Of a stretch of 64,000 bases of DNA, positions 1 through 64,000 are shown one piece after another (the first letter of the stretch is position 1; the number at the start of each line of letters is the position of its first letter). The DNA lies in contig NZ_CAKOET010000002.1 of the NCBI RefSeq assembly GCF_933208495.1, forward strand, positions 186,001-250,000, read 5' to 3'. Both the position numbers and the translations under genes were made by a program. Origin of the DNA: Convivina praedatoris (GTDB lineage Bacteria > Bacillota > Bacilli > Lactobacillales > Lactobacillaceae). The notes beneath the pieces were generated by a model. It was not told the DNA's origin. It did no database searches and worked only from the letters and a program-made list of their open reading frames with translations.

Positions 1-371
1 CAACTATTACTGGTACTTTGACTGGTGAAATCGTCATGGAAGGATTCTTACATCTTCGGATTCCAATGTGGCTCCGGCGTGTGGTAACGCGTGGGTTGGC
101 CTTGTTGCCAGTTGTTGCAGCTACAATTTATTATGGTGGAAATGAAGCGGAATTGGACAAATTGTTGACCAATTCGCAGGTTTTCCTTTCAATCGTATTG
201 CCATTTTCAATGGCACCATTGATTTACTTTACATCTTCAAAAAAGATTATGGGTGAATTTGCTAATCCTAAGTGGGTTACTTGGTTAGGTTGGATTTGTT
301 TTACTGTTTTGACCATTATAAATATTTGGATTGTTTATAATTCAGTTACCGATATTTTTGGTTTGAAATAA
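1..371 (+). CDS. mntH: Nramp-family Mn2+/H+ symporter MntH, C-terminal part (5' truncated by window edge)
   Basis: The reading frame is already open at base 3 and encodes the last ~123 residues of an Nramp divalent-metal transporter. The segment TGTLTGEIVMEGFL followed by a basic loop (WLRRVVTR) and two hydrophobic helices is typical of the last transmembrane helices of MntH. The protein acts in the cytoplasmic membrane and imports Mn2+ with protons. The true start lies outside the window; TTG at 18 is internal, not a start. uspA follows 9 bases after the stop behind a strong AGGAGG, so the two form an operon, a pairing I recall from other lactobacilli. Confidence 0.88.
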   Translation, partial: TITGTLTGEIVMEGFLHLRIPMWLRRVVTRGLALLPVVAATIYYGGNEAELDKLLTNSQVFLSIVLPFSMAPLIYFTSSKKIMGEFANPKWVTWLGWICFTVLTIINIWIVYNSVTDIFGLK

Positions 372-380
372 GGAGGGGAT

Positions 381-842
381 ATGGATACATTAAATATGGA
401 TATCGAGCCAAAGCGCTTTCAGCGTATTTTGGTAGGTGTTGATGAATCCGAACAAGGTTATTTTGCCTTGACGAATGCTATTCACCAAGCGCGAGAAGAT
501 GATTCTCACTTAATTATTGCTACTATTTTAGAAATGGGTGACCTATCAACGATTGATGCCATGCATTTGGATGCAATTAAGGCTAAGCGGGAACAATTAG
601 AAAGCAACTTAGAAAAGTATCGTAAGTATGCTGAAGAGCGTGGGGTTACTAATGTTGAGGTAGTTTTTGATGACGGTGCAAAAGCTGGAGAAACTCTAGT
701 TGAAGAAATTGCACCTGAAGTTAAAGCTGACCTAATCGTCGTTGGGGCTCACTCTCATCGTGGATTCTGGCGGTCAATCGGTTCACAAGCCGCTTACATT
801 GCTCGCAATGCGTCTATTTCAACTTTAATCGTCCGTCAATAA
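381..842 (+). CDS. Universal stress protein, UspA family
   Basis: 153-residue single UspA domain. RILVGVDESEQGYFAL is the N-terminal beta strand with the conserved Asp, and the C-terminal GAHSHRGFWRSIGSQAAYIARNA resembles the ATP-binding G-2x-G-9x-G(S/T) motif (here IVVGAHSHRG...IGS). The cytoplasmic family usually binds ATP and aids stress survival; the specific role is unknown. AGGAGGGG lies directly before the ATG. It is cotranscribed with mntH and followed by a strong terminator. Confidence 0.9.
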   Translation: MDTLNMDIEPKRFQRILVGVDESEQGYFALTNAIHQAREDDSHLIIATILEMGDLSTIDAMHLDAIKAKREQLESNLEKYRKYAEERGVTNVEVVFDDGAKAGETLVEEIAPEVKADLIVVGAHSHRGFWRSIGSQAAYIARNASISTLIVRQ

Positions 843-853
843 TTGTTTATTAT

Positions 854-893
854 AAAAAACATCCCGCCAATCGTAACCGGCGGGATGTTTTTT
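854..893 (+). terminator. Rho-independent terminator after mntH-uspA
   Basis: The perfect arms AACATCCCGCC and GGCGGGATGTT enclose a 10-nt loop and are followed by a T run. The hairpin begins 13 bases after the uspA stop. Confidence 0.92.
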
Positions 894-940
894 GCAATTT
901 AAATAAATGGTATAAAAAGAGAATTTTTTCCAAAAATAGA

Positions 941-969
941 TTGACCTAAACTGGAATATTTAGTAAACT
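941..969 (+). promoter_or_regulatory. Sigma-A promoter of tRNA-Leu
   Basis: TTGACC (941-946), a 17-nt spacer and TAAACT (964-969) lie 20 bases before the mature tRNA 5' end. Confidence 0.8.
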
Positions 970-988
970 AATGTAGTTGTGATTTGTT

Positions 989-1072
989 GCCGCTGTGGCG
1001 GAATTGGCAGACGCGCTGGACTCAAAATCCAGTGGTGGTAACACCGTGTGGGTTCGACTCCCACCGGCGGCA
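989..1072 (+). tRNA. tRNA-Leu (anticodon CAA)
   Basis: A complete class II tRNA. The acceptor stem GCCGCTG pairs with CGGCGGC, the D arm contains GGCAGACGC, and the anticodon stem CTGGA/TCCAG holds the loop CTCAAAA with CAA at 1023-1025. There is a long variable arm and a GGTTCGACTCC T arm. It reads UUG. No CCA is encoded; discriminator A is at 1072. Confidence 0.95.
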
Positions 1073-1078
1073 TATCCG

Positions 1079-1117
1079 AAGGCACTCAGTTAATTTATAT
1101 TAGCTGGGTGCCTTTTT
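1079..1117 (+). terminator. Terminator after tRNA-Leu
   Basis: AAGGCACTCAG pairs with CTGGGTGCCTT (one G-T pair) around a 14-nt loop, followed by TTTTT. Confidence 0.88.
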
Positions 1118-1133
1118 CTATCCTCTGTTACTA

Positions 1134-1220
1134 ATGAATAAAAAACAAGTGCTGATCTGGGCGATTGGCATTCTATTAGCACTTATGATGCTAGTTATCA
1201 GTCGATACTTAAGCTTCTAG
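1134..1220 (+). CDS. Possible 28-residue membrane peptide
   Basis: A short ORF starting with ATG encodes MNKKQVLIW, then a hydrophobic stretch (GILLALMMLVI) and SRYLSF. The pattern of basic start plus one transmembrane helix looks protein-like, but no Shine-Dalgarno or promoter is visible and it sits just after a terminator in a decayed patch. It may be a gene fragment. I do not recognise it. Confidence 0.25.
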   Translation: MNKKQVLIWAIGILLALMMLVISRYLSF

Positions 1221-1319
1221 CTAGTCATAATTCCACTGAATATTAAAAGATGTCCAGCTAATTTGATAGTGATAAAAAGCTTACTTAAAAATGCTTTTGC
1301 TGTGTTTCTTTTTCCCAAG

Positions 1320-1463
1320 ATGGAAGTAACTGTTGCTTTTCCTCCGTTATGTGATTAAATTAGAACCAGTTAATTTCCGAGTGACGATCAATCCAATCTA
1401 AAAGTAGCGGTTAATGGTCGGACAGTGAAAATTAGTGTTAATAATTATTTTTGGGGGACATAA
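1320..1463 (+). pseudogene. Possible remnant of a ~50-residue protein with frame breaks
   Basis: ATG at 1320 begins MEVTVAFPP and stops early. The next frame continues as RYVIKLEPVNFRVTI, and a third stretch reads SNLKVAVNGRTVKISVNNY up to the stop at 1461-1463. The three pieces look like one beta-rich protein broken by at least two frameshifts. It directly precedes the 1465 remnant. No family recognised; low confidence, since short open stretches arise by chance. Confidence 0.3.
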
Positions 1464-1464
1464 C

Positions 1465-1610
1465 ATGGAAATTGTTGATTTAGACATTGAAATGTTAAAC
1501 TTTACAATTCAAAGTAACCTAAATGATGCCCAAGTTTGCGTCAACACTATGCATTAATTGCCAATTTGGCTTATGATTCAGGTTCCAAGAAATGGTTAGT
1601 TGAGGAGTAG
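1465..1610 (+). pseudogene. Small frameshifted gene (about 48 residues if repaired)
   Basis: A GGGGG Shine-Dalgarno precedes ATG at 1465, giving MEIVDLDIEMLNFTIQ and on to ...NDAQVCVNTMH with a stop at 1555. A one-base shift near 1540 restores RQHYALIANLAYDSG and SKKWLVEE up to the stop at 1608-1610. The two halves join into one hydrophilic, strain-variable-looking small protein. Family not recognised. This could be real decay or a sequencing error. Confidence 0.4.
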
Positions 1611-1797
1611 TGATTCTAATCAAAAGAAGTTGTCTGAATCAGATGATATTTGTTAAGTTGTCTTTATAATGTCAAATGAATTTATTTTAGAATTTAAGGC
1701 ATAGATGTATGACTAATATAAAAATAGTAATAAGATTAAAGAAATCAAGAACTTAGTTACGAACTAAAATTTTTAATGTAAAACAATCATCGACTGT

Positions 1798-3570
1798 CTA
1801 AATTAAATGAGCCTCTTGCAATAATTCTTCCAACCAAGTACCTTTGATTTTTTGCATGCCTACTTTTTGAACTAATTTTGGAATAGGGAGATCAATCTCT
1901 GACAGTTCTTTCTTATCGTTCATATAGTAGAGAGCCTTTAACAGTTCACGAATGTCATAGGTTGAATTAAAGACCTCTGGGACCGCGCGCTCAAGCTCAA
2001 GGAGAGAATAAACGGCCTCCATGGCAGTCCGTACTGAATATTCAGTGGTAAAGACCGTGTCGCGAGATGGAGATTCTGCAAAATTACCAATAAAGGCTAA
2101 GTTTATTGAGCCATTTGGAACCACTGCAGGTCGATCACCAGCGATGCGGGGCATAAAGTAGCTGGTGATGAACGGCATATAGACGGGCACAGTGTTGATT
2201 GAGTTTTGTTGTGCTAGACGATTAATTTCGCTCTCTGGTACACCAAGATGATATAGGAGCTCTTGGGTAATTTCTTCACCAGAACAATCGGTAATTTTTT
2301 TATTGATAAAGTTACCACGAGTGTCGGAGTAAAGGCCATAAATCCAAACCGTTGTCTCATTTGGCTTTTGTTCTTTGAAATGGGGCTGACGATGAACGGC
2401 AAAGCTCATCATCCAATTGGAATCAGTGATAGTGATGATGCCACCGGTGTTAACTTTATGATCATGCAAGGAACGCTTAGTTAGGCGTTCAATGTAGGGG
2501 TCAACTTCTGGATTTTTAATGGTAGCCGTTGCTGAAACGAACCAGCTTTTTTCGGGTAGATTTTTGTAAAAAACGGTTGGGTGGCCAAACTCATCAGATT
2601 GAGCAGCCATGTTTTCCCATAGTTGCCAAGAACCGCCGGCCTTGTCAGTTTTAGGCGCTGCGTGTTGATGGTCACCATAGGTAGTACTTTCAGTGATTGA
2701 ACCATTTGTAATGAAAACTAAGTCATCAGGTGTTAAAGCAATAGTTTTAGGTTGACCACTAACTACTAATTGAAGTTCTTTGGCTTGCTTTTGATGTCCC
2801 TTTTGTTCAACCAGTACGTTTTTAACCTGAGTATCATATTGGATATTAACATGGTGGTCTTCAAGGTAGGATAACAAGGGTTTCACCATTGAATCGTACT
2901 GATTGTATTTATTAAATTTTAGGGCAGTGAAATCTGGCAAACCATCAATATGATGAATAAATCGCATCGCATAGCGGCGCATTTCAATGACTGAGTGCCA
3001 CTTTTCAAAGGCAAACATCGTTGCCCAATAAGTCCAGAAGTTACTTTCAAAGAACTCATCAGAGAAATAATCCCCGATGGTTTGCTTACCTAGTGATTCT
3101 TCAGTGGCCATGATTAATTTGGTTAATTCTTGTGAATGCTTTCCAAGTGTATACTGACCATCATCAGGAACTTGATTACCACGATTATAAATTAAGCGGC
3201 AGTTGGAAGAGTTAGAATCGTCTTTATCCAGCCAATAAAATTCATCCAAATAAGAGGCGTTGGGTATTTCTAGAGAGGGAATGGAACGATATAAATCCCA
3301 TAGGCACTCAAAATGATTTTCCATTTCACGACCGCCACGGGTTACAAAACCAACACCAGGGCGCTCAGTTCCGTCTAAGGAACCACCAGCTAAGGGAAGT
3401 TCTTCTAAAATATGGATGGATGATCCATCCATATGACCATCGCGGATTAAAAAGACGGCCGCTGCTAAACCGGCAATGCCGGATCCAACAATATAGGCTG
3501 ATTTTTGCTCAATATTTTCAGGTTTTCTGGGAGTTGCAAAAGCTTCAAAATTACCGCTACCGTAGTGCAT
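1798..3570 (-). CDS. ohyA: Oleate hydratase (FAD-dependent, MCRA family)
   Basis: 590 residues, normal for the myosin-cross-reactive-antigen family, which hydrates cis-9 double bonds of unsaturated fatty acids to 10-hydroxy acids. The N-terminal FAD-binding Rossmann motif is [11 protein letters not shown] (residues 28-38). The catalytic-loop motif [11 protein letters not shown] places Glu82 at the position known to be catalytic in the Staphylococcus aureus enzyme. AAGGAGA precedes ATG at 3570. It is a single-gene unit with repeated ACACTGT elements upstream that suggest repression. The likely role is detoxification of host or dietary oleic/linoleic acid at the membrane. Confidence 0.95.
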
Positions 3571-3617
3571 GTTTTTCTCCTTATTTTTTAAAAACTACTA
3601 AGTATTGGACTATATAA

Positions 3618-3664
3618 ACACTGTTCGTTTTTAAAACACTGTTTATATACCAGTACAGTGTACT
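3618..3664 (-). promoter_or_regulatory. Operator-like repeats upstream of oleate hydratase
   Basis: Three copies of a 7-mer occur: ACACTGT at 3618-3624 and 3636-3642 (same orientation), and its complement ACAGTGT at 3655-3661. The third lies inside a perfect 13-bp palindrome AGTACA-G-TGTACT (3652-3664). Spacing of 18-19 bp places them on nearly the same helix face. They lie 48-94 bases before the start codon, where the promoter must be. A TetR-like fatty-acid repressor is plausible but no regulator gene is adjacent. Confidence 0.5.
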
Positions 3665-3694
3665 ACTTTTTGATAAAAATTTAAATATTCACAA

Positions 3695-3734
3695 AAAAAG
3701 TTCCCTGGGCATCTTCTGCTACAGAGAACTTTTA
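3695..3734 (-). terminator. Terminator after lemA operon
   Basis: Arms AAGTTCCCTG / CAGAGAACTT (one mismatch) are followed, reading the minus strand, by a run of seven T. The hairpin separates lemA from the oleate hydratase promoter. Confidence 0.75.
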
Positions 3735-3738
3735 AAAA

Positions 3739-4365
3739 TTATTTACTAAAATCAACCACTGGATTACTTTGGGCGGCTGCATCGGCTTCAAAATACTTTA
3801 ACTTTTGATGATTGGTCATTCCAGCTACTACTGAACTGGGGAAAGATACGACTTTGTCGTTGTAAGCACGAACAGCCTTATTGTACTTAAGGCGTTGATA
3901 GGTTACTCGGTTATCGGCACCCTCAATTTGAGACATTAGCGTGCTAACTTGATCACCGGACTTTAGGTTGGGGTAGTTTTCATTGATGGCTGATACCATT
4001 ACGTTTAACGCCCGCTCTTGACCTTCCATAGCGGTGGTCTTTTGGTCCTGACTGTTAGCGTTTTGGTAGTTGCTTTTTGCCTGGTTGTACTGGGTACGAG
4101 CTTCAGCAATTTTGCCATAGACGGCACTTTCCTGAGCTTGACTTCCCTTAATGGCATTTACTAAATTAGGAATCAAATCGGCTCGATTTTGGAGGGCCGT
4201 TTGCACAGAACCGGTGGCTTCATCAACGTCTTGCTGAGAACGATTCAGCCCGTTGGAAGAACCAATAAATGATGCTAGTAAAATGATCAAAACTAGGCCA
4301 ATAATGGCACTGATAATCACCGACTTCTTTTTGTAAAAGGGTTGAGAGTTGTTAATTACGTTCAT
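3739..4365 (-). CDS. lemA: LemA family membrane-anchored protein
   Basis: 208 residues from ATG 4365, chosen because AAAGGTG lies 7 bases upstream; an in-frame GTG nine bases earlier is unlikely. One N-terminal transmembrane helix (VIISAIIGLVLIILLASF) is followed by the helical LemA domain, with the signature NRADLIPNLVNAIKG and the C-terminal FEADAAAQSNPVVDF. The function of LemA proteins is not established. It is the last gene of the operon and follows the TPM-domain gene, a pairing often seen in bacteria. Confidence 0.9.
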   Translation of the reverse strand: MNVINNSQPFYKKKSVIISAIIGLVLIILLASFIGSSNGLNRSQQDVDEATGSVQTALQNRADLIPNLVNAIKGSQAQESAVYGKIAEARTQYNQAKSNYQNANSQDQKTTAMEGQERALNVMVSAINENYPNLKSGDQVSTLMSQIEGADNRVTYQRLKYNKAVRAYNDKVVSFPSSVVAGMTNHQKLKYFEADAAAQSNPVVDFSK

Positions 4366-4395
4366 AAAATTCACCTTTCAAAATGAGTATTAAAT

Positions 4396-5277
4396 TTAAA
4401 AATCAGAACCACCGCCGCCAAAGTCGCCACCGCCACCGGAATCGGTGAAATTATCACTACCACCAAAGTCACTGGAGTTGCTGTCTGACCAAGAATCGTG
4501 TCGATTACCACTACCAGAATTTAGTAGGGAACCTAACAGCAGCCACTGCCACCATGATGACTGGCCATCAACGGAAGCATAGCTATTATGAGCGTAATTT
4601 TTGTTACGCCGCATTAGCTTGCTAATGAAAAAAATAGATAGGAGGGGGAAAAGTACTACAAAGAGCAGCACCCACCCAAGGCCTAGTCCTTTAGCAGGAC
4701 TATTTTTTGCCTTAATTTGACCATCGGTGGGAATATTTTGGCAAACTTCATCAAATAATTTTATCAAACCCTGGTTAATCTGAGTATTATCACTGGATTT
4801 AAGCTGGCTACGATTTTCATTTAACAATTGATTTATTTTACCATCTGGTAAATTCGATTCAATTCCTGTACCAGTAGCCACCCGTACATTGTTTTGACCA
4901 TTATTTTTAGCAAAAACGATTAAAACACCATTATCTTGACCCTTTTTACCAGCCTGCCAAACCTGGCGTAAGGTTAGTTCATTGGTGAAACTTTTCATAT
5001 CCATACCATCAGTATTATTTACTGTGATGACTACCACTTGTGGTTGTGACTTGGTGGCCTGAAAACGCTTGGCTTGGTCAATGATATGTTCCTTACTACT
5101 AGTAGTTAAGATATTGGCGTAATCGTTGACTACGTAGGATTGTTCTGGCTTTAAGGTATCTGGGTTTTCTGCTCGGGCGATGGGATTGGCTATGTAGGCA
5201 ACCAATCCAAGTAACGCACTTAGGCTGATGATTAGTATCAGCCGGATGCTACTATTATTAATTTTAATAGATGACAT
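4396..5277 (-). CDS. Secreted TPM-domain protein (YgcG family)
   Basis: 293 residues: signal-anchor helix at ~10-35 ending in ARAENPD, a TPM domain (VNDYANILTTSSKEHI, VVVITVNNTDG, NGVLIVFAKN, VRVATGTGIES) at ~45-185, a second transmembrane helix (GLGWVLLFVVLFPLLSIFFI) at ~197-217, and a low-complexity Gly/Ser/Asp tail with FGGGGSDF. TPM domains face outward and some are linked to membrane-protein turnover or weak phosphatase activity; the role here is unknown. AGGAGG precedes the ATG. It lies between DUF915 hydrolase and lemA. Confidence 0.85.
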   Translation of the reverse strand: MSSIKINNSSIRLILIISLSALLGLVAYIANPIARAENPDTLKPEQSYVVNDYANILTTSSKEHIIDQAKRFQATKSQPQVVVITVNNTDGMDMKSFTNELTLRQVWQAGKKGQDNGVLIVFAKNNGQNNVRVATGTGIESNLPDGKINQLLNENRSQLKSSDNTQINQGLIKLFDEVCQNIPTDGQIKAKNSPAKGLGLGWVLLFVVLFPLLSIFFISKLMRRNKNYAHNSYASVDGQSSWWQWLLLGSLLNSGSGNRHDSWSDSNSSDFGGSDNFTDSGGGGDFGGGGSDF

Positions 5278-5307
5278 TTGACCTCCTATTCTGCCGATGC
5301 TTGCCTA

Positions 5308-6162
5308 TTACTTATCGGCGCGCCGTGAACGGTTGTCATTACTTTTATTATTTAAAATATACTCCTGAATTAATTGTACAACTTCAGGATTTTCAGGGAG
5401 ATTGGAATGTTCGGCATTATCACCGGAAACGGTAATTTGAGTATACTTTTTAACTTGTTTTTGGAAAATGTATTTTCCAGAAAGGACGCTTTGAACTGGC
5501 ACAATCCCATCGTCGCTATAGTCTTCACTACCGGCAACCGAGTAAACGGTTAAGTCAGTTGGTAAATTATCACTATTATCCATCAAATCCGTCAGCATGG
5601 CAGTTTGTTTGGTGGTAGAAGATTCAGAGAAATTATAGGGTGTACCCAAAGTCATCAAAGTTTTAATGTGGAAATCGTTAATATTGTAATAATTTTCCAA
5701 GTATTCAGTCCAATCGAGACCGCCGTTAGAATGACCAATCGCTGAGAAATCACGGAAATGATAGGTTTGTTGCAAAGCATTCATCGCTGAAGAAAGCCAT
5801 TTAGCTTGACGTTTGATATTGTCATAACTATCGGAGTTATCTTCAAAGCCAATTACAATAAAAGGCTGCCGATTATTGGTTGCTAATTTACCACTATATG
5901 TATAGGAACCATCTTTATTCACTTGGAGTTTTAAAACTGGTGTTGCTGGGGTACCTTTACTTTGTTTATTGATCGAAGTAAACATGTCGTCAAATCGATT
6001 AATGGTCGCACTTGAACCAGGAATGAAGATGACCGGTGAAATTCTGGCCGTTTGGATAGCGTGGTCGTTGTGGTGTTGTTTGGTCATCCAAATTGAACTA
6101 AAAATACCAATCACAATTAATAATATAGTACTGAGGCCTAGAATGATTTTACTGGTCCGCAC
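5308..6162 (-). CDS. DUF915 alpha/beta hydrolase, membrane-anchored
   Basis: 284 residues, GTG start with AGGAGG about 10 bases upstream. An N-terminal signal anchor (ILGLSTILLIVIGIFSSI) is followed by an alpha/beta-hydrolase fold: PVIFIPGSSA as oxyanion region, GHSNGG as nucleophile elbow with the catalytic Ser, and a C-terminal DDGIVPVQS acid and AEHSNLPENP with the probable catalytic His. It looks like an extracellular lipase/esterase-like enzyme; substrate unknown. It starts two bases after the PTS EIIC stop, so the genes are cotranscribed. Confidence 0.85.
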   Translation of the reverse strand: MRTSKIILGLSTILLIVIGIFSSIWMTKQHHNDHAIQTARISPVIFIPGSSATINRFDDMFTSINKQSKGTPATPVLKLQVNKDGSYTYSGKLATNNRQPFIVIGFEDNSDSYDNIKRQAKWLSSAMNALQQTYHFRDFSAIGHSNGGLDWTEYLENYYNINDFHIKTLMTLGTPYNFSESSTTKQTAMLTDLMDNSDNLPTDLTVYSVAGSEDYSDDGIVPVQSVLSGKYIFQKQVKKYTQITVSGDNAEHSNLPENPEVVQLIQEYILNNKSNDNRSRRADK

Positions 6163-6164
6163 GG

Positions 6165-7373
6165 TCAGTCAACCTCCTTAGTCACGTATTTTAGAAATGG
6201 TCGATATATAGATAAGTTAATCGCAAAGACTAGCAAGACTGCTAGTAAACTAGGCCAATGATTTTGGCTGGCTAAGAAGCCTAATAAAAGTCGTGGTGAA
6301 TTTATTGGTACGTTAAAAATTGAAGGTTTTAGGATGTTTAATTTAATGGCAGTAAAACCAATCAGGCTTCCTATTGTTGAAGATAAAATCATCGGTACTA
6401 GCATGATCGGCCGCAAAATTATTGGTAAGCCAAATAATAGGAGCTGATTATTGTTAAATATACTTGGAATAATTGAAAACCAGCCTAATTTTTGGTACTT
6501 TTTTCGCTGATTAAATAGCAGCCAAATACTGATAACTAAGGTACTACCGGCACCACCCAAGTATGAGAAAGTTCCAAAAACACTGTATAGATTTTCTGGG
6601 TAGGGGATTGTCGCATTGACTGATTGATAGATGGCATTTAAATTTGTTGAAACTGGAGTTAAATCCGTCATATTGTTATAAATTTCAGTCGGAATACTAA
6701 TTCCCAGCCAGGGCAAAATAGGTAATAAGAGTGCAACTAACATAATGCCAAAGAAGTGTACGAAGAAGCTAGATGAGAAAAAATCCAGATAGGAACCTTG
6801 TAAAGCCTGCAATGGCAAGGCCATGTTAATACCTATTGTCAATAAAATAATTAAAGCTGCCCAAACTAAGTGAATGTAGCCATAGGGAGCTATTTTTTTA
6901 TGGAATAAATGATCTAACCAATAGTAACTTTCACTGATTAAAATAATAGTAATAAAAAAGATAATGAAATGAATAGTCGGGCGTGACTGCCACTGGAAAT
7001 TTAAGATAATGAGCAAAAAGGAGATGCTGAAGTTAATAATCAGAGGGAAAGTCGGATCGGTGACGCCTTTGATAGTTAAGTAATTTTTAGTAATTGCAAT
7101 TGTTAAAATTAAAATGACACAGTAGTCCAAACTATTGGAAATGGCCGTAATAATTTGCGGATCCACTAAATGAGAGGGCTTATAATTAAAAATTGTGGGG
7201 AATAGGCTACCAGGATTTAAAAATAAACGATCGAATAGCCGAAAATAAACAGCTAAGGATATAACCGGTAGGCTTTCTCGAAAACTTTGATATAAGCTTT
7301 GGATAATTTTGGTATGTATTAAACGTCGATCGAAGTTTAAAAAGACGGAAGTAATTTTATTCAGTATTTTGAT
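6165..7373 (-). CDS. PTS EIIC component, lactose/cellobiose family, with no canonical start codon
   Basis: A multi-spanning sugar permease. The EIIC signature is present: FGTFSYLGGAGSTLVISIW and GLPIILRPIMLVPMIL. The frame is open from 7379 down to 6165 and its upstream part clearly encodes the family N-terminus (LPVISLAVYFRLFDRLFLN, NPGSLFPTIFN), yet no ATG, GTG or TTG occurs upstream of the internal GTG at 7166. GAGGTG (7386-7381) lies 7 bases before an ATC codon at 7373-7371, which would begin (M)KILNKI; I take this as the start (402 residues). Either ATC/ATA/CTG is used or an ATG was lost. No EIIA/EIIB neighbours. First gene of the minus-strand operon. Confidence 0.75.
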   Translation of the reverse strand: MKILNKITSVFLNFDRRLIHTKIIQSLYQSFRESLPVISLAVYFRLFDRLFLNPGSLFPTIFNYKPSHLVDPQIITAISNSLDYCVILILTIAITKNYLTIKGVTDPTFPLIINFSISFLLIILNFQWQSRPTIHFIIFFITIILISESYYWLDHLFHKKIAPYGYIHLVWAALIILLTIGINMALPLQALQGSYLDFFSSSFFVHFFGIMLVALLLPILPWLGISIPTEIYNNMTDLTPVSTNLNAIYQSVNATIPYPENLYSVFGTFSYLGGAGSTLVISIWLLFNQRKKYQKLGWFSIIPSIFNNNQLLLFGLPIILRPIMLVPMILSSTIGSLIGFTAIKLNILKPSIFNVPINSPRLLLGFLASQNHWPSLLAVLLVFAINLSIYRPFLKYVTKEVD

Positions 7374-7405
7374 TTTGGTTCACCTCAAAGTCTCAGTTAC
7401 TGTCG

Positions 7406-7434
7406 TTAACATGTTTCAAAGCATATGATACAAT
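7406..7434 (+). promoter_or_regulatory. dlt operon promoter
   Basis: TTAACA (7406-7411), a 17-nt spacer and TACAAT (7429-7434) predict a transcript start near 7441 and a ~75-base leader before dltX. Only about 20 bases separate it from the Shine-Dalgarno of the divergent EIIC gene. Confidence 0.8.
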
Positions 7435-7515
7435 ATGTTGAATAATCTAATTCAGATATTATTAAGCACGTTGGTGATTATACACTATCTATACTGCGTG
7501 CGGGGAGATTACCTC

Positions 7516-7656
7516 ATGTTCAAACATTTTTTGCAGCGACCCGTTACAATTTTTGTACTGCGCACGATTTTTTATTTTTTCATTATTTTGGCCTTAATTT
7601 ATCTTTATAGTTATTCCGGTGTAACCGGCGGTCACTTTATTTATAACGAATTTTAA
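7516..7656 (+). CDS. dltX: DltX, small D-alanylation protein
   Basis: 46 residues from ATG 7516 behind GGGGAG (7502-7507); an upstream in-frame ATG at 7435 sits in the promoter and is rejected. Sequence: amphipathic start FKHFLQRPVTIFVLRTIFYF, one transmembrane helix, and the conserved C-terminal tail YSGVTGGHFIYNEF typical of DltX. The family is needed for D-alanine transfer onto teichoic acids with DltBCD. First gene of dltXABCD. Confidence 0.93.
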   Translation: MFKHFLQRPVTIFVLRTIFYFFIILALIYLYSYSGVTGGHFIYNEF

Positions 7657-7671
7657 TGGGGAGCTTCATTC

Positions 7672-9201
7672 ATGATTGAAAACATCATTAACCAAATCGA
7701 TAATTTCGCCCAGGAAGCGGGATCAACCATTGCTTATGATGAAATGGGTATCCAGCATACTTATGCTGATTTAAAAGCTACCTCAGATAGTTTAGCAGCC
7801 TTTTTGGACCAACAAAATCTGCCAGAAAAAGCACCAATTATGGTGTATGGTGGGCAACAATTTGAAATGATAGCGGCCTTCCTAGCAGCAGTTAAGAGTG
7901 GACATGCCTATATTCCAGTTGATGTAAATTCGGCTGATGAGCGCTTACTTGATATTGTTGAAATTGGCGAGCCGGCCGCCGTCATTGCCATTGATGAATT
8001 GCCCATTAGTTTAACAGGATTGCCAGTCTATGGTGTTGCTCAATTACAAACGGTTTTTGAGCAAAAACAAGCATATGAACTTACTCATCCAGTAAGTGGG
8101 GATGATAATTACTATATTATCTTTACTTCTGGTACGACTGGAAAACCTAAGGGTGTTCAAATATCGCATAGCAACTTACTAAGCTTTGTAAACTGGATGT
8201 TGAGTGATGACTTTAATTTGCAGTCCGCGCAAAACTTTTTGTCTCAACCGCCTTATTCGTTTGATTTATCTGTGATGGATTGGGCACCGGCTCTAGCTTC
8301 TGGTGGTACTTTGAAAGCCTTGCCTAAGCAGTTGGCGGATAATTTTAAAGAGCTTTTTGCAGCCTTACCAAAGCTGAACTTGGATGTATGGGTTTCGACA
8401 CCATCGTTTGCTGATGTTGCCTTGTTGGATCCTGAATTTAAGGGTGACAATCATCCAAATTTGAAAACTTTCCTGTTTTGTGGAGAAGTATTAACTAGTA
8501 CCACTGCAAAGAAATTACTCGAGCGTTTTCCACAAGCGGCAATTTATAACACCTATGGGCCAACCGAAGCAACTGTGGCGGTATCTGGTATTAAAATTAC
8601 ATCCGAAACAATTACTGAATTTGATAAGATGCCAATTGGCCGGGTAAAGGATGACACAACCGTAGTTATCCAAGATGAAGATGGTCAGGTGCTTGGGCAT
8701 GATCAAGCTGGTGAAATCATCATTGCTGGTCCGTCTGTTTCCAAGGGTTACTTAAATAACCCAGTTAAGACCGAGGCTGCCTTTAGTCAGTATAACGGTC
8801 TGCAAGCCTATCACACTGGGGATTTAGCAACGATGGATACCCAGGGTATTCTGCACTATAAGGGTCGGACGGATTTTCAAATTAAGTTACATGGTTTCCG
8901 AATTGAACTAGAGGAAGTTGCTCAGCAACTACAACAAAGTCAATGGGTTGAACAGGCTGTGGCGGTACCTCGTTATGATGCAGATGGTAAAGTTAAACAA
9001 CTTTTGGCCGTCGTGGTCGCTAAGCCTAATGACTTTGCTAAACCAATCGAATTAACCAACGCTATTAGGGATGACTTAGCCAACATCATGATGCCATATA
9101 TGATGCCAGGACGCTTTATGTATCGTGAGGCAATGCCATTGACTCCTAACGGTAAGATTGATCTTAAGGGTCTAATTGCTGAGGTGAATGGCAATGCTTA
9201 A
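7672..9201 (+). CDS. dltA: D-alanine--D-alanyl carrier protein ligase DltA
   Basis: 509 residues, normal length. A member of the adenylate-forming enzymes: A3 motif FTSGTTGKPKG (~residues 151-161), YNTYGPTEATVA (A5), YHTGDLA (A7) and the C-terminal PNGKIDLK lysine loop. It activates D-alanine with ATP and loads it onto DltC in the cytoplasm, the first step of teichoic acid D-alanylation that lowers wall charge and raises resistance to cationic peptides. It overlaps dltB by 8 bases. Confidence 0.96.
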   Translation: MIENIINQIDNFAQEAGSTIAYDEMGIQHTYADLKATSDSLAAFLDQQNLPEKAPIMVYGGQQFEMIAAFLAAVKSGHAYIPVDVNSADERLLDIVEIGEPAAVIAIDELPISLTGLPVYGVAQLQTVFEQKQAYELTHPVSGDDNYYIIFTSGTTGKPKGVQISHSNLLSFVNWMLSDDFNLQSAQNFLSQPPYSFDLSVMDWAPALASGGTLKALPKQLADNFKELFAALPKLNLDVWVSTPSFADVALLDPEFKGDNHPNLKTFLFCGEVLTSTTAKKLLERFPQAAIYNTYGPTEATVAVSGIKITSETITEFDKMPIGRVKDDTTVVIQDEDGQVLGHDQAGEIIIAGPSVSKGYLNNPVKTEAAFSQYNGLQAYHTGDLATMDTQGILHYKGRTDFQIKLHGFRIELEEVAQQLQQSQWVEQAVAVPRYDADGKVKQLLAVVVAKPNDFAKPIELTNAIRDDLANIMMPYMMPGRFMYREAMPLTPNGKIDLKGLIAEVNGNA

Positions 9202-10396
9202 TTTACAGCCTTATGCGGATCCTACCTATTTCATTTACCTGTTACTGGCCTTAGTTCCACTAGCAATTGGTTTGTACTACGGGAAACGTTTTGTCTGGTA
9301 TGAAGTAATTGTTTCCTTGTTATTTATCTTCTTGATTTTTGATTCAGGTCGCTACATCCAGCAAGGTATTGCCCTAATTATCTACATGCTTTGGGAAACG
9401 GCGCTGGTTGCTTGGTATACCAGTTATCGTAAACGGGCTAATAATAGTTGGGTCTTTTATATCACGACATTCTTATCTATCCTACCGATTCTAGCAGTTC
9501 GAATTGGTGATACGGGTTTGTTTAAAACCCAACTAACTTTGTTAGGTTTTCTGGGAATTTCCTATTTAACCTTTCGAACTGTTGGGACTATTATTGAAAC
9601 GCGCGATGGTTCAATCAAAGAATTTAGCTTACCTTTGTTTTTGCGTTTTGTGCTTTTTATGCCGACCTTATCTTCTGGTCCCATTGATCGTTACCGTCAC
9701 TTTAATCAAGACGCTACGGTTGCTCCAAGTCGAGATAAATATATTGAATTTCTAGGGAAAGCCGTTTGGTACTTCTTTTTAGGTTTCTTGTACAAGTTTA
9801 TTTTAGCCTATGGCTTTGAACACTTGTATAGTTACACTCAAAATATGGCCATGGCTGATGCTAGTCAGGGGTGGTCTTGGTGGCTAATTGGTGTCGGTTA
9901 TTCTTATGGTTTCTATTTGTTCTTTGACTTTGCTGGTTACTCACTCTTTGCCGTAGCAACGGGTTATGTGATGGGCTTTGATGTACCAATGAACTTCAAA
10001 CAGCCTTTTCGTTCTAAGAACTTGAAGGATTTCTGGAATCGTTGGCATATTACTTTATCATTTTGGTTCCGTGACTTCGTATTTATGCGTTTAGTCTTTA
10101 CCATGATGAAAAATAAGGTCTTTAAAAGCCGGATTACCACTTCTAATGTAGCCTATATCGTCAACATGTTGATTATGGGGTTCTGGCACGGTTTGACTTG
10201 GTACTATATTGTGTATGGCCTTTTCCACGGCGTAGGCCTAGTTGTTAACGATGCCTGGCTGCGTTATAAGAAAAAACACAAAGTACCACATAATAAACTT
10301 ACCGAGTATTTTGCCATTTTCTTGACCTTAAACGTGGTAATGTTTAGTTTGTTAATATTCTGTGGTTTCCTAGATAAATTCTGGTTCCACCATTAA
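9194..10396 (+). CDS. dltB: DltB, membrane-bound O-acyltransferase for D-alanine
   Basis: 400 residues, start at ATG 9194, which is 6 bases after GAGGTGA; ATG 9188 is too close. A multi-spanning MBOAT protein: NLKDFWNRWHITLSFWFRDF contains one conserved His, and GFWHGLTWYY near residue 330 carries the presumed catalytic His. It moves D-alanyl groups from DltC-Ppant across the membrane. The overlap with dltA suggests coupled translation. Confidence 0.95.
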   Translation: MLNLQPYADPTYFIYLLLALVPLAIGLYYGKRFVWYEVIVSLLFIFLIFDSGRYIQQGIALIIYMLWETALVAWYTSYRKRANNSWVFYITTFLSILPILAVRIGDTGLFKTQLTLLGFLGISYLTFRTVGTIIETRDGSIKEFSLPLFLRFVLFMPTLSSGPIDRYRHFNQDATVAPSRDKYIEFLGKAVWYFFLGFLYKFILAYGFEHLYSYTQNMAMADASQGWSWWLIGVGYSYGFYLFFDFAGYSLFAVATGYVMGFDVPMNFKQPFRSKNLKDFWNRWHITLSFWFRDFVFMRLVFTMMKNKVFKSRITTSNVAYIVNMLIMGFWHGLTWYYIVYGLFHGVGLVVNDAWLRYKKKHKVPHNKLTEYFAIFLTLNVVMFSLLIFCGFLDKFWFHH

Positions 10397-10412
10397 TTAA
10401 AGGAGAAATACA

Positions 10413-10649
10413 ATGGACGTACAAGCAGAAGTAATTGAAGTATTGAATGGCATTATTGGTGAAGATATTTCAGATCAAATGGACGACAATTTGTTTGACT
10501 CAGGGTTGTTGGACTCAATGGCTACAGTGGAATTGCTATTGGATTTAGAAAATAAATTTAGCATTCAAGCCCCAGTTTCAGAATTTAATCGGGATGAGTG
10601 GGATACACCTAATAAAATTATTGCTAAGGTAAAAAGCCTGATCGGATAA
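10413..10649 (+). CDS. dltC: D-alanyl carrier protein DltC
   Basis: 78 residues. A small acidic acyl carrier protein with the phosphopantetheine site LLDSMATVELL (Ser35). AAAGGAGA precedes the ATG. The holo form is made by AcpS, whose gene lies 1.4 kb downstream. Confidence 0.96.
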   Translation: MDVQAEVIEVLNGIIGEDISDQMDDNLFDSGLLDSMATVELLLDLENKFSIQAPVSEFNRDEWDTPNKIIAKVKSLIG

Positions 10650-10653
10650 AATC

Positions 10654-11940
10654 ATGACGAACAAAAAGAAATTATGGCAGATTTTCGGACCGGTGCTTGC
10701 GGCATTTGCCTTAATTGGTTTGTTATTTTTATTGCCGTTTCCATTGAACCATCTCAGTCCACAAGCGATTCGTGAATCTTCTGTTTCCTTTGCAAGTAAT
10801 ATCATTAAGGGAGAAGCTGTCAAGAAGGCTGCTTTCAATAATAAAGAAACGAACTATGTACCATTTTTTGGTTCTAGTGAATTAACTCGTTTTGATTCCA
10901 TGCATCCATCGGTTTTGGCGGCCAAGTATCATCGCGATTACCAGCCCTTTATGATGGGACAGGCGGGTACCGAATCAATGATTCATTATATGAGCATGCA
11001 GGAGATGCGGCCAGCTCTAAATCATAAAAAAGCGGTATTTATTATTTCACCGCAATGGTTTACTAAAAAAGGCGTTAATGTCTTCTTCGCTAATTTTTAT
11101 TCACCACTACAGCTAGTTGATTGGTTGTTAAATATTCAGAAGATTACACCGACTGATCAGTTTATGGCTAAATCTTTGTTGAATCAATCTGTTGTTAGTC
11201 AGAGTAATTTATACGCTGGCTTGGTGACAAAAATTGAAAATGGGCAGGCTCTATCCAGTGCTGATATTAGTCGCTTGCGTTTGGAACACCGAATTTTGTC
11301 ACGAGAAGATCAACTCTTTTCGAACTATGTTGGTAGTAACAACTGGCAAAATAAGGTTGTGAAAAATATGCAGTCTTTGCCAGCTGACTATAATAGTACT
11401 GACTTAGATTCAGTTGTTACTAAACAGGCTGAGAAGGCTTCTAATTCAAACGATTTCTTGATTAAGAATTCTTTTTATAAACAACGAATTGTTCCTCAAG
11501 AAAAGCGCCTCAAGGGTTCTCAAGTTAAGTTCAATTATCGAGAATCAATTGAATATAGCTACATGCAGGCTGTCTTAGATCAATTTGCTCAGGAACATAC
11601 GGATGTACTCTTTGTGATTGCACCGGTTAACCAACGTTGGTCAGATTATACTGGTCTAAGTCGCGAAATGTACTATCAAAGTGTTGATAAAATCAAGTAT
11701 CAATTGCAATCGCAAGGTTTCAATAACATTGCTGATTTGTCTCATCGTGGTGGTGAGAAATACTTTATGCAAGACACCATTCATATTGGTTGGCGTGGTT
11801 GGCTTGAAGCTGATCAGTACATTGATCCGTTTTTGTCAAGTGATTATCAGGATGTTAATTATCAGATTAATGATCGTTTCCTATCAACAGATTGGCAAAA
11901 ATTTGATTCTTCTAAGCAAAATGTAGAATCTTTTTCATAG
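10654..11940 (+). CDS. dltD: DltD, D-alanyl transfer protein
   Basis: 428 residues. N-terminal transmembrane anchor (IFGPVLAAFALIGLLFLLPF), then a serine-hydrolase-like extracellular domain with FFGSSELTRFD (catalytic Ser) and a C-terminal DTIHIGWRGW holding the Asp/His pair. It hands D-alanine to lipoteichoic acid on the outer face of the membrane. It begins 4 bases after dltC and is the last operon gene, followed by a long perfect hairpin. Confidence 0.95.
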   Translation: MTNKKKLWQIFGPVLAAFALIGLLFLLPFPLNHLSPQAIRESSVSFASNIIKGEAVKKAAFNNKETNYVPFFGSSELTRFDSMHPSVLAAKYHRDYQPFMMGQAGTESMIHYMSMQEMRPALNHKKAVFIISPQWFTKKGVNVFFANFYSPLQLVDWLLNIQKITPTDQFMAKSLLNQSVVSQSNLYAGLVTKIENGQALSSADISRLRLEHRILSREDQLFSNYVGSNNWQNKVVKNMQSLPADYNSTDLDSVVTKQAEKASNSNDFLIKNSFYKQRIVPQEKRLKGSQVKFNYRESIEYSYMQAVLDQFAQEHTDVLFVIAPVNQRWSDYTGLSREMYYQSVDKIKYQLQSQGFNNIADLSHRGGEKYFMQDTIHIGWRGWLEADQYIDPFLSSDYQDVNYQINDRFLSTDWQKFDSSKQNVESFS

Positions 11941-11947
11941 TAAAATC

Positions 11948-11988
11948 AACTAACTCAACACATTAATGTGTTGAGTTAGTTTTTTTTT
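11948..11988 (+). terminator. Terminator of the dlt operon
   Basis: A 16-bp perfect stem, AACTAACTCAACACAT and its complement around a TA loop, is followed by eight or more T. Confidence 0.95.
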
Positions 11989-11996
11989 GATAAAAT
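11988..11996 (+). promoter_or_regulatory. Extended -10 promoter for acpS, probable leaderless start
   Basis: TGATAAAAT fits the extended -10 form TGN-TATAAT and ends 6 bases before the acpS ATG at 12003. No Shine-Dalgarno is present between them. The upstream TTGAGT (11971) is poorly spaced. Confidence 0.5.
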
Positions 11997-12002
11997 TAAG
12001 CC

Positions 12003-12413
12003 ATGATAGTAGGAATTGGTAATGATTTAGAATCGATTACAAGGGTTGCACAAGTGCTAGAACGTCAGCCCGCTTTTTTGAATATGATTTTAACAAAGGA
12101 AGAAGTGCAGGCTGCCCAGCAACGACACGGTAAGCACTATGCTGAATTTATTGCCGGACGTTTTTCAGCTAAAGAGGCTTTTTCCAAAGCTACTGGCTAT
12201 GGGATTGGCCAAGAAGTTCACTGGCATGATATTGCTATTTTAAATGCTGATAATGGTCGGCCAATTATTACTGTTAAAAATTTTCCTTACACAGTTCGGG
12301 TCGCAATTACCCACAGTGACAATTTTGTGAATACGATTGTGGTAATTGAAAAATTATCTTGGTTAGAAAAATTAAAACTCAGTTTAACTGGGGGACGTGG
12401 AGTTTTACAATGA
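12003..12413 (+). CDS. acpS: Holo-[acyl-carrier-protein] synthase
   Basis: 136 residues, slightly longer than the usual ~120 because of a C-terminal extension after VVIEKLSW. MIVGIGNDLESITRV carries the Mg-binding Asp and FIAGRFSAKEAFSKATGYG the Glu and conserved Lys. It transfers 4'-phosphopantetheine from CoA to AcpP and DltC. No ribosome-binding site precedes the ATG. The stop overlaps the alr ATG (ATGA), so translation is coupled. Confidence 0.95.
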   Translation: MIVGIGNDLESITRVAQVLERQPAFLNMILTKEEVQAAQQRHGKHYAEFIAGRFSAKEAFSKATGYGIGQEVHWHDIAILNADNGRPIITVKNFPYTVRVAITHSDNFVNTIVVIEKLSWLEKLKLSLTGGRGVLQ

Positions 12414-13537
12414 GACAAGAGGAACGCTTAAGATTACGACCAACTTGGTTAGAAATTGATTTATCGGCTATTCAGGCTAACGCTCAGGCCATTATGCAGG
12501 CCACCAGTGCTAGGCGATTGATTGCTGTCGTCAAAGCTAATGCCTATGGTCATGGGGCTTTGCGTGTTGTCCAATCCTTATATGACATTGGTGTTAAAGA
12601 CTTTGCCGTAGCAACGGTAGGGGAAGGAATTGAGTTACGCCAGGGCCTAGCAGCAACTGATGTTAAGATTAACTTATTAGGTGTGCAACCAGCCGAGCAC
12701 GCTGATGTAATGGCTCAATATCATCTACAGCCCGCTGTCGGCGATTTAGAATGGTTAGAGGCTGCTAAATCGCATCTTAACCCTGGACAGGTACTAGGTG
12801 TTCAATTGGCCGTTGATACAGGCATGGGACGAATGGGTGCTGGGAGTTTATTAGAATTACAACGGCTATATAGTTACATTGAAGCGGATGCCTCGTTTTA
12901 TTTAGCTGGTGTTTTTACTCATTTTGCAACGGCTGATGATCTTAATCAGGATTACTATGATAATCAGTATCAAAAGTTCATGAGTTGGGTCCAAGAAGTC
13001 GGTATTCCAGAGGAATATTGGCATTTGGCCAATTCTGGATCAACACTTTGGCATGCCCAGCAAATTCCAACCCAGACCATTCGAGTTGGTTCGGTTTTGT
13101 ATGGTTACAATCCTGGAGCGCCACTGTTAACTAGTCCAATTGAGCTTAAGCCGGCGGCTAGTCTCTATAGTAAAATTGGTGCAGTGCATCAATTACAGGC
13201 TGGTCAATCAGTTAGTTATGGTGCAACTTATCAGGCTGAGCATCCACAGTGGGTTGCAACCTTACCGATTGGTTATGCCGATGGCTATAACCGACGCTTA
13301 GGGGGCATGAATGTTTTAGTAAATGGTCAAGTTGAACAGGTCATTGGACGGGTGACCATGGATCAAATTATTATTACTTTGCATCAAAAGGAACCGGTTG
13401 GGACACCTGTGGTGCTTTTGGGTCAAAGTGGCCAAAAGCAAATTACCATTGAAACCTTAGCAGATTACGCGGAAACGATCCCACACGAACTCTTAACCGA
13501 ATTTAGTGCCCGAGTTCCACGTTGCTATCCATCATGA
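12410..13537 (+). CDS. alr: Alanine racemase
   Basis: 375 residues from ATG 12410, preceded by GTGGAG 8-9 bases upstream; an earlier in-frame TTG inside acpS is rejected. RLIAVVKANAYGHGA carries the PLP lysine, IRVGSVLYGY is a conserved loop and RVTMDQIIITL the C-terminal domain. It converts L- to D-alanine for peptidoglycan and for the Dlt system just upstream. Confidence 0.96.
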   Translation: MRQEERLRLRPTWLEIDLSAIQANAQAIMQATSARRLIAVVKANAYGHGALRVVQSLYDIGVKDFAVATVGEGIELRQGLAATDVKINLLGVQPAEHADVMAQYHLQPAVGDLEWLEAAKSHLNPGQVLGVQLAVDTGMGRMGAGSLLELQRLYSYIEADASFYLAGVFTHFATADDLNQDYYDNQYQKFMSWVQEVGIPEEYWHLANSGSTLWHAQQIPTQTIRVGSVLYGYNPGAPLLTSPIELKPAASLYSKIGAVHQLQAGQSVSYGATYQAEHPQWVATLPIGYADGYNRRLGGMNVLVNGQVEQVIGRVTMDQIIITLHQKEPVGTPVVLLGQSGQKQITIETLADYAETIPHELLTEFSARVPRCYPS

Positions 13538-13573
13538 TGCCTTGTTTTTGGCACGTACATATTAGGTAAAATA

Positions 13574-13939
13574 ATGACAATAGATAATGAAAACATCCGA
13601 CGTGGTGATATTTTTTACGCGGATTTAAAACAAGGAGTTGGTTCGGAACAATCAGGAATCCGGCCAGTCTTAGTAGTACAAAATGATGTCGGTAATCGTA
13701 ATTCGCCGACAACGATTGTGGTGGCGATTACCTCCAAAATTAGTAAACCGAAATTACCAACCCATGTCCTTTTACCAGACCATATGGGGGGGATGAAACG
13801 CGATTCGATTATTCTCACCGAACAAATTCGAACGATTGACCGGCGACGCTTAAGAGACCGAATTGCCCATTTAGAAGCAGCGTGTGCTGAAATGCAACAG
13901 GTTGCTCAAGCATTAAAGATTAGTATTAGTTTGCGTTAG
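13574..13939 (+). CDS. mazF: MazF/PemK-family endoribonuclease without adjacent antitoxin
   Basis: 121 residues, close to Bacillus EndoA: RRGDIFYADLKQGVGSEQ, GIRPVLVVQNDVGNR (catalytic Arg), VVAITSKI (catalytic Thr), LPTHVLLP and SIILTEQIRTID. The cytoplasmic enzyme cuts mRNA at short motifs. The start is ATG 13574 with a weak AGG 7 bases upstream. Only 36 bases separate it from alr, so no mazE fits between them, and the downstream gene is a response regulator. The alr-mazF order is conserved in many Firmicutes, where an antitoxin usually intervenes. Confidence 0.9.
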   Translation: MTIDNENIRRGDIFYADLKQGVGSEQSGIRPVLVVQNDVGNRNSPTTIVVAITSKISKPKLPTHVLLPDHMGGMKRDSIILTEQIRTIDRRRLRDRIAHLEAACAEMQQVAQALKISISLR

Positions 13940-14007
13940 GCCTGTTATTTAATTTACTGTTAATATGGAACTAATATAGTAAGTTAAAACGATACGAGGA
14001 GATTGAG

Positions 14008-14724
14008 ATGGTTAAGGCAATTAAAATACTGTTAATTGAAGATGATGTGAATTTATCTGATAACATTGTTGGTTTTTTACAAGATTTTGCTGATGTAACG
14101 GCCGTTGCGGACGGTTTAGATGGTGAATTTGAAGCCCAAGAAGCCCCCTATGACCTAATTATTTCAGATTTAATGCTACCTGGTGAAAGTGGGCTGGAGG
14201 TGATTAAAAACATTCGAGATAATCACATTGAAACGCCAGTGTTAATTTTAACCGCTAAGACTTCCTTAGATGATAAAATTGAAGGATTTAATGTTGGGGC
14301 TGATGATTACCTTACCAAACCCTTTCATCGGGAAGAATTATTGGTCCGAGTTAAGGCGCTCCTACGACGTTCTGGTGTCTACTCGGAAGATAACACCATT
14401 GCGGTGGGGGATGTCTTAATTAACTTAGAAAATCGTGGTGTTCAAGTTCATGGTAAACCGGTTAAATTAGTTGGTAAAGAGTTTGATATTTTAACTTACC
14501 TCAGTCAAAACAAAAATATTATTGTCACCCGTGATCAAATTTTTGACCGAATTTGGGGAATTGATTCTGATACCACGATTAATGTAGTGAATATCTATTT
14601 GAACAATTTGCGTCGAAAATTAGAAGCAGTAGGACAAAGTGGATTAATTAAAACGCTGCGTAATATTGGCTTTATATTAGAGGTACCTGATGCCCAAGAT
14701 AATCAATCGAAAGAAACAAATTGA
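14008..14724 (+). CDS. OmpR/PhoB-family response regulator, CiaR-like
   Basis: 238 residues. Receiver domain (~1-120) with acidic pair EDD, phosphoacceptor Asp in LIISDLMLPGESG, and Lys in DYLTKPF; winged-helix DNA-binding domain (~130-230) with GKEFDILTYL and the recognition segment VVNIYLNNLRRKL. GAGGAGA precedes the ATG. It overlaps the histidine kinase gene by 35 bases. The neighbouring kinase and HtrA-like protease recall streptococcal CiaRH-htrA; that link is inference. Confidence 0.92.
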   Translation: MVKAIKILLIEDDVNLSDNIVGFLQDFADVTAVADGLDGEFEAQEAPYDLIISDLMLPGESGLEVIKNIRDNHIETPVLILTAKTSLDDKIEGFNVGADDYLTKPFHREELLVRVKALLRRSGVYSEDNTIAVGDVLINLENRGVQVHGKPVKLVGKEFDILTYLSQNKNIIVTRDQIFDRIWGIDSDTTINVVNIYLNNLRRKLEAVGQSGLIKTLRNIGFILEVPDAQDNQSKETN

Positions 14725-16018
14725 AGGTTTCACCTTTTTGGCCCTGAGCTTTATGGCAATTTTTGCTATTTTAGCCGGTGTGATTTTTTGGAATTACTCT
14801 AATTCAATTTATTCCAATAGTGATAAAGTTTTAGAGCAGTATGTCAATTATTATCGTCAGACGAATTTATTATCGCAACCGACGCTATCCAATAACAAAA
14901 AAAATCAGCACGGCAGTCCGGCAGGCTCTTTTGATGATTTTCGTGGTAAGTTACTTTACTATGATAAAAACAAAAAGCAGATTATTAGTGAAAATGTCGA
15001 CACACTGGCTCAATCGGCTTCGGCGCCAACCTTTAAGATGAATGTAGCCTTTGATTCATTGGATTTAGACTTACCTCCGCAAACGATTAAAACTAGTAAA
15101 GGTTATATTCGTGCTCAGGCCATTAAGTTTAAGGACAACACCTTGATGGTACCTAGCGGCAGTGATAATCAAATGACGTATGCTAAGTATGCATATGTGT
15201 TTGTTGATGCGACTGATACTGTTATCAATTTACGTCATTTCCAAGACTTGATTATTTGGTCTTTTGCCTTTGCCTTTGGGTTAGCGGTAATGTTTGCCTT
15301 TGTGATTAGTGGGCAAAATATGAAACCAATTTTAAAGGCTTGGCAGCAACAACAAGATTTTGTAAATAATGCAGCTCATGAATTACGGACGCCGATGTCG
15401 GTTATTCAGGGTAAGTTAGAAACCATGTTGACTAAGCCGGATTCAACTGTACGTGATCAATCTGAGGCCATTATTTTGTCCTTATCAGAAGTTCGTCGTT
15501 TAAATTCGTTAACTAATAATATGCTGACTTTGGCCAAAACTGGGTCAAATATGACTAAGATTGAAAAAGAACCGACTGATGTGGCTTCCTTTTTAAATAA
15601 GATTATGACACCTTACCGTGAAATGGGTGGTTTAGAAGATAAGTTGGTTGAATTAGATGTTAATGTTGATCGCTCTGTCGCTCTTGATCGGAAACGAATT
15701 CATCAATTACTAGTTCTATTGTTAGATAATGCGTTGAAATATTCTGACACTGGGGCTACTGTAAAAGTATCGGCTGTGATTGAAAAAAAGCGATTAGTAT
15801 TGACTGTTGCTGATACTGGTCGAGGCATCAGTAATGAGGCTAAAAAACATATATTTGATCGCTTCTATCGCGAAGATAAAACGGGGAATCGCGAAACTGG
15901 TGGAACGGGTCTAGGATTGTCGATTGCCGAGTGGATTGTCCAGGCCCATAATGGTCGAATTATTGTTAGTGATAATCAGCCGCAAGGCACTATTTTTAAG
16001 GTGAGCCTACCACTTTAA
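14690..16018 (+). CDS. Sensor histidine kinase, CiaH-like
   Basis: 442 residues. Two transmembrane helices (~13-33 and ~182-205) flank an extracellular sensor region of ~145 residues. The H-box NNAAHELRTPMSVIQG carries the phosphorylated His; N-box LLDNALKYSD, G1 VADTGRGIS, F-box FDRFYRED, G2 GTGLGLSIAEW follow. GAGG lies 6 bases before the ATG inside the regulator gene. The signal is unknown. Confidence 0.93.
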   Translation: MPKIINRKKQIEGFTFLALSFMAIFAILAGVIFWNYSNSIYSNSDKVLEQYVNYYRQTNLLSQPTLSNNKKNQHGSPAGSFDDFRGKLLYYDKNKKQIISENVDTLAQSASAPTFKMNVAFDSLDLDLPPQTIKTSKGYIRAQAIKFKDNTLMVPSGSDNQMTYAKYAYVFVDATDTVINLRHFQDLIIWSFAFAFGLAVMFAFVISGQNMKPILKAWQQQQDFVNNAAHELRTPMSVIQGKLETMLTKPDSTVRDQSEAIILSLSEVRRLNSLTNNMLTLAKTGSNMTKIEKEPTDVASFLNKIMTPYREMGGLEDKLVELDVNVDRSVALDRKRIHQLLVLLLDNALKYSDTGATVKVSAVIEKKRLVLTVADTGRGISNEAKKHIFDRFYREDKTGNRETGGTGLGLSIAEWIVQAHNGRIIVSDNQPQGTIFKVSLPL

Positions 16019-16034
16019 TCACTAGGAGATGTTC

Positions 16035-16895
16035 ATGAAAAATAAACAGTTGCTGGGAATAGCTATTTTAGCGGTGGTCATTGGTGCGGGTGTCGTTTAT
16101 AGTGGTTTACAGCCCAACTCTTGGTATCAAATGAGTTTAAGCCAATCAGCCCATCATGATTCAGCCGGGAAGACTACCGTCGCAAAAACGGCCTACGTAA
16201 GTAATGATCCAGCTACGCAGGCCTATGATAAAGTTAAGGCTAGTGTTGTGACGGTTCAAAACCTACAAAAGAAAGCCTCACTTTCACAAGGGGCCGAAGC
16301 TTTCTTAAATCAAAATAATTCCCAGAATAACGACAACCTTCAAACGGCTTCGGAAGGTTCTGGGGTTGTTTACAAGATTAGTGATGGCTATGCCTATATT
16401 ATTACTAATAATCATGTGGTTGATGGCTCAGCCGCTATCCAGCTCATTAATGACGATGGCCAAAAAATTCAGGCTGAAGTGATCGGAACGGATACCGGTA
16501 AAGATTTAGCGATTGTAAAAGCTAAGACCGATATTTTAAAAACAGCTGCTACTTTTGGTGCTGTTGATAAGTTAAAAGCGGGACAGTCTGTGTTGGCGAT
16601 TGGTTCTCCCTTAGGATCGGCCTATGCCTCGACTATGACTAGCGGTATTATTTCTTCACCTAGGCGGGAACTATCCAGTCAGGATACTGGCGGGACTGCA
16701 TTGACAACTATTCAGACTGATGCAGCTATTAATCCTGGTAACTCTGGGGGAGCATTGGTTAATTTAGATGGTCAAGTAATTGGTATTAACTCGGCTAAGA
16801 TTTCAGCTTCATCGGATGGGACCAGTGTGGAAGGGATTGGCTTTGCCATTCCAGCTGATATTGTTCAAAATTTTATCAATCAAATTGAAAAATAA
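16035..16895 (+). CDS. HtrA-like trypsin-fold serine protease lacking a PDZ domain
   Basis: 286 residues from ATG 16035, chosen because TAGGAGA lies 7 bases upstream; ATG 16029 overlaps that site. Signal anchor (LLGIAILAVVIGAGVVYSGL), then the protease domain with His in ITNNHVVDG, Asp in GKDLAIVKA and Ser in NPGNSGGALV. The protein ends at GIGFAIPADIVQNFINQIEK, exactly where HtrA/DegP proteins enter their PDZ domain, and a terminator follows at once, so this is not a simple frameshift. Probably membrane-tethered, facing outward, degrading misfolded exported proteins. Third gene of the two-component operon. Confidence 0.9.
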   Translation: MKNKQLLGIAILAVVIGAGVVYSGLQPNSWYQMSLSQSAHHDSAGKTTVAKTAYVSNDPATQAYDKVKASVVTVQNLQKKASLSQGAEAFLNQNNSQNNDNLQTASEGSGVVYKISDGYAYIITNNHVVDGSAAIQLINDDGQKIQAEVIGTDTGKDLAIVKAKTDILKTAATFGAVDKLKAGQSVLAIGSPLGSAYASTMTSGIISSPRRELSSQDTGGTALTTIQTDAAINPGNSGGALVNLDGQVIGINSAKISASSDGTSVEGIGFAIPADIVQNFINQIEK

Positions 16896-16926
16896 AAGGA
16901 AACCGTCAGGTAAGTCGGTTTCCTTT
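16895..16926. terminator. Bidirectional terminator between htrA-like and thioredoxin genes
   Basis: AAAGGAAACCG pairs with CGGTTTCCTTT around a 10-nt loop; T run on the plus strand and A run upstream that serves the convergent gene. Confidence 0.88.
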
Positions 16927-16932
16927 TTGATT

Positions 16933-17262
16933 TTATGATAGAGTAGTTCGGTACCACTCTATGATTTGGTTGGGTGTTAATCTTTCACCGTGCCCAATTT
17001 GATTGACTTTTTGACCATCTTCAAAGAGAACAAAGGCAGGAATCCCTCGGAGGCCGTATTTTTTAGCGACTTCAAGATTGTCATCGCGGTCGGCATCAAA
17101 CCAATTTGCAGTTTGACTTACTTTGTCTTTGATGTCTTGGACAAAGGGCTTAATAATTTTACAATCACCACACCAATCGGCAGATAAGAACATCAGATTA
17201 CGCCCAGGTTTATCGATATTAGCCTGGACGACACTATCAGAATTACGACTTGGTTCGTACAT
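16933..17262 (-). CDS. Thioredoxin-like protein
   Basis: 109 residues from ATG 17262, with AGGAGG 5 bases upstream; an earlier in-frame start would add a 20-residue tail without support. The active site is SADWCGDCK (Cys31, Cys34; WCGDC instead of the usual WCGPC) and the cis-Pro loop is RGIPAFVLF. A single-gene unit, probably a cytoplasmic disulfide reductase; the GD dipeptide suggests a non-classical redox partner. Confidence 0.9.
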   Translation of the reverse strand: MYEPSRNSDSVVQANIDKPGRNLMFLSADWCGDCKIIKPFVQDIKDKVSQTANWFDADRDDNLEVAKKYGLRGIPAFVLFEDGQKVNQIGHGERLTPNQIIEWYRTTLS

Positions 17263-17348
17263 AGAAGCCTCCTTAATTATTGGTCTGATTATATCACAAC
17301 TTGAAATTGGTTTAGTTGTCATGTTGAAATGAATGAAAGCAGGTTAGT

Positions 17349-18167
17349 ATGTCCAATCATTTAAGTACCCTTTATCAAGAGCAGCTGATTTTTTCTATGG
17401 AAGTTACCATGGCTGATTTGCAACGACAGGATACCGTAAAGAAATTAGATCAACTAACTAATATCCAATATTTTAGTTTGGTTAATCATACAACTAATGA
17501 TCAAGAATGGCATGAATTACTGACGGCTGGACAAGTTTTACAAATGGAAACCAAGCACCCCCTACTATTACATGTGCCGGCTGGTGCAATTGGCGAATCT
17601 CAGATAAAACAAAAATTAATTGAATTACAAGAAAGTCAGTTAGACCATCTCCTAGTCATGCGGGGAGATCGAGTTGCTGCCACCGTTAACTATCAGAGTG
17701 CGGTTAGTCTATTAAAAGATATTAGTAAATCGGAATTTGATTTTGATTTGGGGGCAACGATTAACCCTAATAAAATTACCACAATTGGCTTGCCGGCTTT
17801 ATTGAGTGAAATTGATACTAAGATTGCTGCTGGCGCTGAGTTTTTAATTACTCAAATTTTCTTTGACCTTGGCTTATTCAAGCAGCTGCAACAAGCACTT
17901 AAGCAACGTCATCCTAAGGTGCCCTTAATTGCTGGTATTTTCCCAGTTATGACCGTTAAACAAGGACGATGGATTGAGAATAATTTGCGTCAAAAACTAC
18001 CATTAGCTTTAACTAGTGGCTTAACCCCTTTGCCAGCTGACCTGCAGCTAAAGAAGTATTGGTGTGGTTGGCTAAAAGAGTTGCTACTTAGTGGTCCGGC
18101 GGGAATTCATTTTTTTTCAGGAATAGATATTGACTTTGTCAAAGAGTTAATGAATATCATTTATTAA
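17349..18167 (+). CDS. metF: Methylenetetrahydrofolate reductase family protein
   Basis: 272 residues, a little short for the family. Features of the FAD-binding TIM barrel: FSMEVT (equivalent of the SFEFFPP catalytic Glu region), LLVMRGDR (LRGD motif), GATINPNKI, and ITQIFFDLGLF. The C-terminal half is divergent, so substrate specificity is less sure. It would supply 5-methyl-THF for methionine synthesis. Stand-alone; divergent from the thioredoxin gene. Methionine uptake genes lie far off at 53-57 kb. Confidence 0.82.
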   Translation: MSNHLSTLYQEQLIFSMEVTMADLQRQDTVKKLDQLTNIQYFSLVNHTTNDQEWHELLTAGQVLQMETKHPLLLHVPAGAIGESQIKQKLIELQESQLDHLLVMRGDRVAATVNYQSAVSLLKDISKSEFDFDLGATINPNKITTIGLPALLSEIDTKIAAGAEFLITQIFFDLGLFKQLQQALKQRHPKVPLIAGIFPVMTVKQGRWIENNLRQKLPLALTSGLTPLPADLQLKKYWCGWLKELLLSGPAGIHFFSGIDIDFVKELMNIIY

Positions 18168-18261
18168 ATACGACAGATTAGTCTGGCTTTGATTCTTTTT
18201 TTCTAAGTAAAAAAAGCGTAAAATGTGTGGGTATTAGAACAAAGTTATAGGGAGAATTCAC

Positions 18262-20106
18262 ATGCTTCGTAATATTAAGCGCCTTTTAATTGGAAAGCCG
18301 CTCAAGACCTTGGAAGAAGGCGGTCAGTCGCTGTCTAAATCTAAAGCCTTAGCTCTGCTTTCCTCTGATGCCCTGTCGTCGGTGGCGTATGGAACTGAAT
18401 CAATCACGGCTGTTCTGTTGTCGGCTGGTGTGGTAGCCTTATGGCTCCAGATTCCAATTGCCTTGATTATCTTGATTCTTTTGGGTGCCATTGTTTTAAG
18501 TTATCGACAAATTATTCATGCCTATCCTTCGGGTGGGGGTGCTTACGCGGTTGCCAGTGAAAATTGGGGTTCTAAGGCCGGCCTGGTAGCTGGTGGTTCT
18601 CTATTAGTTGATTACATGCTGACGGTTGCTGTTTCAGCTTCGGCGGCTGCCGATGCCATCACCGCGGCTATCCCCCAGTTATTACCATTTTCAGTGGCTC
18701 TTTCGATTTTAATTATTTTATTATTAACGGCTATGAACTTACGTGGCTTACGGGAGAGTGCTAATTTCTTAATGATACCGGTCTACTTCTTTATTGTAGT
18801 CATTGCTGGTATGGTTGCTTGGGGTGTCTTTCAGGCCTTGACTGGTCAGTTACCTTATCACGCGGCAGCCCGAATTGGTACTGATTTTAGTGGATTGACC
18901 ATTATTTTCTTTTTGCGAGCTTTCTCTAGTGGTTCTTCCTCATTAACTGGGGTAGAAGCAATTTCTAATGCCGTACCAAATTTCACGGAGCCTAAAGAAA
19001 AAAATGCTGCTAGTACCTTGGGTTTGATGGCCATTATTTTGGCAGCTTTCTTTGGCGGGATTACCTTCTTGAGCTATTGGTTTGGCGTGCGGCCGGCTAG
19101 TGGATCAACGGTTTTGTCTCAAATTGCTACTATTACCTTTGGTGGGCACAACATTGGATTCTACACGGTGCAATTAGCAACAGCCTTAATTTTAGCCGTT
19201 GCTGCTAATACAGGTTTTTCGGCCTTTCCTATGTTGGCTTTGAATTTAGCACGTGATAAGTATTTACCACATTTGTATATGGATCGTGGGGATCGTCTTG
19301 GTTATTCTAATGGTATTTTGTCATTGGCTTTTGGGGCAATTGTAGTAACTTTAATTTTCCATGGATCCACTGATGATTTGATTCCACTGTATGCGGTGGG
19401 AGTGTTTGTGCCATTTACGTTATCGCAATCTGGTATGATTATTCACTGGATGCGCTTGCGTCCTAAGTTTTGGTTTGGTAAGGCTACAATTAATTTTATC
19501 GGAGCCTTTATGTCGGCGGCGCTGGTAATTGTTTTGTTTGTTACTCGAATGAATCATGTTTGGCCTTATTTAATCATCATGCCCCTTATCTTGAGTATGT
19601 TCTTAAAGATTCGCAATCATTATGACAGTATTGGTCATCAATTACGGCTACAGTATGTTAATAATACCGATGAATTACGCCATAAATATGATGGTGCAAC
19701 TGTGATTGTCTTGGTTTCAAATATGACCAGGGTTACTTCTGAAGCGATTGATTATGCGCAATCCATTGGTGATCGGGTGGTCGCTATGCACGTAAGTTTT
19801 GATGTTAATCCGGCTAAGGAAGAAAAGACGGCTAAACAGTTTAAGGGTGATTTTCCAGACGTTCGTTACGTTGATGTCCATAGCTCTTACCGGTCGATTA
19901 TTCGACCAGTCGTGGGTTTTGTTGATAAGGTTTCTAAGCGGGCGAAAACTGTTAATCATTCGGTGACGGTTGTCGTGCCACAATTTGTACCGAAAAAACC
20001 TTGGCAAAACATTTTGCATAACCAAAGTTCATTACGTTTGCGCACTGCGCTTTCTGCAATGGATGGCATTTCCATTGCAACTTATTACTATCATTTATCA
20101 GAATAA
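18262..20106 (+). CDS. KimA-like high-affinity K+ transporter (APC superfamily)
   Basis: 614 residues, close to the length of Bacillus KimA. KALALLSSDALSSVAYGTES is the signature N-terminal region, followed by about 12 transmembrane helices (for example YPSGGGAYAVASENWG) and a cytoplasmic C-terminal domain (~460-614) with VIVLVSNMTRVTSEAIDYA. The family imports K+ with H+ and is often inhibited by c-di-AMP. GGGAG precedes the ATG. A 51-residue membrane-protein gene follows 23 bases after the stop. An amino-acid permease role is the alternative. Confidence 0.85.
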   Translation: MLRNIKRLLIGKPLKTLEEGGQSLSKSKALALLSSDALSSVAYGTESITAVLLSAGVVALWLQIPIALIILILLGAIVLSYRQIIHAYPSGGGAYAVASENWGSKAGLVAGGSLLVDYMLTVAVSASAAADAITAAIPQLLPFSVALSILIILLLTAMNLRGLRESANFLMIPVYFFIVVIAGMVAWGVFQALTGQLPYHAAARIGTDFSGLTIIFFLRAFSSGSSSLTGVEAISNAVPNFTEPKEKNAASTLGLMAIILAAFFGGITFLSYWFGVRPASGSTVLSQIATITFGGHNIGFYTVQLATALILAVAANTGFSAFPMLALNLARDKYLPHLYMDRGDRLGYSNGILSLAFGAIVVTLIFHGSTDDLIPLYAVGVFVPFTLSQSGMIIHWMRLRPKFWFGKATINFIGAFMSAALVIVLFVTRMNHVWPYLIIMPLILSMFLKIRNHYDSIGHQLRLQYVNNTDELRHKYDGATVIVLVSNMTRVTSEAIDYAQSIGDRVVAMHVSFDVNPAKEEKTAKQFKGDFPDVRYVDVHSSYRSIIRPVVGFVDKVSKRAKTVNHSVTVVVPQFVPKKPWQNILHNQSSLRLRTALSAMDGISIATYYYHLSE

Positions 20107-20129
20107 ATTTTTAGCAGTAGGAGAGATGA

Positions 20130-20285
20130 ATGGACAAATGGATATTATTTTTCTTATGGGTGATTTTTGCTATGACAGCTTCTACCGTTGGGCTAATACT
20201 AATTATGCGTTGGTATTATCGGGAAGTTGATAAAGTTAAAAAAGCGCAAGAATTAAACGATAAAAGCGATAGTCAAGATAAATAG
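20130..20285 (+). CDS. Small single-span membrane protein (51 residues)
   Basis: AGGAGAG (20119-20125) sits 5 bases before ATG 20130. The peptide begins MDKWILFFLWVIFAMTAS, continues through one hydrophobic helix (~4-29) to LIMRWYYREVDKV, and ends in a charged coil-like tail KKAQELNDKSDSQDK. An overlapping +2 frame from ATG 20127 is less protein-like. It lies between the KimA-like gene and its terminator, so it is probably cotranscribed and may be an accessory subunit. Family not recognised. Confidence 0.7.
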   Translation: MDKWILFFLWVIFAMTASTVGLILIMRWYYREVDKVKKAQELNDKSDSQDK

Positions 20286-20291
20286 CACAGT

Positions 20292-20333
20292 AAAAAGCTC
20301 GATTGGTTTGATACGAACCAATCGAGCTTTTTA
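20292..20333. terminator. Bidirectional terminator (KimA operon / murT-gatD)
   Basis: A 17-bp perfect stem, AAAAAGCTCGATTGGTT with its complement, flanks a 7-nt loop; A and T runs suit both strands. It lies between the convergent small gene and gatD. Confidence 0.93.
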
Positions 20334-20342
20334 TGATCGTTT

Positions 20343-21074
20343 TTAAAAGCTTTCAGCTGATACATCAGCAAGCTTATTTTGCCAATCAATGTCAGGATAT
20401 TTACGAGATAGGGCGGTCGCTAAGACCCGCTTGGCTAAGTTACCGTTACGAGTAAAAATGGGTCCGTGGAAGTATGAACCATAAACATTGTGGTAAATAA
20501 CGCCTTCACTCTGATCCATGCCGTTATTTCCTTGCCCCTTGGTGACTTGGCCTAAAGCCCGCTCACCTTTACCTAAGAAGGTGCGGCCCTGATGATTTTC
20601 AAAACCGTGGTAGGTTTCACCGGTTTCATCGTTTTTAATGGTAATGTCACCAGTTAGGCGCTGCCCTTTTAAGGTTTGCACTTCATCAGCCGTCATATTA
20701 GTGGTGTAGTGGTCCATAACACCGATACCATCGACTTTGGAACCATCCGCCATTTCCATATAGTGACCTAGCAATTGAAATCCGCCACAAACCGCTAGCA
20801 GAGGGCCATTATTTTCAATGTAATCTTTAATTTGACCGGCTTTATTTTTTAAATCATGGGCAACAATTGTTTCCTCGTAATCTTGACCACCACCAAAGAG
20901 AACAAAGTCATAGGCGTGGCCGTCAAAATCATCGTTAAGAGAAACTAATTCAACATTAACTTGGACCCCAATTTGCTTAGCGTAATACTTGAGGGCAATG
21001 ATATTACCGTAGTCGCCATAGGTATTCATTAAATCACCATACAAATGGGCGATGTTAAGGGTATAGTCGGCCAT
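20343..21074 (-). CDS. gatD: Lipid II isoglutaminyl synthase, glutaminase subunit GatD
   Basis: 243 residues. Class I glutamine amidotransferase-like (CobB/CobQ type): [10 protein letters not shown], nucleophile Cys96 in [12 protein letters not shown], and His203 in [10 protein letters not shown]. It releases ammonia from glutamine for MurT, which amidates the D-Glu of the lipid II stem. It overlaps murT by one base (TAATG), so translation is coupled. Confidence 0.95.
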
Positions 21075-22432
21075 TAGAATTCCTCCTTAATGTATCCTTG
21101 TGCTCGTAATTGTTCGCGTAACTGTAACATTGCTGTATAAGTAGCCGCAATGTAGACTTTTTTGGTTGGCATTTTAGTAATGGCTTCGGTAATTTTACTC
21201 AAATCAGGATAAGTCCCTTCTATGTTGAAATCAGCCATTTTTAAGCGAACGGTAATGTCCTGATAGCGTTGACCACCAGTTGCTAATGCGGTTAATTTAG
21301 CATTATGCAAGTTTTCAAACTCAGCATCCCAAATCCAACTTGTATCAATCCCGTCTGCGTAATTGGCATTCAATAAGGTAATTAGAGAAAATGGTTCGGG
21401 GTCGGTCATCATCATATCAATTACCGAATTAGTACCTACTGGATTTTTAATAAGTAGAATGGTGACGTCTTTATCTTTGACCTGAATAGATTCTTGACGG
21501 CCAAAAATTTGCGCATTTGATTCAAAAGCAGTCTTGATATCACTAGGTTTAACACCAAATTCTCGACCAACGGCATAGGCTGCTAAGGCATTATAAATGT
21601 TGTAAAGCCCGCCAATTTCAATTCGCAGGGGGGTATTGTCAATCGAAAATTCAGAAAATTTAGGATTGAGTTGATCAACACTGGTAACCCGGTAGTCCAA
21701 CTGAGGGCGGACAAAATTATCGGTGACACTAAAATATTTACCTAGATTTGCATAAGTAATGAAATTATAGTGTAATACCGAGTTATCGGTTGGTGAAAGA
21801 ATCCCGTCAGTATTGTTGGGCGCCTTAATATCTTGATAATCGACTGGTGCAACATTATCAAAGCCATAGAAAATACGATGATTATTGAAATTACCACGGG
21901 CAAAAATTGGCGAATCAGCGTTGGTTAAGACAACGGCATCCGGTGTCTTACGAATTCCGGCAACAATTTTGAGATAGGTTGTGTAAATTTCACCGTATCG
22001 ATCCAGCTGATCTCTAAAAATATTAGTTAAAACAAACATTTTAGGTGGAATTGCTTGAGCAATTCGTTCCACGTTGGCCTCATCAACTTCTAGTACGGCC
22101 ACTGGCTTCTTGCCATTGGGTGATGGCTTAATTGGCGTTGTGAGCAAAGTACCTGTGATTCCCTGGATCATGTTGGAACCAGATGGATTTGTAATTACCG
22201 AATAACCACCGGCTTCTAGTACTCGGGTAATTAGGGCCGTGGTTAGCGTTTTTCCATTGGTTCCAGTGACAATTACCAAATCAAAATCATTAGACAGTTT
22301 ATGTAAAATATCGGGATCAATGGCAACGGCTAGCTTACCTGGTAAACTAGTGCCACCACGATGCAAAATGTCACGTAAAAACCAGTGACTGCTTTTGGCG
22401 CTGAATTTAGCTAAAGTACTCTTAATGGTCAT
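21074..22432 (-). CDS. murT: Lipid II isoglutaminyl synthase, ATPase subunit MurT, with degenerate zinc ribbon
   Basis: 452 residues, Mur-ligase fold: P-loop VTGTNGKT (~55-62), [11 protein letters not shown], and the C-terminal DUF1727 domain ([11 protein letters not shown]). It activates the D-Glu carboxylate of lipid II for amidation with GatD. MurT normally carries a four-cysteine zinc ribbon inserted in the central domain. Here the matching segment ([13 protein letters not shown]...[13 protein letters not shown]) has Ser213, Asp216, Ser235 and Asp238 in place of the four Cys, and the whole protein contains no cysteine. The rest of the fold and the gatD partner are intact. GGGGA precedes the ATG. 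Confidence 0.95.
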
Positions 22433-22567
22433 GATATCCCCACTTTCATGGCTACTATTCTACCACGTTTTGCTAGATTCTACAGGAAGGTAACTGGTGT
22501 TTAAGTCGCCATTTAGAAGTCGTATTGTTATAATATGTAAGGATTCTAGGACAAAAGGATGTATTAA

Positions 22568-23161
22568 ATGGCGCAGTTGTATTTTGAATATGGAGCAATG
22601 GGCTCTGGTAAATCAATTGAAATTTTAAAAGTAACCCATAATTATGAGTTACAGGGACGGGAAGTGTTATTGATGACACCCTTGGTTGATGATCGCTACG
22701 GGGTTGGCAAAGTAACGAGTCGGATTGGCTTATCACGTGCAGCCCAGGTTATTAATCCGAAAGAGGATTTGTTTGCAACAATTTCAGCCAAACAAAATCC
22801 TAAATTAGCTGCGGTTTTAATTGATGAAGCCCAATTTTTGACTGCTGCTCAAGTCGATCAGCTAGCTTATGTGGTTGATTGCTTAAAATTACCAGTGATG
22901 GCCTTTGGTTTAAAGCAGGATGCCTTTAATCAACTTTTTGAGGGTTCTAAACGTTTACTTGAAGTAGCTGATAAATTAGAAGAAATGAAAACAATTTGTT
23001 CTTTTTGTGGTAAAAAAGCAACTACCCAGTTACGAATCGTTAATGGAAAGCCTCAGTATTCTGGCCAGCAAGTCTTTATTGGTGGGGATAGTACTTATAT
23101 GCCAACCTGTCGTTTCCACTGGTATCATCCAATCATTGAAAAAATTAGGACGGAGGAATAA
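22568..23161 (+). CDS. tdk: Thymidine kinase (type II)
   Basis: 197 residues. P-loop [11 protein letters not shown], Walker [10 protein letters not shown], lasso/zinc region [13 protein letters not shown] and CRFHW, so the zinc site appears retained (CxxC plus CxxH). It phosphorylates thymidine in the salvage pathway. A TATAAT-like box at ~22531 and AAAGGA precede the ATG. prfA follows after 8 bases, the usual order in Lactobacillales. Confidence 0.95.
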
Positions 23162-23169
23162 GTTCGGTT

Positions 23170-24246
23170 ATGGATAATATTTTTGCCCAGTTACAAACAG
23201 TAGTTGATCGCTATGATGAGTTAAATCAAATGTTGGCTGATCCCGAAGTCATGAATGATTCTCAAAATTATATGGCTCTTTCTAAAGAGGCAGGTGGTTT
23301 GCGGGAAACCGTTGAAAAATTTAAAGAATATGAACGAGTTGTTCAAGAAATTGCCGATGCTCAGGAACTATTAGCTGATGATGAAATGGCTGATTTGGCC
23401 AAGGAAGATCTAGCTCAACTACGGCCGAAAAAAGAAACCCTTGAAGAAACTTTGAAGGTGTTGATGCTACCCAAAGACCCTAATGATGATAAAAACATTA
23501 TTATGGAAATTCGAGGAGCCGCCGGTGGAGATGAATCTTCACTATTTGCTGGAGATTTATTAAACATGTATCGCCGTTATGCTGAAGGTCAAAATTGGTC
23601 CGTCGAAATTGTTGATGAAAGTACGACGGAAGTCGGAGGTTATAAAGAAGTTGTCTTGATGATTAGCGGTACGCAGGTTTTTTCTAAGTTAAAATTTGAA
23701 AGTGGTGCTCATCGAGTGCAAAGAATTCCAGCAACGGAAACACAGGGACGAGTCCATACTAGTACAGCTACGGTAGGTGTTATGCCTGAATTTGAAGAAG
23801 TTGAAATGGATGGTCTGATTGATCCGAAAGATGTTCGTGAAGACGTTTATCGTTCTAGTGGTGCTGGTGGACAGCACGTCAATAAGACCAGTTCAGCGAT
23901 TCGGTTGACCCACGAACCGACCGGTATTACCGTTGCCATGCAAGATGAACGTTCCCAGCAGCAAAACCGTGCCCGTGCCTGGAAAATTTTAAATGCCCGT
24001 GTCTATGATCATTTTGCTCAGCAAAACGAAGCTCAATATGCCGCCCAACGCAAAAACGCAGTTGGTTCGGGTGACCGTTCCGAACGCATACGGACTTATA
24101 ATTATCCGCAAAATCGAGTGACTGATCATAGAATTGGTTTGACGTTAAATAAATTAGATCGAATCATGAATGGGGAATTAGCTGATATTATTGATGCCTT
24201 GGTCTTGGCCGAACAAACAGCTAAATTAGCGGCGCTAAATCAATGA
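23170..24246 (+). CDS. prfA: Peptide chain release factor 1
   Basis: 358 residues. The GGQ loop [18 protein letters not shown] carries the glutamine that PrmC methylates; an N-terminal coiled-coil domain precedes it. It reads UAA/UAG. It overlaps prmC by 4 bases (ATGA). Confidence 0.97.
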
Positions 24247-25148
24247 GGATGAATAACAATTTCGGGAACGCTCTGCCAGTTAAAATTTCGATTTTAGAGG
24301 CTCGCAAATGGGCTTTATCAGAGTTAACGGCAGCCGGTTTGGATAAAAATGAGTCAGCTGACAATATTGATTTTTTATTAACTGGAGCGCTAAATATAAA
24401 TTATGGGATGTTGCATGCCAATATAACGCGAATGTTACCTGAAAATATTAGTCAGGTTTGGCCACAATGGATTGCTGGACTGATTAATCGGCGTCCTCCC
24501 CAATATTTGCTCGGTTTAGCTCCTTTTTATGGACATGAATTTATGGTTGATGAACGGGTGCTGATTCCGCGTCCTGAAACAGAACAGTTAGTTGAGTGGA
24601 TTTTAAAAGACTTGAAACCGGGGACAGAGGCACTTAAAGTTCTTGATATTGGTACCGGTAGTGGAGCGATTATTGAAACACTATTGTTGGCTAATTCACG
24701 TTTGCAGGGGTTAGCCTTAGATATTTCAGAAGCGGCTTTAAGTGTCGCTGAGCACAATGCTCAACGCTTAAATGTGGCTAATATAAGCTTCATTCAATCT
24801 GATGTTTGGCAGAATCTAGATCAACAGACCCAATTTGACATTATCGTGGCTAATCCTCCTTATATTGATATCAGCCAGCAGGATAAAATGGATCAAAGTG
24901 TTAAGGATTACGAGCCTGATTTGGCCTTATACGCTGATAATCAGGGATTAGCGATTTATCAAACAATTGCCCAGGATTTAGGACAACATCTAACGACGAA
25001 TGGTCGGGCTTATTTTGAAATTGGTTATGATCAGGGACCGGCTTTGGTTGAGCTCTTTCAAGCAGCTGTGCCGGATGCCAAAGTTACCTTAAAACAAGAT
25101 TTTGCCGGTTTAGACCGGATGATTAGAGTAAGACGTCATGGAAACTAA
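24243..25148 (+). CDS. prmC: PrmC, release-factor glutamine N5-methyltransferase
   Basis: 301 residues. SAM-binding [20 protein letters not shown], and the catalytic NPPYI motif. The N-terminal helical domain is followed by RRPPQYLLG and VLIPRPETE, diagnostic for PrmC. It modifies the GGQ glutamine of the release factor encoded just upstream. An internal ATG two codons downstream is an alternative start. Confidence 0.95.
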
Positions 25149-26160
25149 AAAATTTACAACTTCACCATCAGATTTGCAAGCTGCGGCTCAATTAATTCAA
25201 CAGGGCCAAGTAGTGGCTTTCCCAACTGAAACGGTATATGGATTGGGTGCTAATGCGCTAGATGAAACTGCCGTGCAAAAAGTCTTTACGGCTAAAGGCC
25301 GTCCAGCCGATAATCCCTTGATTATTACCGTTGACCAAATTGATCAGGTAGCCGATTTAGCTTTAATTTCACCGACAGCTCGTCAGTTAATGAATCAATT
25401 TTGGCCGGGTTCTCTAACTATTATTTTGCCAATTCAAACCGGTAAGGTGTCACCTTTGGTTACAGGTGGATTGGACACGGCGGCTTTCCGTTTACCAGAT
25501 AATCAAGCGGCTCGGGAGTTAATTCGTTTAGCAGGTACGCCGATTGTAGGGCCCAGTGCTAATACTTCTGGTAAACCTTCACCAACCACTGCGGCTCATG
25601 TTTGGCATGATATGGAGGGGAAAATTGCTGGTATTGTAGATGATGGGCCAACGACAGTGGGGGTTGAATCAACGGTGATTGACTTGTCAGTTAGTCAACC
25701 CACCATCCTTAGAACCGGTGCAGTCACGCAAGAAGAGTTGAGTCAGGCTTTGAATCAAAGTGTGATTGATGCTACTAGTACAAGAGCATTAGCTGATAAT
25801 CAGACTCCTAAAGCACCAGGAATGAAATATCGCCATTATGCGCCGGATAAGCCCGTTGTTATGTTTGATCCTTTGGACATTGCTGAGTTAAAGTTGGCCT
25901 TAAAGCCAGCTGACGTTGTATTAGCCTTAGAAGATGATTTGAACATTTTAGCTTTGCCTGGTCAGCAGACTTGGTCTTTGGGATTGTCTATGATGAACGC
26001 TAGTGAGCAACTATTTGCCGGTTTACGCTATTTTGACGACCGGGCTAACGTTCAAACAATTTATGTGGAACGGATGCCAGAAATTGGTCTCGGTCGAGCA
26101 TTTAATAATCGCTTATCCAAAGCAGCGGGTAATCAATTGTTTATACCAAAGGAAGGATAG
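25138..26160 (+). CDS. tsaC: L-threonylcarbamoyladenylate synthase (Sua5/YwlC type)
   Basis: 340 residues: a YrdC-like domain (FPTETVYGLGANA, KGRPADNPL, VGPSANTSGKPSPT, VESTVIDLS) plus a linker and the C-terminal Sua5 domain (APGMKYRHYAP onward), so it is the two-domain Sua5 form. It makes the TC-AMP intermediate for tRNA t6A37. It overlaps prmC by 11 bases. tsaB and tsaD lie 1-4 kb downstream. Confidence 0.95.
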   Translation: METKKFTTSPSDLQAAAQLIQQGQVVAFPTETVYGLGANALDETAVQKVFTAKGRPADNPLIITVDQIDQVADLALISPTARQLMNQFWPGSLTIILPIQTGKVSPLVTGGLDTAAFRLPDNQAARELIRLAGTPIVGPSANTSGKPSPTTAAHVWHDMEGKIAGIVDDGPTTVGVESTVIDLSVSQPTILRTGAVTQEELSQALNQSVIDATSTRALADNQTPKAPGMKYRHYAPDKPVVMFDPLDIAELKLALKPADVVLALEDDLNILALPGQQTWSLGLSMMNASEQLFAGLRYFDDRANVQTIYVERMPEIGLGRAFNNRLSKAAGNQLFIPKEG

Positions 26161-26170
26161 TAAATCTGCA

Positions 26171-26743
26171 ATGAAACAAATTGAATCGGTTGCTGTCTAT
26201 TGTGGTGCTTCAAATGGTAACAAAATTAGTTACCAAACAGCAACAAAAGAGTTGGCACAATGGTTAGTTCAAAATCATTTGGCCTTGATCTATGGTGGCG
26301 GTGGTTTTGGCTTAATGGGGATTTTGGGTAGCACTGTTTTAGCGTTGAGCGGCCAAGTGCATGGCGTAATTCCGCAAGAGTTATATGATCGTGGGGCAGC
26401 CCTTCCTCAATTAAAAAATCTAACCGTGGTGGCTGACATGTCAACTCGTAAAAAAACAATGTTGGCTAAAGCAGATGCCTGTATTGCTTTACCCGGTGGG
26501 CCAGGTACCTTAGAAGAAATTGCGGAAGCATTTTCCTGGGCCCTTTTGGGGGATAACGCTAATCCTTGTATTTTTTACAATGTGGATGGCTATTTTGACT
26601 CATTAGAAAAGTTTTTTGATGAAATGGTTGAAGCTGGTTTTCTTTCTAAAAATAATCGTGCCGCCCTGTTTTTTTCTGATTCTTTAACTGAAATTGGCGA
26701 TTTTATGAAAGCTTATCAAACCCCAGAAGTTAGGAAATATTAG
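26171..26743 (+). CDS. LOG-family protein (YvdD-like nucleotide phosphoribohydrolase)
   Basis: 190 residues from ATG 26171 (MKQIESVAVYCGASNG); the frame runs further back but overlaps tsaC without a supported start. It contains GGGGFGLMG and PGGPGTLEEIAEAFSWAL, the LOG motif (PGGxGTxxE). Bacterial members cleave nucleotide 5'-monophosphates to base and ribose phosphate; the substrate here is unknown. The nearest AAGGA is about 13 bases upstream, so it may depend on coupling to tsaC. Confidence 0.88.
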   Translation: MKQIESVAVYCGASNGNKISYQTATKELAQWLVQNHLALIYGGGGFGLMGILGSTVLALSGQVHGVIPQELYDRGAALPQLKNLTVVADMSTRKKTMLAKADACIALPGGPGTLEEIAEAFSWALLGDNANPCIFYNVDGYFDSLEKFFDEMVEAGFLSKNNRAALFFSDSLTEIGDFMKAYQTPEVRKY

Positions 26744-26853
26744 TTCAATACGATAATTTGCATTTAATTTCACAGATAAATTCCGCTAATCTCAGAAAGA
26801 GGTGCTATAATCGGTATTAACATAGTAGTAGCAGGACTTCAAAAGCTTTTCGC

Positions 26854-26882
26854 TTGAAATTTTGTAAGCGCTTTGCTAAACT
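26854..26882 (+). promoter_or_regulatory. ptsH promoter with overlapping cre-like site
   Basis: TTGAAA (26854-26859), 17-nt spacer and TAAACT (26877-26882). The spacer contains TGTAAGCGCTTTGC (26863-26876), a good match to the CcpA cre consensus TGWAANCGNTNWCA except at the 3' end. Position between -35 and -10 suggests direct CcpA control. Confidence 0.6.
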
Positions 26883-26922
26883 GTAGAAGGATAGTTACGA
26901 CAACTAAAAGGAGATTTTTATC

Positions 26923-27192
26923 ATGGCAGAGACTAAAAGTTTTAATATTATTGCAGAGGCTGGAATTCATGCTCGCCCTGCTACATTGTTGGTTCAAGCA
27001 GCTTCGAAGTTTGTTTCTGATGTGACTCTTTCTTATCAAGGTAAGGAAGTCAACTTGAAGTCCATCATGGGCGTGATGTCTTTGGGTGTTGGTCACGGTG
27101 CCGACGTAACCATTAAGGCTAATGGTGCTGATGAAAAAGAAGCATTAGAAGTGATTACTAAGGTTATGGTCGATGAGGGCCTTGCTAAGTAA
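26923..27192 (+). CDS. ptsH: Phosphocarrier protein HPr
   Basis: 89 residues. [10 protein letters not shown] has the EI-phosphorylated His (residue 16 counting Met, the classic His15) and [13 protein letters not shown] has the HPrK-regulated Ser (classic Ser46). Both are intact. AAGGAGA precedes the ATG. In most lactobacilli ptsI follows directly; here a terminator and the t6A genes follow instead, so ptsH is a single-gene unit. A role in CcpA signalling is likely even if PTS transport is reduced. Confidence 0.96.
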
Positions 27193-27219
27193 GTCAGCTA
27201 AGTGATTACAATAATGATT

Positions 27220-27241
27220 GTCGCCTTGAGCGGCTTTTTTT
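27220..27241 (+). terminator. Terminator after ptsH
   Basis: A short stem GTCGC/GCGGC (one G-T pair) with a 5-nt loop is followed by seven T. Confidence 0.7.
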
Positions 27242-27264
27242 GTTATTTTCACTAGGTTGGGCTG

Positions 27265-27273
27265 TGGTAAAAT
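27265..27273 (+). promoter_or_regulatory. Extended -10 promoter for tsaB, probable leaderless start
   Basis: TGGTAAAAT ends 7 bases before the tsaB ATG at 27281. TTTTCA 16 bases upstream could serve as a weak -35. No Shine-Dalgarno is present. Confidence 0.5.
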
Positions 27274-27280
27274 AAAAATT

Positions 27281-27994
27281 ATGAAGATTTTAGCATTTGA
27301 TACTAGTAACCAACCTCTGGTCGTGAGCTTAGGACGGGACACAGAGGTTGTACAACAATATGAAACCAATCAACCACGAAGTCATTCGATTCAGCTGTTA
27401 CCAGCGATTCAACATCTACTACATGAGCAGGGTTGGCAGTTAACTGACCTAGATCGGATTGTTGTAGCTCAAGGGCCTGGATCTTTTACCGGGTTGCGGA
27501 TTGGCGTTACGGTAGGAAAAGTTTTAGCTGATACTTTGAATATTCCGTTGGTAGGGGTATCTAGTTTGGCGATTTTGGCTACTCAAATACCAGGTAATAG
27601 TCTAGTTGTACCAATTTTTGATGCCCGTAACCAGAATGTTTTTGCTGGTGTTTATCAAAACGGCCATAATCTTTTGGCTGATGGCCACTATCCAATTCAA
27701 ACTGTCTTGAATTTTTTAGGAAAACAGTCAGGTGCAGTAACCTTTTTGGGGGATACTCAAAATTTTGTTGATTTGATTATGAATCGACTCAATGACCAGG
27801 TTGTCACAATTCTAGCTCCTGAAGACAGTTTGCCCAATGGTGATGGGATTATTCAATTAGGCTTGAAGCAGACCCCAGTAGAGAATATTGCTGATTTTAA
27901 CCCTAACTATCTCCGTAAAACGCAGGCCGAATTAAATTGGCTAGCACAACATCCAGGAGAGGATCGACCGGAAGATTATGTTTTTGAAGTCTAA
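27281..27994 (+). CDS. tsaB: TsaB, t6A biosynthesis dimerization subunit
   Basis: 237 residues from ATG 27281 (MKILAFDTSNQPL). ASKHA-fold motif VAQGPGSFTGLRIGVTVGK. It partners TsaD and TsaE to attach threonylcarbamoyl to A37 of ANN-decoding tRNAs. First gene of tsaB-rimI-GNAT-tsaD, all overlapping. An upstream in-frame start at 27257 would fall before the -10 box and is rejected. Confidence 0.95.
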   Translation: MKILAFDTSNQPLVVSLGRDTEVVQQYETNQPRSHSIQLLPAIQHLLHEQGWQLTDLDRIVVAQGPGSFTGLRIGVTVGKVLADTLNIPLVGVSSLAILATQIPGNSLVVPIFDARNQNVFAGVYQNGHNLLADGHYPIQTVLNFLGKQSGAVTFLGDTQNFVDLIMNRLNDQVVTILAPEDSLPNGDGIIQLGLKQTPVENIADFNPNYLRKTQAELNWLAQHPGEDRPEDYVFEV

Positions 27995-28523
27995 TGGTCA
28001 GAATAATCATCCGTTAATGCCTTTTCAAGTGTTTGAATCGCAGATGGTGGTTATTAGCGAAACTCGGTTTACTATTCGTTATGCCCAAGCGGCCGATATT
28101 GAGCAAATGGTAGCCATTCAAGAGGCCGTCTATGACGGTTATAGTCCTTGGCAAGCGGCTGATTTTTCTTTTGAACTCCGCCACCCGGAAGATCGAATTT
28201 ATCTAGTTGTTGAGCACGAACACCGTTTGGTAGCCTTTATTGGTTTAGTTCAAAGGGCTTGGTATCATGATTTACATATTACCAATTTAGCGGTCTTACC
28301 AATTTGGCAAGGTCATGGAATTGGCTCCTTTTTATTGAAGATGGTTCAAAAATTAGGAGAAGAATTAAATTTACCAGCAACTTCTTTGGAGGTGCGGGCT
28401 TCTAATCATATTGCTCGGCGTTTATATGAAAAAATCGGGTATCAAACGATTGCGATAATTAAAGAATATTATCGTGATAATCACGAGGATGCCTTGTCAA
28501 TGGTGTTAAATATTGATCGTTAA
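27978..28523 (+). CDS. rimI: RimI-like ribosomal-protein-alanine N-acetyltransferase
   Basis: 181 residues, ~30 longer at the N-terminus than typical RimI. GGAAG lies 4 bases before ATG 27978; ATG 28018 and 28044 are alternatives that give the usual length. GNAT core: LHITNLAVLPIWQGHGIGS (acetyl-CoA loop Q-x-x-G-x-G) and EVRASNHIARRLYEKIGY. It overlaps tsaB by 17 bases. Confidence 0.9.
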   Translation: MFLKSNGQNNHPLMPFQVFESQMVVISETRFTIRYAQAADIEQMVAIQEAVYDGYSPWQAADFSFELRHPEDRIYLVVEHEHRLVAFIGLVQRAWYHDLHITNLAVLPIWQGHGIGSFLLKMVQKLGEELNLPATSLEVRASNHIARRLYEKIGYQTIAIIKEYYRDNHEDALSMVLNIDR

Positions 28524-28926
28524 ATTAGCGCAAATAAAAGATGCTCAAACAATTTATCAAATTGGGTTAGCTGCATTTGGTATAGAACAATTACCTTTAA
28601 GTGTAATTGAACATGAAATAGCTAGCCCAAGAGCTAGCTATTTCATCAGTACCTCAGGTTTTGTTGGATTTACTCATATCTTAGATGAGTTGGAAATCAA
28701 CTATTTAGCCGTTGATCCCAAACATCAGGGCCAAGGACAGGGAAGGGCTCTATTAGAAGCAGTGTTGGCTTTGAGTGGCGTTCATCGCTTTTTATTGGAG
28801 GTTGCCGCTGATAATATAGCGGCCCAAGCTTTATATCAAAAATTGGGTTTTTCAGAATATTATCGACGAAGTGCTTACTATCGAAATGGGGAAGATGCCA
28901 TCATGATGGAGAAATTTAATGACTAA
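28513..28926 (+). CDS. GNAT-family acetyltransferase
   Basis: 137 residues from TTG 28513, which overlaps the rimI stop; no ATG is available near the domain start, so translation is probably coupled. Acetyl-CoA loop [19 protein letters not shown] and the C-terminal [18 protein letters not shown] second GNAT between rimI and tsaD is common in lactobacilli; substrate unknown. Confidence 0.85.
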
Positions 28927-29935
28927 AATAATTGCATTTGAATCTAGTGCTGATGAGACCAGTGTGGCCATTGTAGAAGATGGCCACAAAGTGTTGAGTA
29001 ATAGTGTGGCTACTCAGATTAATTCGCATCAACGTTTTGGAGGGATTGTACCTGAGGTTGCTAGCCGGCACCATATTGAATGGATTAGTCGTGTTTTAGA
29101 TGATGCTTTAGACCAGGCACAGGTAAAACCGGATGAGTTAGATGCTGTCGCCGTTACTTACGGACCAGGCCTAGTGGGCTCACTCTTAGTTGGCTTGATG
29201 GGTGCTAAAACTTTTGCTTTAGCCCATGATTTACCAATTATTCCGGTTAACCATTTGGCCGGTCATATTGCAGCCGCTAATTTTAATCAACCAATTCAAT
29301 ACCCAGCATTAGCCTTAATGGTTTCAGGGGGGCATACTGAGTTAGTCTTGATGCCAAAACAAAATCAATTCCAAGTTCTTGGTGAAACTCGTGATGATGC
29401 TGCCGGGGAAAGCTTTGACAAAATTGGTCGTTTGTTAGGTCTAGCCTATCCAGCTGGTAAAGAAATTGATGAAATGGCTCATCGTGGTACAGCACAGATG
29501 AAATTCCCAACAGCCATGGCCCATGAAGATAATTATGATTTCAGTTTTTCAGGTTTAAAAAGTGCTGTCATTAATTATGTCCATCATGCTCAGCAAAAGA
29601 ATGAAACAATTGATGTTGATGATTTGGCCTGTGCCTTTCAGAATGCAGTGGTTGATGCCTTAGTTGGTCGTACGCAAAAGGCTTTGGCCCATTATCCGGT
29701 TCGCAGCTTTATTTTAGCCGGTGGTGTCGCTGCTAATTCACAATTACGGGAAGCTTTGCAAACAATGTTAGTTGAATTTTCTGAAACAACCTACATTCCA
29801 GTGCCTATTCAATACAGCGGTGATAATGCTGCAATGATTGGCGCTGCAGGTTTTTGGAACTATCAAGATCATGTTTTTGCTGGTTTAGACTTGAATACAA
29901 ACCCTGGATTAGATTTTGAGCTGGGCGAATTTTAA
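28919..29935 (+). CDS. tsaD: TsaD, tRNA N6-adenosine threonylcarbamoyltransferase
   Basis: 338 residues. Metal-binding HLAGHIAA (HxxxH), ATP-binding MVSGGHTEL and [11 protein letters not shown], and the C-terminal [12 protein letters not shown] Asp. It transfers the threonylcarbamoyl group to tRNA. It overlaps the GNAT gene by 8 bases. tsaE is not in the window. Confidence 0.97.
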
Positions 29936-29940
29936 AGACA

Positions 29941-30013
29941 TTGTGAAAGATTAGAGGTGTAATATAGGAAAGGCGCTATTTTGTGGTATACTGAATAAGT
30001 GTGTATTTCACAA
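29941..30013 (+). promoter_or_regulatory. rex promoter with Rex-like half-sites
   Basis: TTGTGAAA (29941-29948) and TTTCACAA (30006-30013) are exact halves of the Rex consensus TTGTGAA-N4-TTCACAA. They are separated by 57 bases and flank a likely -10 TATACT (29987-29992). TTGTGG at 29981 is a third partial half. Autoregulation is plausible, though no full palindrome is present. Confidence 0.4.
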
Positions 30014-30038
30014 ACTTTATTAAACACAGGAGTTAATC

Positions 30039-30689
30039 ATGCCAGAACAACCGAAAATACCCCGGGCAACCGCTAAGCGCTTGCCAATTTATTATCGATA
30101 TTTAACTTTTTTAAATGATGCTGGAACTCAGCGGATTTCGTCAGCTGAATTAAGCGATGCTACTAAATTTGATGCGGCTACTATTCGTCGTGATTTTTCT
30201 TATTTTGGTGCCTTAGGTAAACGTGGGTACGGGTACGATGTTGAAGCCTTGTTGGAATTTTTTGCCAATGTATTGGATCAAAATAGTTTAATCAATGTCG
30301 CTTTAATTGGGGTTGGACATTTGGGACAGGCTCTCTTAAACTTTAATTTTCATCAGTCTTCTAATATGCGGATTGCGGCAGCCTTTGATGTCGATTCAGA
30401 ACGCATTGGCCATGTTTTTTCAGGTGTACCAATTTATAGCATGGAAGATTTACAAGAACAAATTGCTGTTCAACGTATTAATATTGCAATTTTGACGGTA
30501 CCACAAGAAGTGGCTCAAGAAATCACCGATCAATTGGTAGCGGCTGGGGTGAAGGGGATTTTGAACTTTACGCCATTACGAGTAACGGTACCAACAGGTG
30601 TACGAGTTCAGAACGTTGATTTAACCAACGAATTACAAACATTGGTTTACTTTATTCAAAACTACGGTTCAATTACAACGGGGAATTAA
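30039..30689 (+). CDS. rex: Redox-sensing transcriptional repressor Rex
   Basis: 216 residues. Winged helix (~1-80) with [20 protein letters not shown] and [18 protein letters not shown](H)-binding Rossmann domain with [11 protein letters not shown] and a C-terminal swapped helix. It senses the NADH/NAD+ ratio and represses fermentation genes. AGGAG precedes the ATG. femX begins 6 bases after the stop. Confidence 0.95.
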
Positions 30690-30695
30690 AACGGA

Positions 30696-31733
30696 ATGCC
30701 ACTTTTAAATTTAGATGATCAAAAAAAGGTAGCCGAGTATCAAAATTTTGTACGAACGGATCCACGTGGGCAGGTTACACAAGATCCCTTGTGGGGTGAA
30801 CTAAAAGCTAATTGGGGTCATGTTTATGTTTATCATGAAACTAATGGCAAAATCGATGCTGTCATGACGGTCTTAACTGTTGAGGCCGTACCTGGTAAAC
30901 TCTTAGCCTATAGTGGTCGTGGACCGATTGCCAATCTAGATGATATTGATTTAATTAAGGCATTAATTGAAGAAGCTCTTATAGCCTTACCGGACAATGT
31001 ATTTCTTTTACGTTTAGATCCCGAAGTGCCCTACTCAGATGAACTGGATGCTCGGTACCGTCGGGCCGGTTTCATTACGCGTAATCGTCAAATTGAACAT
31101 ATGCATGGGAACATTCAACCTCGTAAAAACGTGGTACTATACTATGACGGGCGGGGTGAAGGAGCTCAAAAGATTACCGATGAAGAAAGCTTGATGAAGC
31201 ATTTTAAACGGGATTACCGTAATCAAATTCGTCGTGCTGCTAAAGATGGTGTGACGGTTACTAGTGGTGACAGCCAAGCCGATGTGGAAGCTTTTTTTGA
31301 TACCTATGTTTTAATGGCCAAAGCCCAACAAATAACCCATCGACCTCTTAGTTATTTTTTGCGAATGCAGCAGCTTTGGCAGAAAACAGGTTTCTTTAAA
31401 GTATTTTTAGCTCACTTTGACAATCAAGTGGTGGCTAGTGGTATTGGTTTTAGTTATGGTGATGAAATTTGGTATATGTATGCCGGTTCAAACCGTCAAT
31501 ATGCTAAACACTACGCTCCCTATGCTGTCCAATGGGAAATGTTAAAGTGGGGTCTAGCTTTAGGCAAGACTGAGTATGATTTTGGTGGAGTTGGTGATTT
31601 TGTACCAACCGACGGGCTCTATAAGTTTAAACATGGATTTGCTTACCACGATCCGCACGCCGAGTATATTGGTGAGTTGGATTGGGTAGTTGATGAGCAA
31701 GGCTACCAAGAATACTTAAAGCAGTTTCAATAA
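30696..31733 (+). CDS. FemX/FemA-family peptidoglycan bridge aminoacyltransferase
   Basis: 345 residues with two GNAT-like subdomains and no coiled-coil arm, the layout of Weissella viridescens FemX. Shared stretches include GQVTQDPLWGELK (Lys for UDP phosphates), LRLDPEVPYSDE, GFITRNRQIE, THRPLSYFLRMQ, IWYMYAGS, YYAPYAV-like HYAPYAVQWEM and LYKFKHGF. It adds the first bridge residue (L-Ala or L-Ser from aminoacyl-tRNA) to the stem Lys of the precursor. This implies cross-bridged peptidoglycan rather than the D-Asp bridge of most lactobacilli. No strong Shine-Dalgarno; coupled to rex. Confidence 0.9.
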   Translation: MPLLNLDDQKKVAEYQNFVRTDPRGQVTQDPLWGELKANWGHVYVYHETNGKIDAVMTVLTVEAVPGKLLAYSGRGPIANLDDIDLIKALIEEALIALPDNVFLLRLDPEVPYSDELDARYRRAGFITRNRQIEHMHGNIQPRKNVVLYYDGRGEGAQKITDEESLMKHFKRDYRNQIRRAAKDGVTVTSGDSQADVEAFFDTYVLMAKAQQITHRPLSYFLRMQQLWQKTGFFKVFLAHFDNQVVASGIGFSYGDEIWYMYAGSNRQYAKHYAPYAVQWEMLKWGLALGKTEYDFGGVGDFVPTDGLYKFKHGFAYHDPHAEYIGELDWVVDEQGYQEYLKQFQ

Positions 31734-31735
31734 TT

Positions 31736-31760
31736 AAAAGCGGCGTTGGCCGTCTTTTTC
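31736..31760 (+). terminator. Weak terminator after rex-femX
   Basis: AAAAG-CGGC-GTTG-GCCG-TCTTTTTC forms a short GC stem with imperfect A/T extension, followed by T-rich sequence. Confidence 0.45.
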
Positions 31761-31822
31761 TTTATCAAACCAATCCCACAGCAGCATTAAATGGATTTTA
31801 ATGTGAGTGGAAGGAGGAACAG

Positions 31823-32647
31823 ATGACAATTAAAATGATTGCCACCGATATGGACGGTACTTTTTTAAAGAGTGATGATAATTATGATATCGACTATTTT
31901 GAAAGAGTACTAGCGGCCCTGCAAAAAAAGGATATTCGTTTTGTAGCCGCTTCGGGAAGGCAAATTGCTAATTTGCGAACCTTATTTAAGCCGGTTATTG
32001 AACGAGGAGGACAGATTGATTACGTTGCCTCTAACGGATCGATTGTTGCTACGCATGAGCAGGATTTGTATTCTGTATATCTATCAGCAGCTCAAATTCA
32101 AAAGGTTATTGACTGGAATGCAGCCAATCCGGATTCGGCTGATAACCTAATTATTTTATCTGGAAATCACGGAACCTATATTTCAAATCATGCCACTGGT
32201 CAGGTGAAAAAAATGGTTGAAATGTTTTATCCCAATGTCCATCAGGTTGAAAAATTAATGGAAATCGATGATAAAATCATTGGCGTTACTTTTGTTTGGC
32301 CACATGAAGAGGTTCGCGAGCACGTTGAAGCTTTGGAAAAAATATTTGGTGATGAACTACATGCCACTGGCTCTGGTTTTGGCTCAGTTGATATTTTGCC
32401 TAAAGGGGTTAACAAAGCGACTGCTTTAGAAGTTTTACAGGATTACTACAATATTTTGGATGATGAAATCATGGTTTTTGGTGACAATACCAACGATTTG
32501 GAAATGCTCCAAAAGTATGCGCATCACTATTTGATGCCTAATGCTGATGCCTTTATGAAAGAACAAATTACTCAAGAAGCCACTGCGCCTAATACCGATA
32601 ATGGTGTCATTAAAACTATTATTAAAGAATTAAATTTGGATATTTAA
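31823..32647 (+). CDS. HAD-superfamily Cof-type phosphatase
   Basis: 274 residues. Motif I ATDMDGTFL with nucleophile Asp, type IIB cap, motif III PKGVNKATAL Lys, and motif IV VFGDNTNDLEML. Probable cytoplasmic sugar-phosphate or flavin-type phosphatase; substrate not predictable. GGAGGAA precedes the ATG. Confidence 0.93.
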   Translation: MTIKMIATDMDGTFLKSDDNYDIDYFERVLAALQKKDIRFVAASGRQIANLRTLFKPVIERGGQIDYVASNGSIVATHEQDLYSVYLSAAQIQKVIDWNAANPDSADNLIILSGNHGTYISNHATGQVKKMVEMFYPNVHQVEKLMEIDDKIIGVTFVWPHEEVREHVEALEKIFGDELHATGSGFGSVDILPKGVNKATALEVLQDYYNILDDEIMVFGDNTNDLEMLQKYAHHYLMPNADAFMKEQITQEATAPNTDNGVIKTIIKELNLDI

Positions 32648-32678
32648 AAAACAAGCCTATTCTTCGGCTTGTTTTTTT
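32646..32678. terminator. Bidirectional terminator (HAD / exporter genes)
   Basis: The arms AAAAAACAAGCC and GGCTTGTTTTTTT, with an 8-nt loop, span the stop codons of two convergent genes. Confidence 0.88.
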
Positions 32679-33145
32679 GGTACATGGTAACGATTCACAG
32701 CGATTGCAAAAATAACGCCGATAAAGGTATCCGTAATCCGTTGAAAGACATAGTTAGTAGTAGCGTTTAAGGGAATAGTTAATGAAATCATTAATAGGGC
32801 GGCTAAACCACCGATAACCCCTTTGTTGTAGTTCATCGCATCTAAAATCATAATCACAATCATAACAAAAATTGGTAAGAGAACCATTGAAACCCAGGGA
32901 GCATTGTTAGTAGCCTGACGGGACCAAAAAAATAGCAAGGCAAAAGCACCGCCGACAGTATTGGACATTAGCCGTATTTTAGAAAAATGAATGGTGTTAT
33001 CCCAAGTTTCTCGTAAAGCAAAAATGCACGACAGGGCCGCAATAAAAGGTGGCCGTTGAAAAAAATGGAAGATAACAATGATGAGCATAACTGAAATACC
33101 AGTTTTAAGAGTACGTAATCCTAAGCGAAATTGTCCAAAATGCAT
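32657..33145 (-). CDS. Aromatic-acid-exporter-family (ArAE/FUSC-like) membrane protein
   Basis: 162 residues, about five transmembrane helices: RTLKTGISVMLIIVIF, FIAALSCIFALRETWDNT, GGAFALLFFW, VMIVIMILDAMNYNKGVIGGLAALLM and VFQRITDTFIGVIFAIAVNRY. It matches the N-terminal membrane module of ArAE proteins but lacks the C-terminal soluble domain, a short form common in Firmicutes. Transport substrate unknown. AGGAGA precedes the ATG. Confidence 0.8.
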   Translation of the reverse strand: MHFGQFRLGLRTLKTGISVMLIIVIFHFFQRPPFIAALSCIFALRETWDNTIHFSKIRLMSNTVGGAFALLFFWSRQATNNAPWVSMVLLPIFVMIVIMILDAMNYNKGVIGGLAALLMISLTIPLNATTNYVFQRITDTFIGVIFAIAVNRYHVPKKQAEE

Positions 33146-33223
33146 TTACTATCTCCTGTAATCTTAATTTATAGGTTATCATATAGTTTATTGTTTTTTT
33201 GAAATGAAAGGAATGTTTAACTT

Positions 33224-33967
33224 ATGTTAAGAAATACTATTTTAGATTTAATGAACGACCATCAATCAATTCGAGCCTTTACTGATCAACCGGTATCCCA
33301 AGAACAAATTGATACCATTCTAACGGCTGCTTTAGCGGGGCCTAATATTCAAAATTTCCAACCCGTAACTTTTATTGAAATTACTGATCAGGCCTTTAAA
33401 GCTGAAATCACACAAGTAGTAGGGATGAAATATATTGAAACTGCTACTCGCTTTTTTGTAGTAGCAGTTGACTATAGTAAGGATTTAATTGGATTGGATG
33501 ATGATCAACAAGCTTTAGTTATTGAAAAATTAAAGAGTTATCAAATTTTTGAAGGGGGAATTATTAGTGCCTCAATTGCCTTAGGACGAGCTCAAATCGC
33601 AGCGGAATCACTTGGTTTGGGTACCGTGACGATGGCTGGTGCAATGGGGGCATATGAATTATATGAAGAACGGTTAAAGTTACCAGCTTATGTCAAGCCA
33701 ATTATGGGCTTTTCACTTGGATATCCCGACCAAACACCCGGCATTAAACCTAAATTGCCATTGACTGGCAGCCTTATGAAAGATTATTATCGTCCAGAGC
33801 AAATGGCACAAGCAGTCAGTGATTATAATAAAACTATGCGACAATACTTTGCTAAACGCGGTATTGATAGTGATTGGACGCAGCATAATATCAAATTATT
33901 TGGCCAGTTAAAAATTAATCATGGTTTAAGTGCTTATCCCAAGGCTAAAGGTTTTGATTTAAGTTAA
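33224..33967 (+). CDS. NfsA-type NADPH-dependent nitroreductase
   Basis: 247 residues. FMN-binding N-terminus HQSIRAFTDQPVS, GPNIQNFQPV, the central AAESLGLGTVTMAGAMG, and PIMGFSLGYPDQTPGIKPKLPL, typical of NfsA/FRP flavin reductases. It probably reduces flavins, quinones or nitro compounds with NADPH. A single-gene unit with AAAGGAA before the start. Confidence 0.88.
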   Translation: MLRNTILDLMNDHQSIRAFTDQPVSQEQIDTILTAALAGPNIQNFQPVTFIEITDQAFKAEITQVVGMKYIETATRFFVVAVDYSKDLIGLDDDQQALVIEKLKSYQIFEGGIISASIALGRAQIAAESLGLGTVTMAGAMGAYELYEERLKLPAYVKPIMGFSLGYPDQTPGIKPKLPLTGSLMKDYYRPEQMAQAVSDYNKTMRQYFAKRGIDSDWTQHNIKLFGQLKINHGLSAYPKAKGFDLS

Positions 33968-33980
33968 ACTAAACTCCCTA

Positions 33981-34008
33981 TTGACATGTAGCAGACTAAT
34001 GCTATACT
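33981..34008 (+). promoter_or_regulatory. groESL promoter
   Basis: TTGACA (33981-33986), 16-nt spacer, TATACT (34003-34008). Confidence 0.88.
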
Positions 34009-34020
34009 TATTGATGTAGG

Positions 34021-34047
34021 TTAGCACTCACTATACAGGAGTGCTAA
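34021..34047 (+). promoter_or_regulatory. CIRCE element (HrcA operator)
   Basis: TTAGCACTC-N9-GAGTGCTAA is an exact match to the CIRCE consensus, located just downstream of the -10 box and 26 bases before groES. It implies HrcA repression relieved by heat; hrcA is not in the window. Confidence 0.97.
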
Positions 34048-34072
34048 AAAGAAATTATTGGAGGTATACCCA

Positions 34073-34357
34073 ATGTTAAAGCCATTAGGTGATCGTGTAA
34101 TTATTGAAGTAGCTGATGAAGGCGAAAAGACAGTTGGTGGGATTGTGTTAGCTAGCTCAGCTAACGAGAAGCCTGTTACCGGTAAAGTTGTTGCCGTCGG
34201 AACAGGTTTGGTTGCTACAGATGGTAGTAAGCATGAATTAACAGTTAAGTCAGGCGATGAAGTGTTGTTTGATAAGTATGCTGGTCAAGAAGTATCTTTT
34301 GAAGGTCAAGATTACCTTGTCTTACATGAAAAAGACATTGTTGCTATTATCCAGTAA
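34073..34357 (+). CDS. groES: Co-chaperonin GroES
   Basis: 94 residues from ATG 34073 ([13 protein letters not shown]), with GGAGGT 8 bases upstream; an in-frame ATG at 34058 lies before that site and is rejected. The mobile loop [11 protein letters not shown] and C-terminal [13 protein letters not shown] are present. It caps GroEL. Confidence 0.96.
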
Positions 34358-34406
34358 GTTAATAATATTTAAATTATCAATCCATTGATTTGTTTGGTTA
34401 TTGGGC

Positions 34407-34429
34407 ACTTTCTTTACGGAAAGTTTTTT
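34407..34429 (+). terminator. Terminator-like hairpin between groES and groEL
   Basis: ACTTTC-TTTACG-GAAAGT followed by six T. The stem is only six base pairs, so it may attenuate or act as an mRNA processing/stability site rather than stop all transcription. The groES-groEL gap is 101 bases, longer than usual. Confidence 0.55.
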
Positions 34430-34434
34430 AATAA

Positions 34435-36078
<1,644 letters not shown>

Positions 36079-36087
36079 TTTTCTTTT

Positions 36088-36113
36088 AAAAACAGCCTTA
36101 GGGCTGTTTTTAT
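36088..36113 (+). terminator. Terminator after groEL
   Basis: AAAAACAGCC-TTAG-GGCTGTTTTT with trailing T. Confidence 0.92.
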
Positions 36114-36171
36114 TTTGGCAGGGTATTTTATAAAAGCTATGCTAAAATAATCATTATTGGAGGAGTGATTC

Positions 36172-36615
36172 ATGACTTTTTATAGTGCCGATTATTTATC
36201 ACAACAGGCCAATGTTACCAGTACTTTTGGGATTGTGATGCTGTTGATAACTTTTGTTTTAATGGCAGTTGGTTTAGTGGCAACTATGCGTCATCGTCTT
36301 AATACGCGTTATCGTGATTTGACAATTATTGCCTTGTTGAGTTTTTTATTTTTTGCGGGGATTCAATATACAGATTACCAAACGATGGTAACGAAAAATT
36401 CCCAACAGTCACAAATGGGAACCTTTGCGACACAGTTTGCGGAAAATCAAAATGTATCGTCTAAAAAGGTATATTTTAATTCGACGACTTTAACGGATGG
36501 TATGTTGGTTAAAGAAGGGAATAAATACTACAGCATAACCCTAAGTAAGGACCAGAAATCCTATAGTTTAACCCGAGTATATCTATTTAATGAAAAAGTT
36601 GAGGTGGTCCAATGA
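36172..36615 (+). CDS. DUF3290 family membrane protein
   Basis: 147 residues. An N-terminal pair of transmembrane helices (FGIVMLLITFVLMAVGLVA and LTIIALLSFLFFAGIQY) and an extracellular C-terminal domain (KVYFNSTTLTDGMLVKEGNKYYSITL). The function is not known. It overlaps the DUF421 gene by 4 bases; the two families commonly travel together in lactobacilli. GGAGGAG precedes the ATG. Confidence 0.85.
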   Translation: MTFYSADYLSQQANVTSTFGIVMLLITFVLMAVGLVATMRHRLNTRYRDLTIIALLSFLFFAGIQYTDYQTMVTKNSQQSQMGTFATQFAENQNVSSKKVYFNSTTLTDGMLVKEGNKYYSITLSKDQKSYSLTRVYLFNEKVEVVQ

Positions 36616-37280
36616 ATATTTATTTACCAATTCTTTATAAATTAGCGATTGGTCTGATTGCCCTAATTATTCAAATTAACATTATGGGGAAGGGTAATTT
36701 AGCTCCTTCTAATGCTCTCGATCAGGTTCAAAATTATGTTTTGGGTGGAATTATTGGTGGAACGATTTACTCTGATACGATTACTGTCTTTCAGTTCATG
36801 GTTGTATTAATTATGTGGACCTTGTTGGTTATGATTTTAAAATTCCTCAAGGAACATAGTCGGTTGGCTAAAGCAGTGATTGATGGACAGCCGGTTAATG
36901 TGATTGAAAACGGCCGGATTGATGCTGGTAAGGTGATTTTGGCCGGTCTATCAGCTAGTGATTTGATGTTTAAGTTACGGGAACAAAATATTTATGATGT
37001 TTCCAAAGTTAAACGGGCTGTTCTGGAACAAAATGGTCAACTGACATTGATTGAATATGGGGATCAAAGTCCTAAATATCCAATTATTTATGATGGGCAG
37101 GCCAACATGGAAGTGTTGGATGCCATTGATCAAGATGTTGATTGGTTGCTTGTTCAAGTCCAAAAACAAGGCTATACTAATATTCGCAGTATCTTTGTAG
37201 GTGAATATATTGAAGGTCAGATTCGGTTAACGCCGTATGATCAAACCGATTTAAACACAAAGATTAGGTTGAAAAAGTAG
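36612..37280 (+). CDS. DUF421 (YetF/YcaP-like) membrane protein
   Basis: 222 residues. Three N-terminal transmembrane helices containing the conserved QVQNYVLGGIIGGTIYSD, followed by two cytoplasmic beta domains (QPVNVIENGRIDAGKV; LREQNIYDVSKVKRAVLEQNGQ). Function unsettled. Coupled to the DUF3290 gene. Confidence 0.88.
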   Translation: MNIYLPILYKLAIGLIALIIQINIMGKGNLAPSNALDQVQNYVLGGIIGGTIYSDTITVFQFMVVLIMWTLLVMILKFLKEHSRLAKAVIDGQPVNVIENGRIDAGKVILAGLSASDLMFKLREQNIYDVSKVKRAVLEQNGQLTLIEYGDQSPKYPIIYDGQANMEVLDAIDQDVDWLLVQVQKQGYTNIRSIFVGEYIEGQIRLTPYDQTDLNTKIRLKK

Positions 37281-37302
37281 TACATGCAGAAAGGAATCAA
37301 TT

Positions 37303-38190
37303 GTGACCGTTCGACAGTTTTTGGACTTAGTAGAAATTAAGGTAGTGATTCCCAGTTTAGCACCACTTTTGGTGGGATTAGCCTATAGTCAATGGCGTTA
37401 TCATTTGGTGAACTGGGGGAATACAATTTTATTAATTATTGCCGCAGTTAGTGTTCATTTGGCGGTTAACACTTTTAACCGATATGAAGACCACAAGCGT
37501 CAGGTAAGTAGTCAATACTTACGTGAAACGAGTGCCAAGAAAGATTTAACTGATCACTGTGTTTTAATTGTAGCTGTTATTTTAGGTTTACTGGCGGCTT
37601 TGGCCGGTATTTTAGTCGCTTGGCGTACTTCCTATGTGACTTGGATTATTGGAATTTTATCGTTTTTAATTGGTTATTTTTATTCGGCTGGACCAAGACC
37701 AATTACTAATACCCCTTTGGGTGAATTTGTATCGGGTATAACGATGGGCTATTTCATTTTTGTTGCTCAAGTATATGTCAATACGATGATTGTTCTAAGT
37801 CCGATGATTTTATTGCAGTGGTTCTTTGTTTCTTTACCCCTAGTGTTATTAATTGCCAATATTATGTTAGCTAATAATATCGCTGATCATGAAGAGGATG
37901 AGGAAAATCAGCGCCACACGATTGTGCATTACTTAGGGTTAGCCAATGCTAAAAAGTTATATTTTTCCTGGGTTATCCTGGCCTATACAGAAATTGTCGT
38001 GGTAGTTATTTGTGGTTGGTTACCACTAACTGCTCTGGCAACCTGGGCCTTGACACCTTTAGTTTGGCGTAATACCCAGCGTTTTGTGGATAACCCGATT
38101 AAATCTAAAAATTTTGTTTTAGCTATTCAAAATTTGGTTATTTTAATGGTAACCATGGCGATTAGTATTATTATTGGTTTTTGGCTATAA
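37303..38190 (+). CDS. UbiA-family prenyltransferase, MenA-like
   Basis: 295 residues, GTG start with AAAGGAA 7-8 bases upstream. About eight transmembrane helices. The first Asp motif is degenerate (NTFNRYEDHKRQ, versus NDxxDxxxD) and the second is NNIADHEEDEENQRHT. The family attaches a prenyl chain to an aromatic acceptor such as DHNA in menaquinone synthesis. No other men genes are nearby, so it may serve a partial or salvaged quinone route. Confidence 0.82.
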   Translation: MTVRQFLDLVEIKVVIPSLAPLLVGLAYSQWRYHLVNWGNTILLIIAAVSVHLAVNTFNRYEDHKRQVSSQYLRETSAKKDLTDHCVLIVAVILGLLAALAGILVAWRTSYVTWIIGILSFLIGYFYSAGPRPITNTPLGEFVSGITMGYFIFVAQVYVNTMIVLSPMILLQWFFVSLPLVLLIANIMLANNIADHEEDEENQRHTIVHYLGLANAKKLYFSWVILAYTEIVVVVICGWLPLTALATWALTPLVWRNTQRFVDNPIKSKNFVLAIQNLVILMVTMAISIIIGFWL

Positions 38191-38228
38191 AAAAAACAAG
38201 ACTTGAGGAGAGCTCATGCTTGTTTTTT
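38191..38228. terminator. Bidirectional terminator (UbiA / CBS genes)
   Basis: The arms AAAAAACAAG and CTTGTTTTTT, with an inner TGAG/CTCA pair, lie between two convergent genes. Confidence 0.85.
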
Positions 38229-38875
38229 TATTTAAATTGGTCTAAATTTTCAATGCTAACGACATGGAAATCTTTTTTTTCTAATTTAGTAATAATTTGT
38301 TTTAGTAAATCACTATTACTAGGAATTGTTAGGGTAAACATCACGGTTAACGGGGTGTTTTTTTCTGATTGTAGGGATACTACTGATTCAATATTGGTAA
38401 AACGAGTAATAATTTTAGACATTTTACTTAAATCACCACGCTGCAAACGATCTTCAACACCAATCGCCACACCACCACGTTCAACTGACCAACTTTGAGA
38501 TAAGACATTCATCAGCGCATCGTGGGTAAAAATCCCATAAAAATGGTGGTTTTCATCTAAGACGGCGATGAAAGGGAGGTCTCGAATGGCAAAGAAGACA
38601 TCATAAAATTTACTATTGGTGTAAATAAACTTAGTTGAATTACGCATGATGGCAGTCGCAGGTAGTGACATATCTTGTTGGTTGGCAATGTGTTCTAAAA
38701 CGTGTTGTTTATAAACATTACCTCGGAACAGTTGACCAGATTGATCCAGAATTGGAAAAGTCCTAGTATGCGCTTCATTGGGCGTATTAAAAAGATCGTA
38801 AACTTCTTGAATCGTTGTATTTTCAGTAATGGTAGTTAATTTTGATTTTGGTATTACTAATGATTTTGGGAACAT
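38228..38875 (-). CDS. CBS-domain protein (CbpB-like)
   Basis: 215 residues from ATG 38875, with AGAGGA 5 bases upstream; upstream in-frame codons lack a site. Two CBS domains (TITENTTIQEVYDLFNTP; LPFIAVLDENHHFYGIFTHDAL) are followed by an ACT-like C-terminal region (TPLTVMFTLTIPSNSDLLKQII). Similar Firmicute proteins bind adenine nucleotides or c-di-AMP. With a c-di-AMP-type K+ transporter in the window, a signalling role is plausible but unproven. Confidence 0.82.
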   Translation of the reverse strand: MFPKSLVIPKSKLTTITENTTIQEVYDLFNTPNEAHTRTFPILDQSGQLFRGNVYKQHVLEHIANQQDMSLPATAIMRNSTKFIYTNSKFYDVFFAIRDLPFIAVLDENHHFYGIFTHDALMNVLSQSWSVERGGVAIGVEDRLQRGDLSKMSKIITRFTNIESVVSLQSEKNTPLTVMFTLTIPSNSDLLKQIITKLEKKDFHVVSIENLDQFK

Positions 38876-38998
38876 AGGATCCTCTAATTCTATTTTCATA
38901 ATAGATATAAGCATACTTATAATAACACATTCATAGTTGAGAGGAGTGGTATAATATCTCACTGATACTAATCAATAGGAAGAGTAAGGATTCAAGGC

Positions 38999-39565
38999 AT
39001 GAAATTTATATTTGGACTCGGTAACATCGGTGTTAAATATGAGAATACCCGACATAACATTGGCTTTATGGCCGTAGATCATTACGCTCAACTCCATCAA
39101 GCAAGCTTTACGGCTACCAAGTTATTTGCACAGGTCGCTAAGATTACTGTAGATGGGGAAATAGTCTTGTTGGTAAAACCCACCACTTATATGAATGATT
39201 CCGGGCAGGCTGTGCGTGCTTTTTTGGATTTTTATGCTGGAGAAATCGAAGATGTCTTAGTACTCGTTGATGATATGGACATGCCTTTTGGTAAGTTACG
39301 GTTCCGGGCTAAGGGCTCAGCCGGCGGGCATAATGGGTTGAAAAGTATCATGGCCCATACCAATTCGCAAAGTTTCTTACGGTTAAAATTTGGCTTAGGG
39401 CATCCCCAGCATACCCAAGAAGCAGTTATTAAGTATGTATTAGGGAATTTTAAAGCTGAAGATATGACGACGGTTAATGACTTATTAGATCGTAGTAGTC
39501 AGGCGATTGATGACTGGATTGCTGGGGCTTCAGTAAGTGATTTAAGTAATCACTATAACGGATAA
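38999..39565 (+). CDS. pth: Peptidyl-tRNA hydrolase
   Basis: 188 residues. FGLGNIGVKYENTRHNIGFM holds the catalytic His, KPTTYMNDSGQAV the Asn, and VLVDDMDMPFGKLR the Asp. It recycles peptidyl-tRNA dropped from ribosomes. mfd follows 2 bases after its stop, as in most Firmicutes. Confidence 0.96.
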   Translation: MKFIFGLGNIGVKYENTRHNIGFMAVDHYAQLHQASFTATKLFAQVAKITVDGEIVLLVKPTTYMNDSGQAVRAFLDFYAGEIEDVLVLVDDMDMPFGKLRFRAKGSAGGHNGLKSIMAHTNSQSFLRLKFGLGHPQHTQEAVIKYVLGNFKAEDMTTVNDLLDRSSQAIDDWIAGASVSDLSNHYNG

Positions 39566-39567
39566 AT

Positions 39568-42500
39568 ATGACACTGACGAATTTTTTAAAAAACAATAGT
39601 ACCATCCAAACCATTCAAGAGCATCTTAATCCTAAATCTAAGCAGCTCTTGTTGGGAGTTAATGGAACGGCCAAGGCGGCAAGCTTGGCGGCTCTTTATG
39701 CTGCTCATCCTCAACAAATGGTGATTGTGACGGATACGCAAGCTCATTTGGATAATTTGTATCAAGATCTTTCACAATTGGTCGAAGAGCAGGTGCTGTA
39801 TACTTTCCCGGCTGAAGAAAGCCTAGCAACTGATTTGGCGGTTCATTCGGCCGATTTTAATTTACAGCGGGTAGCCGCTTTGACTGCACTTTTGAGTGGT
39901 CAACCGTTAATTTTGATCACTAATTTAGCTGGTTTTAGTCGACGATTACCCAATCCCAATCAATTAAAAAAAGCCACCCTAAATTTATCAGTTGGGCAAA
40001 GCTATGATTTTAATCAGTTAAAGAATGATTTATTAAAAATGGGCTATCAAGCGACGCAATTGGTGGAACAACCGGGTGAATTTGCACAACGGGGTGCTAT
40101 TTTTGATATTTATTCGCCTTTTTTGGAGCATCCGATTCGGCTAGATTTTTTTGATAACGAATTAGACCAAATCAAACAATTTGATCCGACTAATCAACAG
40201 AGTATGGCCAAGTTAAAACAGGTGGTAATTCAACCGGCCTCAGATTTAGTTATTGATGTTGATCAATATCAAAGTGGTAAAAAGGCCGTTGAAACAGCGT
40301 TTAGTGACTATCGAACACAGTTAATTGGTGTGGAAAAAAAGCATGCCACCGATGGTTTTTCAACAACGCAAGTAGCGTTAAATGAACAAAGTCGACAAAG
40401 TGTTATTCAGCCTTATTTGTCTTTTTTCTATCCACAAGCAACAACTGTGCTTGATTATTTGGCTGAAGATGCCTTGATAGTCCTAGACGAGTGGACACGT
40501 TTAGAGGAATTTGGTCTTAATCAATTACAGCGGGATCAAGAATGGCTGGCTCAACAGGTTAAAAGTTATCAGTTACTACCGAGCGTAACTTTACCGACGC
40601 CATTAACTAAAATTTTAGCTGGACAGCACCGGCCAGAACTATACTTAGCTAATTTTCAGCGGGGATTAAATCGGATTCATTTTACTAATATTGCTGAAGT
40701 AACGACCCGGCCAGCAACCCAGTATTTTGGTCAGTTACCAGCTTTAAAAAATGATCTGCTCTATGCCCAAGAAAAAGGCTTAACAGTGGTTATGCTCATT
40801 AGTAATGCGAGTCGGATTGAACATTTTCAGCAATCATTAGTTGACTTTGAAACGCCAATTCCAGTCAACCGCGAAGTTCAGTCTAATCAAGTCCAAATTA
40901 TGTTAGGGAGTTTGAGTAATGGTTTTGAGTGGGTACAAGATCATTTGGTTGCTTTAACTGAACGCGAGCTCTTTACCCATGCCCGTCAACCAGTTCGTCG
41001 AGTTCAAAAAACAATGGCTAATGCCGAACGTTTAAAGAGCTACAACGAACTGTCTGTCGGCGATTATGTGGTTCATGTGAACCATGGAATTGGCCAATAC
41101 CATGGATTACAAACCTTAAATGTTGATGGCGGTAAGCAAGATTATTTGGAAATTGCCTATCAAAAGAATGCCAAAATTTTTGTTCCAGTTAATCAATTGA
41201 ATCTAATTCAAAAATATATTGGGGCTTCCGATGCTGCCAAGGCACCGCGTTTAAATAAATTAGGTGGCAGTGAATGGCATAAGACTAAGCGGCAGGTAGC
41301 TGCTAAAATCGAAGATATTGCCGATGATTTACTTGATTTATATGCCAAACGCGAAGCGCAATCCGGCTACGCCTTTCCACCAGATGATGTTGCCCAGCTA
41401 AAATTTGATACTAGTTTTGGTTATCCAGAAACACCGGACCAGATTAGTAGTATTGAAGAAATTAAAGTTGATATGCAAAAAATTCAGCCGATGGATCGTT
41501 TGCTGGTAGGGGATGTTGGTTTTGGGAAAACTGAAGTAGCTTTGCGAGCTGTTTTTAAAGCTGCCCATGCTGGTAAGCAGGTAGCTTTTTTAGCACCCAC
41601 TACTATTTTAGTTCAACAGCACTATGAAACTATTTTGGCTCGTTTTGCCGATTTTCCTGAAATTAAAATTGGTACCTTAAGTCGTTTTCAAACCAATGCC
41701 CAGAATCGACAAACTATTAAGGAATTGGAAGATCATCAATTAGATGTAGTTGTTGGAACCCATCGTTTGTTAAGCAAAGATGTTACTTTTGTTGATTTAG
41801 GTTTGTTAATTATTGATGAGGAACAGCGTTTTGGTGTCAAGCATAAAGAACGCTTAAAGGCGTTAAAAACCAATGTTGATGTTCTAACCTTAACTGCGAC
41901 TCCCATTCCACGAACTCTAAATATGGCTATGGTGGGTGCACGTGATTTATCGGTGATTGAAACTCCCCCGGCTAATCGTTTTCCCATCCAGACCTATGTC
42001 TTAGAATTTGATTGGGCAGTGGTTCGGGCTGCAATTGAAAAAGAGTTAGCCCGTGATGGGCAAGTTTTCTATTTGCATAATCGAGTCAGTGATTTGGATC
42101 GGATTGCTGCCCAAATTGAAGAAATGGTACCAGATAGTCGGGTGGCTGTGATTCATGGACAAATGAGTGAAACTCAGTTAGAAGGGGTGTTGTACGACTT
42201 TTTGAACCGGCAGTACGATGTTTTGGTTACAACAACCATCATTGAAACTGGAGTGGACATCCCTAATGCGAATACTTTGATTGTCGATAATGCCGATCAC
42301 ATGGGCTTGTCCCAGTTGTACCAGCTACGGGGTCGGGTTGGCCGATCAGCTCGATTAGCTTATGCCTACTTTACCTATCCTTTTTCTAGAACACCAAGCC
42401 CGGAAGCCGAAAAGCGTTTAGAGGCGATTCGAGACTTTACTGAGTTGGGTTCTGGTTTCCGAATTGCCATGCGTGATTTGAGTATTCGTGGGGCCGGTGA

Positions 42501-43101
42501 TTTACTGGGAAAGCAACAACATGGTTTTATCGATTCAGTCGGTTACGATATGTATACACAAATGCTCAAAGATACGGTTGCCAAAAAGCAGGGAAAGGTA
42601 GTTGATACCCCAGTGGTAAAATCCGATGCCGAGTTAATTTTAGGGGTTTTGGCTTATTTACCCGAAGATTATGTTGCTGATAATGCTCAGAAAATTGACC
42701 TATATACGCAAATTCGTTTGGCAGTGACAGATGAAGATTTTGAACAGGTCGAAGAGAATTTAATCGATCGATTTGGTGATTTACCCGATCCAGTGGCACG
42801 ATTATTATTAGTTGGTCGAATTAAGAGTGCTGCTGATCGAGCCCAAGTTACGCAAATTCGTCGGCAGAAAAAGGAATTATCGGTTCAATTTAATGCGAAA
42901 GCTACTAAACAGTTGGCTGGGGTAAAAATTTTTGAAGCTTTAAAAGATGTGCCATTAAAGGCCGTTGTCGGAGCACCCGACCAACAATTAAAAGTGACTC
43001 TAACTATTGATGATCGTCAAGAAAGTAGTATCTGGTTAAACATATTGCGTAATTTTTTACTAGTTATTATTGAAATTCAACAGCAGGAAGTGGAGAAATA
43101 A
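39568..43101 (+). CDS. mfd: Transcription-repair coupling factor
   Basis: 1177 residues. Order: UvrB-like N-terminal module, RNA-polymerase interaction domain starting VGDYVVHVNHGIGQYHGL (~493-510), RecG-like helicase with Walker A GDVGFGKTEVALRA (~650), DEEQ box IIDEEQRFGVKHKE, TATPIPRTLNMA, and QLYQLRGRVGRS, then a TRCF C-terminal domain. It removes stalled RNA polymerase and recruits UvrA. It abuts rqcP with no gap. Confidence 0.97.
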   Translation: MTLTNFLKNNSTIQTIQEHLNPKSKQLLLGVNGTAKAASLAALYAAHPQQMVIVTDTQAHLDNLYQDLSQLVEEQVLYTFPAEESLATDLAVHSADFNLQRVAALTALLSGQPLILITNLAGFSRRLPNPNQLKKATLNLSVGQSYDFNQLKNDLLKMGYQATQLVEQPGEFAQRGAIFDIYSPFLEHPIRLDFFDNELDQIKQFDPTNQQSMAKLKQVVIQPASDLVIDVDQYQSGKKAVETAFSDYRTQLIGVEKKHATDGFSTTQVALNEQSRQSVIQPYLSFFYPQATTVLDYLAEDALIVLDEWTRLEEFGLNQLQRDQEWLAQQVKSYQLLPSVTLPTPLTKILAGQHRPELYLANFQRGLNRIHFTNIAEVTTRPATQYFGQLPALKNDLLYAQEKGLTVVMLISNASRIEHFQQSLVDFETPIPVNREVQSNQVQIMLGSLSNGFEWVQDHLVALTERELFTHARQPVRRVQKTMANAERLKSYNELSVGDYVVHVNHGIGQYHGLQTLNVDGGKQDYLEIAYQKNAKIFVPVNQLNLIQKYIGASDAAKAPRLNKLGGSEWHKTKRQVAAKIEDIADDLLDLYAKREAQSGYAFPPDDVAQLKFDTSFGYPETPDQISSIEEIKVDMQKIQPMDRLLVGDVGFGKTEVALRAVFKAAHAGKQVAFLAPTTILVQQHYETILARFADFPEIKIGTLSRFQTNAQNRQTIKELEDHQLDVVVGTHRLLSKDVTFVDLGLLIIDEEQRFGVKHKERLKALKTNVDVLTLTATPIPRTLNMAMVGARDLSVIETPPANRFPIQTYVLEFDWAVVRAAIEKELARDGQVFYLHNRVSDLDRIAAQIEEMVPDSRVAVIHGQMSETQLEGVLYDFLNRQYDVLVTTTIIETGVDIPNANTLIVDNADHMGLSQLYQLRGRVGRSARLAYAYFTYPFSRTPSPEAEKRLEAIRDFTELGSGFRIAMRDLSIRGAGDLLGKQQHGFIDSVGYDMYTQMLKDTVAKKQGKVVDTPVVKSDAELILGVLAYLPEDYVADNAQKIDLYTQIRLAVTDEDFEQVEENLIDRFGDLPDPVARLLLVGRIKSAADRAQVTQIRRQKKELSVQFNAKATKQLAGVKIFEALKDVPLKAVVGAPDQQLKVTLTIDDRQESSIWLNILRNFLLVIIEIQQQEVEK

Positions 43102-43374
43102 ATGCGTTTAGATAAATATTTAAAAATTTCCCGTTTGGTAAAGCGACGGACAATTGCTAAAGAAATTGCCGATCAAGGACGAATTGAAATTAATCAAAAA
43201 GTTGCTAAGTCTTCCGCTAATGTAGGAACTGGCGATTTAATCACGATTCATTTTGGTAATAAAATTTTAACCGTGAAGGTATTGAAGCTAGCTGAATTAG
43301 TGAAAAAAGATGAGGCCAGTGATTTGTATGAAGTGATTAGCGAAAGCTATGAACGTGATTTTAGTCAAGAATAA
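43102..43374 (+). CDS. rqcP: RqcP (YabO/Hsp15-like S4 protein)
   Basis: 90 residues. An S4 RNA-binding domain from MRLDKYLKISRLVKRRTIAKE. It binds stalled 50S subunits and helps RqcH add alanine tails in ribosome rescue. GTGGAG precedes the ATG inside mfd. Confidence 0.92.
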   Translation: MRLDKYLKISRLVKRRTIAKEIADQGRIEINQKVAKSSANVGTGDLITIHFGNKILTVKVLKLAELVKKDEASDLYEVISESYERDFSQE

Positions 43375-43459
43375 TTTGATAATTATGGTTTAATTTTAAT
43401 GAAAAACCTTGCAAGGCTAGGGATATTGTGACAGAATAATTCTTAGAAGTGAGGACGCC

Positions 43460-43858
43460 ATGGCCAATTACAGTCGCTTACAACCAAATATTACCCCGTT
43501 AAACGCACGGATTGCCTACCAGATTGAAGCAGCAGGAAAGCGCCGTGATGCAGCAGCCCACCATTATCGACAGGTTCATGCACGGCGAATAAAGCGAATC
43601 AAATGGATTGGCATAGTGACTATGGCTATATTTTTAATCCAATTATTGATGAGTCAGGTTCGTTTGCATGATGCCAACAAGGGCTTGACAGTTTCTCAAC
43701 AAAAATTGACGGGTATTCAAAAAAGTAATACTGAACTTAAAAGGGATGCTAAACAGCTAAATGATCCGGCATATTTAGAACAGGTTTTGCGGGAAAAATA
43801 TGGCTATGCAAAATCCGGTGAGACGATTTATAATCTACCCGAACACAATTATGCTTAG
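43460..43858 (+). CDS. divIC: Cell-division septum protein DivIC (FtsB-like)
   Basis: 132 residues. Basic cytoplasmic N-terminus, one transmembrane helix (WIGIVTMAIFLIQLLMSQV, ~54-72), then an extracellular coiled coil (LTVSQQKLTGIQKSNTELKR) and the typical YLEQVLREKYGYAKSGETIYNL tail. Part of the DivIB-FtsL-DivIC complex. GTGAGGA precedes the ATG. Confidence 0.93.
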   Translation: MANYSRLQPNITPLNARIAYQIEAAGKRRDAAAHHYRQVHARRIKRIKWIGIVTMAIFLIQLLMSQVRLHDANKGLTVSQQKLTGIQKSNTELKRDAKQLNDPAYLEQVLREKYGYAKSGETIYNLPEHNYA

Positions 43859-43868
43859 AAAAGGAAAG

Positions 43869-43892
43869 ACGCCCAGTGTTGGGTGTTTTTTT
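43869..43892 (+). terminator. Terminator-like hairpin enclosing the tilS start codon
   Basis: ACGCCCA-GTGT-TGGGTGT (one G-T pair) followed by six T. The loop consists of the GTG at 43876-43878, which is the best-supported tilS start, plus one T. It may attenuate read-through from divIC and hide the start. Confidence 0.6.
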
Positions 43893-45192
43893 ATCATACA
43901 TGTCAAAAATTATTGAAAGCTTAAAAAAATATCATTGGGATACTCCCGTGATTATCGCCGTTTCCGGAGGACTGGATTCAGTTGTCCTTTTGGATGCCCT
44001 TTACCAAAGTCACCCGCAACAGGCAATTGTGATTGCCCATGTTAATTATCATTTGCGGGCTGAAAGTGATCAGGATGCTGCCTTTGTGGCCCAATTAGCA
44101 GAAAAATATCACGCTCAGTTAGTTGTTAAAGACTTCCAAAATAACAATCCCAGCGGCATTGAAGGCCGAGCACGTGATTTTCGGTATGAATTTTTTGAAG
44201 AATTAGCGCAGCAATATCATAGTCAAACTGTCTTAGTTGCCCATCATGCTGATGATCAAGTCGAAACCATTTTGTTAAATTTAATTCGCGGAGGACAACT
44301 AAGTCAATTAACTGGCATGTCTGCAGTACGCGATAAAGTTCTCCGACCTCTTCTCGATTATTATCGTCAGGACTTGTTTGACTATGCGCAACAGCAACAA
44401 CTAACCTGGCGGGAAGATGAAACTAATTTTGACGCTAGCTATACGGCTCGTAATGCTATTCGTCAAAATATTTTACCGGCTCTATCAGAATTAAATTCAG
44501 GAGCGAAACGGCATATTTTGGATTTTGCTGGCCAAATAGCTAATCAAGAGCAATTGATGAACCAACAAATTCAGCTTTTTTTACCACAGTTAGAAGAAGA
44601 TTGGACTAAGGTGCCTGAGGATTGGTTATATCCTACCTTAAGGTACTGGCTAACAGAAAAGGGTTTTTATCGTTTAAAAAATCAACAGCTGATGGCGATT
44701 GGTCGTTTGTTAAAGAATTGGCAAAAACCGAGCGGTTACATTGATTTAGGCGAAGACTGGCAATTCCATAAGACTTACCAAAAAATTTGCTTGAAAAAAA
44801 AGGCTAAAAAGTCAAAGAAAGCCCAAGAAAATTTATCAGTTATGTTAAAATTAAATCAATGGAATTTTTTGACTGATAAGCCACTTTGCTGGAGTAACCA
44901 GCAACCCAAGGGGTATGAACATATGATTAAACTACCGAGCTTACCAGGTGTTAACCATTTGTTCTTAAGATCGTTTAAAAGTGCTGATCGGTTAGCTATA
45001 AAAGGTGGGTCAAAGGCAGTCCGTAGAGTGCTGATTGATGCTAAAATACCTTTAGAAAATCGTCATCATGCCTTAGTTTTAACGGCCAGCGATAATAAAA
45101 TTCTGGGGGTGCGCTTGCCAAACGGTAAGTGGCAAATGAGTCAAGATTCCTCTGCTCAAGCGAATCAAGATTCGACTTGGCTAGTATGGTGA
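43876..45192 (+). CDS. tilS: tRNA(Ile)-lysidine synthase
   Basis: 438 residues. The PP-loop IAVSGGLDSVVLLDAL is followed by AHVNYHLRAESDQD, AHHADDQVETILLNLIRGG, and a C-terminal TilS domain. It converts C34 to lysidine in the AUA-reading tRNA-Ile. GTG 43876 has AAGGAAAG 7 bases upstream; ATG 43900 (MSKIIESLKKY) is closer to the usual N-terminus but has no Shine-Dalgarno. Confidence 0.93.
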   Translation: MLGVFLSYMSKIIESLKKYHWDTPVIIAVSGGLDSVVLLDALYQSHPQQAIVIAHVNYHLRAESDQDAAFVAQLAEKYHAQLVVKDFQNNNPSGIEGRARDFRYEFFEELAQQYHSQTVLVAHHADDQVETILLNLIRGGQLSQLTGMSAVRDKVLRPLLDYYRQDLFDYAQQQQLTWREDETNFDASYTARNAIRQNILPALSELNSGAKRHILDFAGQIANQEQLMNQQIQLFLPQLEEDWTKVPEDWLYPTLRYWLTEKGFYRLKNQQLMAIGRLLKNWQKPSGYIDLGEDWQFHKTYQKICLKKKAKKSKKAQENLSVMLKLNQWNFLTDKPLCWSNQQPKGYEHMIKLPSLPGVNHLFLRSFKSADRLAIKGGSKAVRRVLIDAKIPLENRHHALVLTASDNKILGVRLPNGKWQMSQDSSAQANQDSTWLVW

Positions 45193-45207
45193 ATTGAGGA
45201 AATCTAG

Positions 45208-45744
45208 GTGAATAACGACATAGAAGAGATATTGTTTGATCAAGCGGCAATTCAAGAGTCTGCACAACGATTAGGTCGGCAGATCACTGAAGACTACGCT
45301 GGTCGGCGACCGTTAGTTTTATCAGTTTTAAAGGGTGCCTATCTTTGGACAGCCGATTTGATACGTGAAATTGACCTCTACGTGGACTTGGAATTTATCA
45401 AAATTTCGAGCTATCACGGAGGCGTGGCCAGTTCAAATGACATTCAATTGATTACGGATATTCGGCAAGATGTTAGTGGACGCGATGTAATGATCTTAGA
45501 AGACATTGTTGATACTGGTCAGTCATTACTGTTTATGGAAGAGCTTTTGGCTAGTCGAGGAGCATCGTCGATTCGAGTAGCAACTTTACTAGATAAGAAA
45601 GCCGGCCGTAAAGTTGACATTAAAGCTGACTATGTTGGTTTTGATGTTCGGAATGAGTTTGTGGTTGGTTATGGTCTAGATTACAAGGAACTTTATCGTA
45701 ATTTACCTTATGTCGGTATTTTAAAGAAAGATATTTATAGTTAA
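45208..45744 (+). CDS. hpt: Hypoxanthine phosphoribosyltransferase
   Basis: 178 residues, GTG start with GAGGAAA upstream. PRPP motif VMILEDIVDTGQSL; LSVLKGAYLWTADLIR is the PPi loop. It salvages hypoxanthine/guanine. It lies between tilS and ftsH, the conserved Firmicute order. Confidence 0.96.
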   Translation: MNNDIEEILFDQAAIQESAQRLGRQITEDYAGRRPLVLSVLKGAYLWTADLIREIDLYVDLEFIKISSYHGGVASSNDIQLITDIRQDVSGRDVMILEDIVDTGQSLLFMEELLASRGASSIRVATLLDKKAGRKVDIKADYVGFDVRNEFVVGYGLDYKELYRNLPYVGILKKDIYS

Positions 45745-45781
45745 GACAGCGGGTTTTAACTAAAGGAATTGAGGATATCGA

Positions 45782-47875
45782 ATGAAAAATAATAACAGCG
45801 GCTTTTTTAGAAGCAGCTTTCTTTACGTGATTATCTTTCTAGCTATTATTGCTGGAATTTATTCCTTTGTCGGTGGCGACAAGGGTGGCACTAAGACAAT
45901 TAGTTCAAGCCAATTTATTAAGGCCCTAGGCGATAAGGATATTAAGTCCTTTACCGTCCAACCAGGAAGCGATGTTTATACGGTTTCTGGAACTTACCGT
46001 GACAGTGATAAGTCATCAAAGGATAGCAACAGTTCTGGTTTGAATTCAATCTTGCAGAGCCAAAGTAAGACAACCAAATTCACCACTAGTGTGCTACCAA
46101 ACGATGCTTCACTAAAAGATATTAGCCAGCAGGCTAAAGACACTAATACTGATATGACGACTAAACCAGCACCATCATCTGGTTTCTGGTTGAACTTGAT
46201 TATCTCAATTGTGCCCTTGATTTTGGTCTTTGCCGTCTTTTACATCATGATGAGTCAGTCTTCTGGTAAGGGTGGCCAAGGTGGTATGATGGGTGGCTTT
46301 GGTAAGTCTAAGGCTAAGCCATCGGATCCCAAAGACAATAAGATTCGTTTTGACAACGTTGCCGGTGCTGATGAAGAAAAAGAAGAACTGGTTGAAGTTG
46401 TTGAGTTCCTAAAGTCACCGAAGAAGTTTGTTAACTTGGGTGCTCGTATTCCAAAGGGTGTTTTACTTGAGGGACCTCCGGGAACTGGTAAAACTTTGTT
46501 AGCCAAGGCTGTTGCTGGTGAAGCCAGCGTGCCATTCTTCTCTATGTCTGGTTCAGACTTTGTGGAAATGTTTGTTGGGGTTGGTGCTTCACGTGTTCGT
46601 GATTTGTTCGAACAGGCAAAGAAAACCGCTCCGGCCATTATCTTCATTGATGAAATTGATGCGGTTGGTCGCCGTCGTGGTTCTGGTATCGGTGGTGGTA
46701 ACGATGAACGTGAACAGACTTTGAACCAAATCTTGATTGAAATGGATGGGTTTGAAGGTTCTGAAGGAGTCATTATTTTGGCTTCTACCAACCGTTCTGA
46801 CGTGTTGGATCCTGCCTTGCTTCGTTCGGGACGATTTGACCGTAAGATTATGGTTGGTGCACCAGATGTGAAAGGTCGTGAAGCTATTCTTCGCGTGCAT
46901 GCGAAGAATAAACCTTTGGCTAAGAACGTTGATTTGAAAGCTATTGCCCAACAAACTCCTGGTTATGTTGGGGCTGACTTGGAAAACTTATTGAACGAAT
47001 CAGCTTTGTTAGCAGCTCGTCGCGATAAAAAAGAGATTGATGCTGCTGATATTGATGAAGCTGAAGATCGGATTTTCCAAGGTCCAGCTAAAACTAACCG
47101 TTCGATGTCTGAAGTTGAACGCAAGACCACTGCTTATCACGAAGCTGGGCACGCTTTGGTTGGATTGGTTCGTTCAGATGCCTCAGTTGTCCGTAAGGTG
47201 ACGATTGTGCCGCGTGGCCGCATCGGTGGATATGCCTTGATGACACCAAAGACTGATCGTTATAATGTCCGTTACTCAGAAGCCAAGGAACAGCTAGCTG
47301 GTTTAATGGGGGGACGGGCTGCCGAAATTTCAGTCTTTGACGAAGCTAGTTCAGGGGCCGCTAATGATTTCCAGCAGGCAACCGGTTTGGCTCGCCAAAT
47401 GGTTACGGCCTATGGTATGTCAGACAAATTGGGCATGGTTCAACTTGAAGGAAATGCTAGCGTTGGTTATAGCGAACAGGCTGGTAATCGTAATTATTCC
47501 GATGAGACAGCAAACTTAATTGATGAAGAAGTTCGTCGATTAACTCACGAAGCTTTTGAAGATGCTAAGCAAATTATTGCTGATCATCGTGATAAGCTTC
47601 AAGCCATCGCAGAAGCTCTGCTTGAAGTTGAAACTTTGGATGAGCAACAAATTAAAGATATTTACAATACTGGTACTTTTACTCCTAAGGGACCAGATGA
47701 GAGTAATGATGGAGCTAAGTCCTTTGAACAGACCAAAGCTGAATTAGATGCAAAAGAATCTGAAGCCGAGGAACGAGTGGATAAGGGGGGAGCTAATCCA
47801 GAGCAACCATTGGAAACTAATCCAGATGATGCACCGGAAAAGCCTGACGATGCTCCGAATTCGGATAACAAATAA
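45782..47875 (+). CDS. ftsH: ATP-dependent membrane zinc metalloprotease FtsH
   Basis: 697 residues. Two transmembrane helices (~11-28 and ~139-158) flank an extracellular domain. AAA module: Walker [15 protein letters not shown], Walker [30 protein letters not shown]; protease HEAGHALV zinc site. The C-terminal ~60 residues are acidic and Pro/Glu/Asp-rich. It degrades misfolded membrane proteins and regulators. Confidence 0.98.
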
Positions 47876-47879
47876 TTAG

Positions 47880-47906
47880 AAAGTTGGCTTAGGCCAACTT
47901 TTTATT
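47880..47906 (+). terminator. Terminator after ftsH
   Basis: A perfect stem AAGTTGGC-TTAG-GCCAACTT is followed by T-rich sequence, directly before hslO. Confidence 0.85.
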
Positions 47907-47925
47907 TTTGACAAAGAAGGAAATT

Positions 47926-48837
47926 ATGAATAATCAGTTAATTAAAGTTATTACTAAAGATGATGCTTTTCGTGCTTTCGCCTTAAATGGAACGAATCTA
48001 GTTAGCCAAGCTTGTCAGGCCCATGAAACCAGTCGTATTGCTTCAGTGATTTTAGGGCGAGCTTTGTTGGCCACTGAATTGTTGGCTCAGGCTACTCTAA
48101 AAGGGGAAGAACGTTTAAACGCTAAAATTGCTGGTCGTGGACCAATTGGCAACGTTGTAACTGAAGCTGATGCTAAGGGAAGCGTTCGAGGATACGTAAC
48201 CAACGCTCAATTGGAAGGAACTTTAGATGAGCATCAGCAACTTCAAATTGGGACTGCGGTTGGACACAACGGTTTCTTACAAATTACTAAATTTGCCCCA
48301 TATTCTGATCCGTATATCGGCCAAAGTCAGCTGGTGAGTGGTGAAATTGGTGATGATTTTACCTATTATCTAGCTCAATCAGAGCAGATTCCATCTGTGA
48401 TTGGTGTGGGGGTCCACTTAGACAAACAAGGCCTAGTTGATATGGCTAGTGGCTTTTTAATTCAAGCTTTACCCGGCGCCACTGATGACCAGTTAAGCGA
48501 TTTAGAAGATAAGCTAAAGGCCATGACGCCTTTAAATAAATTGATTTCTCAAGGATCAGAGCCAAAGGCCATTCTTAATAATATTTTTGGTGAAAATAGT
48601 TTTACGGAATTAGCCGATTTGAATGTTGGTTTAGCAGCTGAACCGCCTAAAGAAGAATATGCTAAGATGTTGGCAACTTTACCGGCCACGGAAGTTCAAG
48701 CAATGATCGATGAGGATGGCGGGGCTGAGATTATCGGTAAGTTCTCTGGTAAGCGGCATTATTTTGAACAAAATGAATTAGAAACAATTTTAGCCGATAT
48801 CTTAGCTCGTGATCTCGATGAAGATAAAGATTCGTAA
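47926..48837 (+). CDS. hslO: Hsp33-family chaperone lacking the redox zinc cysteines
   Basis: 303 residues from ATG 47926, with GAAGGAAA upstream. The Hsp33 core is clear (AGRGPIGNVVTEADAKGSVRGYV, FLQITKFAP, SGEIGDDFTYYLAQSEQIPS, MIDEDGGAEII). The C-terminal CxC and CxxC zinc switch is lost: the aligned residues are Ala238, Pro240, Gly271 and Ser274. The only cysteine is Cys30. Oxidation-triggered unfolding by zinc release cannot work here, so the protein may be constitutively active or serve another role. ftsH-hslO-lysS is the usual order, but dus is missing between hslO and lysS. Confidence 0.95.
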   Translation: MNNQLIKVITKDDAFRAFALNGTNLVSQACQAHETSRIASVILGRALLATELLAQATLKGEERLNAKIAGRGPIGNVVTEADAKGSVRGYVTNAQLEGTLDEHQQLQIGTAVGHNGFLQITKFAPYSDPYIGQSQLVSGEIGDDFTYYLAQSEQIPSVIGVGVHLDKQGLVDMASGFLIQALPGATDDQLSDLEDKLKAMTPLNKLISQGSEPKAILNNIFGENSFTELADLNVGLAAEPPKEEYAKMLATLPATEVQAMIDEDGGAEIIGKFSGKRHYFEQNELETILADILARDLDEDKDS

Positions 48838-48893
48838 TTTTAGGCTTTGTCACTAGCCTATGATTTGATAAGATTGAAGTTAGAGATTAATAA

Positions 48894-50405
<1,512 letters not shown>

Positions 50406-50410
50406 AAATG

Positions 50411-50440
50411 TTGACAGAAATGTCATATATTAGGTATAAT
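50411..50440 (+). promoter_or_regulatory. Promoter of first tRNA-Asn
   Basis: TTGACA (50411-50416), 18-nt spacer, TATAAT (50435-50440); both hexamers perfect. Confidence 0.9.
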
Positions 50441-50465
50441 GATTAAGTTGTGTGAGCGACTTAAT

Positions 50466-50538
50466 TCCGACTTAGCTCAGTTGGTAGAGCACCTGACTGT
50501 TAATCAGGTTGTCGCCGGTTCGAGCCCGGCAGTCGGAG
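50466..50538 (+). tRNA. tRNA-Asn (GTT), copy 1
   Basis: The acceptor TCCGACT pairs with AGTCGGA, anticodon stem CTGAC/GTCAG-type with loop TGTTAAT, and T arm GCCGGTTCGAGCCCGGC. 73 nt, no encoded CCA. Confidence 0.95.
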
Positions 50539-50543
50539 TAATC

Positions 50544-50577
50544 AAAACCAGTAAGCTTAAGGTTTACTGGTTTTTTC
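50544..50577 (+). terminator. Terminator after tRNA-Asn copy 1
   Basis: AAAACCAGTAA pairs with TTTACTGGTTTT around a short loop, ending in a T run. Confidence 0.88.
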
Positions 50578-50601
50578 GTATGATAATATCATGAAAAACG
50601 A

Positions 50602-50630
50602 TTGACACTTTTATTTAAGCATGGCATAAT
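50602..50630 (+). promoter_or_regulatory. Promoter of second tRNA-Asn / tRNA-Thr
   Basis: TTGACA (50602-50607), 17-nt spacer, CATAAT (50625-50630). Confidence 0.85.
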
Positions 50631-50658
50631 ATAATAGTTGTTTTAAAGACAATCTTAT

Positions 50659-50731
50659 TCCGACTTAGCTCAGTTGGTAGAGCACCTGACTGTTAATCAG
50701 GTTGTCGCCGGTTCGAGCCCGGCAGTCGGAG
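50659..50731 (+). tRNA. tRNA-Asn (GTT), copy 2
   Basis: The 73-nt sequence is identical to copy 1 at 50466-50538. It is followed after 4 bases by tRNA-Thr in the same transcript. Confidence 0.95.
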
Positions 50732-50735
50732 TATT

Positions 50736-50808
50736 GCCGACGTAGCTCAGTTGGTAGAGCACGGGTATCGTAAACCTGGGGTCGAAGGTTCGAATCCTTT
50801 CGTCGGCA
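50736..50808 (+). tRNA. tRNA-Thr (CGT)
   Basis: Acceptor GCCGACG/CGTCGGC, anticodon stem CGGGT/ACCTG (one G-T), loop ATCGTAA with anticodon CGT at 50769-50771, reading ACG. T arm AAGGTTCGAATCCTT. 73 nt. Confidence 0.93.
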
Positions 50809-50831
50809 TTTACAGTAAAAATTAGGATAAT

Positions 50832-50857
50832 AAAAACGCCTTCATATAGGCGTTTTT
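50832..50857 (+). terminator. Terminator after tRNA cluster
   Basis: AAAAACGCCT/AGGCGTTTTT hairpin with a T run. Confidence 0.9.
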
Positions 50858-50919
50858 TATTTGTTTTATAAGAGTGTTACTTTCATTAATCTCTATAATT
50901 TTCGTACATTGTTTGTACG

Positions 50920-51231
50920 TTAAAATCTTGGTAAATCTAGCAAACTGTTTTGATCACGATACTTGGCATCAGTGGCAATGCTAGTCGCGCTTTCAGCCGT
51001 ATTTTGGATGACAGGAATCGGTTCACCACTTGCGTTAACATAGGAATAGTGATTGCCCTTTTGGATTTCCATGGCAATCCGCTGGACTGATTTGACGATA
51101 TTGGTATTTAATCCTAGATAGTGATGCATATTTTGATCAGCTACTTCGGCACCAATTAAAATGGCTTCGTTACCATCTTTAGCTGTCAGTCCTTTTTTGA
51201 CTCGGACCTTAATAATTTGATAATCACTCAT
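50920..51231 (-). CDS. Hypothetical protein, possibly DUF3892-like
   Basis: 103 residues. It begins MSDYQIIKVRVKKGLTAKDG, has no membrane segment, and ends SLLDLPRF. Layout and C-terminal (R)DxxxxLLDLPxF resemble small Firmicute DUF3892-type proteins, but I am not certain. AAAGGAG precedes the start (minus strand). Single gene between the tRNA terminator and glutathione peroxidase. Function unknown. Confidence 0.7.
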   Translation of the reverse strand: MSDYQIIKVRVKKGLTAKDGNEAILIGAEVADQNMHHYLGLNTNIVKSVQRIAMEIQKGNHYSYVNASGEPIPVIQNTAESATSIATDAKYRDQNSLLDLPRF

Positions 51232-51344
51232 TATCGAACTCCTTTCAAGGTACTTATATTTTATCCTAAAATACTAGTATAAGTGTTCTAAATAAGATTA
51301 AAATAAAAATGTTACGAATTTATATTTACAAGGAGTTACTCAGC

Positions 51345-51812
51345 ATGTGTACAATTTACAGCTTCACCGAAAAAGAAATGAGCGGCCAAACAATCGATTT
51401 TAATCAGTACCGGGGTAAAGTCCTGTTGATTGTGAATACGGCCAGTAAATGTGGTTTAGCGCCACAATTAGAAGGCCTAGAAGCTTTATATCAGGAATAT
51501 CAGTCTCAAGGGTTAGCAATTCTTGGTTTGCCTTCTAATCAATTTCACCAAGAAATTGCTGCCGATGAAATAAGTCAGTATTGTCAGCTACATTATGGGG
51601 TTACTTTTCCTATGACTCAACCAGTGCTAGTCAACGGGGAAGGAGAAGATCCGCTTTTCACCTACCTCAAACAGGCTGCTGGTCATGGGCGAATCAAATG
51701 GAATTACACAAAATTTTTAATTGGTCGTAACGGACAGATGATTCATCGCTATTCACCCACTACAGCGCCCGCTAAAATGTCATCTGACATTCAACAAGCT
51801 TTAAATAGCTAG
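51345..51812 (+). CDS. Glutathione peroxidase family protein
   Basis: 155 residues from ATG 51345 (MCTIYSFTEKEM), AAGGAG 9 bases upstream. Active-site Cys in NTASKCGLAPQ, conserved LPSNQF (Gln) and KWNYTKFLI (Trp/Asn). A cysteine-type peroxidase, in bacteria often driven by thioredoxin; it reduces peroxides in the cytoplasm. Confidence 0.93.
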   Translation: MCTIYSFTEKEMSGQTIDFNQYRGKVLLIVNTASKCGLAPQLEGLEALYQEYQSQGLAILGLPSNQFHQEIAADEISQYCQLHYGVTFPMTQPVLVNGEGEDPLFTYLKQAAGHGRIKWNYTKFLIGRNGQMIHRYSPTTAPAKMSSDIQQALNS

Positions 51813-51845
51813 AAAAAAGCCAGCTTATTATGAGCTGGCTTTTTT
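51813..51845. terminator. Bidirectional terminator (GPx / GNAT)
   Basis: AAAAAAGCCAGCT and AGCTGGCTTTTTT form a 13-bp perfect stem between convergent genes. Confidence 0.93.
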
Positions 51846-52340
51846 AGTACTAAATTCGGTAAAGAATAGCCCCATTAGGAAACTATCGTGGTAGCAACCT
51901 TCCGCAAAATAATGCTGGCGTAGTTGACCTTCTTCTTGAAAACCTAATTTTTTATAAATATGAATGGCGGCTGAATTATTGACATCCACGTATAGGTAAA
52001 TTTTATGTAAATTAAGGACATTAAAGGCGTATTCAATCCCTAATTGCATACCAGCTTGAGCTAAACCCTGTCTCTGATATTGTGGATCAACAATGATTTG
52101 AATTTCGGCATGCCGATGAATCGTGTCGATTTCAACTAGTTCAACAATTCCGGCAAAATCACCTTCAACCTCAATCACAAATCGCCGTTCTGATTGATCT
52201 AAAACATGTCGATCGTAAAGGATGCTCAATTCGTCAAAGGAAGTATAAGGTTCCTCAAACCACAAGGCCATTACCGGCCGAGAATTTTGCTGGCGGTATA
52301 AATGGGGGAGGTCCTTTTTCTCTAAGGGACGAATATTCAT
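51828..52340 (-). CDS. GNAT acetyltransferase, SpeG/RimJ-like
   Basis: 170 residues. IVELVEIDTIHRHAEIQIIV, acetyl-CoA loop DPQYQRQGLAQAGM and IYLYVDVNNSAAIHIYKKLGF. The pattern is closest to spermidine N1-acetyltransferases (FEEPYTSFDEL near the N-terminus), so polyamine acetylation is possible. Its C-terminus overlaps the terminator hairpin. Confidence 0.88.
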   Translation of the reverse strand: MNIRPLEKKDLPHLYRQQNSRPVMALWFEEPYTSFDELSILYDRHVLDQSERRFVIEVEGDFAGIVELVEIDTIHRHAEIQIIVDPQYQRQGLAQAGMQLGIEYAFNVLNLHKIYLYVDVNNSAAIHIYKKLGFQEEGQLRQHYFAEGCYHDSFLMGLFFTEFSTKKASS

Positions 52341-52398
52341 GATTGTATGCTCCTTTTTTTAGTAAAAAAGACGATATCAATCGATACCGTCTTCAATA

Positions 52399-52470
52399 TT
52401 GCCCCTGCTGGATTCGAACCAGCGCATAGTGGCACCAGAAGCCACCGCCTTACCGCTTGGCCAAGGGGCA
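52399..52470 (-). tRNA. tRNA-Gln (CTG)
   Basis: On the minus strand: acceptor TGCCCCT/AGGGGCA, D arm GCCAAGCGGTAAGGC, anticodon stem GTGGC/GCCAC with loop TTCTGGT (anticodon CTG, complement at 52436-52438), and T arm GCTGGTTCGAATCCAGC. 72 nt, discriminator A. Confidence 0.94.
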
Positions 52471-52547
52471 ATTACTTGATATATATTACCCGAAAATTAG
52501 ATGAATTGCAAGCTGTAAATTTTAGAAATTAAGGAAACTGTCCTCAT

Positions 52548-52576
52548 TTGCCAAAGAAGACTAGACCAATTATAAT
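52548..52576 (+). promoter_or_regulatory. gntR promoter with dre-like half-site
   Basis: TTGCCA (52548-52553), 17-nt spacer, TATAAT (52571-52576). The spacer ends in CTAGACCAAT (52561-52570), one complete arm of the NagR/YvoA-type operator ATTGGTCTAGACCAAT; the left arm is degenerate. A further inverted repeat ACTACT/AGTAGT lies at ~52597-52615. Confidence 0.55.
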
Positions 52577-52636
52577 GGATTGTGTAATAAGTAACGACTA
52601 CTTTGAGAGAGTAGTTAAATTGTGAGGGATAGGATT

Positions 52637-53335
52637 ATGTCTTTACCAAGATATATTGAAATACACAACGAAATTTTGGCTCGAATTACTGCCGGTGAGT
52701 GGCAAAAAAATCAACGCCTACCTGCGGAACGGGACTTAGCTGAATCATTTAATGTTTCCCGAATGACCTTACGTCAGGCCATTCAAACCTTAGTAGATGA
52801 AGGTATTTTGGAGCGGAAGGTTGGTTCCGGTACCTATGTCGCTGAGAAAAAAATATCTGAACGAGTACTAGGAGTCACTAGTTTTACTGATTTGATGGCT
52901 AAAAGTGGTCGCGTCGCCCAAACCGTAACGGTTAGCTATAAAATCACTATGGCCTCAGCTTCAGAAGTTGAACATTTACAGTTAGATCCTGGGGATGAAG
53001 TTTTGGTCATGGAGCGTTTGCGACTGGGAGATGACACGCCAATCTTGTTAGAGCAAACTACCTTACCGGTTAAATTAGTCAATAATTTTACCCGTTCTGA
53101 TTTAACGGAGTCATTGTATGCCACCTTAATTCAAGCGGGCATTCAGCCTGGACATGCTGACCAAACAGTGACAGCTAGCTTGGCCACTGAGCGTTTGGCA
53201 GACTTCTTACAAATTAAACGTGGTGATCCAATTTTATCCGTCCGTCAAGTTTCTTATGATCAAAATGATGTTCCTTTTGAATATGTTCGTTCCTACTATG
53301 TTGGTGAGCGTTTTGAATTTAAATTAAGTCGTTAA
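52637..53335 (+). CDS. GntR/HutC-family transcriptional regulator (UTRA domain)
   Basis: 232 residues from ATG 52637 (GAGGGATAGGA upstream; GTG at 52622 precedes that site). The winged helix has LPAERDLAESFNVSRMTLRQAIQTLVDEG and the UTRA ligand domain starts at ERVLGVTSFTDLM and ends PFEYVRSYYVGERFEFKL. Closest to NagR/TreR-type sugar-phosphate regulators. The partial dre-like site in its own promoter supports an amino-sugar regulator, by inference. No target operon is adjacent. Confidence 0.9.
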   Translation: MSLPRYIEIHNEILARITAGEWQKNQRLPAERDLAESFNVSRMTLRQAIQTLVDEGILERKVGSGTYVAEKKISERVLGVTSFTDLMAKSGRVAQTVTVSYKITMASASEVEHLQLDPGDEVLVMERLRLGDDTPILLEQTTLPVKLVNNFTRSDLTESLYATLIQAGIQPGHADQTVTASLATERLADFLQIKRGDPILSVRQVSYDQNDVPFEYVRSYYVGERFEFKLSR

Positions 53336-53338
53336 GAA

Positions 53339-53371
53339 AAGGCTGTGCAACTTTAAATTGCACAGCCTTTT
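53339..53371. terminator. Bidirectional terminator (gntR / metI)
   Basis: AAGGCTGTGCAA and TTGCACAGCCTT form a 12-bp perfect stem with a 7-nt loop, then a T run; convergent genes on both sides. Confidence 0.93.
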
Positions 53372-53372
53372 T

Positions 53373-54068
53373 TTATTTATGATTTAAGCGTTTGGCTAAC
53401 CAGTCACCAACAAGTTGAACAATTAACACAAAAATAAGAACTAATAGGGTTGCTACCACGGTTGTATCGGTTGCAAAGCGGTTATAACCGTAGGAAATAG
53501 CCATGTTTCCTAAGCCACCAGCACCAATGGCACCGGCCATGGCAGTTAAACCAATTAGACTAATTAAAGTTACGGTCGAAACTCGGATAATTTCTGAACG
53601 ACCTTCACGGAAATAAACCCCAAAAACAATGTCAGTAAAAGTAGCACCAATTGATTGAGCCGCTTCGACAATACCATGATCAACTTCACTTAAAGCAACT
53701 TGAATTTGACGGGCATAGAAAGGAAATACTCCCAAGGATAGTGGTACTAAGGCAGCAGCTGTACCAATCTGGGTACCGACAATGGCTTTAGTAACTGGTG
53801 CAATGAAAGCCAGCAAAATAATGAAAGGTACGGCTCGGAAAATGGAGACGACTTTATCTAAAATCCAGTATAGCGTTCGGTTAGGAGTAATGCCATCAGA
53901 GGCAGTCACAATTAGGCCAATACCAAAGATTAAGCCTAAAATACCACCAAAAATAGCTGACCAGAACGTCATATAAATGGTTTGAACGATGGCGGTCCAC
54001 CAACCGGTATCGCCAGTCCAGCCTTGGTAGATTACATTGGGGAAGGTTTGTGAAATCCAATTACTCAT
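53373..54068 (-). CDS. metI: Methionine ABC transporter permease MetI
   Basis: 231 residues, five or so transmembrane helices, with the ABC-permease EAA loop ([27 protein letters not shown]). The C-terminal segment [21 protein letters not shown] is typical of MetI. It overlaps metN by 4 bases. Confidence 0.93.
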
Positions 54069-55150
54069 AGGGCATGTGATCCTTTCAATATTTCTACGTT
54101 AACACCAGCTTGCGCCAACTGAGCAATACCAGCGGTTAATTTGTCTTGCTCACCAGTTAAAATAACTAGCAGCGACCCAACTTCGGTTCCTTGTAAAATT
54201 TCAATATCACCATATAAAATATTGGCGACAATTTGGTACTGTCGATATAATCCAGCAATTAAGGGTTCGTTCGTATTATTACCAGTGTAGGTTAACCGGG
54301 CAAAAATCTGGTTCTCTTGTAAGTTTTGAACGAGGGCTTGTTGGCTAACCGTGGCAATTGCCTGGTCTAAATTAGTGGCAGTTTCGATAAATTCCTTGGT
54401 TAATTGCTCTTTGGGATTAGCAAAAATATTTAGTAGGGAGCCTCGCTCAATGATTTGCCCATTTTGCATAACGGCAACCTTATTAGCAATCTCCTTAACG
54501 GCCTGCATTTCGTGGGTAATCAGGAGGATGGTTAAACCGTATTCTTGGTTTAACTTTTTCAAAAGGCCTAGAATCTGATTAGTGGTTTTAGGATCGAGGG
54601 CTGAAGTAGCTTCATCGGAAATTAAAATTTCAGGATCATTAGCCAGTGCCCGAGCAATGGCGACTCGCTGTTTTTGTCCACCGGAAAGTTGGGAAGGGTA
54701 TTGTTGTGATCGGTCACTGAGTTCAACTAACTTCAAGAGTTCGCCGACCTTATCGGCTTTTTGGGTGTCCGATAGTTTGGCATGTTCCAAAGCAAAGGCT
54801 ACATTTTCAGCAACAGTTCGTTCATTTAGGAGATTAAAATGTTGGAAAATCATTCCAATTTTACGTCGCTTTTGCCGTAATTGATTACTGTTAATAATTT
54901 TGGCGTGGCTTTGATTAGTTTGGCGGTCAAAGAAAGTACTGTCCTGAACGATAACCTGGCCACTAGTAGGGACTTGGAGTAAATTAACCGTTCGAACTAG
55001 CGTTGATTTACCAGCTCCAGAATAACCGACGACCCCATAAATATCACCGGATTGAACCTCTAGGGAGACATTTTGAACGGCGTTGATGGTTTTGTTTTTT
55101 TGCCGGAAGGTGACATTAATATTTTTTAAAGAAATGATTGATTCAGTCAT
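54065..55150 (-). CDS. metN: Methionine ABC transporter ATPase MetN
   Basis: 361 residues from ATG 55150 ([15 protein letters not shown]). Walker [14 protein letters not shown], signature [15 protein letters not shown], Walker [14 protein letters not shown], and a C-terminal NIL domain (~280-361) that binds methionine for feedback inhibition. Third gene of the T-box operon. Confidence 0.95.
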
Positions 55151-55186
55151 GGCATAAAGTGTGCCGGCGGGCACTTCCCTTTCATA

Positions 55187-56512
55187 TTATTGGTAGCTAG
55201 CGATGAGCGCTTTAATTAATTGAATATGTTCTTGGTAGTCAGTTAGCCGAATATTTTCATTGGGTGCATGATCACGAGACTGACTATTACCAATACCAAA
55301 ACCCACAATCGGCGCGGGAATAGCATTATGGACATAAGCCATCGGACCAGTACCGGCCGAAGTTGGCATAATCACTGGATCTGTTGGATAAATATTTTGC
55401 GTCAGTTCAATAACTTTTAAAATATTTTCATCTGACATATCACTACGATAACCGAGTTGACTCAAGGTTTCTTCGATAATTAAGTCCGTAAATCCAGTCT
55501 GATTAAGTTGGGTCCGTATTTGCTCTAAGACAACTTTGGGGGTCATTCCTGGAACTAAGCGAACATCTAATTTGGCGCTAGCCTGATGGGGTAGAATTGT
55601 TTTAACACCAGGACCTTGATAGCCACTGGCGAAACCTTCAATATTGAAGGTCGGTTCAAAATAGAGTTGGTATTTTAATTCTTGATCAGAAAGTTGGGTT
55701 AATTGCCCAGCATCCAAACCTAAACTTTGGGTTAATTCCTGTCGATTGAAAGGGATTTGATTCACTAAATCAAGTTCACGTTGATTGGGTTTTTGGGCAG
55801 CTTGATTAAAGGCTGGAATTGGGATTTTTCCAGTTTGATCACGTAGGGAATTTAGTCCAGCAATTAACCGCCAAGTAGCTGAATCGATGACGCCCGCCCA
55901 GGAGGAATGGAGGTCATCTTGACCAGTTTGACTGCTTACATTAAAAGTAACAATTCCTTTGTTACCACCGATAATTTCTAGCTGACCCTGACTATTTTTA
56001 TTACCAGATTCCCAAATGGTTAAATCAGCCTGTAATTCAGGATGTTTAGCTAAATAATCATTTAAATGTAAGGAAGCGGATTCTTCCGCACCTTCAACGA
56101 TAAACGTGATATTAACTGGAAGAGCATCGAAATCATTCAGGTATTGGGCTAAAGCGGTCATTCGTGCAGTTAGGTTTCCCTTATCATCATTAACACCTCG
56201 ACCAAAGAGAAAATTACCTGCTTGGCGTAACTGCCAGGGATTACTTTCCCATAAATCTAGTGGTTCCGCCGGTTGGACATCGTAATGATTATAGATTAAT
56301 AAGGTTTTTGCATTTGGTTTAGGACTATGGAACTGGGCAATCACTAGCGGTGCGAAGTAGGCATCATCAACTGTGACCTGACCACCTAGTTCAATAAAAG
56401 CCTGGGCAATTAATTGGGCGGTTTCGGGTAGATTCAAGCGTTGGGCGGAAACCGAGGGAATAGCCACTAAGTCCTTTAATAAATGAAGGTATTTATCTTG
56501 AATAGTTGTCAT
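55187..56512 (-). CDS. M20-family metallopeptidase (dipeptidase) in the methionine operon
   Basis: 441 residues. Metal-site motifs NHYDVQP (His, Asp), GRGVNDDKGN (bridging Asp), VEGAEESAS (catalytic Glu) and the C-terminal DHAPNENI His. It has a dimerization lid domain. The family cleaves dipeptides such as Cys-Gly or Met-containing dipeptides. Its location between metQ and metN suggests release of methionine from imported dipeptides (inference). The order metQ-M20-metN-metI is, as I recall, common in lactobacilli. Confidence 0.88.
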   Translation of the reverse strand: MTTIQDKYLHLLKDLVAIPSVSAQRLNLPETAQLIAQAFIELGGQVTVDDAYFAPLVIAQFHSPKPNAKTLLIYNHYDVQPAEPLDLWESNPWQLRQAGNFLFGRGVNDDKGNLTARMTALAQYLNDFDALPVNITFIVEGAEESASLHLNDYLAKHPELQADLTIWESGNKNSQGQLEIIGGNKGIVTFNVSSQTGQDDLHSSWAGVIDSATWRLIAGLNSLRDQTGKIPIPAFNQAAQKPNQRELDLVNQIPFNRQELTQSLGLDAGQLTQLSDQELKYQLYFEPTFNIEGFASGYQGPGVKTILPHQASAKLDVRLVPGMTPKVVLEQIRTQLNQTGFTDLIIEETLSQLGYRSDMSDENILKVIELTQNIYPTDPVIMPTSAGTGPMAYVHNAIPAPIVGFGIGNSQSRDHAPNENIRLTDYQEHIQLIKALIASYQ

Positions 56513-56548
56513 AGAATCCTTTCTGCTACTTGAATCGTAGGTTAAAAG

Positions 56549-57388
56549 TTACTTCTTATAATCCCAAACAGTTACTTCGGCACCGTGGTAGTTCTTTTCG
56601 ACTAATTCCTTGGTCTTGGCAGTTTGAATGGACTTAACGACATTTTTATAAGTTTGATTGTTTTCATCCTTTTTGTTAGCCGCGATGAAATTGAAGAACT
56701 GGGTGGTATTTTTATTCAAACCTTCAACATAAATTGCTGAGTTGAAATCAATCTTAGCTGACTTAGCAAAGTTGGTATTAATGACTGCCCCAGCAAACTG
56801 AGGATCTTTCAATGACTTAGCCGTTTGTGAGGCATCGACTGCGGTGATCTTTAAATTCTTGGGATTTTCGGTAATGTCCTGGGTGGTTGCCTTGTTGGTG
56901 TCCTTTAACTTAATTAAACCGGCTTCGGCTAATAAATGTAAGCCACGATTTTCATTGGTTACATCGTTGGCAACGGCAATTTGATCACCATTATTAAAAT
57001 CACTGATGTTCTTATAGTTACTAGAGTAAAGGCGAAGAGGTGTCGTCCAAGTATCCCCAATGGAAACGATGTCAGATTTATTAGCTTTATTCCAATTTTC
57101 TAAGAAAGGATAGTTTTGGAAAGCGTTTAAATCAATATCATGGTTGGCCAGGGCCTTGTTGGGTTGAGAATAATCATTGAATTTAACAGTTTTTAAGGTA
57201 ATGCCATACTTTTCTTTGGCAGTTTTGATGGCATTGTCCCAAATTTCATCTTCACTTTGATCACCGGCCATGACCCCGATTTTAACGGTTTTATTAACAT
57301 CTTGGGGATGGTTGAAAAAACTAAAGTAAGCGGCAATACCGATACAGATAACTATTAGACTGGTGATGATTTTGGATTTCTTGCTCAT
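56549..57388 (-). CDS. metQ: MetQ/NlpA-type methionine-binding protein without a lipobox
   Basis: 279 residues. N-terminus MSKKSKIITSLIVICIGIAAYFSFFNHPQ has basic residues and one hydrophobic helix. The single Cys lies in LIVIC, which lacks a small residue at -1 and sits mid-helix, so it is not a lipobox. The NlpA domain is intact: VKIGVMAGDQSEDEIW, DIDLNAFQNYPFLENWN, LRLYSSNYKNISDF, QIAVANDVTNENRGLHLL. It is probably tethered by the uncleaved helix. First gene after the T-box leader. Confidence 0.9.
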   Translation of the reverse strand: MSKKSKIITSLIVICIGIAAYFSFFNHPQDVNKTVKIGVMAGDQSEDEIWDNAIKTAKEKYGITLKTVKFNDYSQPNKALANHDIDLNAFQNYPFLENWNKANKSDIVSIGDTWTTPLRLYSSNYKNISDFNNGDQIAVANDVTNENRGLHLLAEAGLIKLKDTNKATTQDITENPKNLKITAVDASQTAKSLKDPQFAGAVINTNFAKSAKIDFNSAIYVEGLNKNTTQFFNFIAANKKDENNQTYKNVVKSIQTAKTKELVEKNYHGAEVTVWDYKK

Positions 57389-57423
57389 ATTCTTTTCTCC
57401 TCAATAATAAACAATTTAGGTAA

Positions 57424-57719
57424 CAAAAAAATCGCTCCTGTAGGATATACAGAAGCGATTTACGCGTTACCATTCTGAGATTTCGCTGTTTGATTACTCA
57501 AACAGCTGCTCACTAACCATCGGACATCGGGAGATGATCCTAGTCGAATGGTGTGCCTGGTAACGAGGGCCAATCCGTCATATGCTAAACGGTAAACCGA
57601 TTCGCACATGCCAATCACAGATCATTTTCACTAACGCCCGCATGTCACCTCTCATCAACCGGTGACTTTCTGATTTTTGTTGGTTAGTTACTTTTCTGCT
57701 CAACTTGTTTGTTACATGT
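57424..57719 (-). promoter_or_regulatory. T-box riboswitch leader upstream of metQ
   Basis: Minus strand, 5' to 3': a long structured Stem I region (~57690-57545), a perfect Stem III GCTGTTTGA/TCAAACAGC (57506-57485), the T-box-like sequence AGAATGGTAACGCG (complement of 57463-57476) whose TGGT can pair with the tRNA ACCA end, and an intrinsic terminator AAATCGCT/AGCGATTT with inner CTGTA/TACAG (57461-57429) and a T run. Context points to a Met-specific T-box; I could not fix the specifier codon. An S-box or S(MK) SAM element does not fit. Confidence 0.78.
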
Positions 57720-57725
57720 AGGTAC

Positions 57726-57754
57726 ATCTTAATCATATTTATTAAAATTGTCAA
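57726..57754 (-). promoter_or_regulatory. Promoter of the methionine transport operon
   Basis: On the minus strand TTGACA (57754-57749), 17-nt spacer, TAAGAT (57731-57726). It predicts a ~330-nt leader before metQ, which matches the T-box region. Confidence 0.8.
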
Positions 57755-57811
57755 ATTATTTTTTGGATAGGTATAGAATAAAATTAATAATGGTTAGTTG
57801 GAGGGTGTTGG

Positions 57812-58384
57812 ATGGAACTTCTAAAGGAAAATCAATATTATTATAAAAAAGATTTACAGGACATTTGTCGCCAACATGGCTGGTCTACCAGTGGGACTAA
57901 AGCACAGCTTTTAGCCTGTATTCAATCTGGTGGTAAACGGGGAGGTGACCAACCTGCCCGCAATCATAAAATAAGACTAACACTCGATCAAATTTCACCA
58001 GAAATGCCGCTGATTAATTCGGGCTTTTCCTTTAATCAAGTGGCACGCGACTATTTTGCCAACTATTATCAGGTGGCTAATTTTCATTTCACAAAACAAA
58101 TGGCCACCTTATGTCGTTTAGCCCAAAAGAATCAAGACTCAAGTATCCATGTTTCTGATTTAATGGATATTTATGAAGGCAAGCGTTTTGGTAGCTTAGA
58201 TGATGAAGATGAGGCCAGCTATCAATGGAATAATTTCGTTCATGACTTTTTTGCTGATGATAGCCTGCCAGCTGAAAAGAATCTGCACATGGCGGCGCAG
58301 CTGTGGCATTTTGTGAAAAATCGTCCGCAAGAAAATTCTTATACTAGTGATTTATGGCGTCAGTATCAAGCTCAACAAAAATAA
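57812..58384 (+). CDS. SAP-domain-like cytoplasmic protein
   Basis: 190 residues. N-terminal ~35 residues form a SAP-like helix-extended-helix (YYYKKDLQDICRQHGWSTSGTKAQLLACIQ) that in other proteins binds nucleic acid. A basic linker and a helical domain follow (FSFNQVARDYFANYYQVANFHFTKQMATLCR). Soluble, no membrane segments. Similar lactobacillar proteins are annotated only as SAP-domain proteins; function unknown. GGAGGG precedes the ATG. Single gene. Confidence 0.75.
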   Translation: MELLKENQYYYKKDLQDICRQHGWSTSGTKAQLLACIQSGGKRGGDQPARNHKIRLTLDQISPEMPLINSGFSFNQVARDYFANYYQVANFHFTKQMATLCRLAQKNQDSSIHVSDLMDIYEGKRFGSLDDEDEASYQWNNFVHDFFADDSLPAEKNLHMAAQLWHFVKNRPQENSYTSDLWRQYQAQQK

Positions 58385-58431
58385 TTGTCTTATTAGCGAA
58401 CTATCTGATAGAATACAAATATAGTAAATTT

Positions 58432-58570
58432 CTGAGGGAGTAACTGACGAAATATTCGTGGCCAAATCGTCAAAGCAAAACAGCAATGTTTTATATCGCG
58501 CTCAGCGCCGGTTTGGCATTAAACAGTGAGACTCATATGGGTGTTTTTTGGCGCCGGTATGGGTCTTTTT
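58432..58570 (+). promoter_or_regulatory. yybP-ykoY-type (Mn2+) riboswitch upstream of P-type ATPase
   Basis: The leader contains the conserved features of this class in order: GAGGGAGTAACTGACGA, ATCGTCAAAGC, a GCGC stem, and the 3' part GTGAGACTCATATGGGTG with TTTTTTGGCGCCGGTATGGGTCT. The late T-rich stretch suggests a terminator switch. The class binds Mn2+ and turns on efflux genes; it sits 46 bases before a P2A ATPase. Boundaries are approximate. Confidence 0.7.
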
Positions 58571-58615
58571 GCTTTTGTGCAGGACTCACCGGTAAAAATA
58601 AAGGAGAAGAACTGA

Positions 58616-61276
58616 ATGGAAAAACCATTTTATAATCAAAGTGCGACTGAGATTTTAGAGAAGCTGGATAGTGGTCAACAGACTGGTTTGTCGGCCCAAG
58701 TGGCCCAGCAACGTTTAGATACCAACGGGCCTAACCAACTCAATGCTGCTAAATCAACGACTTTATGGCAAAAGTTTATTGATCAATTTAAAGATCTGAT
58801 GATTATTATTTTGTTGATAGCCGCTTTGATAGCCGCTTTTACGGGTGAATTGACGGATGCAATTTTCATCTTGGCAATTGTCGTGATTAACGCTATCTTT
58901 GGTGTCTTTCAAGAAGCGAAGGCCGAAGGGGCGATTAACGCTTTAAAAGAAATGTCGACGCCCAAAGCTAATGTGATTCGTGACGGTTGGGATGGCGAAA
59001 TTTCTTCAACTGACCTAGTCTTAGGCGATATTGTTCGGCTAGAAGCCGGGGATGTGGTGCCAGCTGATTTGCGTTTACTGGAATCAGCTTCCCTACAGAT
59101 TGAAGAATCAGCCTTAACTGGTGAATCAGTGCCGGTTGACAAAGTGGATATTCAATTAGACCAAGTCGATTTACCGTTAGGGGATCGAACGAACTTAGCC
59201 TTTATGAATACCAACGTGACCTATGGACGCGGTTTGGGTGTTGTGATTGCAACTGGTATGGGTACTGAAGTTGGTCATATAGCTGGCGCCTTAGAGGCCA
59301 CCGATGAAACCAAAACCCCCTTACAAGAAAACTTGAAGCAACTGGGCCGAGTTTTGACCTACTTAATTTTAGCTATTGCTGCCTTGACCTTTGTGGTTGG
59401 CACGCTTCGGGGACAAGAATCCTTGGTAGATATGCTGTTAACATCGATTTCTTTGGCAGTAGCAGCTATTCCAGAAGGATTGCCAGCCATTGTCACGATC
59501 ACCTTAGCCTTGGGAACAACTCGGATGGCTGCCCGTCATGCCTTGGTTCGTAAATTACCGGCAGTTGAAACCCTGGGCTCGACTGATATTATTGGTTCGG
59601 ATAAAACAGGAACTTTAACTCAAAACAAAATGACAGTGGAAAAGATTGTCATTGATGGGAAAATTGAAGATGCTGCCAATACGGCGACGTTGAGTGGATC
59701 GGCTCAACGACTAGCCGATATTATGGCTCTTAATAATGATACAAAGCGGACCGATGATGGTCTAATTGGGGATCCAACCGAAACGGCATTAATTACTTTT
59801 AACGAAAATCATCAACGTGATTTAGATCGCTTATTTGCAGAAATGCCCCGTCTTAATGAAATTCCTTTTGATTCTGAACGGAAATTAATGTCGACTGTTC
59901 ATCCAGCACCGGAAGGATACTTGGTAACAACTAAGGGAGCACCGGATGAGCTGTTGGCTCGAGCAAATCGCATCGAAATTAATGGTAATATTGTGCCATT
60001 AGATGAAGCCATGCATGAAAAATTATTAGCGCTTAACTCTGACATGGCTCGTCAGGCCCTACGAGTACTGGCTTTTGCTTATCAAATTTTACCAGAAGAA
60101 CCTCAGCAGATGACTTCAGACGCTGTTGAACATGACTTAGTTTTCATTGGTTTTGTTGGAATGATTGATCCTGAACGACCCGAGGTGGCTCAAGCTGTTC
60201 AAGCCGCCAAAATAGCTGGTATTCGGCCAATTATGATTACTGGTGATCATCGTGACACAGCGGCTGCGATTGCTATTCGTTTAGGTATTTTGGACGATAA
60301 AGACCTTGATCAAGCTGTTATTTCTGGGTCTGATTTAGATGCAATGTCCGAACAGGAATTTGATGATCAAGTTACTAAATATAATGTTTATGCTCGAGTA
60401 GCACCAGAACACAAGGTTAAAATTGTTAAAGCTTGGCAAAAGCGAGGTAAGGTCGTGGCCATGACTGGGGATGGGGTTAATGATGCCCCCGCCCTAAAAA
60501 CGGCTGATATTGGGATTGCCATGGGAATTACTGGTACGGAAGTTTCTAAGGGTGCGGCCGATATGGTCTTGGCCGATGATAATTTTGCTACCATCGTCAA
60601 TGCCGTTGAAGAAGGACGTAAAGTCTTTTCTAATATTCAAAAAGCTTTGCAGTATTTGCTGGCTTCCAACTTAGCCGAAGTGGTTGCCATCTTTGTGATG
60701 ACCCTCTTAGGGTGGCATATCTTAGCACCAGTTATGATTTTGTGGATTAACTTAGTCACTGATACGTTACCAGCGATTGCTTTAGGAGTTGAACCAGCCC
60801 AACCAGGCATTATGCAGCGTAAACCCCGAGGACGCCAAGCTAGCTTCTTGTCCGGTGGGGTTGGACCAGCTATTATTTGGCAGGGACTCTTACAGGCTGC
60901 AATTGTCTTGGGCGTCTACGGATTTGCCTTGGTCTTTCCAGATCATAGTGGTAGTCAATTGATTCATGCGGATGCATTAACGATGGCCTTTATGACTCTG
61001 GGCTTGATGCAGATGTTTAATGCTATTAATGTGAAATCCGTGTATGGTTCACTTTTGGGTAGCCATGCCTTTCAAAATAAATTCTTCAATTGGTCCTTGT
61101 TATTCTCGGTCTTAGCAATGGCTGCTGTAGTTTTGATTGAACCGCTAAATCCAATTTTCCATGTTTCTCATCTTGATGCCTATCAGTGGGCGGTGGTCAT
61201 CCTAGCGGGGATGAGTATCATTTTAATTGTTGAACTGGTAAAATGGATTCAACGCTCACTATTTAATAAAGGATAA
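58616..61276 (+). CDS. Cation-transporting P-type ATPase, P2A (probable Mn2+/Ca2+ exporter)
   Basis: 886 residues. Cation_ATPase_N domain, transmembrane helices with IPEGLPAIV (ion-binding M4), phosphorylation site IGSDKTGTLTQNKM, KGAPDELL nucleotide site, TGDGVNDAPALK hinge, and six C-terminal helices with NLVTDTLPAIALG (M6). Similar to Lactococcus YoaB. The Mn riboswitch in its leader argues for Mn2+ efflux. AAAGGAGA precedes the ATG. Confidence 0.93.
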   Translation: MEKPFYNQSATEILEKLDSGQQTGLSAQVAQQRLDTNGPNQLNAAKSTTLWQKFIDQFKDLMIIILLIAALIAAFTGELTDAIFILAIVVINAIFGVFQEAKAEGAINALKEMSTPKANVIRDGWDGEISSTDLVLGDIVRLEAGDVVPADLRLLESASLQIEESALTGESVPVDKVDIQLDQVDLPLGDRTNLAFMNTNVTYGRGLGVVIATGMGTEVGHIAGALEATDETKTPLQENLKQLGRVLTYLILAIAALTFVVGTLRGQESLVDMLLTSISLAVAAIPEGLPAIVTITLALGTTRMAARHALVRKLPAVETLGSTDIIGSDKTGTLTQNKMTVEKIVIDGKIEDAANTATLSGSAQRLADIMALNNDTKRTDDGLIGDPTETALITFNENHQRDLDRLFAEMPRLNEIPFDSERKLMSTVHPAPEGYLVTTKGAPDELLARANRIEINGNIVPLDEAMHEKLLALNSDMARQALRVLAFAYQILPEEPQQMTSDAVEHDLVFIGFVGMIDPERPEVAQAVQAAKIAGIRPIMITGDHRDTAAAIAIRLGILDDKDLDQAVISGSDLDAMSEQEFDDQVTKYNVYARVAPEHKVKIVKAWQKRGKVVAMTGDGVNDAPALKTADIGIAMGITGTEVSKGAADMVLADDNFATIVNAVEEGRKVFSNIQKALQYLLASNLAEVVAIFVMTLLGWHILAPVMILWINLVTDTLPAIALGVEPAQPGIMQRKPRGRQASFLSGGVGPAIIWQGLLQAAIVLGVYGFALVFPDHSGSQLIHADALTMAFMTLGLMQMFNAINVKSVYGSLLGSHAFQNKFFNWSLLFSVLAMAAVVLIEPLNPIFHVSHLDAYQWAVVILAGMSIILIVELVKWIQRSLFNKG

Positions 61277-61282
61277 AATATC

Positions 61283-61726
61283 GTGCCTAAATTTAACCCC
61301 AAACAAATTCAACATTACATTCAAGCCCTACAAGAAATTTTGTCGACTACCCAAGATGCTGCTAATCATGTATCCCCCTACTTTGTGAAGTTAGATGATG
61401 CTCGTCAGGCTAACCAATTAGCGGAGATGTCAGCCGTTGATTTTGCGGAAATCAAGGCGGAATTTGACGATGTTGTGACGATTTATCAAGAAAATGCCAC
61501 CAAGCTAGCCGACTTAAAGGCGCCGGTTCGTTGGTTAGGAGTCAACAAGTCCTTGGTTAATAACTATCAAAAGTATGCTGAAGCAACCGCTATGATGGCT
61601 AATGCTTTAGACGTTGACCAGCAAACCATTGATGAAGTTAAGTTTAGTCAGTCCGAAGAAGACCAACAAACTTACCTAGCTAAAGTTCAGGCCAATGTTG
61701 GTAAGATTTTTGGTACTGCTGGTTAA
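61283..61726 (+). CDS. Hypothetical helical protein cotranscribed with the P-type ATPase
   Basis: 147 residues, GTG start 6 bases after the ATPase stop, AAAGGA ~11 bases upstream. Predicted mostly alpha-helical and soluble: FNPKQIQHYIQALQEILSTTQDAANHVSPYFVKL and a second amphipathic half. No cysteines or recognisable motif. Not recognised. Position suggests the same riboswitch control. Confidence 0.75.
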   Translation: MPKFNPKQIQHYIQALQEILSTTQDAANHVSPYFVKLDDARQANQLAEMSAVDFAEIKAEFDDVVTIYQENATKLADLKAPVRWLGVNKSLVNNYQKYAEATAMMANALDVDQQTIDEVKFSQSEEDQQTYLAKVQANVGKIFGTAG

Positions 61727-61747
61727 TGATTAATATATAACCAAGTT

Positions 61748-61775
61748 AAAAAGCAACTCAGTCGAGTTGCTTTTT
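61748..61775. terminator. Bidirectional terminator (ATPase operon / glycosyltransferase)
   Basis: AAAAAGCAACTC-AGTC-GAGTTGCTTTTT, perfect 12-bp stem overlapping the end of the convergent glycosyltransferase gene. Confidence 0.93.
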
Positions 61776-62747
61776 AATTTGTGCTAGAGTTGCTAGGGTA
61801 AAACCACCTCGGTTAATTTTTTCCCGGAGAGGGCTTAGATTAGTTTGCCAGCTTTCGTATTGTTGGGTTGAAATATTTTGAACTTGTGAGAGTTCTTCTA
61901 AACTACTGATGGTAAAGCCAATTTGTTTTTCCGTAATAATCTTTCCAATCGTACTTTCTTCCCAGGCGATTAGCGGTAGGCCAGCGCTAAGGTAGAGGCT
62001 GGCCTTGTGGGGGGCATTAATGCGAGTATATCGTTGGTAATATCGGTCATCAAAATCGTCATCCCACAGTAGACCAAAGCCACTATTAAGTTCTCGTGGC
62101 AACTGGTCTGGAGCATAGTTACCGCGCAGATGAATGGGTTCTGGTAAACTCAAGCTCTGCCATTTTTTAGGCTGATGACCAAAAACTTCAATCGGGTAGT
62201 CATTATATTCTTGTAGCCAGGGGGATTTTTGAAAAGTGCCGGCAAAATTAATTGTGTGGCTATACTGGGCTAGTCCAGGCGATTCGCTTAAATAATCAAA
62301 GAGGGGCTGAACTATAAAAGGTCCGGTAATCCCTTGTTCTTTTAGGCTCGTTATCATGGCCGAGGAATGGGCAATAATTAAATCATAGCCCTTTAATAAA
62401 TCAAATTCCCATGGGTCGGTTTTATGAAGCCGAAGTGGTTCGATATCATGAATTAATAGGATGCTCTGTAGTTGGCGGGTCTTTAAACTGGCCAACCAAT
62501 TTTGCTCAAAGCTAGCGCTCATATAGGTGGGAAATTGATGTAGGACGGTATCGCCTGGTTGAGTTCCTTGTAACCACTGATTAATTTTTTCTTGGCGAGT
62601 TTGGTCGTCAAAACGTTGATCGTTATACCGTGCTAACGGTAATATTTGCCAGCCGGCTGATTGGGCAATCTTAGCATAGTCTCCTTTAGCTTTTAAGGCT
62701 CCCAAAGGCATCCAGGGTTCAATTGTTTGCGTGATAAATCTGGTCAT
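61758..62747 (-). CDS. Gtf3-like glycosyltransferase
   Basis: 329 residues, GT-B-like. Features: QFPTYMSASFEQNWLASLK, SILLIHDIEPLR, LIIAHSSAMITSLKEQGI, FAGTFQKSPWL and GFGLLWDDDFDDRYYQRY, followed by NAPHKASLYLSAGLPLIAW; this resembles Gtf3-type enzymes that extend O-linked GlcNAc on serine-rich adhesins or polysaccharides. No adhesin or accessory Sec genes nearby, so the acceptor is unknown. No Shine-Dalgarno before the ATG. Confidence 0.82.
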   Translation of the reverse strand: MTRFITQTIEPWMPLGALKAKGDYAKIAQSAGWQILPLARYNDQRFDDQTRQEKINQWLQGTQPGDTVLHQFPTYMSASFEQNWLASLKTRQLQSILLIHDIEPLRLHKTDPWEFDLLKGYDLIIAHSSAMITSLKEQGITGPFIVQPLFDYLSESPGLAQYSHTINFAGTFQKSPWLQEYNDYPIEVFGHQPKKWQSLSLPEPIHLRGNYAPDQLPRELNSGFGLLWDDDFDDRYYQRYTRINAPHKASLYLSAGLPLIAWEESTIGKIITEKQIGFTISSLEELSQVQNISTQQYESWQTNLSPLREKINRGGFTLATLAQIKKQLD

Positions 62748-62753
62748 GTCAGT

Positions 62754-62762
62754 ATTATAGCA
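62754..62762 (-). promoter_or_regulatory. Extended -10 promoter of the glycosyltransferase gene, probable leaderless start
   Basis: On the minus strand TGCTATAAT ends 6 bases before the ATG at 62747. No Shine-Dalgarno and no good -35. Confidence 0.55.
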
Positions 62763-62887
62763 TGGGATAAAAAGGGAATTTTATAAGGTAATGAAACGAT
62801 TTTTATGAAAAAATACTAATTTGTTTATTATTAAAAAATGAATAATGCTAGAATAAAACAAGTAACCACGCGAAAGGGAAGCAGATT

Positions 62888-64000
62888 ATGGCAAATCAAT
62901 CTAATCAATGGCTAAAACAAGCCCAGAAATATCAAGCAGAATTATTAAAACGACTGGAAGCACTGATTGCCATTCCTTCGGTATACGACGCTCAAACTGC
63001 TAATGTGAATCAACCATTAGGCGCTGGTGTGGCAGCAGCCTTGAGTTATTTAGAAAATATGGCTCGCCAGGATGGTTTTAAGGTTCGACGAACGGCCAAA
63101 AACATGGTGACGGTAATTTCTTTTGGTCCTCAAGATGCTACGCAAACGGTAGGGATTTTGGCTCATACCGATGTTGTTCCAGGTGGAAGCGATTGGACGG
63201 TTACCCAGCCTTTTGAGCCCAAAATTGTTCATGGTTGCCTTTATGGCCGGGGTACCCACGATATGAAATCAGATTTAATGGCCGCTTATTTTGCTATTAA
63301 GCAGTTACGGGATAATCAGTTTCAACCAAAACGCCGGATTGAACTAATTATTGGTAGTGACGAAGAGAGTAACTGGCGCGATATGGATAATTATCTAGTG
63401 GATAATCCTGAGCCAACTGTGAGCTTTTCACCAGATGGAGCTTTTCCAGTAGTTCCCGGCGAGATGGGCTTTTTGACCTTATCGATTGATTTTACCGGTA
63501 ATAATCAAGGTTCATGGGGTTTGGCTAAATTTGATGCTGGTAATCGTGACAATGTCGTCCCAGGTCGAGCTGAGGCGCTGATTCACTTACCACAAGATCA
63601 AACCCAAATCGTGTTACGCGCTTATGAAGATTATTTAGCCAATCAGCCTGATTTAAGTGGGGAAGCCACAACTAGTGATGATGATCAGACCCTACACTTG
63701 TTGTTAAACGGGGTTGCAGCGCATGGTGCCTATCCACAATTGGGTCAAAATGCGGGAACCTATTTAGCTAATTTTTTGAGTCAATATCCATTTGAAGGAC
63801 AGGCCCAAGCCTTCTTGCAATTTATCGGCCAACAAAACCACCAAAGTCCTTTTGCTGACAAGTTAGGTTTACGTTTCCATAATGATATTATGGGTGATTT
63901 GGTGATGAATGTTGGACAAATGCACTTCACTGATAAAAAGCCCAGTGAAGTTCATATTAATTTCCGTTATCCTGAAGGTATCACTAAGGTTGCCATGATG
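62888..64000 (+). CDS. pepV: PepV-like M20 dipeptidase (3' truncated by window edge)
   Basis: 371 codons are visible and the frame is open at the end of the window. AAAGGGA precedes ATG 62888. M20 motifs: ILAHTDVVPGG (metal His/Asp), YGRGTHDMKSDLMAAY (bridging Asp), IIGSDEESNWRDMDNY (catalytic Glu pair), FSPDGAFPVV. The long inserted lid and MDNYL fit PepV/Sapep dipeptidases, though DMKSD replaces the usual DDKGP. Cytoplasmic hydrolysis of dipeptides from imported peptides. Confidence 0.9.
   Translation, partial: MANQSNQWLKQAQKYQAELLKRLEALIAIPSVYDAQTANVNQPLGAGVAAALSYLENMARQDGFKVRRTAKNMVTVISFGPQDATQTVGILAHTDVVPGGSDWTVTQPFEPKIVHGCLYGRGTHDMKSDLMAAYFAIKQLRDNQFQPKRRIELIIGSDEESNWRDMDNYLVDNPEPTVSFSPDGAFPVVPGEMGFLTLSIDFTGNNQGSWGLAKFDAGNRDNVVPGRAEALIHLPQDQTQIVLRAYEDYLANQPDLSGEATTSDDDQTLHLLLNGVAAHGAYPQLGQNAGTYLANFLSQYPFEGQAQAFLQFIGQQNHQSPFADKLGLRFHNDIMGDLVMNVGQMHFTDKKPSEVHINFRYPEGITKVAMM

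Follow-up and report, generated by a model that had tools for sequence, protein, structure and literature searches.

A diverged EIIC-like membrane protein gene in Convivina that probably starts at a near-cognate AUC codon

How can a gene be translated if the beginning of its frame offers none of the canonical start codons ATG, GTG and TTG? The question is raised by a PTS EIIC-like gene of Convivina praedatoris, a member of a genus of insect-gut bacteria; it lies within a stretch of 64,000 nucleotides, the window, to which all positions refer unless a contig is named. On the minus strand, the frame is open from ACC 7379-7377, directly 3' of TGA 7382-7380, to the stop codon TGA 6167-6165, and comprises 404 codons plus the stop. 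A preliminary description of the window had reported this open frame without a canonical start, and the sequence bears this out: the earliest in-frame ATG, GTG or TTG is GTG 7166, at codon 72. The stretch that lacks canonical starts is 71 codons long, rather than the 68 first given. The same description placed GAGGTG (7386-7381) 7 nt upstream of ATC 7373-7371, which is correct. The answer that we regard as probable is that the gene is functional and uses a near-cognate start codon, most likely this AUC, recruited by a strong Shine-Dalgarno (SD) sequence. The features are collected in Table 1.

Table 1. Positions in the window of the EIIC-like gene, its start region and its neighbours.
Feature	Position	Strand	Remarks
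LemA family protein	3739..4374	-	
TPM-domain protein	4396..5277	-	
DUF915 alpha/beta hydrolase	5308..6162	-	GTG start 2 nt after EIIC stop; SD within EIIC 3' end
EIIC-like membrane protein gene	6165..7373	-	402 codons from ATC, plus stop
ATA, alternative EIIC start	7365..7367	-	Position of the orthologues' ATG, 12 codons before invariant Asp; 15 nt from GAGG
Exact 6-nt tandem repeat, CAAAATCAAAAT	7366..7377	-	Covers ATC and most of ATA
ATC, proposed EIIC start codon	7371..7373	-	9 nt after GAGG, 7 nt after GAGGTG
GAGGTGA, SD sequence of EIIC	7380..7386	-	7-nt contiguous match to the anti-SD
Short ORF, MLTTVTETLR	7380..7412	-	10 codons, ATG TTA ... AGG TGA; in EIIC frame
Promoter-like TTAACA-17-TACAAT	7406..7434	+	TG before second hexamer; 10/12 consensus positions; consensus match only
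dltX, first gene of dlt operon	7516..7656	+	Divergent neighbour; upstream of EIIC in 30/30 loci tested

Judged by profile comparison, the encoded protein is a diverged EIIC-like one and not a typical member of the lactose/cellobiose type. It scores 25.6 bits against Pfam PF02378, under the cut-off of 30.7, and 76.6 bits against NCBIfam lacE TIGR00410, far under the cut-off of 236. Between the family profile and 3qnq_A, a solved EIIC of the cellobiose type, there is a match with E 8e-27 over profile positions 268-399, the C-terminal part. No partner EIIA or EIIB genes lie beside the gene; its neighbours are dltX/dltA and the DUF915-TPM-LemA genes. The DUF915 gene is likely to be translationally coupled to EIIC: given the placement of its SD and its GTG (Table 1), translation of EIIC may influence that of DUF915.

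The genus Convivina has two named species, and the second, C. intestini DSM 28795 (contig NZ_QEKT01000003.1, an independent assembly), allows the evolution of the frame to be followed. The frame is open there as well and 93% identical. Its start region is identical over 81 nt, from −59 to +21 relative to ACC 7379; this stretch includes GAGGTG-N7-ATC, and C. intestini likewise lacks an ATG. The ATC codon is conserved to the depth that the two species of the genus provide. Across the whole frame, 105 of the 133 differences between the species fall at third codon positions (binomial P 5e-27). The same pattern holds for the first 71 codons (14 of 19; binomial P 4e-4) and for codons 38-70 (8 of 9; P 1e-3). 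Taken by themselves, the first 38 codons are weakly coding-like, third positions accounting for 6 of 10 differences; such a weak signal is usual for a variable N-terminus. For the whole gene dS is about 0.53 and dN/dS 0.06, and dN/dS for the first 71 codons is 0.11. Under simulated random substitution at the observed divergence, the whole frame stays open in 0.7% of runs. Even ahead of its first canonical start codon the frame is protein-coding, and it is under purifying selection. Because this coding-type evolution and a conserved membrane segment both lie upstream of GTG 7166, translation of the gene most likely begins at a non-canonical codon.

Relatives outside the genus differ at the start codon. 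A close relative of the EIIC gene occurs in 42 of the 398 family genomes. In each of the 30 loci checked, dltX-dltA diverge from it and the DUF915 gene comes next after it, and this unchanged synteny identifies the relatives as orthologues in place. They come from several genera, and their N-termini are homologous from an alignment-invariant Asp onward; the first conserved membrane segment is encoded within the first 71 codons. Every readable intact orthologue outside Convivina (28 of 28) has an ATG, whose distance ahead of the invariant Asp is exactly 12 codons in 27 and 14 codons in one; if an orthologue had several possible ATGs, the one at the 12-codon position was taken. At this position, both Convivina species have ATA (7367-7365), with ATC two codons before it. 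An alignment with orthologues had been proposed in the preliminary description to see whether relatives carry ATG where Convivina has ATC; relatives do have ATG, but its positional counterpart is the ATA. In two other genomes (G069; G363:C523) the orthologue is broken by stop codons, so some relatives may be able to do without the gene.

Which of the two codons is used can be approached through the SD sequence. The duplex of the EIIC SD with the anti-SD, calculated on the assumption of the usual 16S tail, has an energy of −15.0 kcal/mol, matched or exceeded by 20 of 782 genes, which places it in the top 2.6%. Among the 245 genes of this genome that have a single GAGG, the distance from GAGG to the start is 9 nt in 32 and 15 nt in four. 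Thus, geometry favours ATC, the near-cognate codon at SD distance, whereas homology favours ATA. Selection is unable to tell the two apart, because the first eight codons differ by a single change between the species. Initiation at ATA, as the direct positional descendant of the orthologues' ATG by an ATG-to-ATA change, has in its favour both the alignment and the fact that ATA is also the start codon of infC in this genome. Given the rarity of a 15-nt spacing, we consider this start unlikely, though the most credible of the competing explanations.

Comparison with infC lends weight to AUC. Searched for by pattern, infC was found in 19 of 21 genomes from five genera, and all 19 read GGAGG-9 nt-ATA; in the present genome the gene lies at G000:C1:253549-254118 on the plus strand. 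The EIIC start region has the infC layout, including the 9-nt spacer, with ATC replacing ATA.

How common such starts are in Convivina was surveyed in 826 genes that have an orthologue and coding-type differences between the two species, drawn from a nearly complete genome of C. praedatoris and about two-thirds of that of C. intestini. The longest non-overlapping frames were kept and then inspected. In three of the 826 genes, no canonical codon is present at the place where the protein has to begin: infC (ATA), a YitT-family gene (ATT) and EIIC. The survey misses any gene in which a non-canonical start is closely followed by a canonical codon, so three is a lower bound. The YitT-family gene encodes a membrane protein (PF02588 plus DUF2179; G000:C1:269963-270844, minus strand) and has no ATG, GTG or TTG before codon 36. 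It reads GGAGG-6 nt-ATT, the ATT is also present in C. intestini, and the Pfam domain begins 12 residues before the first ATG. Many short 'start-less' frames were discarded, being antisense to real genes or situated in serine-rich repeat genes at the ends of contigs. Weaker candidates from an SD scan, a GlmM-like gene among them, proved on inspection to have plausible ATG starts. A lipoate-ligase-like frame at about G000:C1 313276 has in-frame stops just upstream, whereas C. intestini reads on in frame; a pseudogene or a fault in the assembly may account for this.

Three other rivals to initiation at AUC were considered. Ribosomes could enter EIIC from upstream, by readthrough of the TGA from ATG 7412, by a +1 shift from GTG 7383, or by re-initiation after TGA 7382-7380. 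The short ORF in the leader makes this worth considering: it runs in frame from ATG 7412-7410 to TGA 7382-7380, ends on and overlaps the EIIC SD, and is identical in C. intestini. Its product could be a leader peptide, and termination beside an SD can feed re-initiation. However, ATG 7412 has no SD of its own, a counterpart was not noticed in the orthologues, and no recognised shift or readthrough signal accompanies it. The leader RNA folds no better than its shuffles (z −1.0). The same value speaks against an RNA structure hiding the SD, an idea that was rejected also because the partner bases ATTACTTC differ in C. intestini. The invariance of the leader has another possible source: TTAACA-17-TACAAT, the region's best promoter-like site, lies over the EIIC leader and probably belongs to the divergent dlt operon, so that part of the 81-nt identity may be due to it. 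A good minus-strand promoter for EIIC was not found in the region scanned. Taken together, we regard entry from upstream as improbable.

It is more improbable still that EIIC has been silenced or that its N-terminus is untranslated, be it through loss of the ATG, decay to a pseudogene, or initiation only at GTG 7166. The absence of a canonical start and the Pfam score under the cut-off would fit such a state. Yet both species lack the ATG and nevertheless keep a low dN/dS, in the gene as a whole as well as in its first 71 codons, and third-position differences predominate in codons 38-70 although these have no canonical start before them. An exclusive start at GTG 7166 was rejected on account of this upstream coding-type evolution, and since it would remove the first conserved membrane segment. 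The preliminary description had offered silencing by a single-base ATG loss as one of two explanations; the purifying selection across a dS of this size contradicts it. Its other explanation, rare ATC/ATA initiation as with infC, agrees with the conserved start region, the purifying selection, the strong SD and the shared infC geometry. There is a negligible chance that a sequencing or assembly error hides an ATG. The assembly is a draft, but the same bases in the independent C. intestini assembly rule out such an error, together with a recent strain-level loss.

For initiation at AUC, the following mechanism may be envisaged. GAGGUGA would recruit the AUC at the same 9-nt distance at which AUA is recruited in the infC genes of the family. 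Initiator fMet-tRNA would read AUC with a mismatch at the third position, and the strong SD would offset this mismatch. The yield of EIIC would then be low and would rise whenever discrimination by IF3 is relaxed, giving weak translation in step with infC. By analogy with published cases, initiation at AUC on EIIC is probably weak and IF3-sensitive, and the literature suggests that the start may throttle EIIC expression.

As to its origin, the ancestral ATG would have been lost or displaced and would now be the ATA two codons downstream of ATC. Perhaps slippage duplicated the 6-nt unit CAAAAT, with the result that the old start came to lie farther from the SD and ATC took its place at SD distance. 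This duplication history is only a suggestion, as 0.28% of positions across the genome carry an exact 6-nt tandem repeat.

To our knowledge, very few bacterial genes besides infC have a documented near-cognate start; part of the reason is that annotation pipelines presuppose one of the codons ATG, GTG and TTG. The EIIC locus is a clean natural case, with ATG in every readable relative outside Convivina and ATC/ATA in both Convivina species at the same synteny. It lets one ask whether strong SDs buffer the loss of a start codon and whether genes that have undergone such a loss become IF3-responsive. The two-species survey adds a lower bound for the number of near-cognate-start genes (three in about 826) and a simple way of finding them. 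More tentatively, Convivina might possess a small, conserved group of genes under IF3 control (infC with AUA, the YitT-family gene with AUU and EIIC with AUC), in which the level of IF3 would set the translation of membrane functions and AUC would be a conserved natural start outside infC; this wider proposal we hold to be doubtful.

The known systems give the framework for these views. When a start codon is not AUG, GUG or UUG, IF3 destabilises the initiation complex formed on it, and infC autoregulates by this means (PMC5472188). AUC has less precedent as a start codon than AUU or AUA; Streptomyces infC does start at ATC (PMC5472188). The infC genes (AUU/AUC/AUA) share with the proposed EIIC start a near-cognate ATH codon, a strong start-proximal SD and the 9-nt spacer. 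They differ in that EIIC has ATC where the infC genes of its relatives have ATA, and in that the EIIC start is, as far as seen, confined to Convivina. As EIIC is a transporter and not IF3, there would be no direct autoregulation, unlike in infC.

In Staphylococcus aureus, near-cognate starts are known for infC (AUA), cvfC1 (AUU), ccpN (AUA) and citZ (AUA); infC, cvfC1 and ccpN have strong extended SDs, and in poor medium reporters for cvfC1, ccpN and citZ reached about 10% of the yield from AUG (PMC13009471). As is proposed for EIIC, ccpN, cvfC1 and citZ are Firmicutes genes that combine near-cognate starts with strong SD pairing, and ccpN and cvfC1 are conserved between species. They are unrelated to EIIC, however, and were established by initiation profiling and reporters, whereas EIIC is known from comparative sequence. 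Streptomyces sigR, whose GTC start is under experimentally proven repression by IF3 (PMC5472188), shares with the proposed case of EIIC a conserved non-canonical start outside infC; it differs in its codon and in being a sigma factor gene. E. coli pcnB, whose AUU start has been shown experimentally to limit expression (cited in PMC13009471), is a chromosomal near-cognate case like that proposed for EIIC, in another gene and with another codon. The best reading of the EIIC start is that it would be a device of the infC/ccpN/sigR kind, already known, on a new gene.
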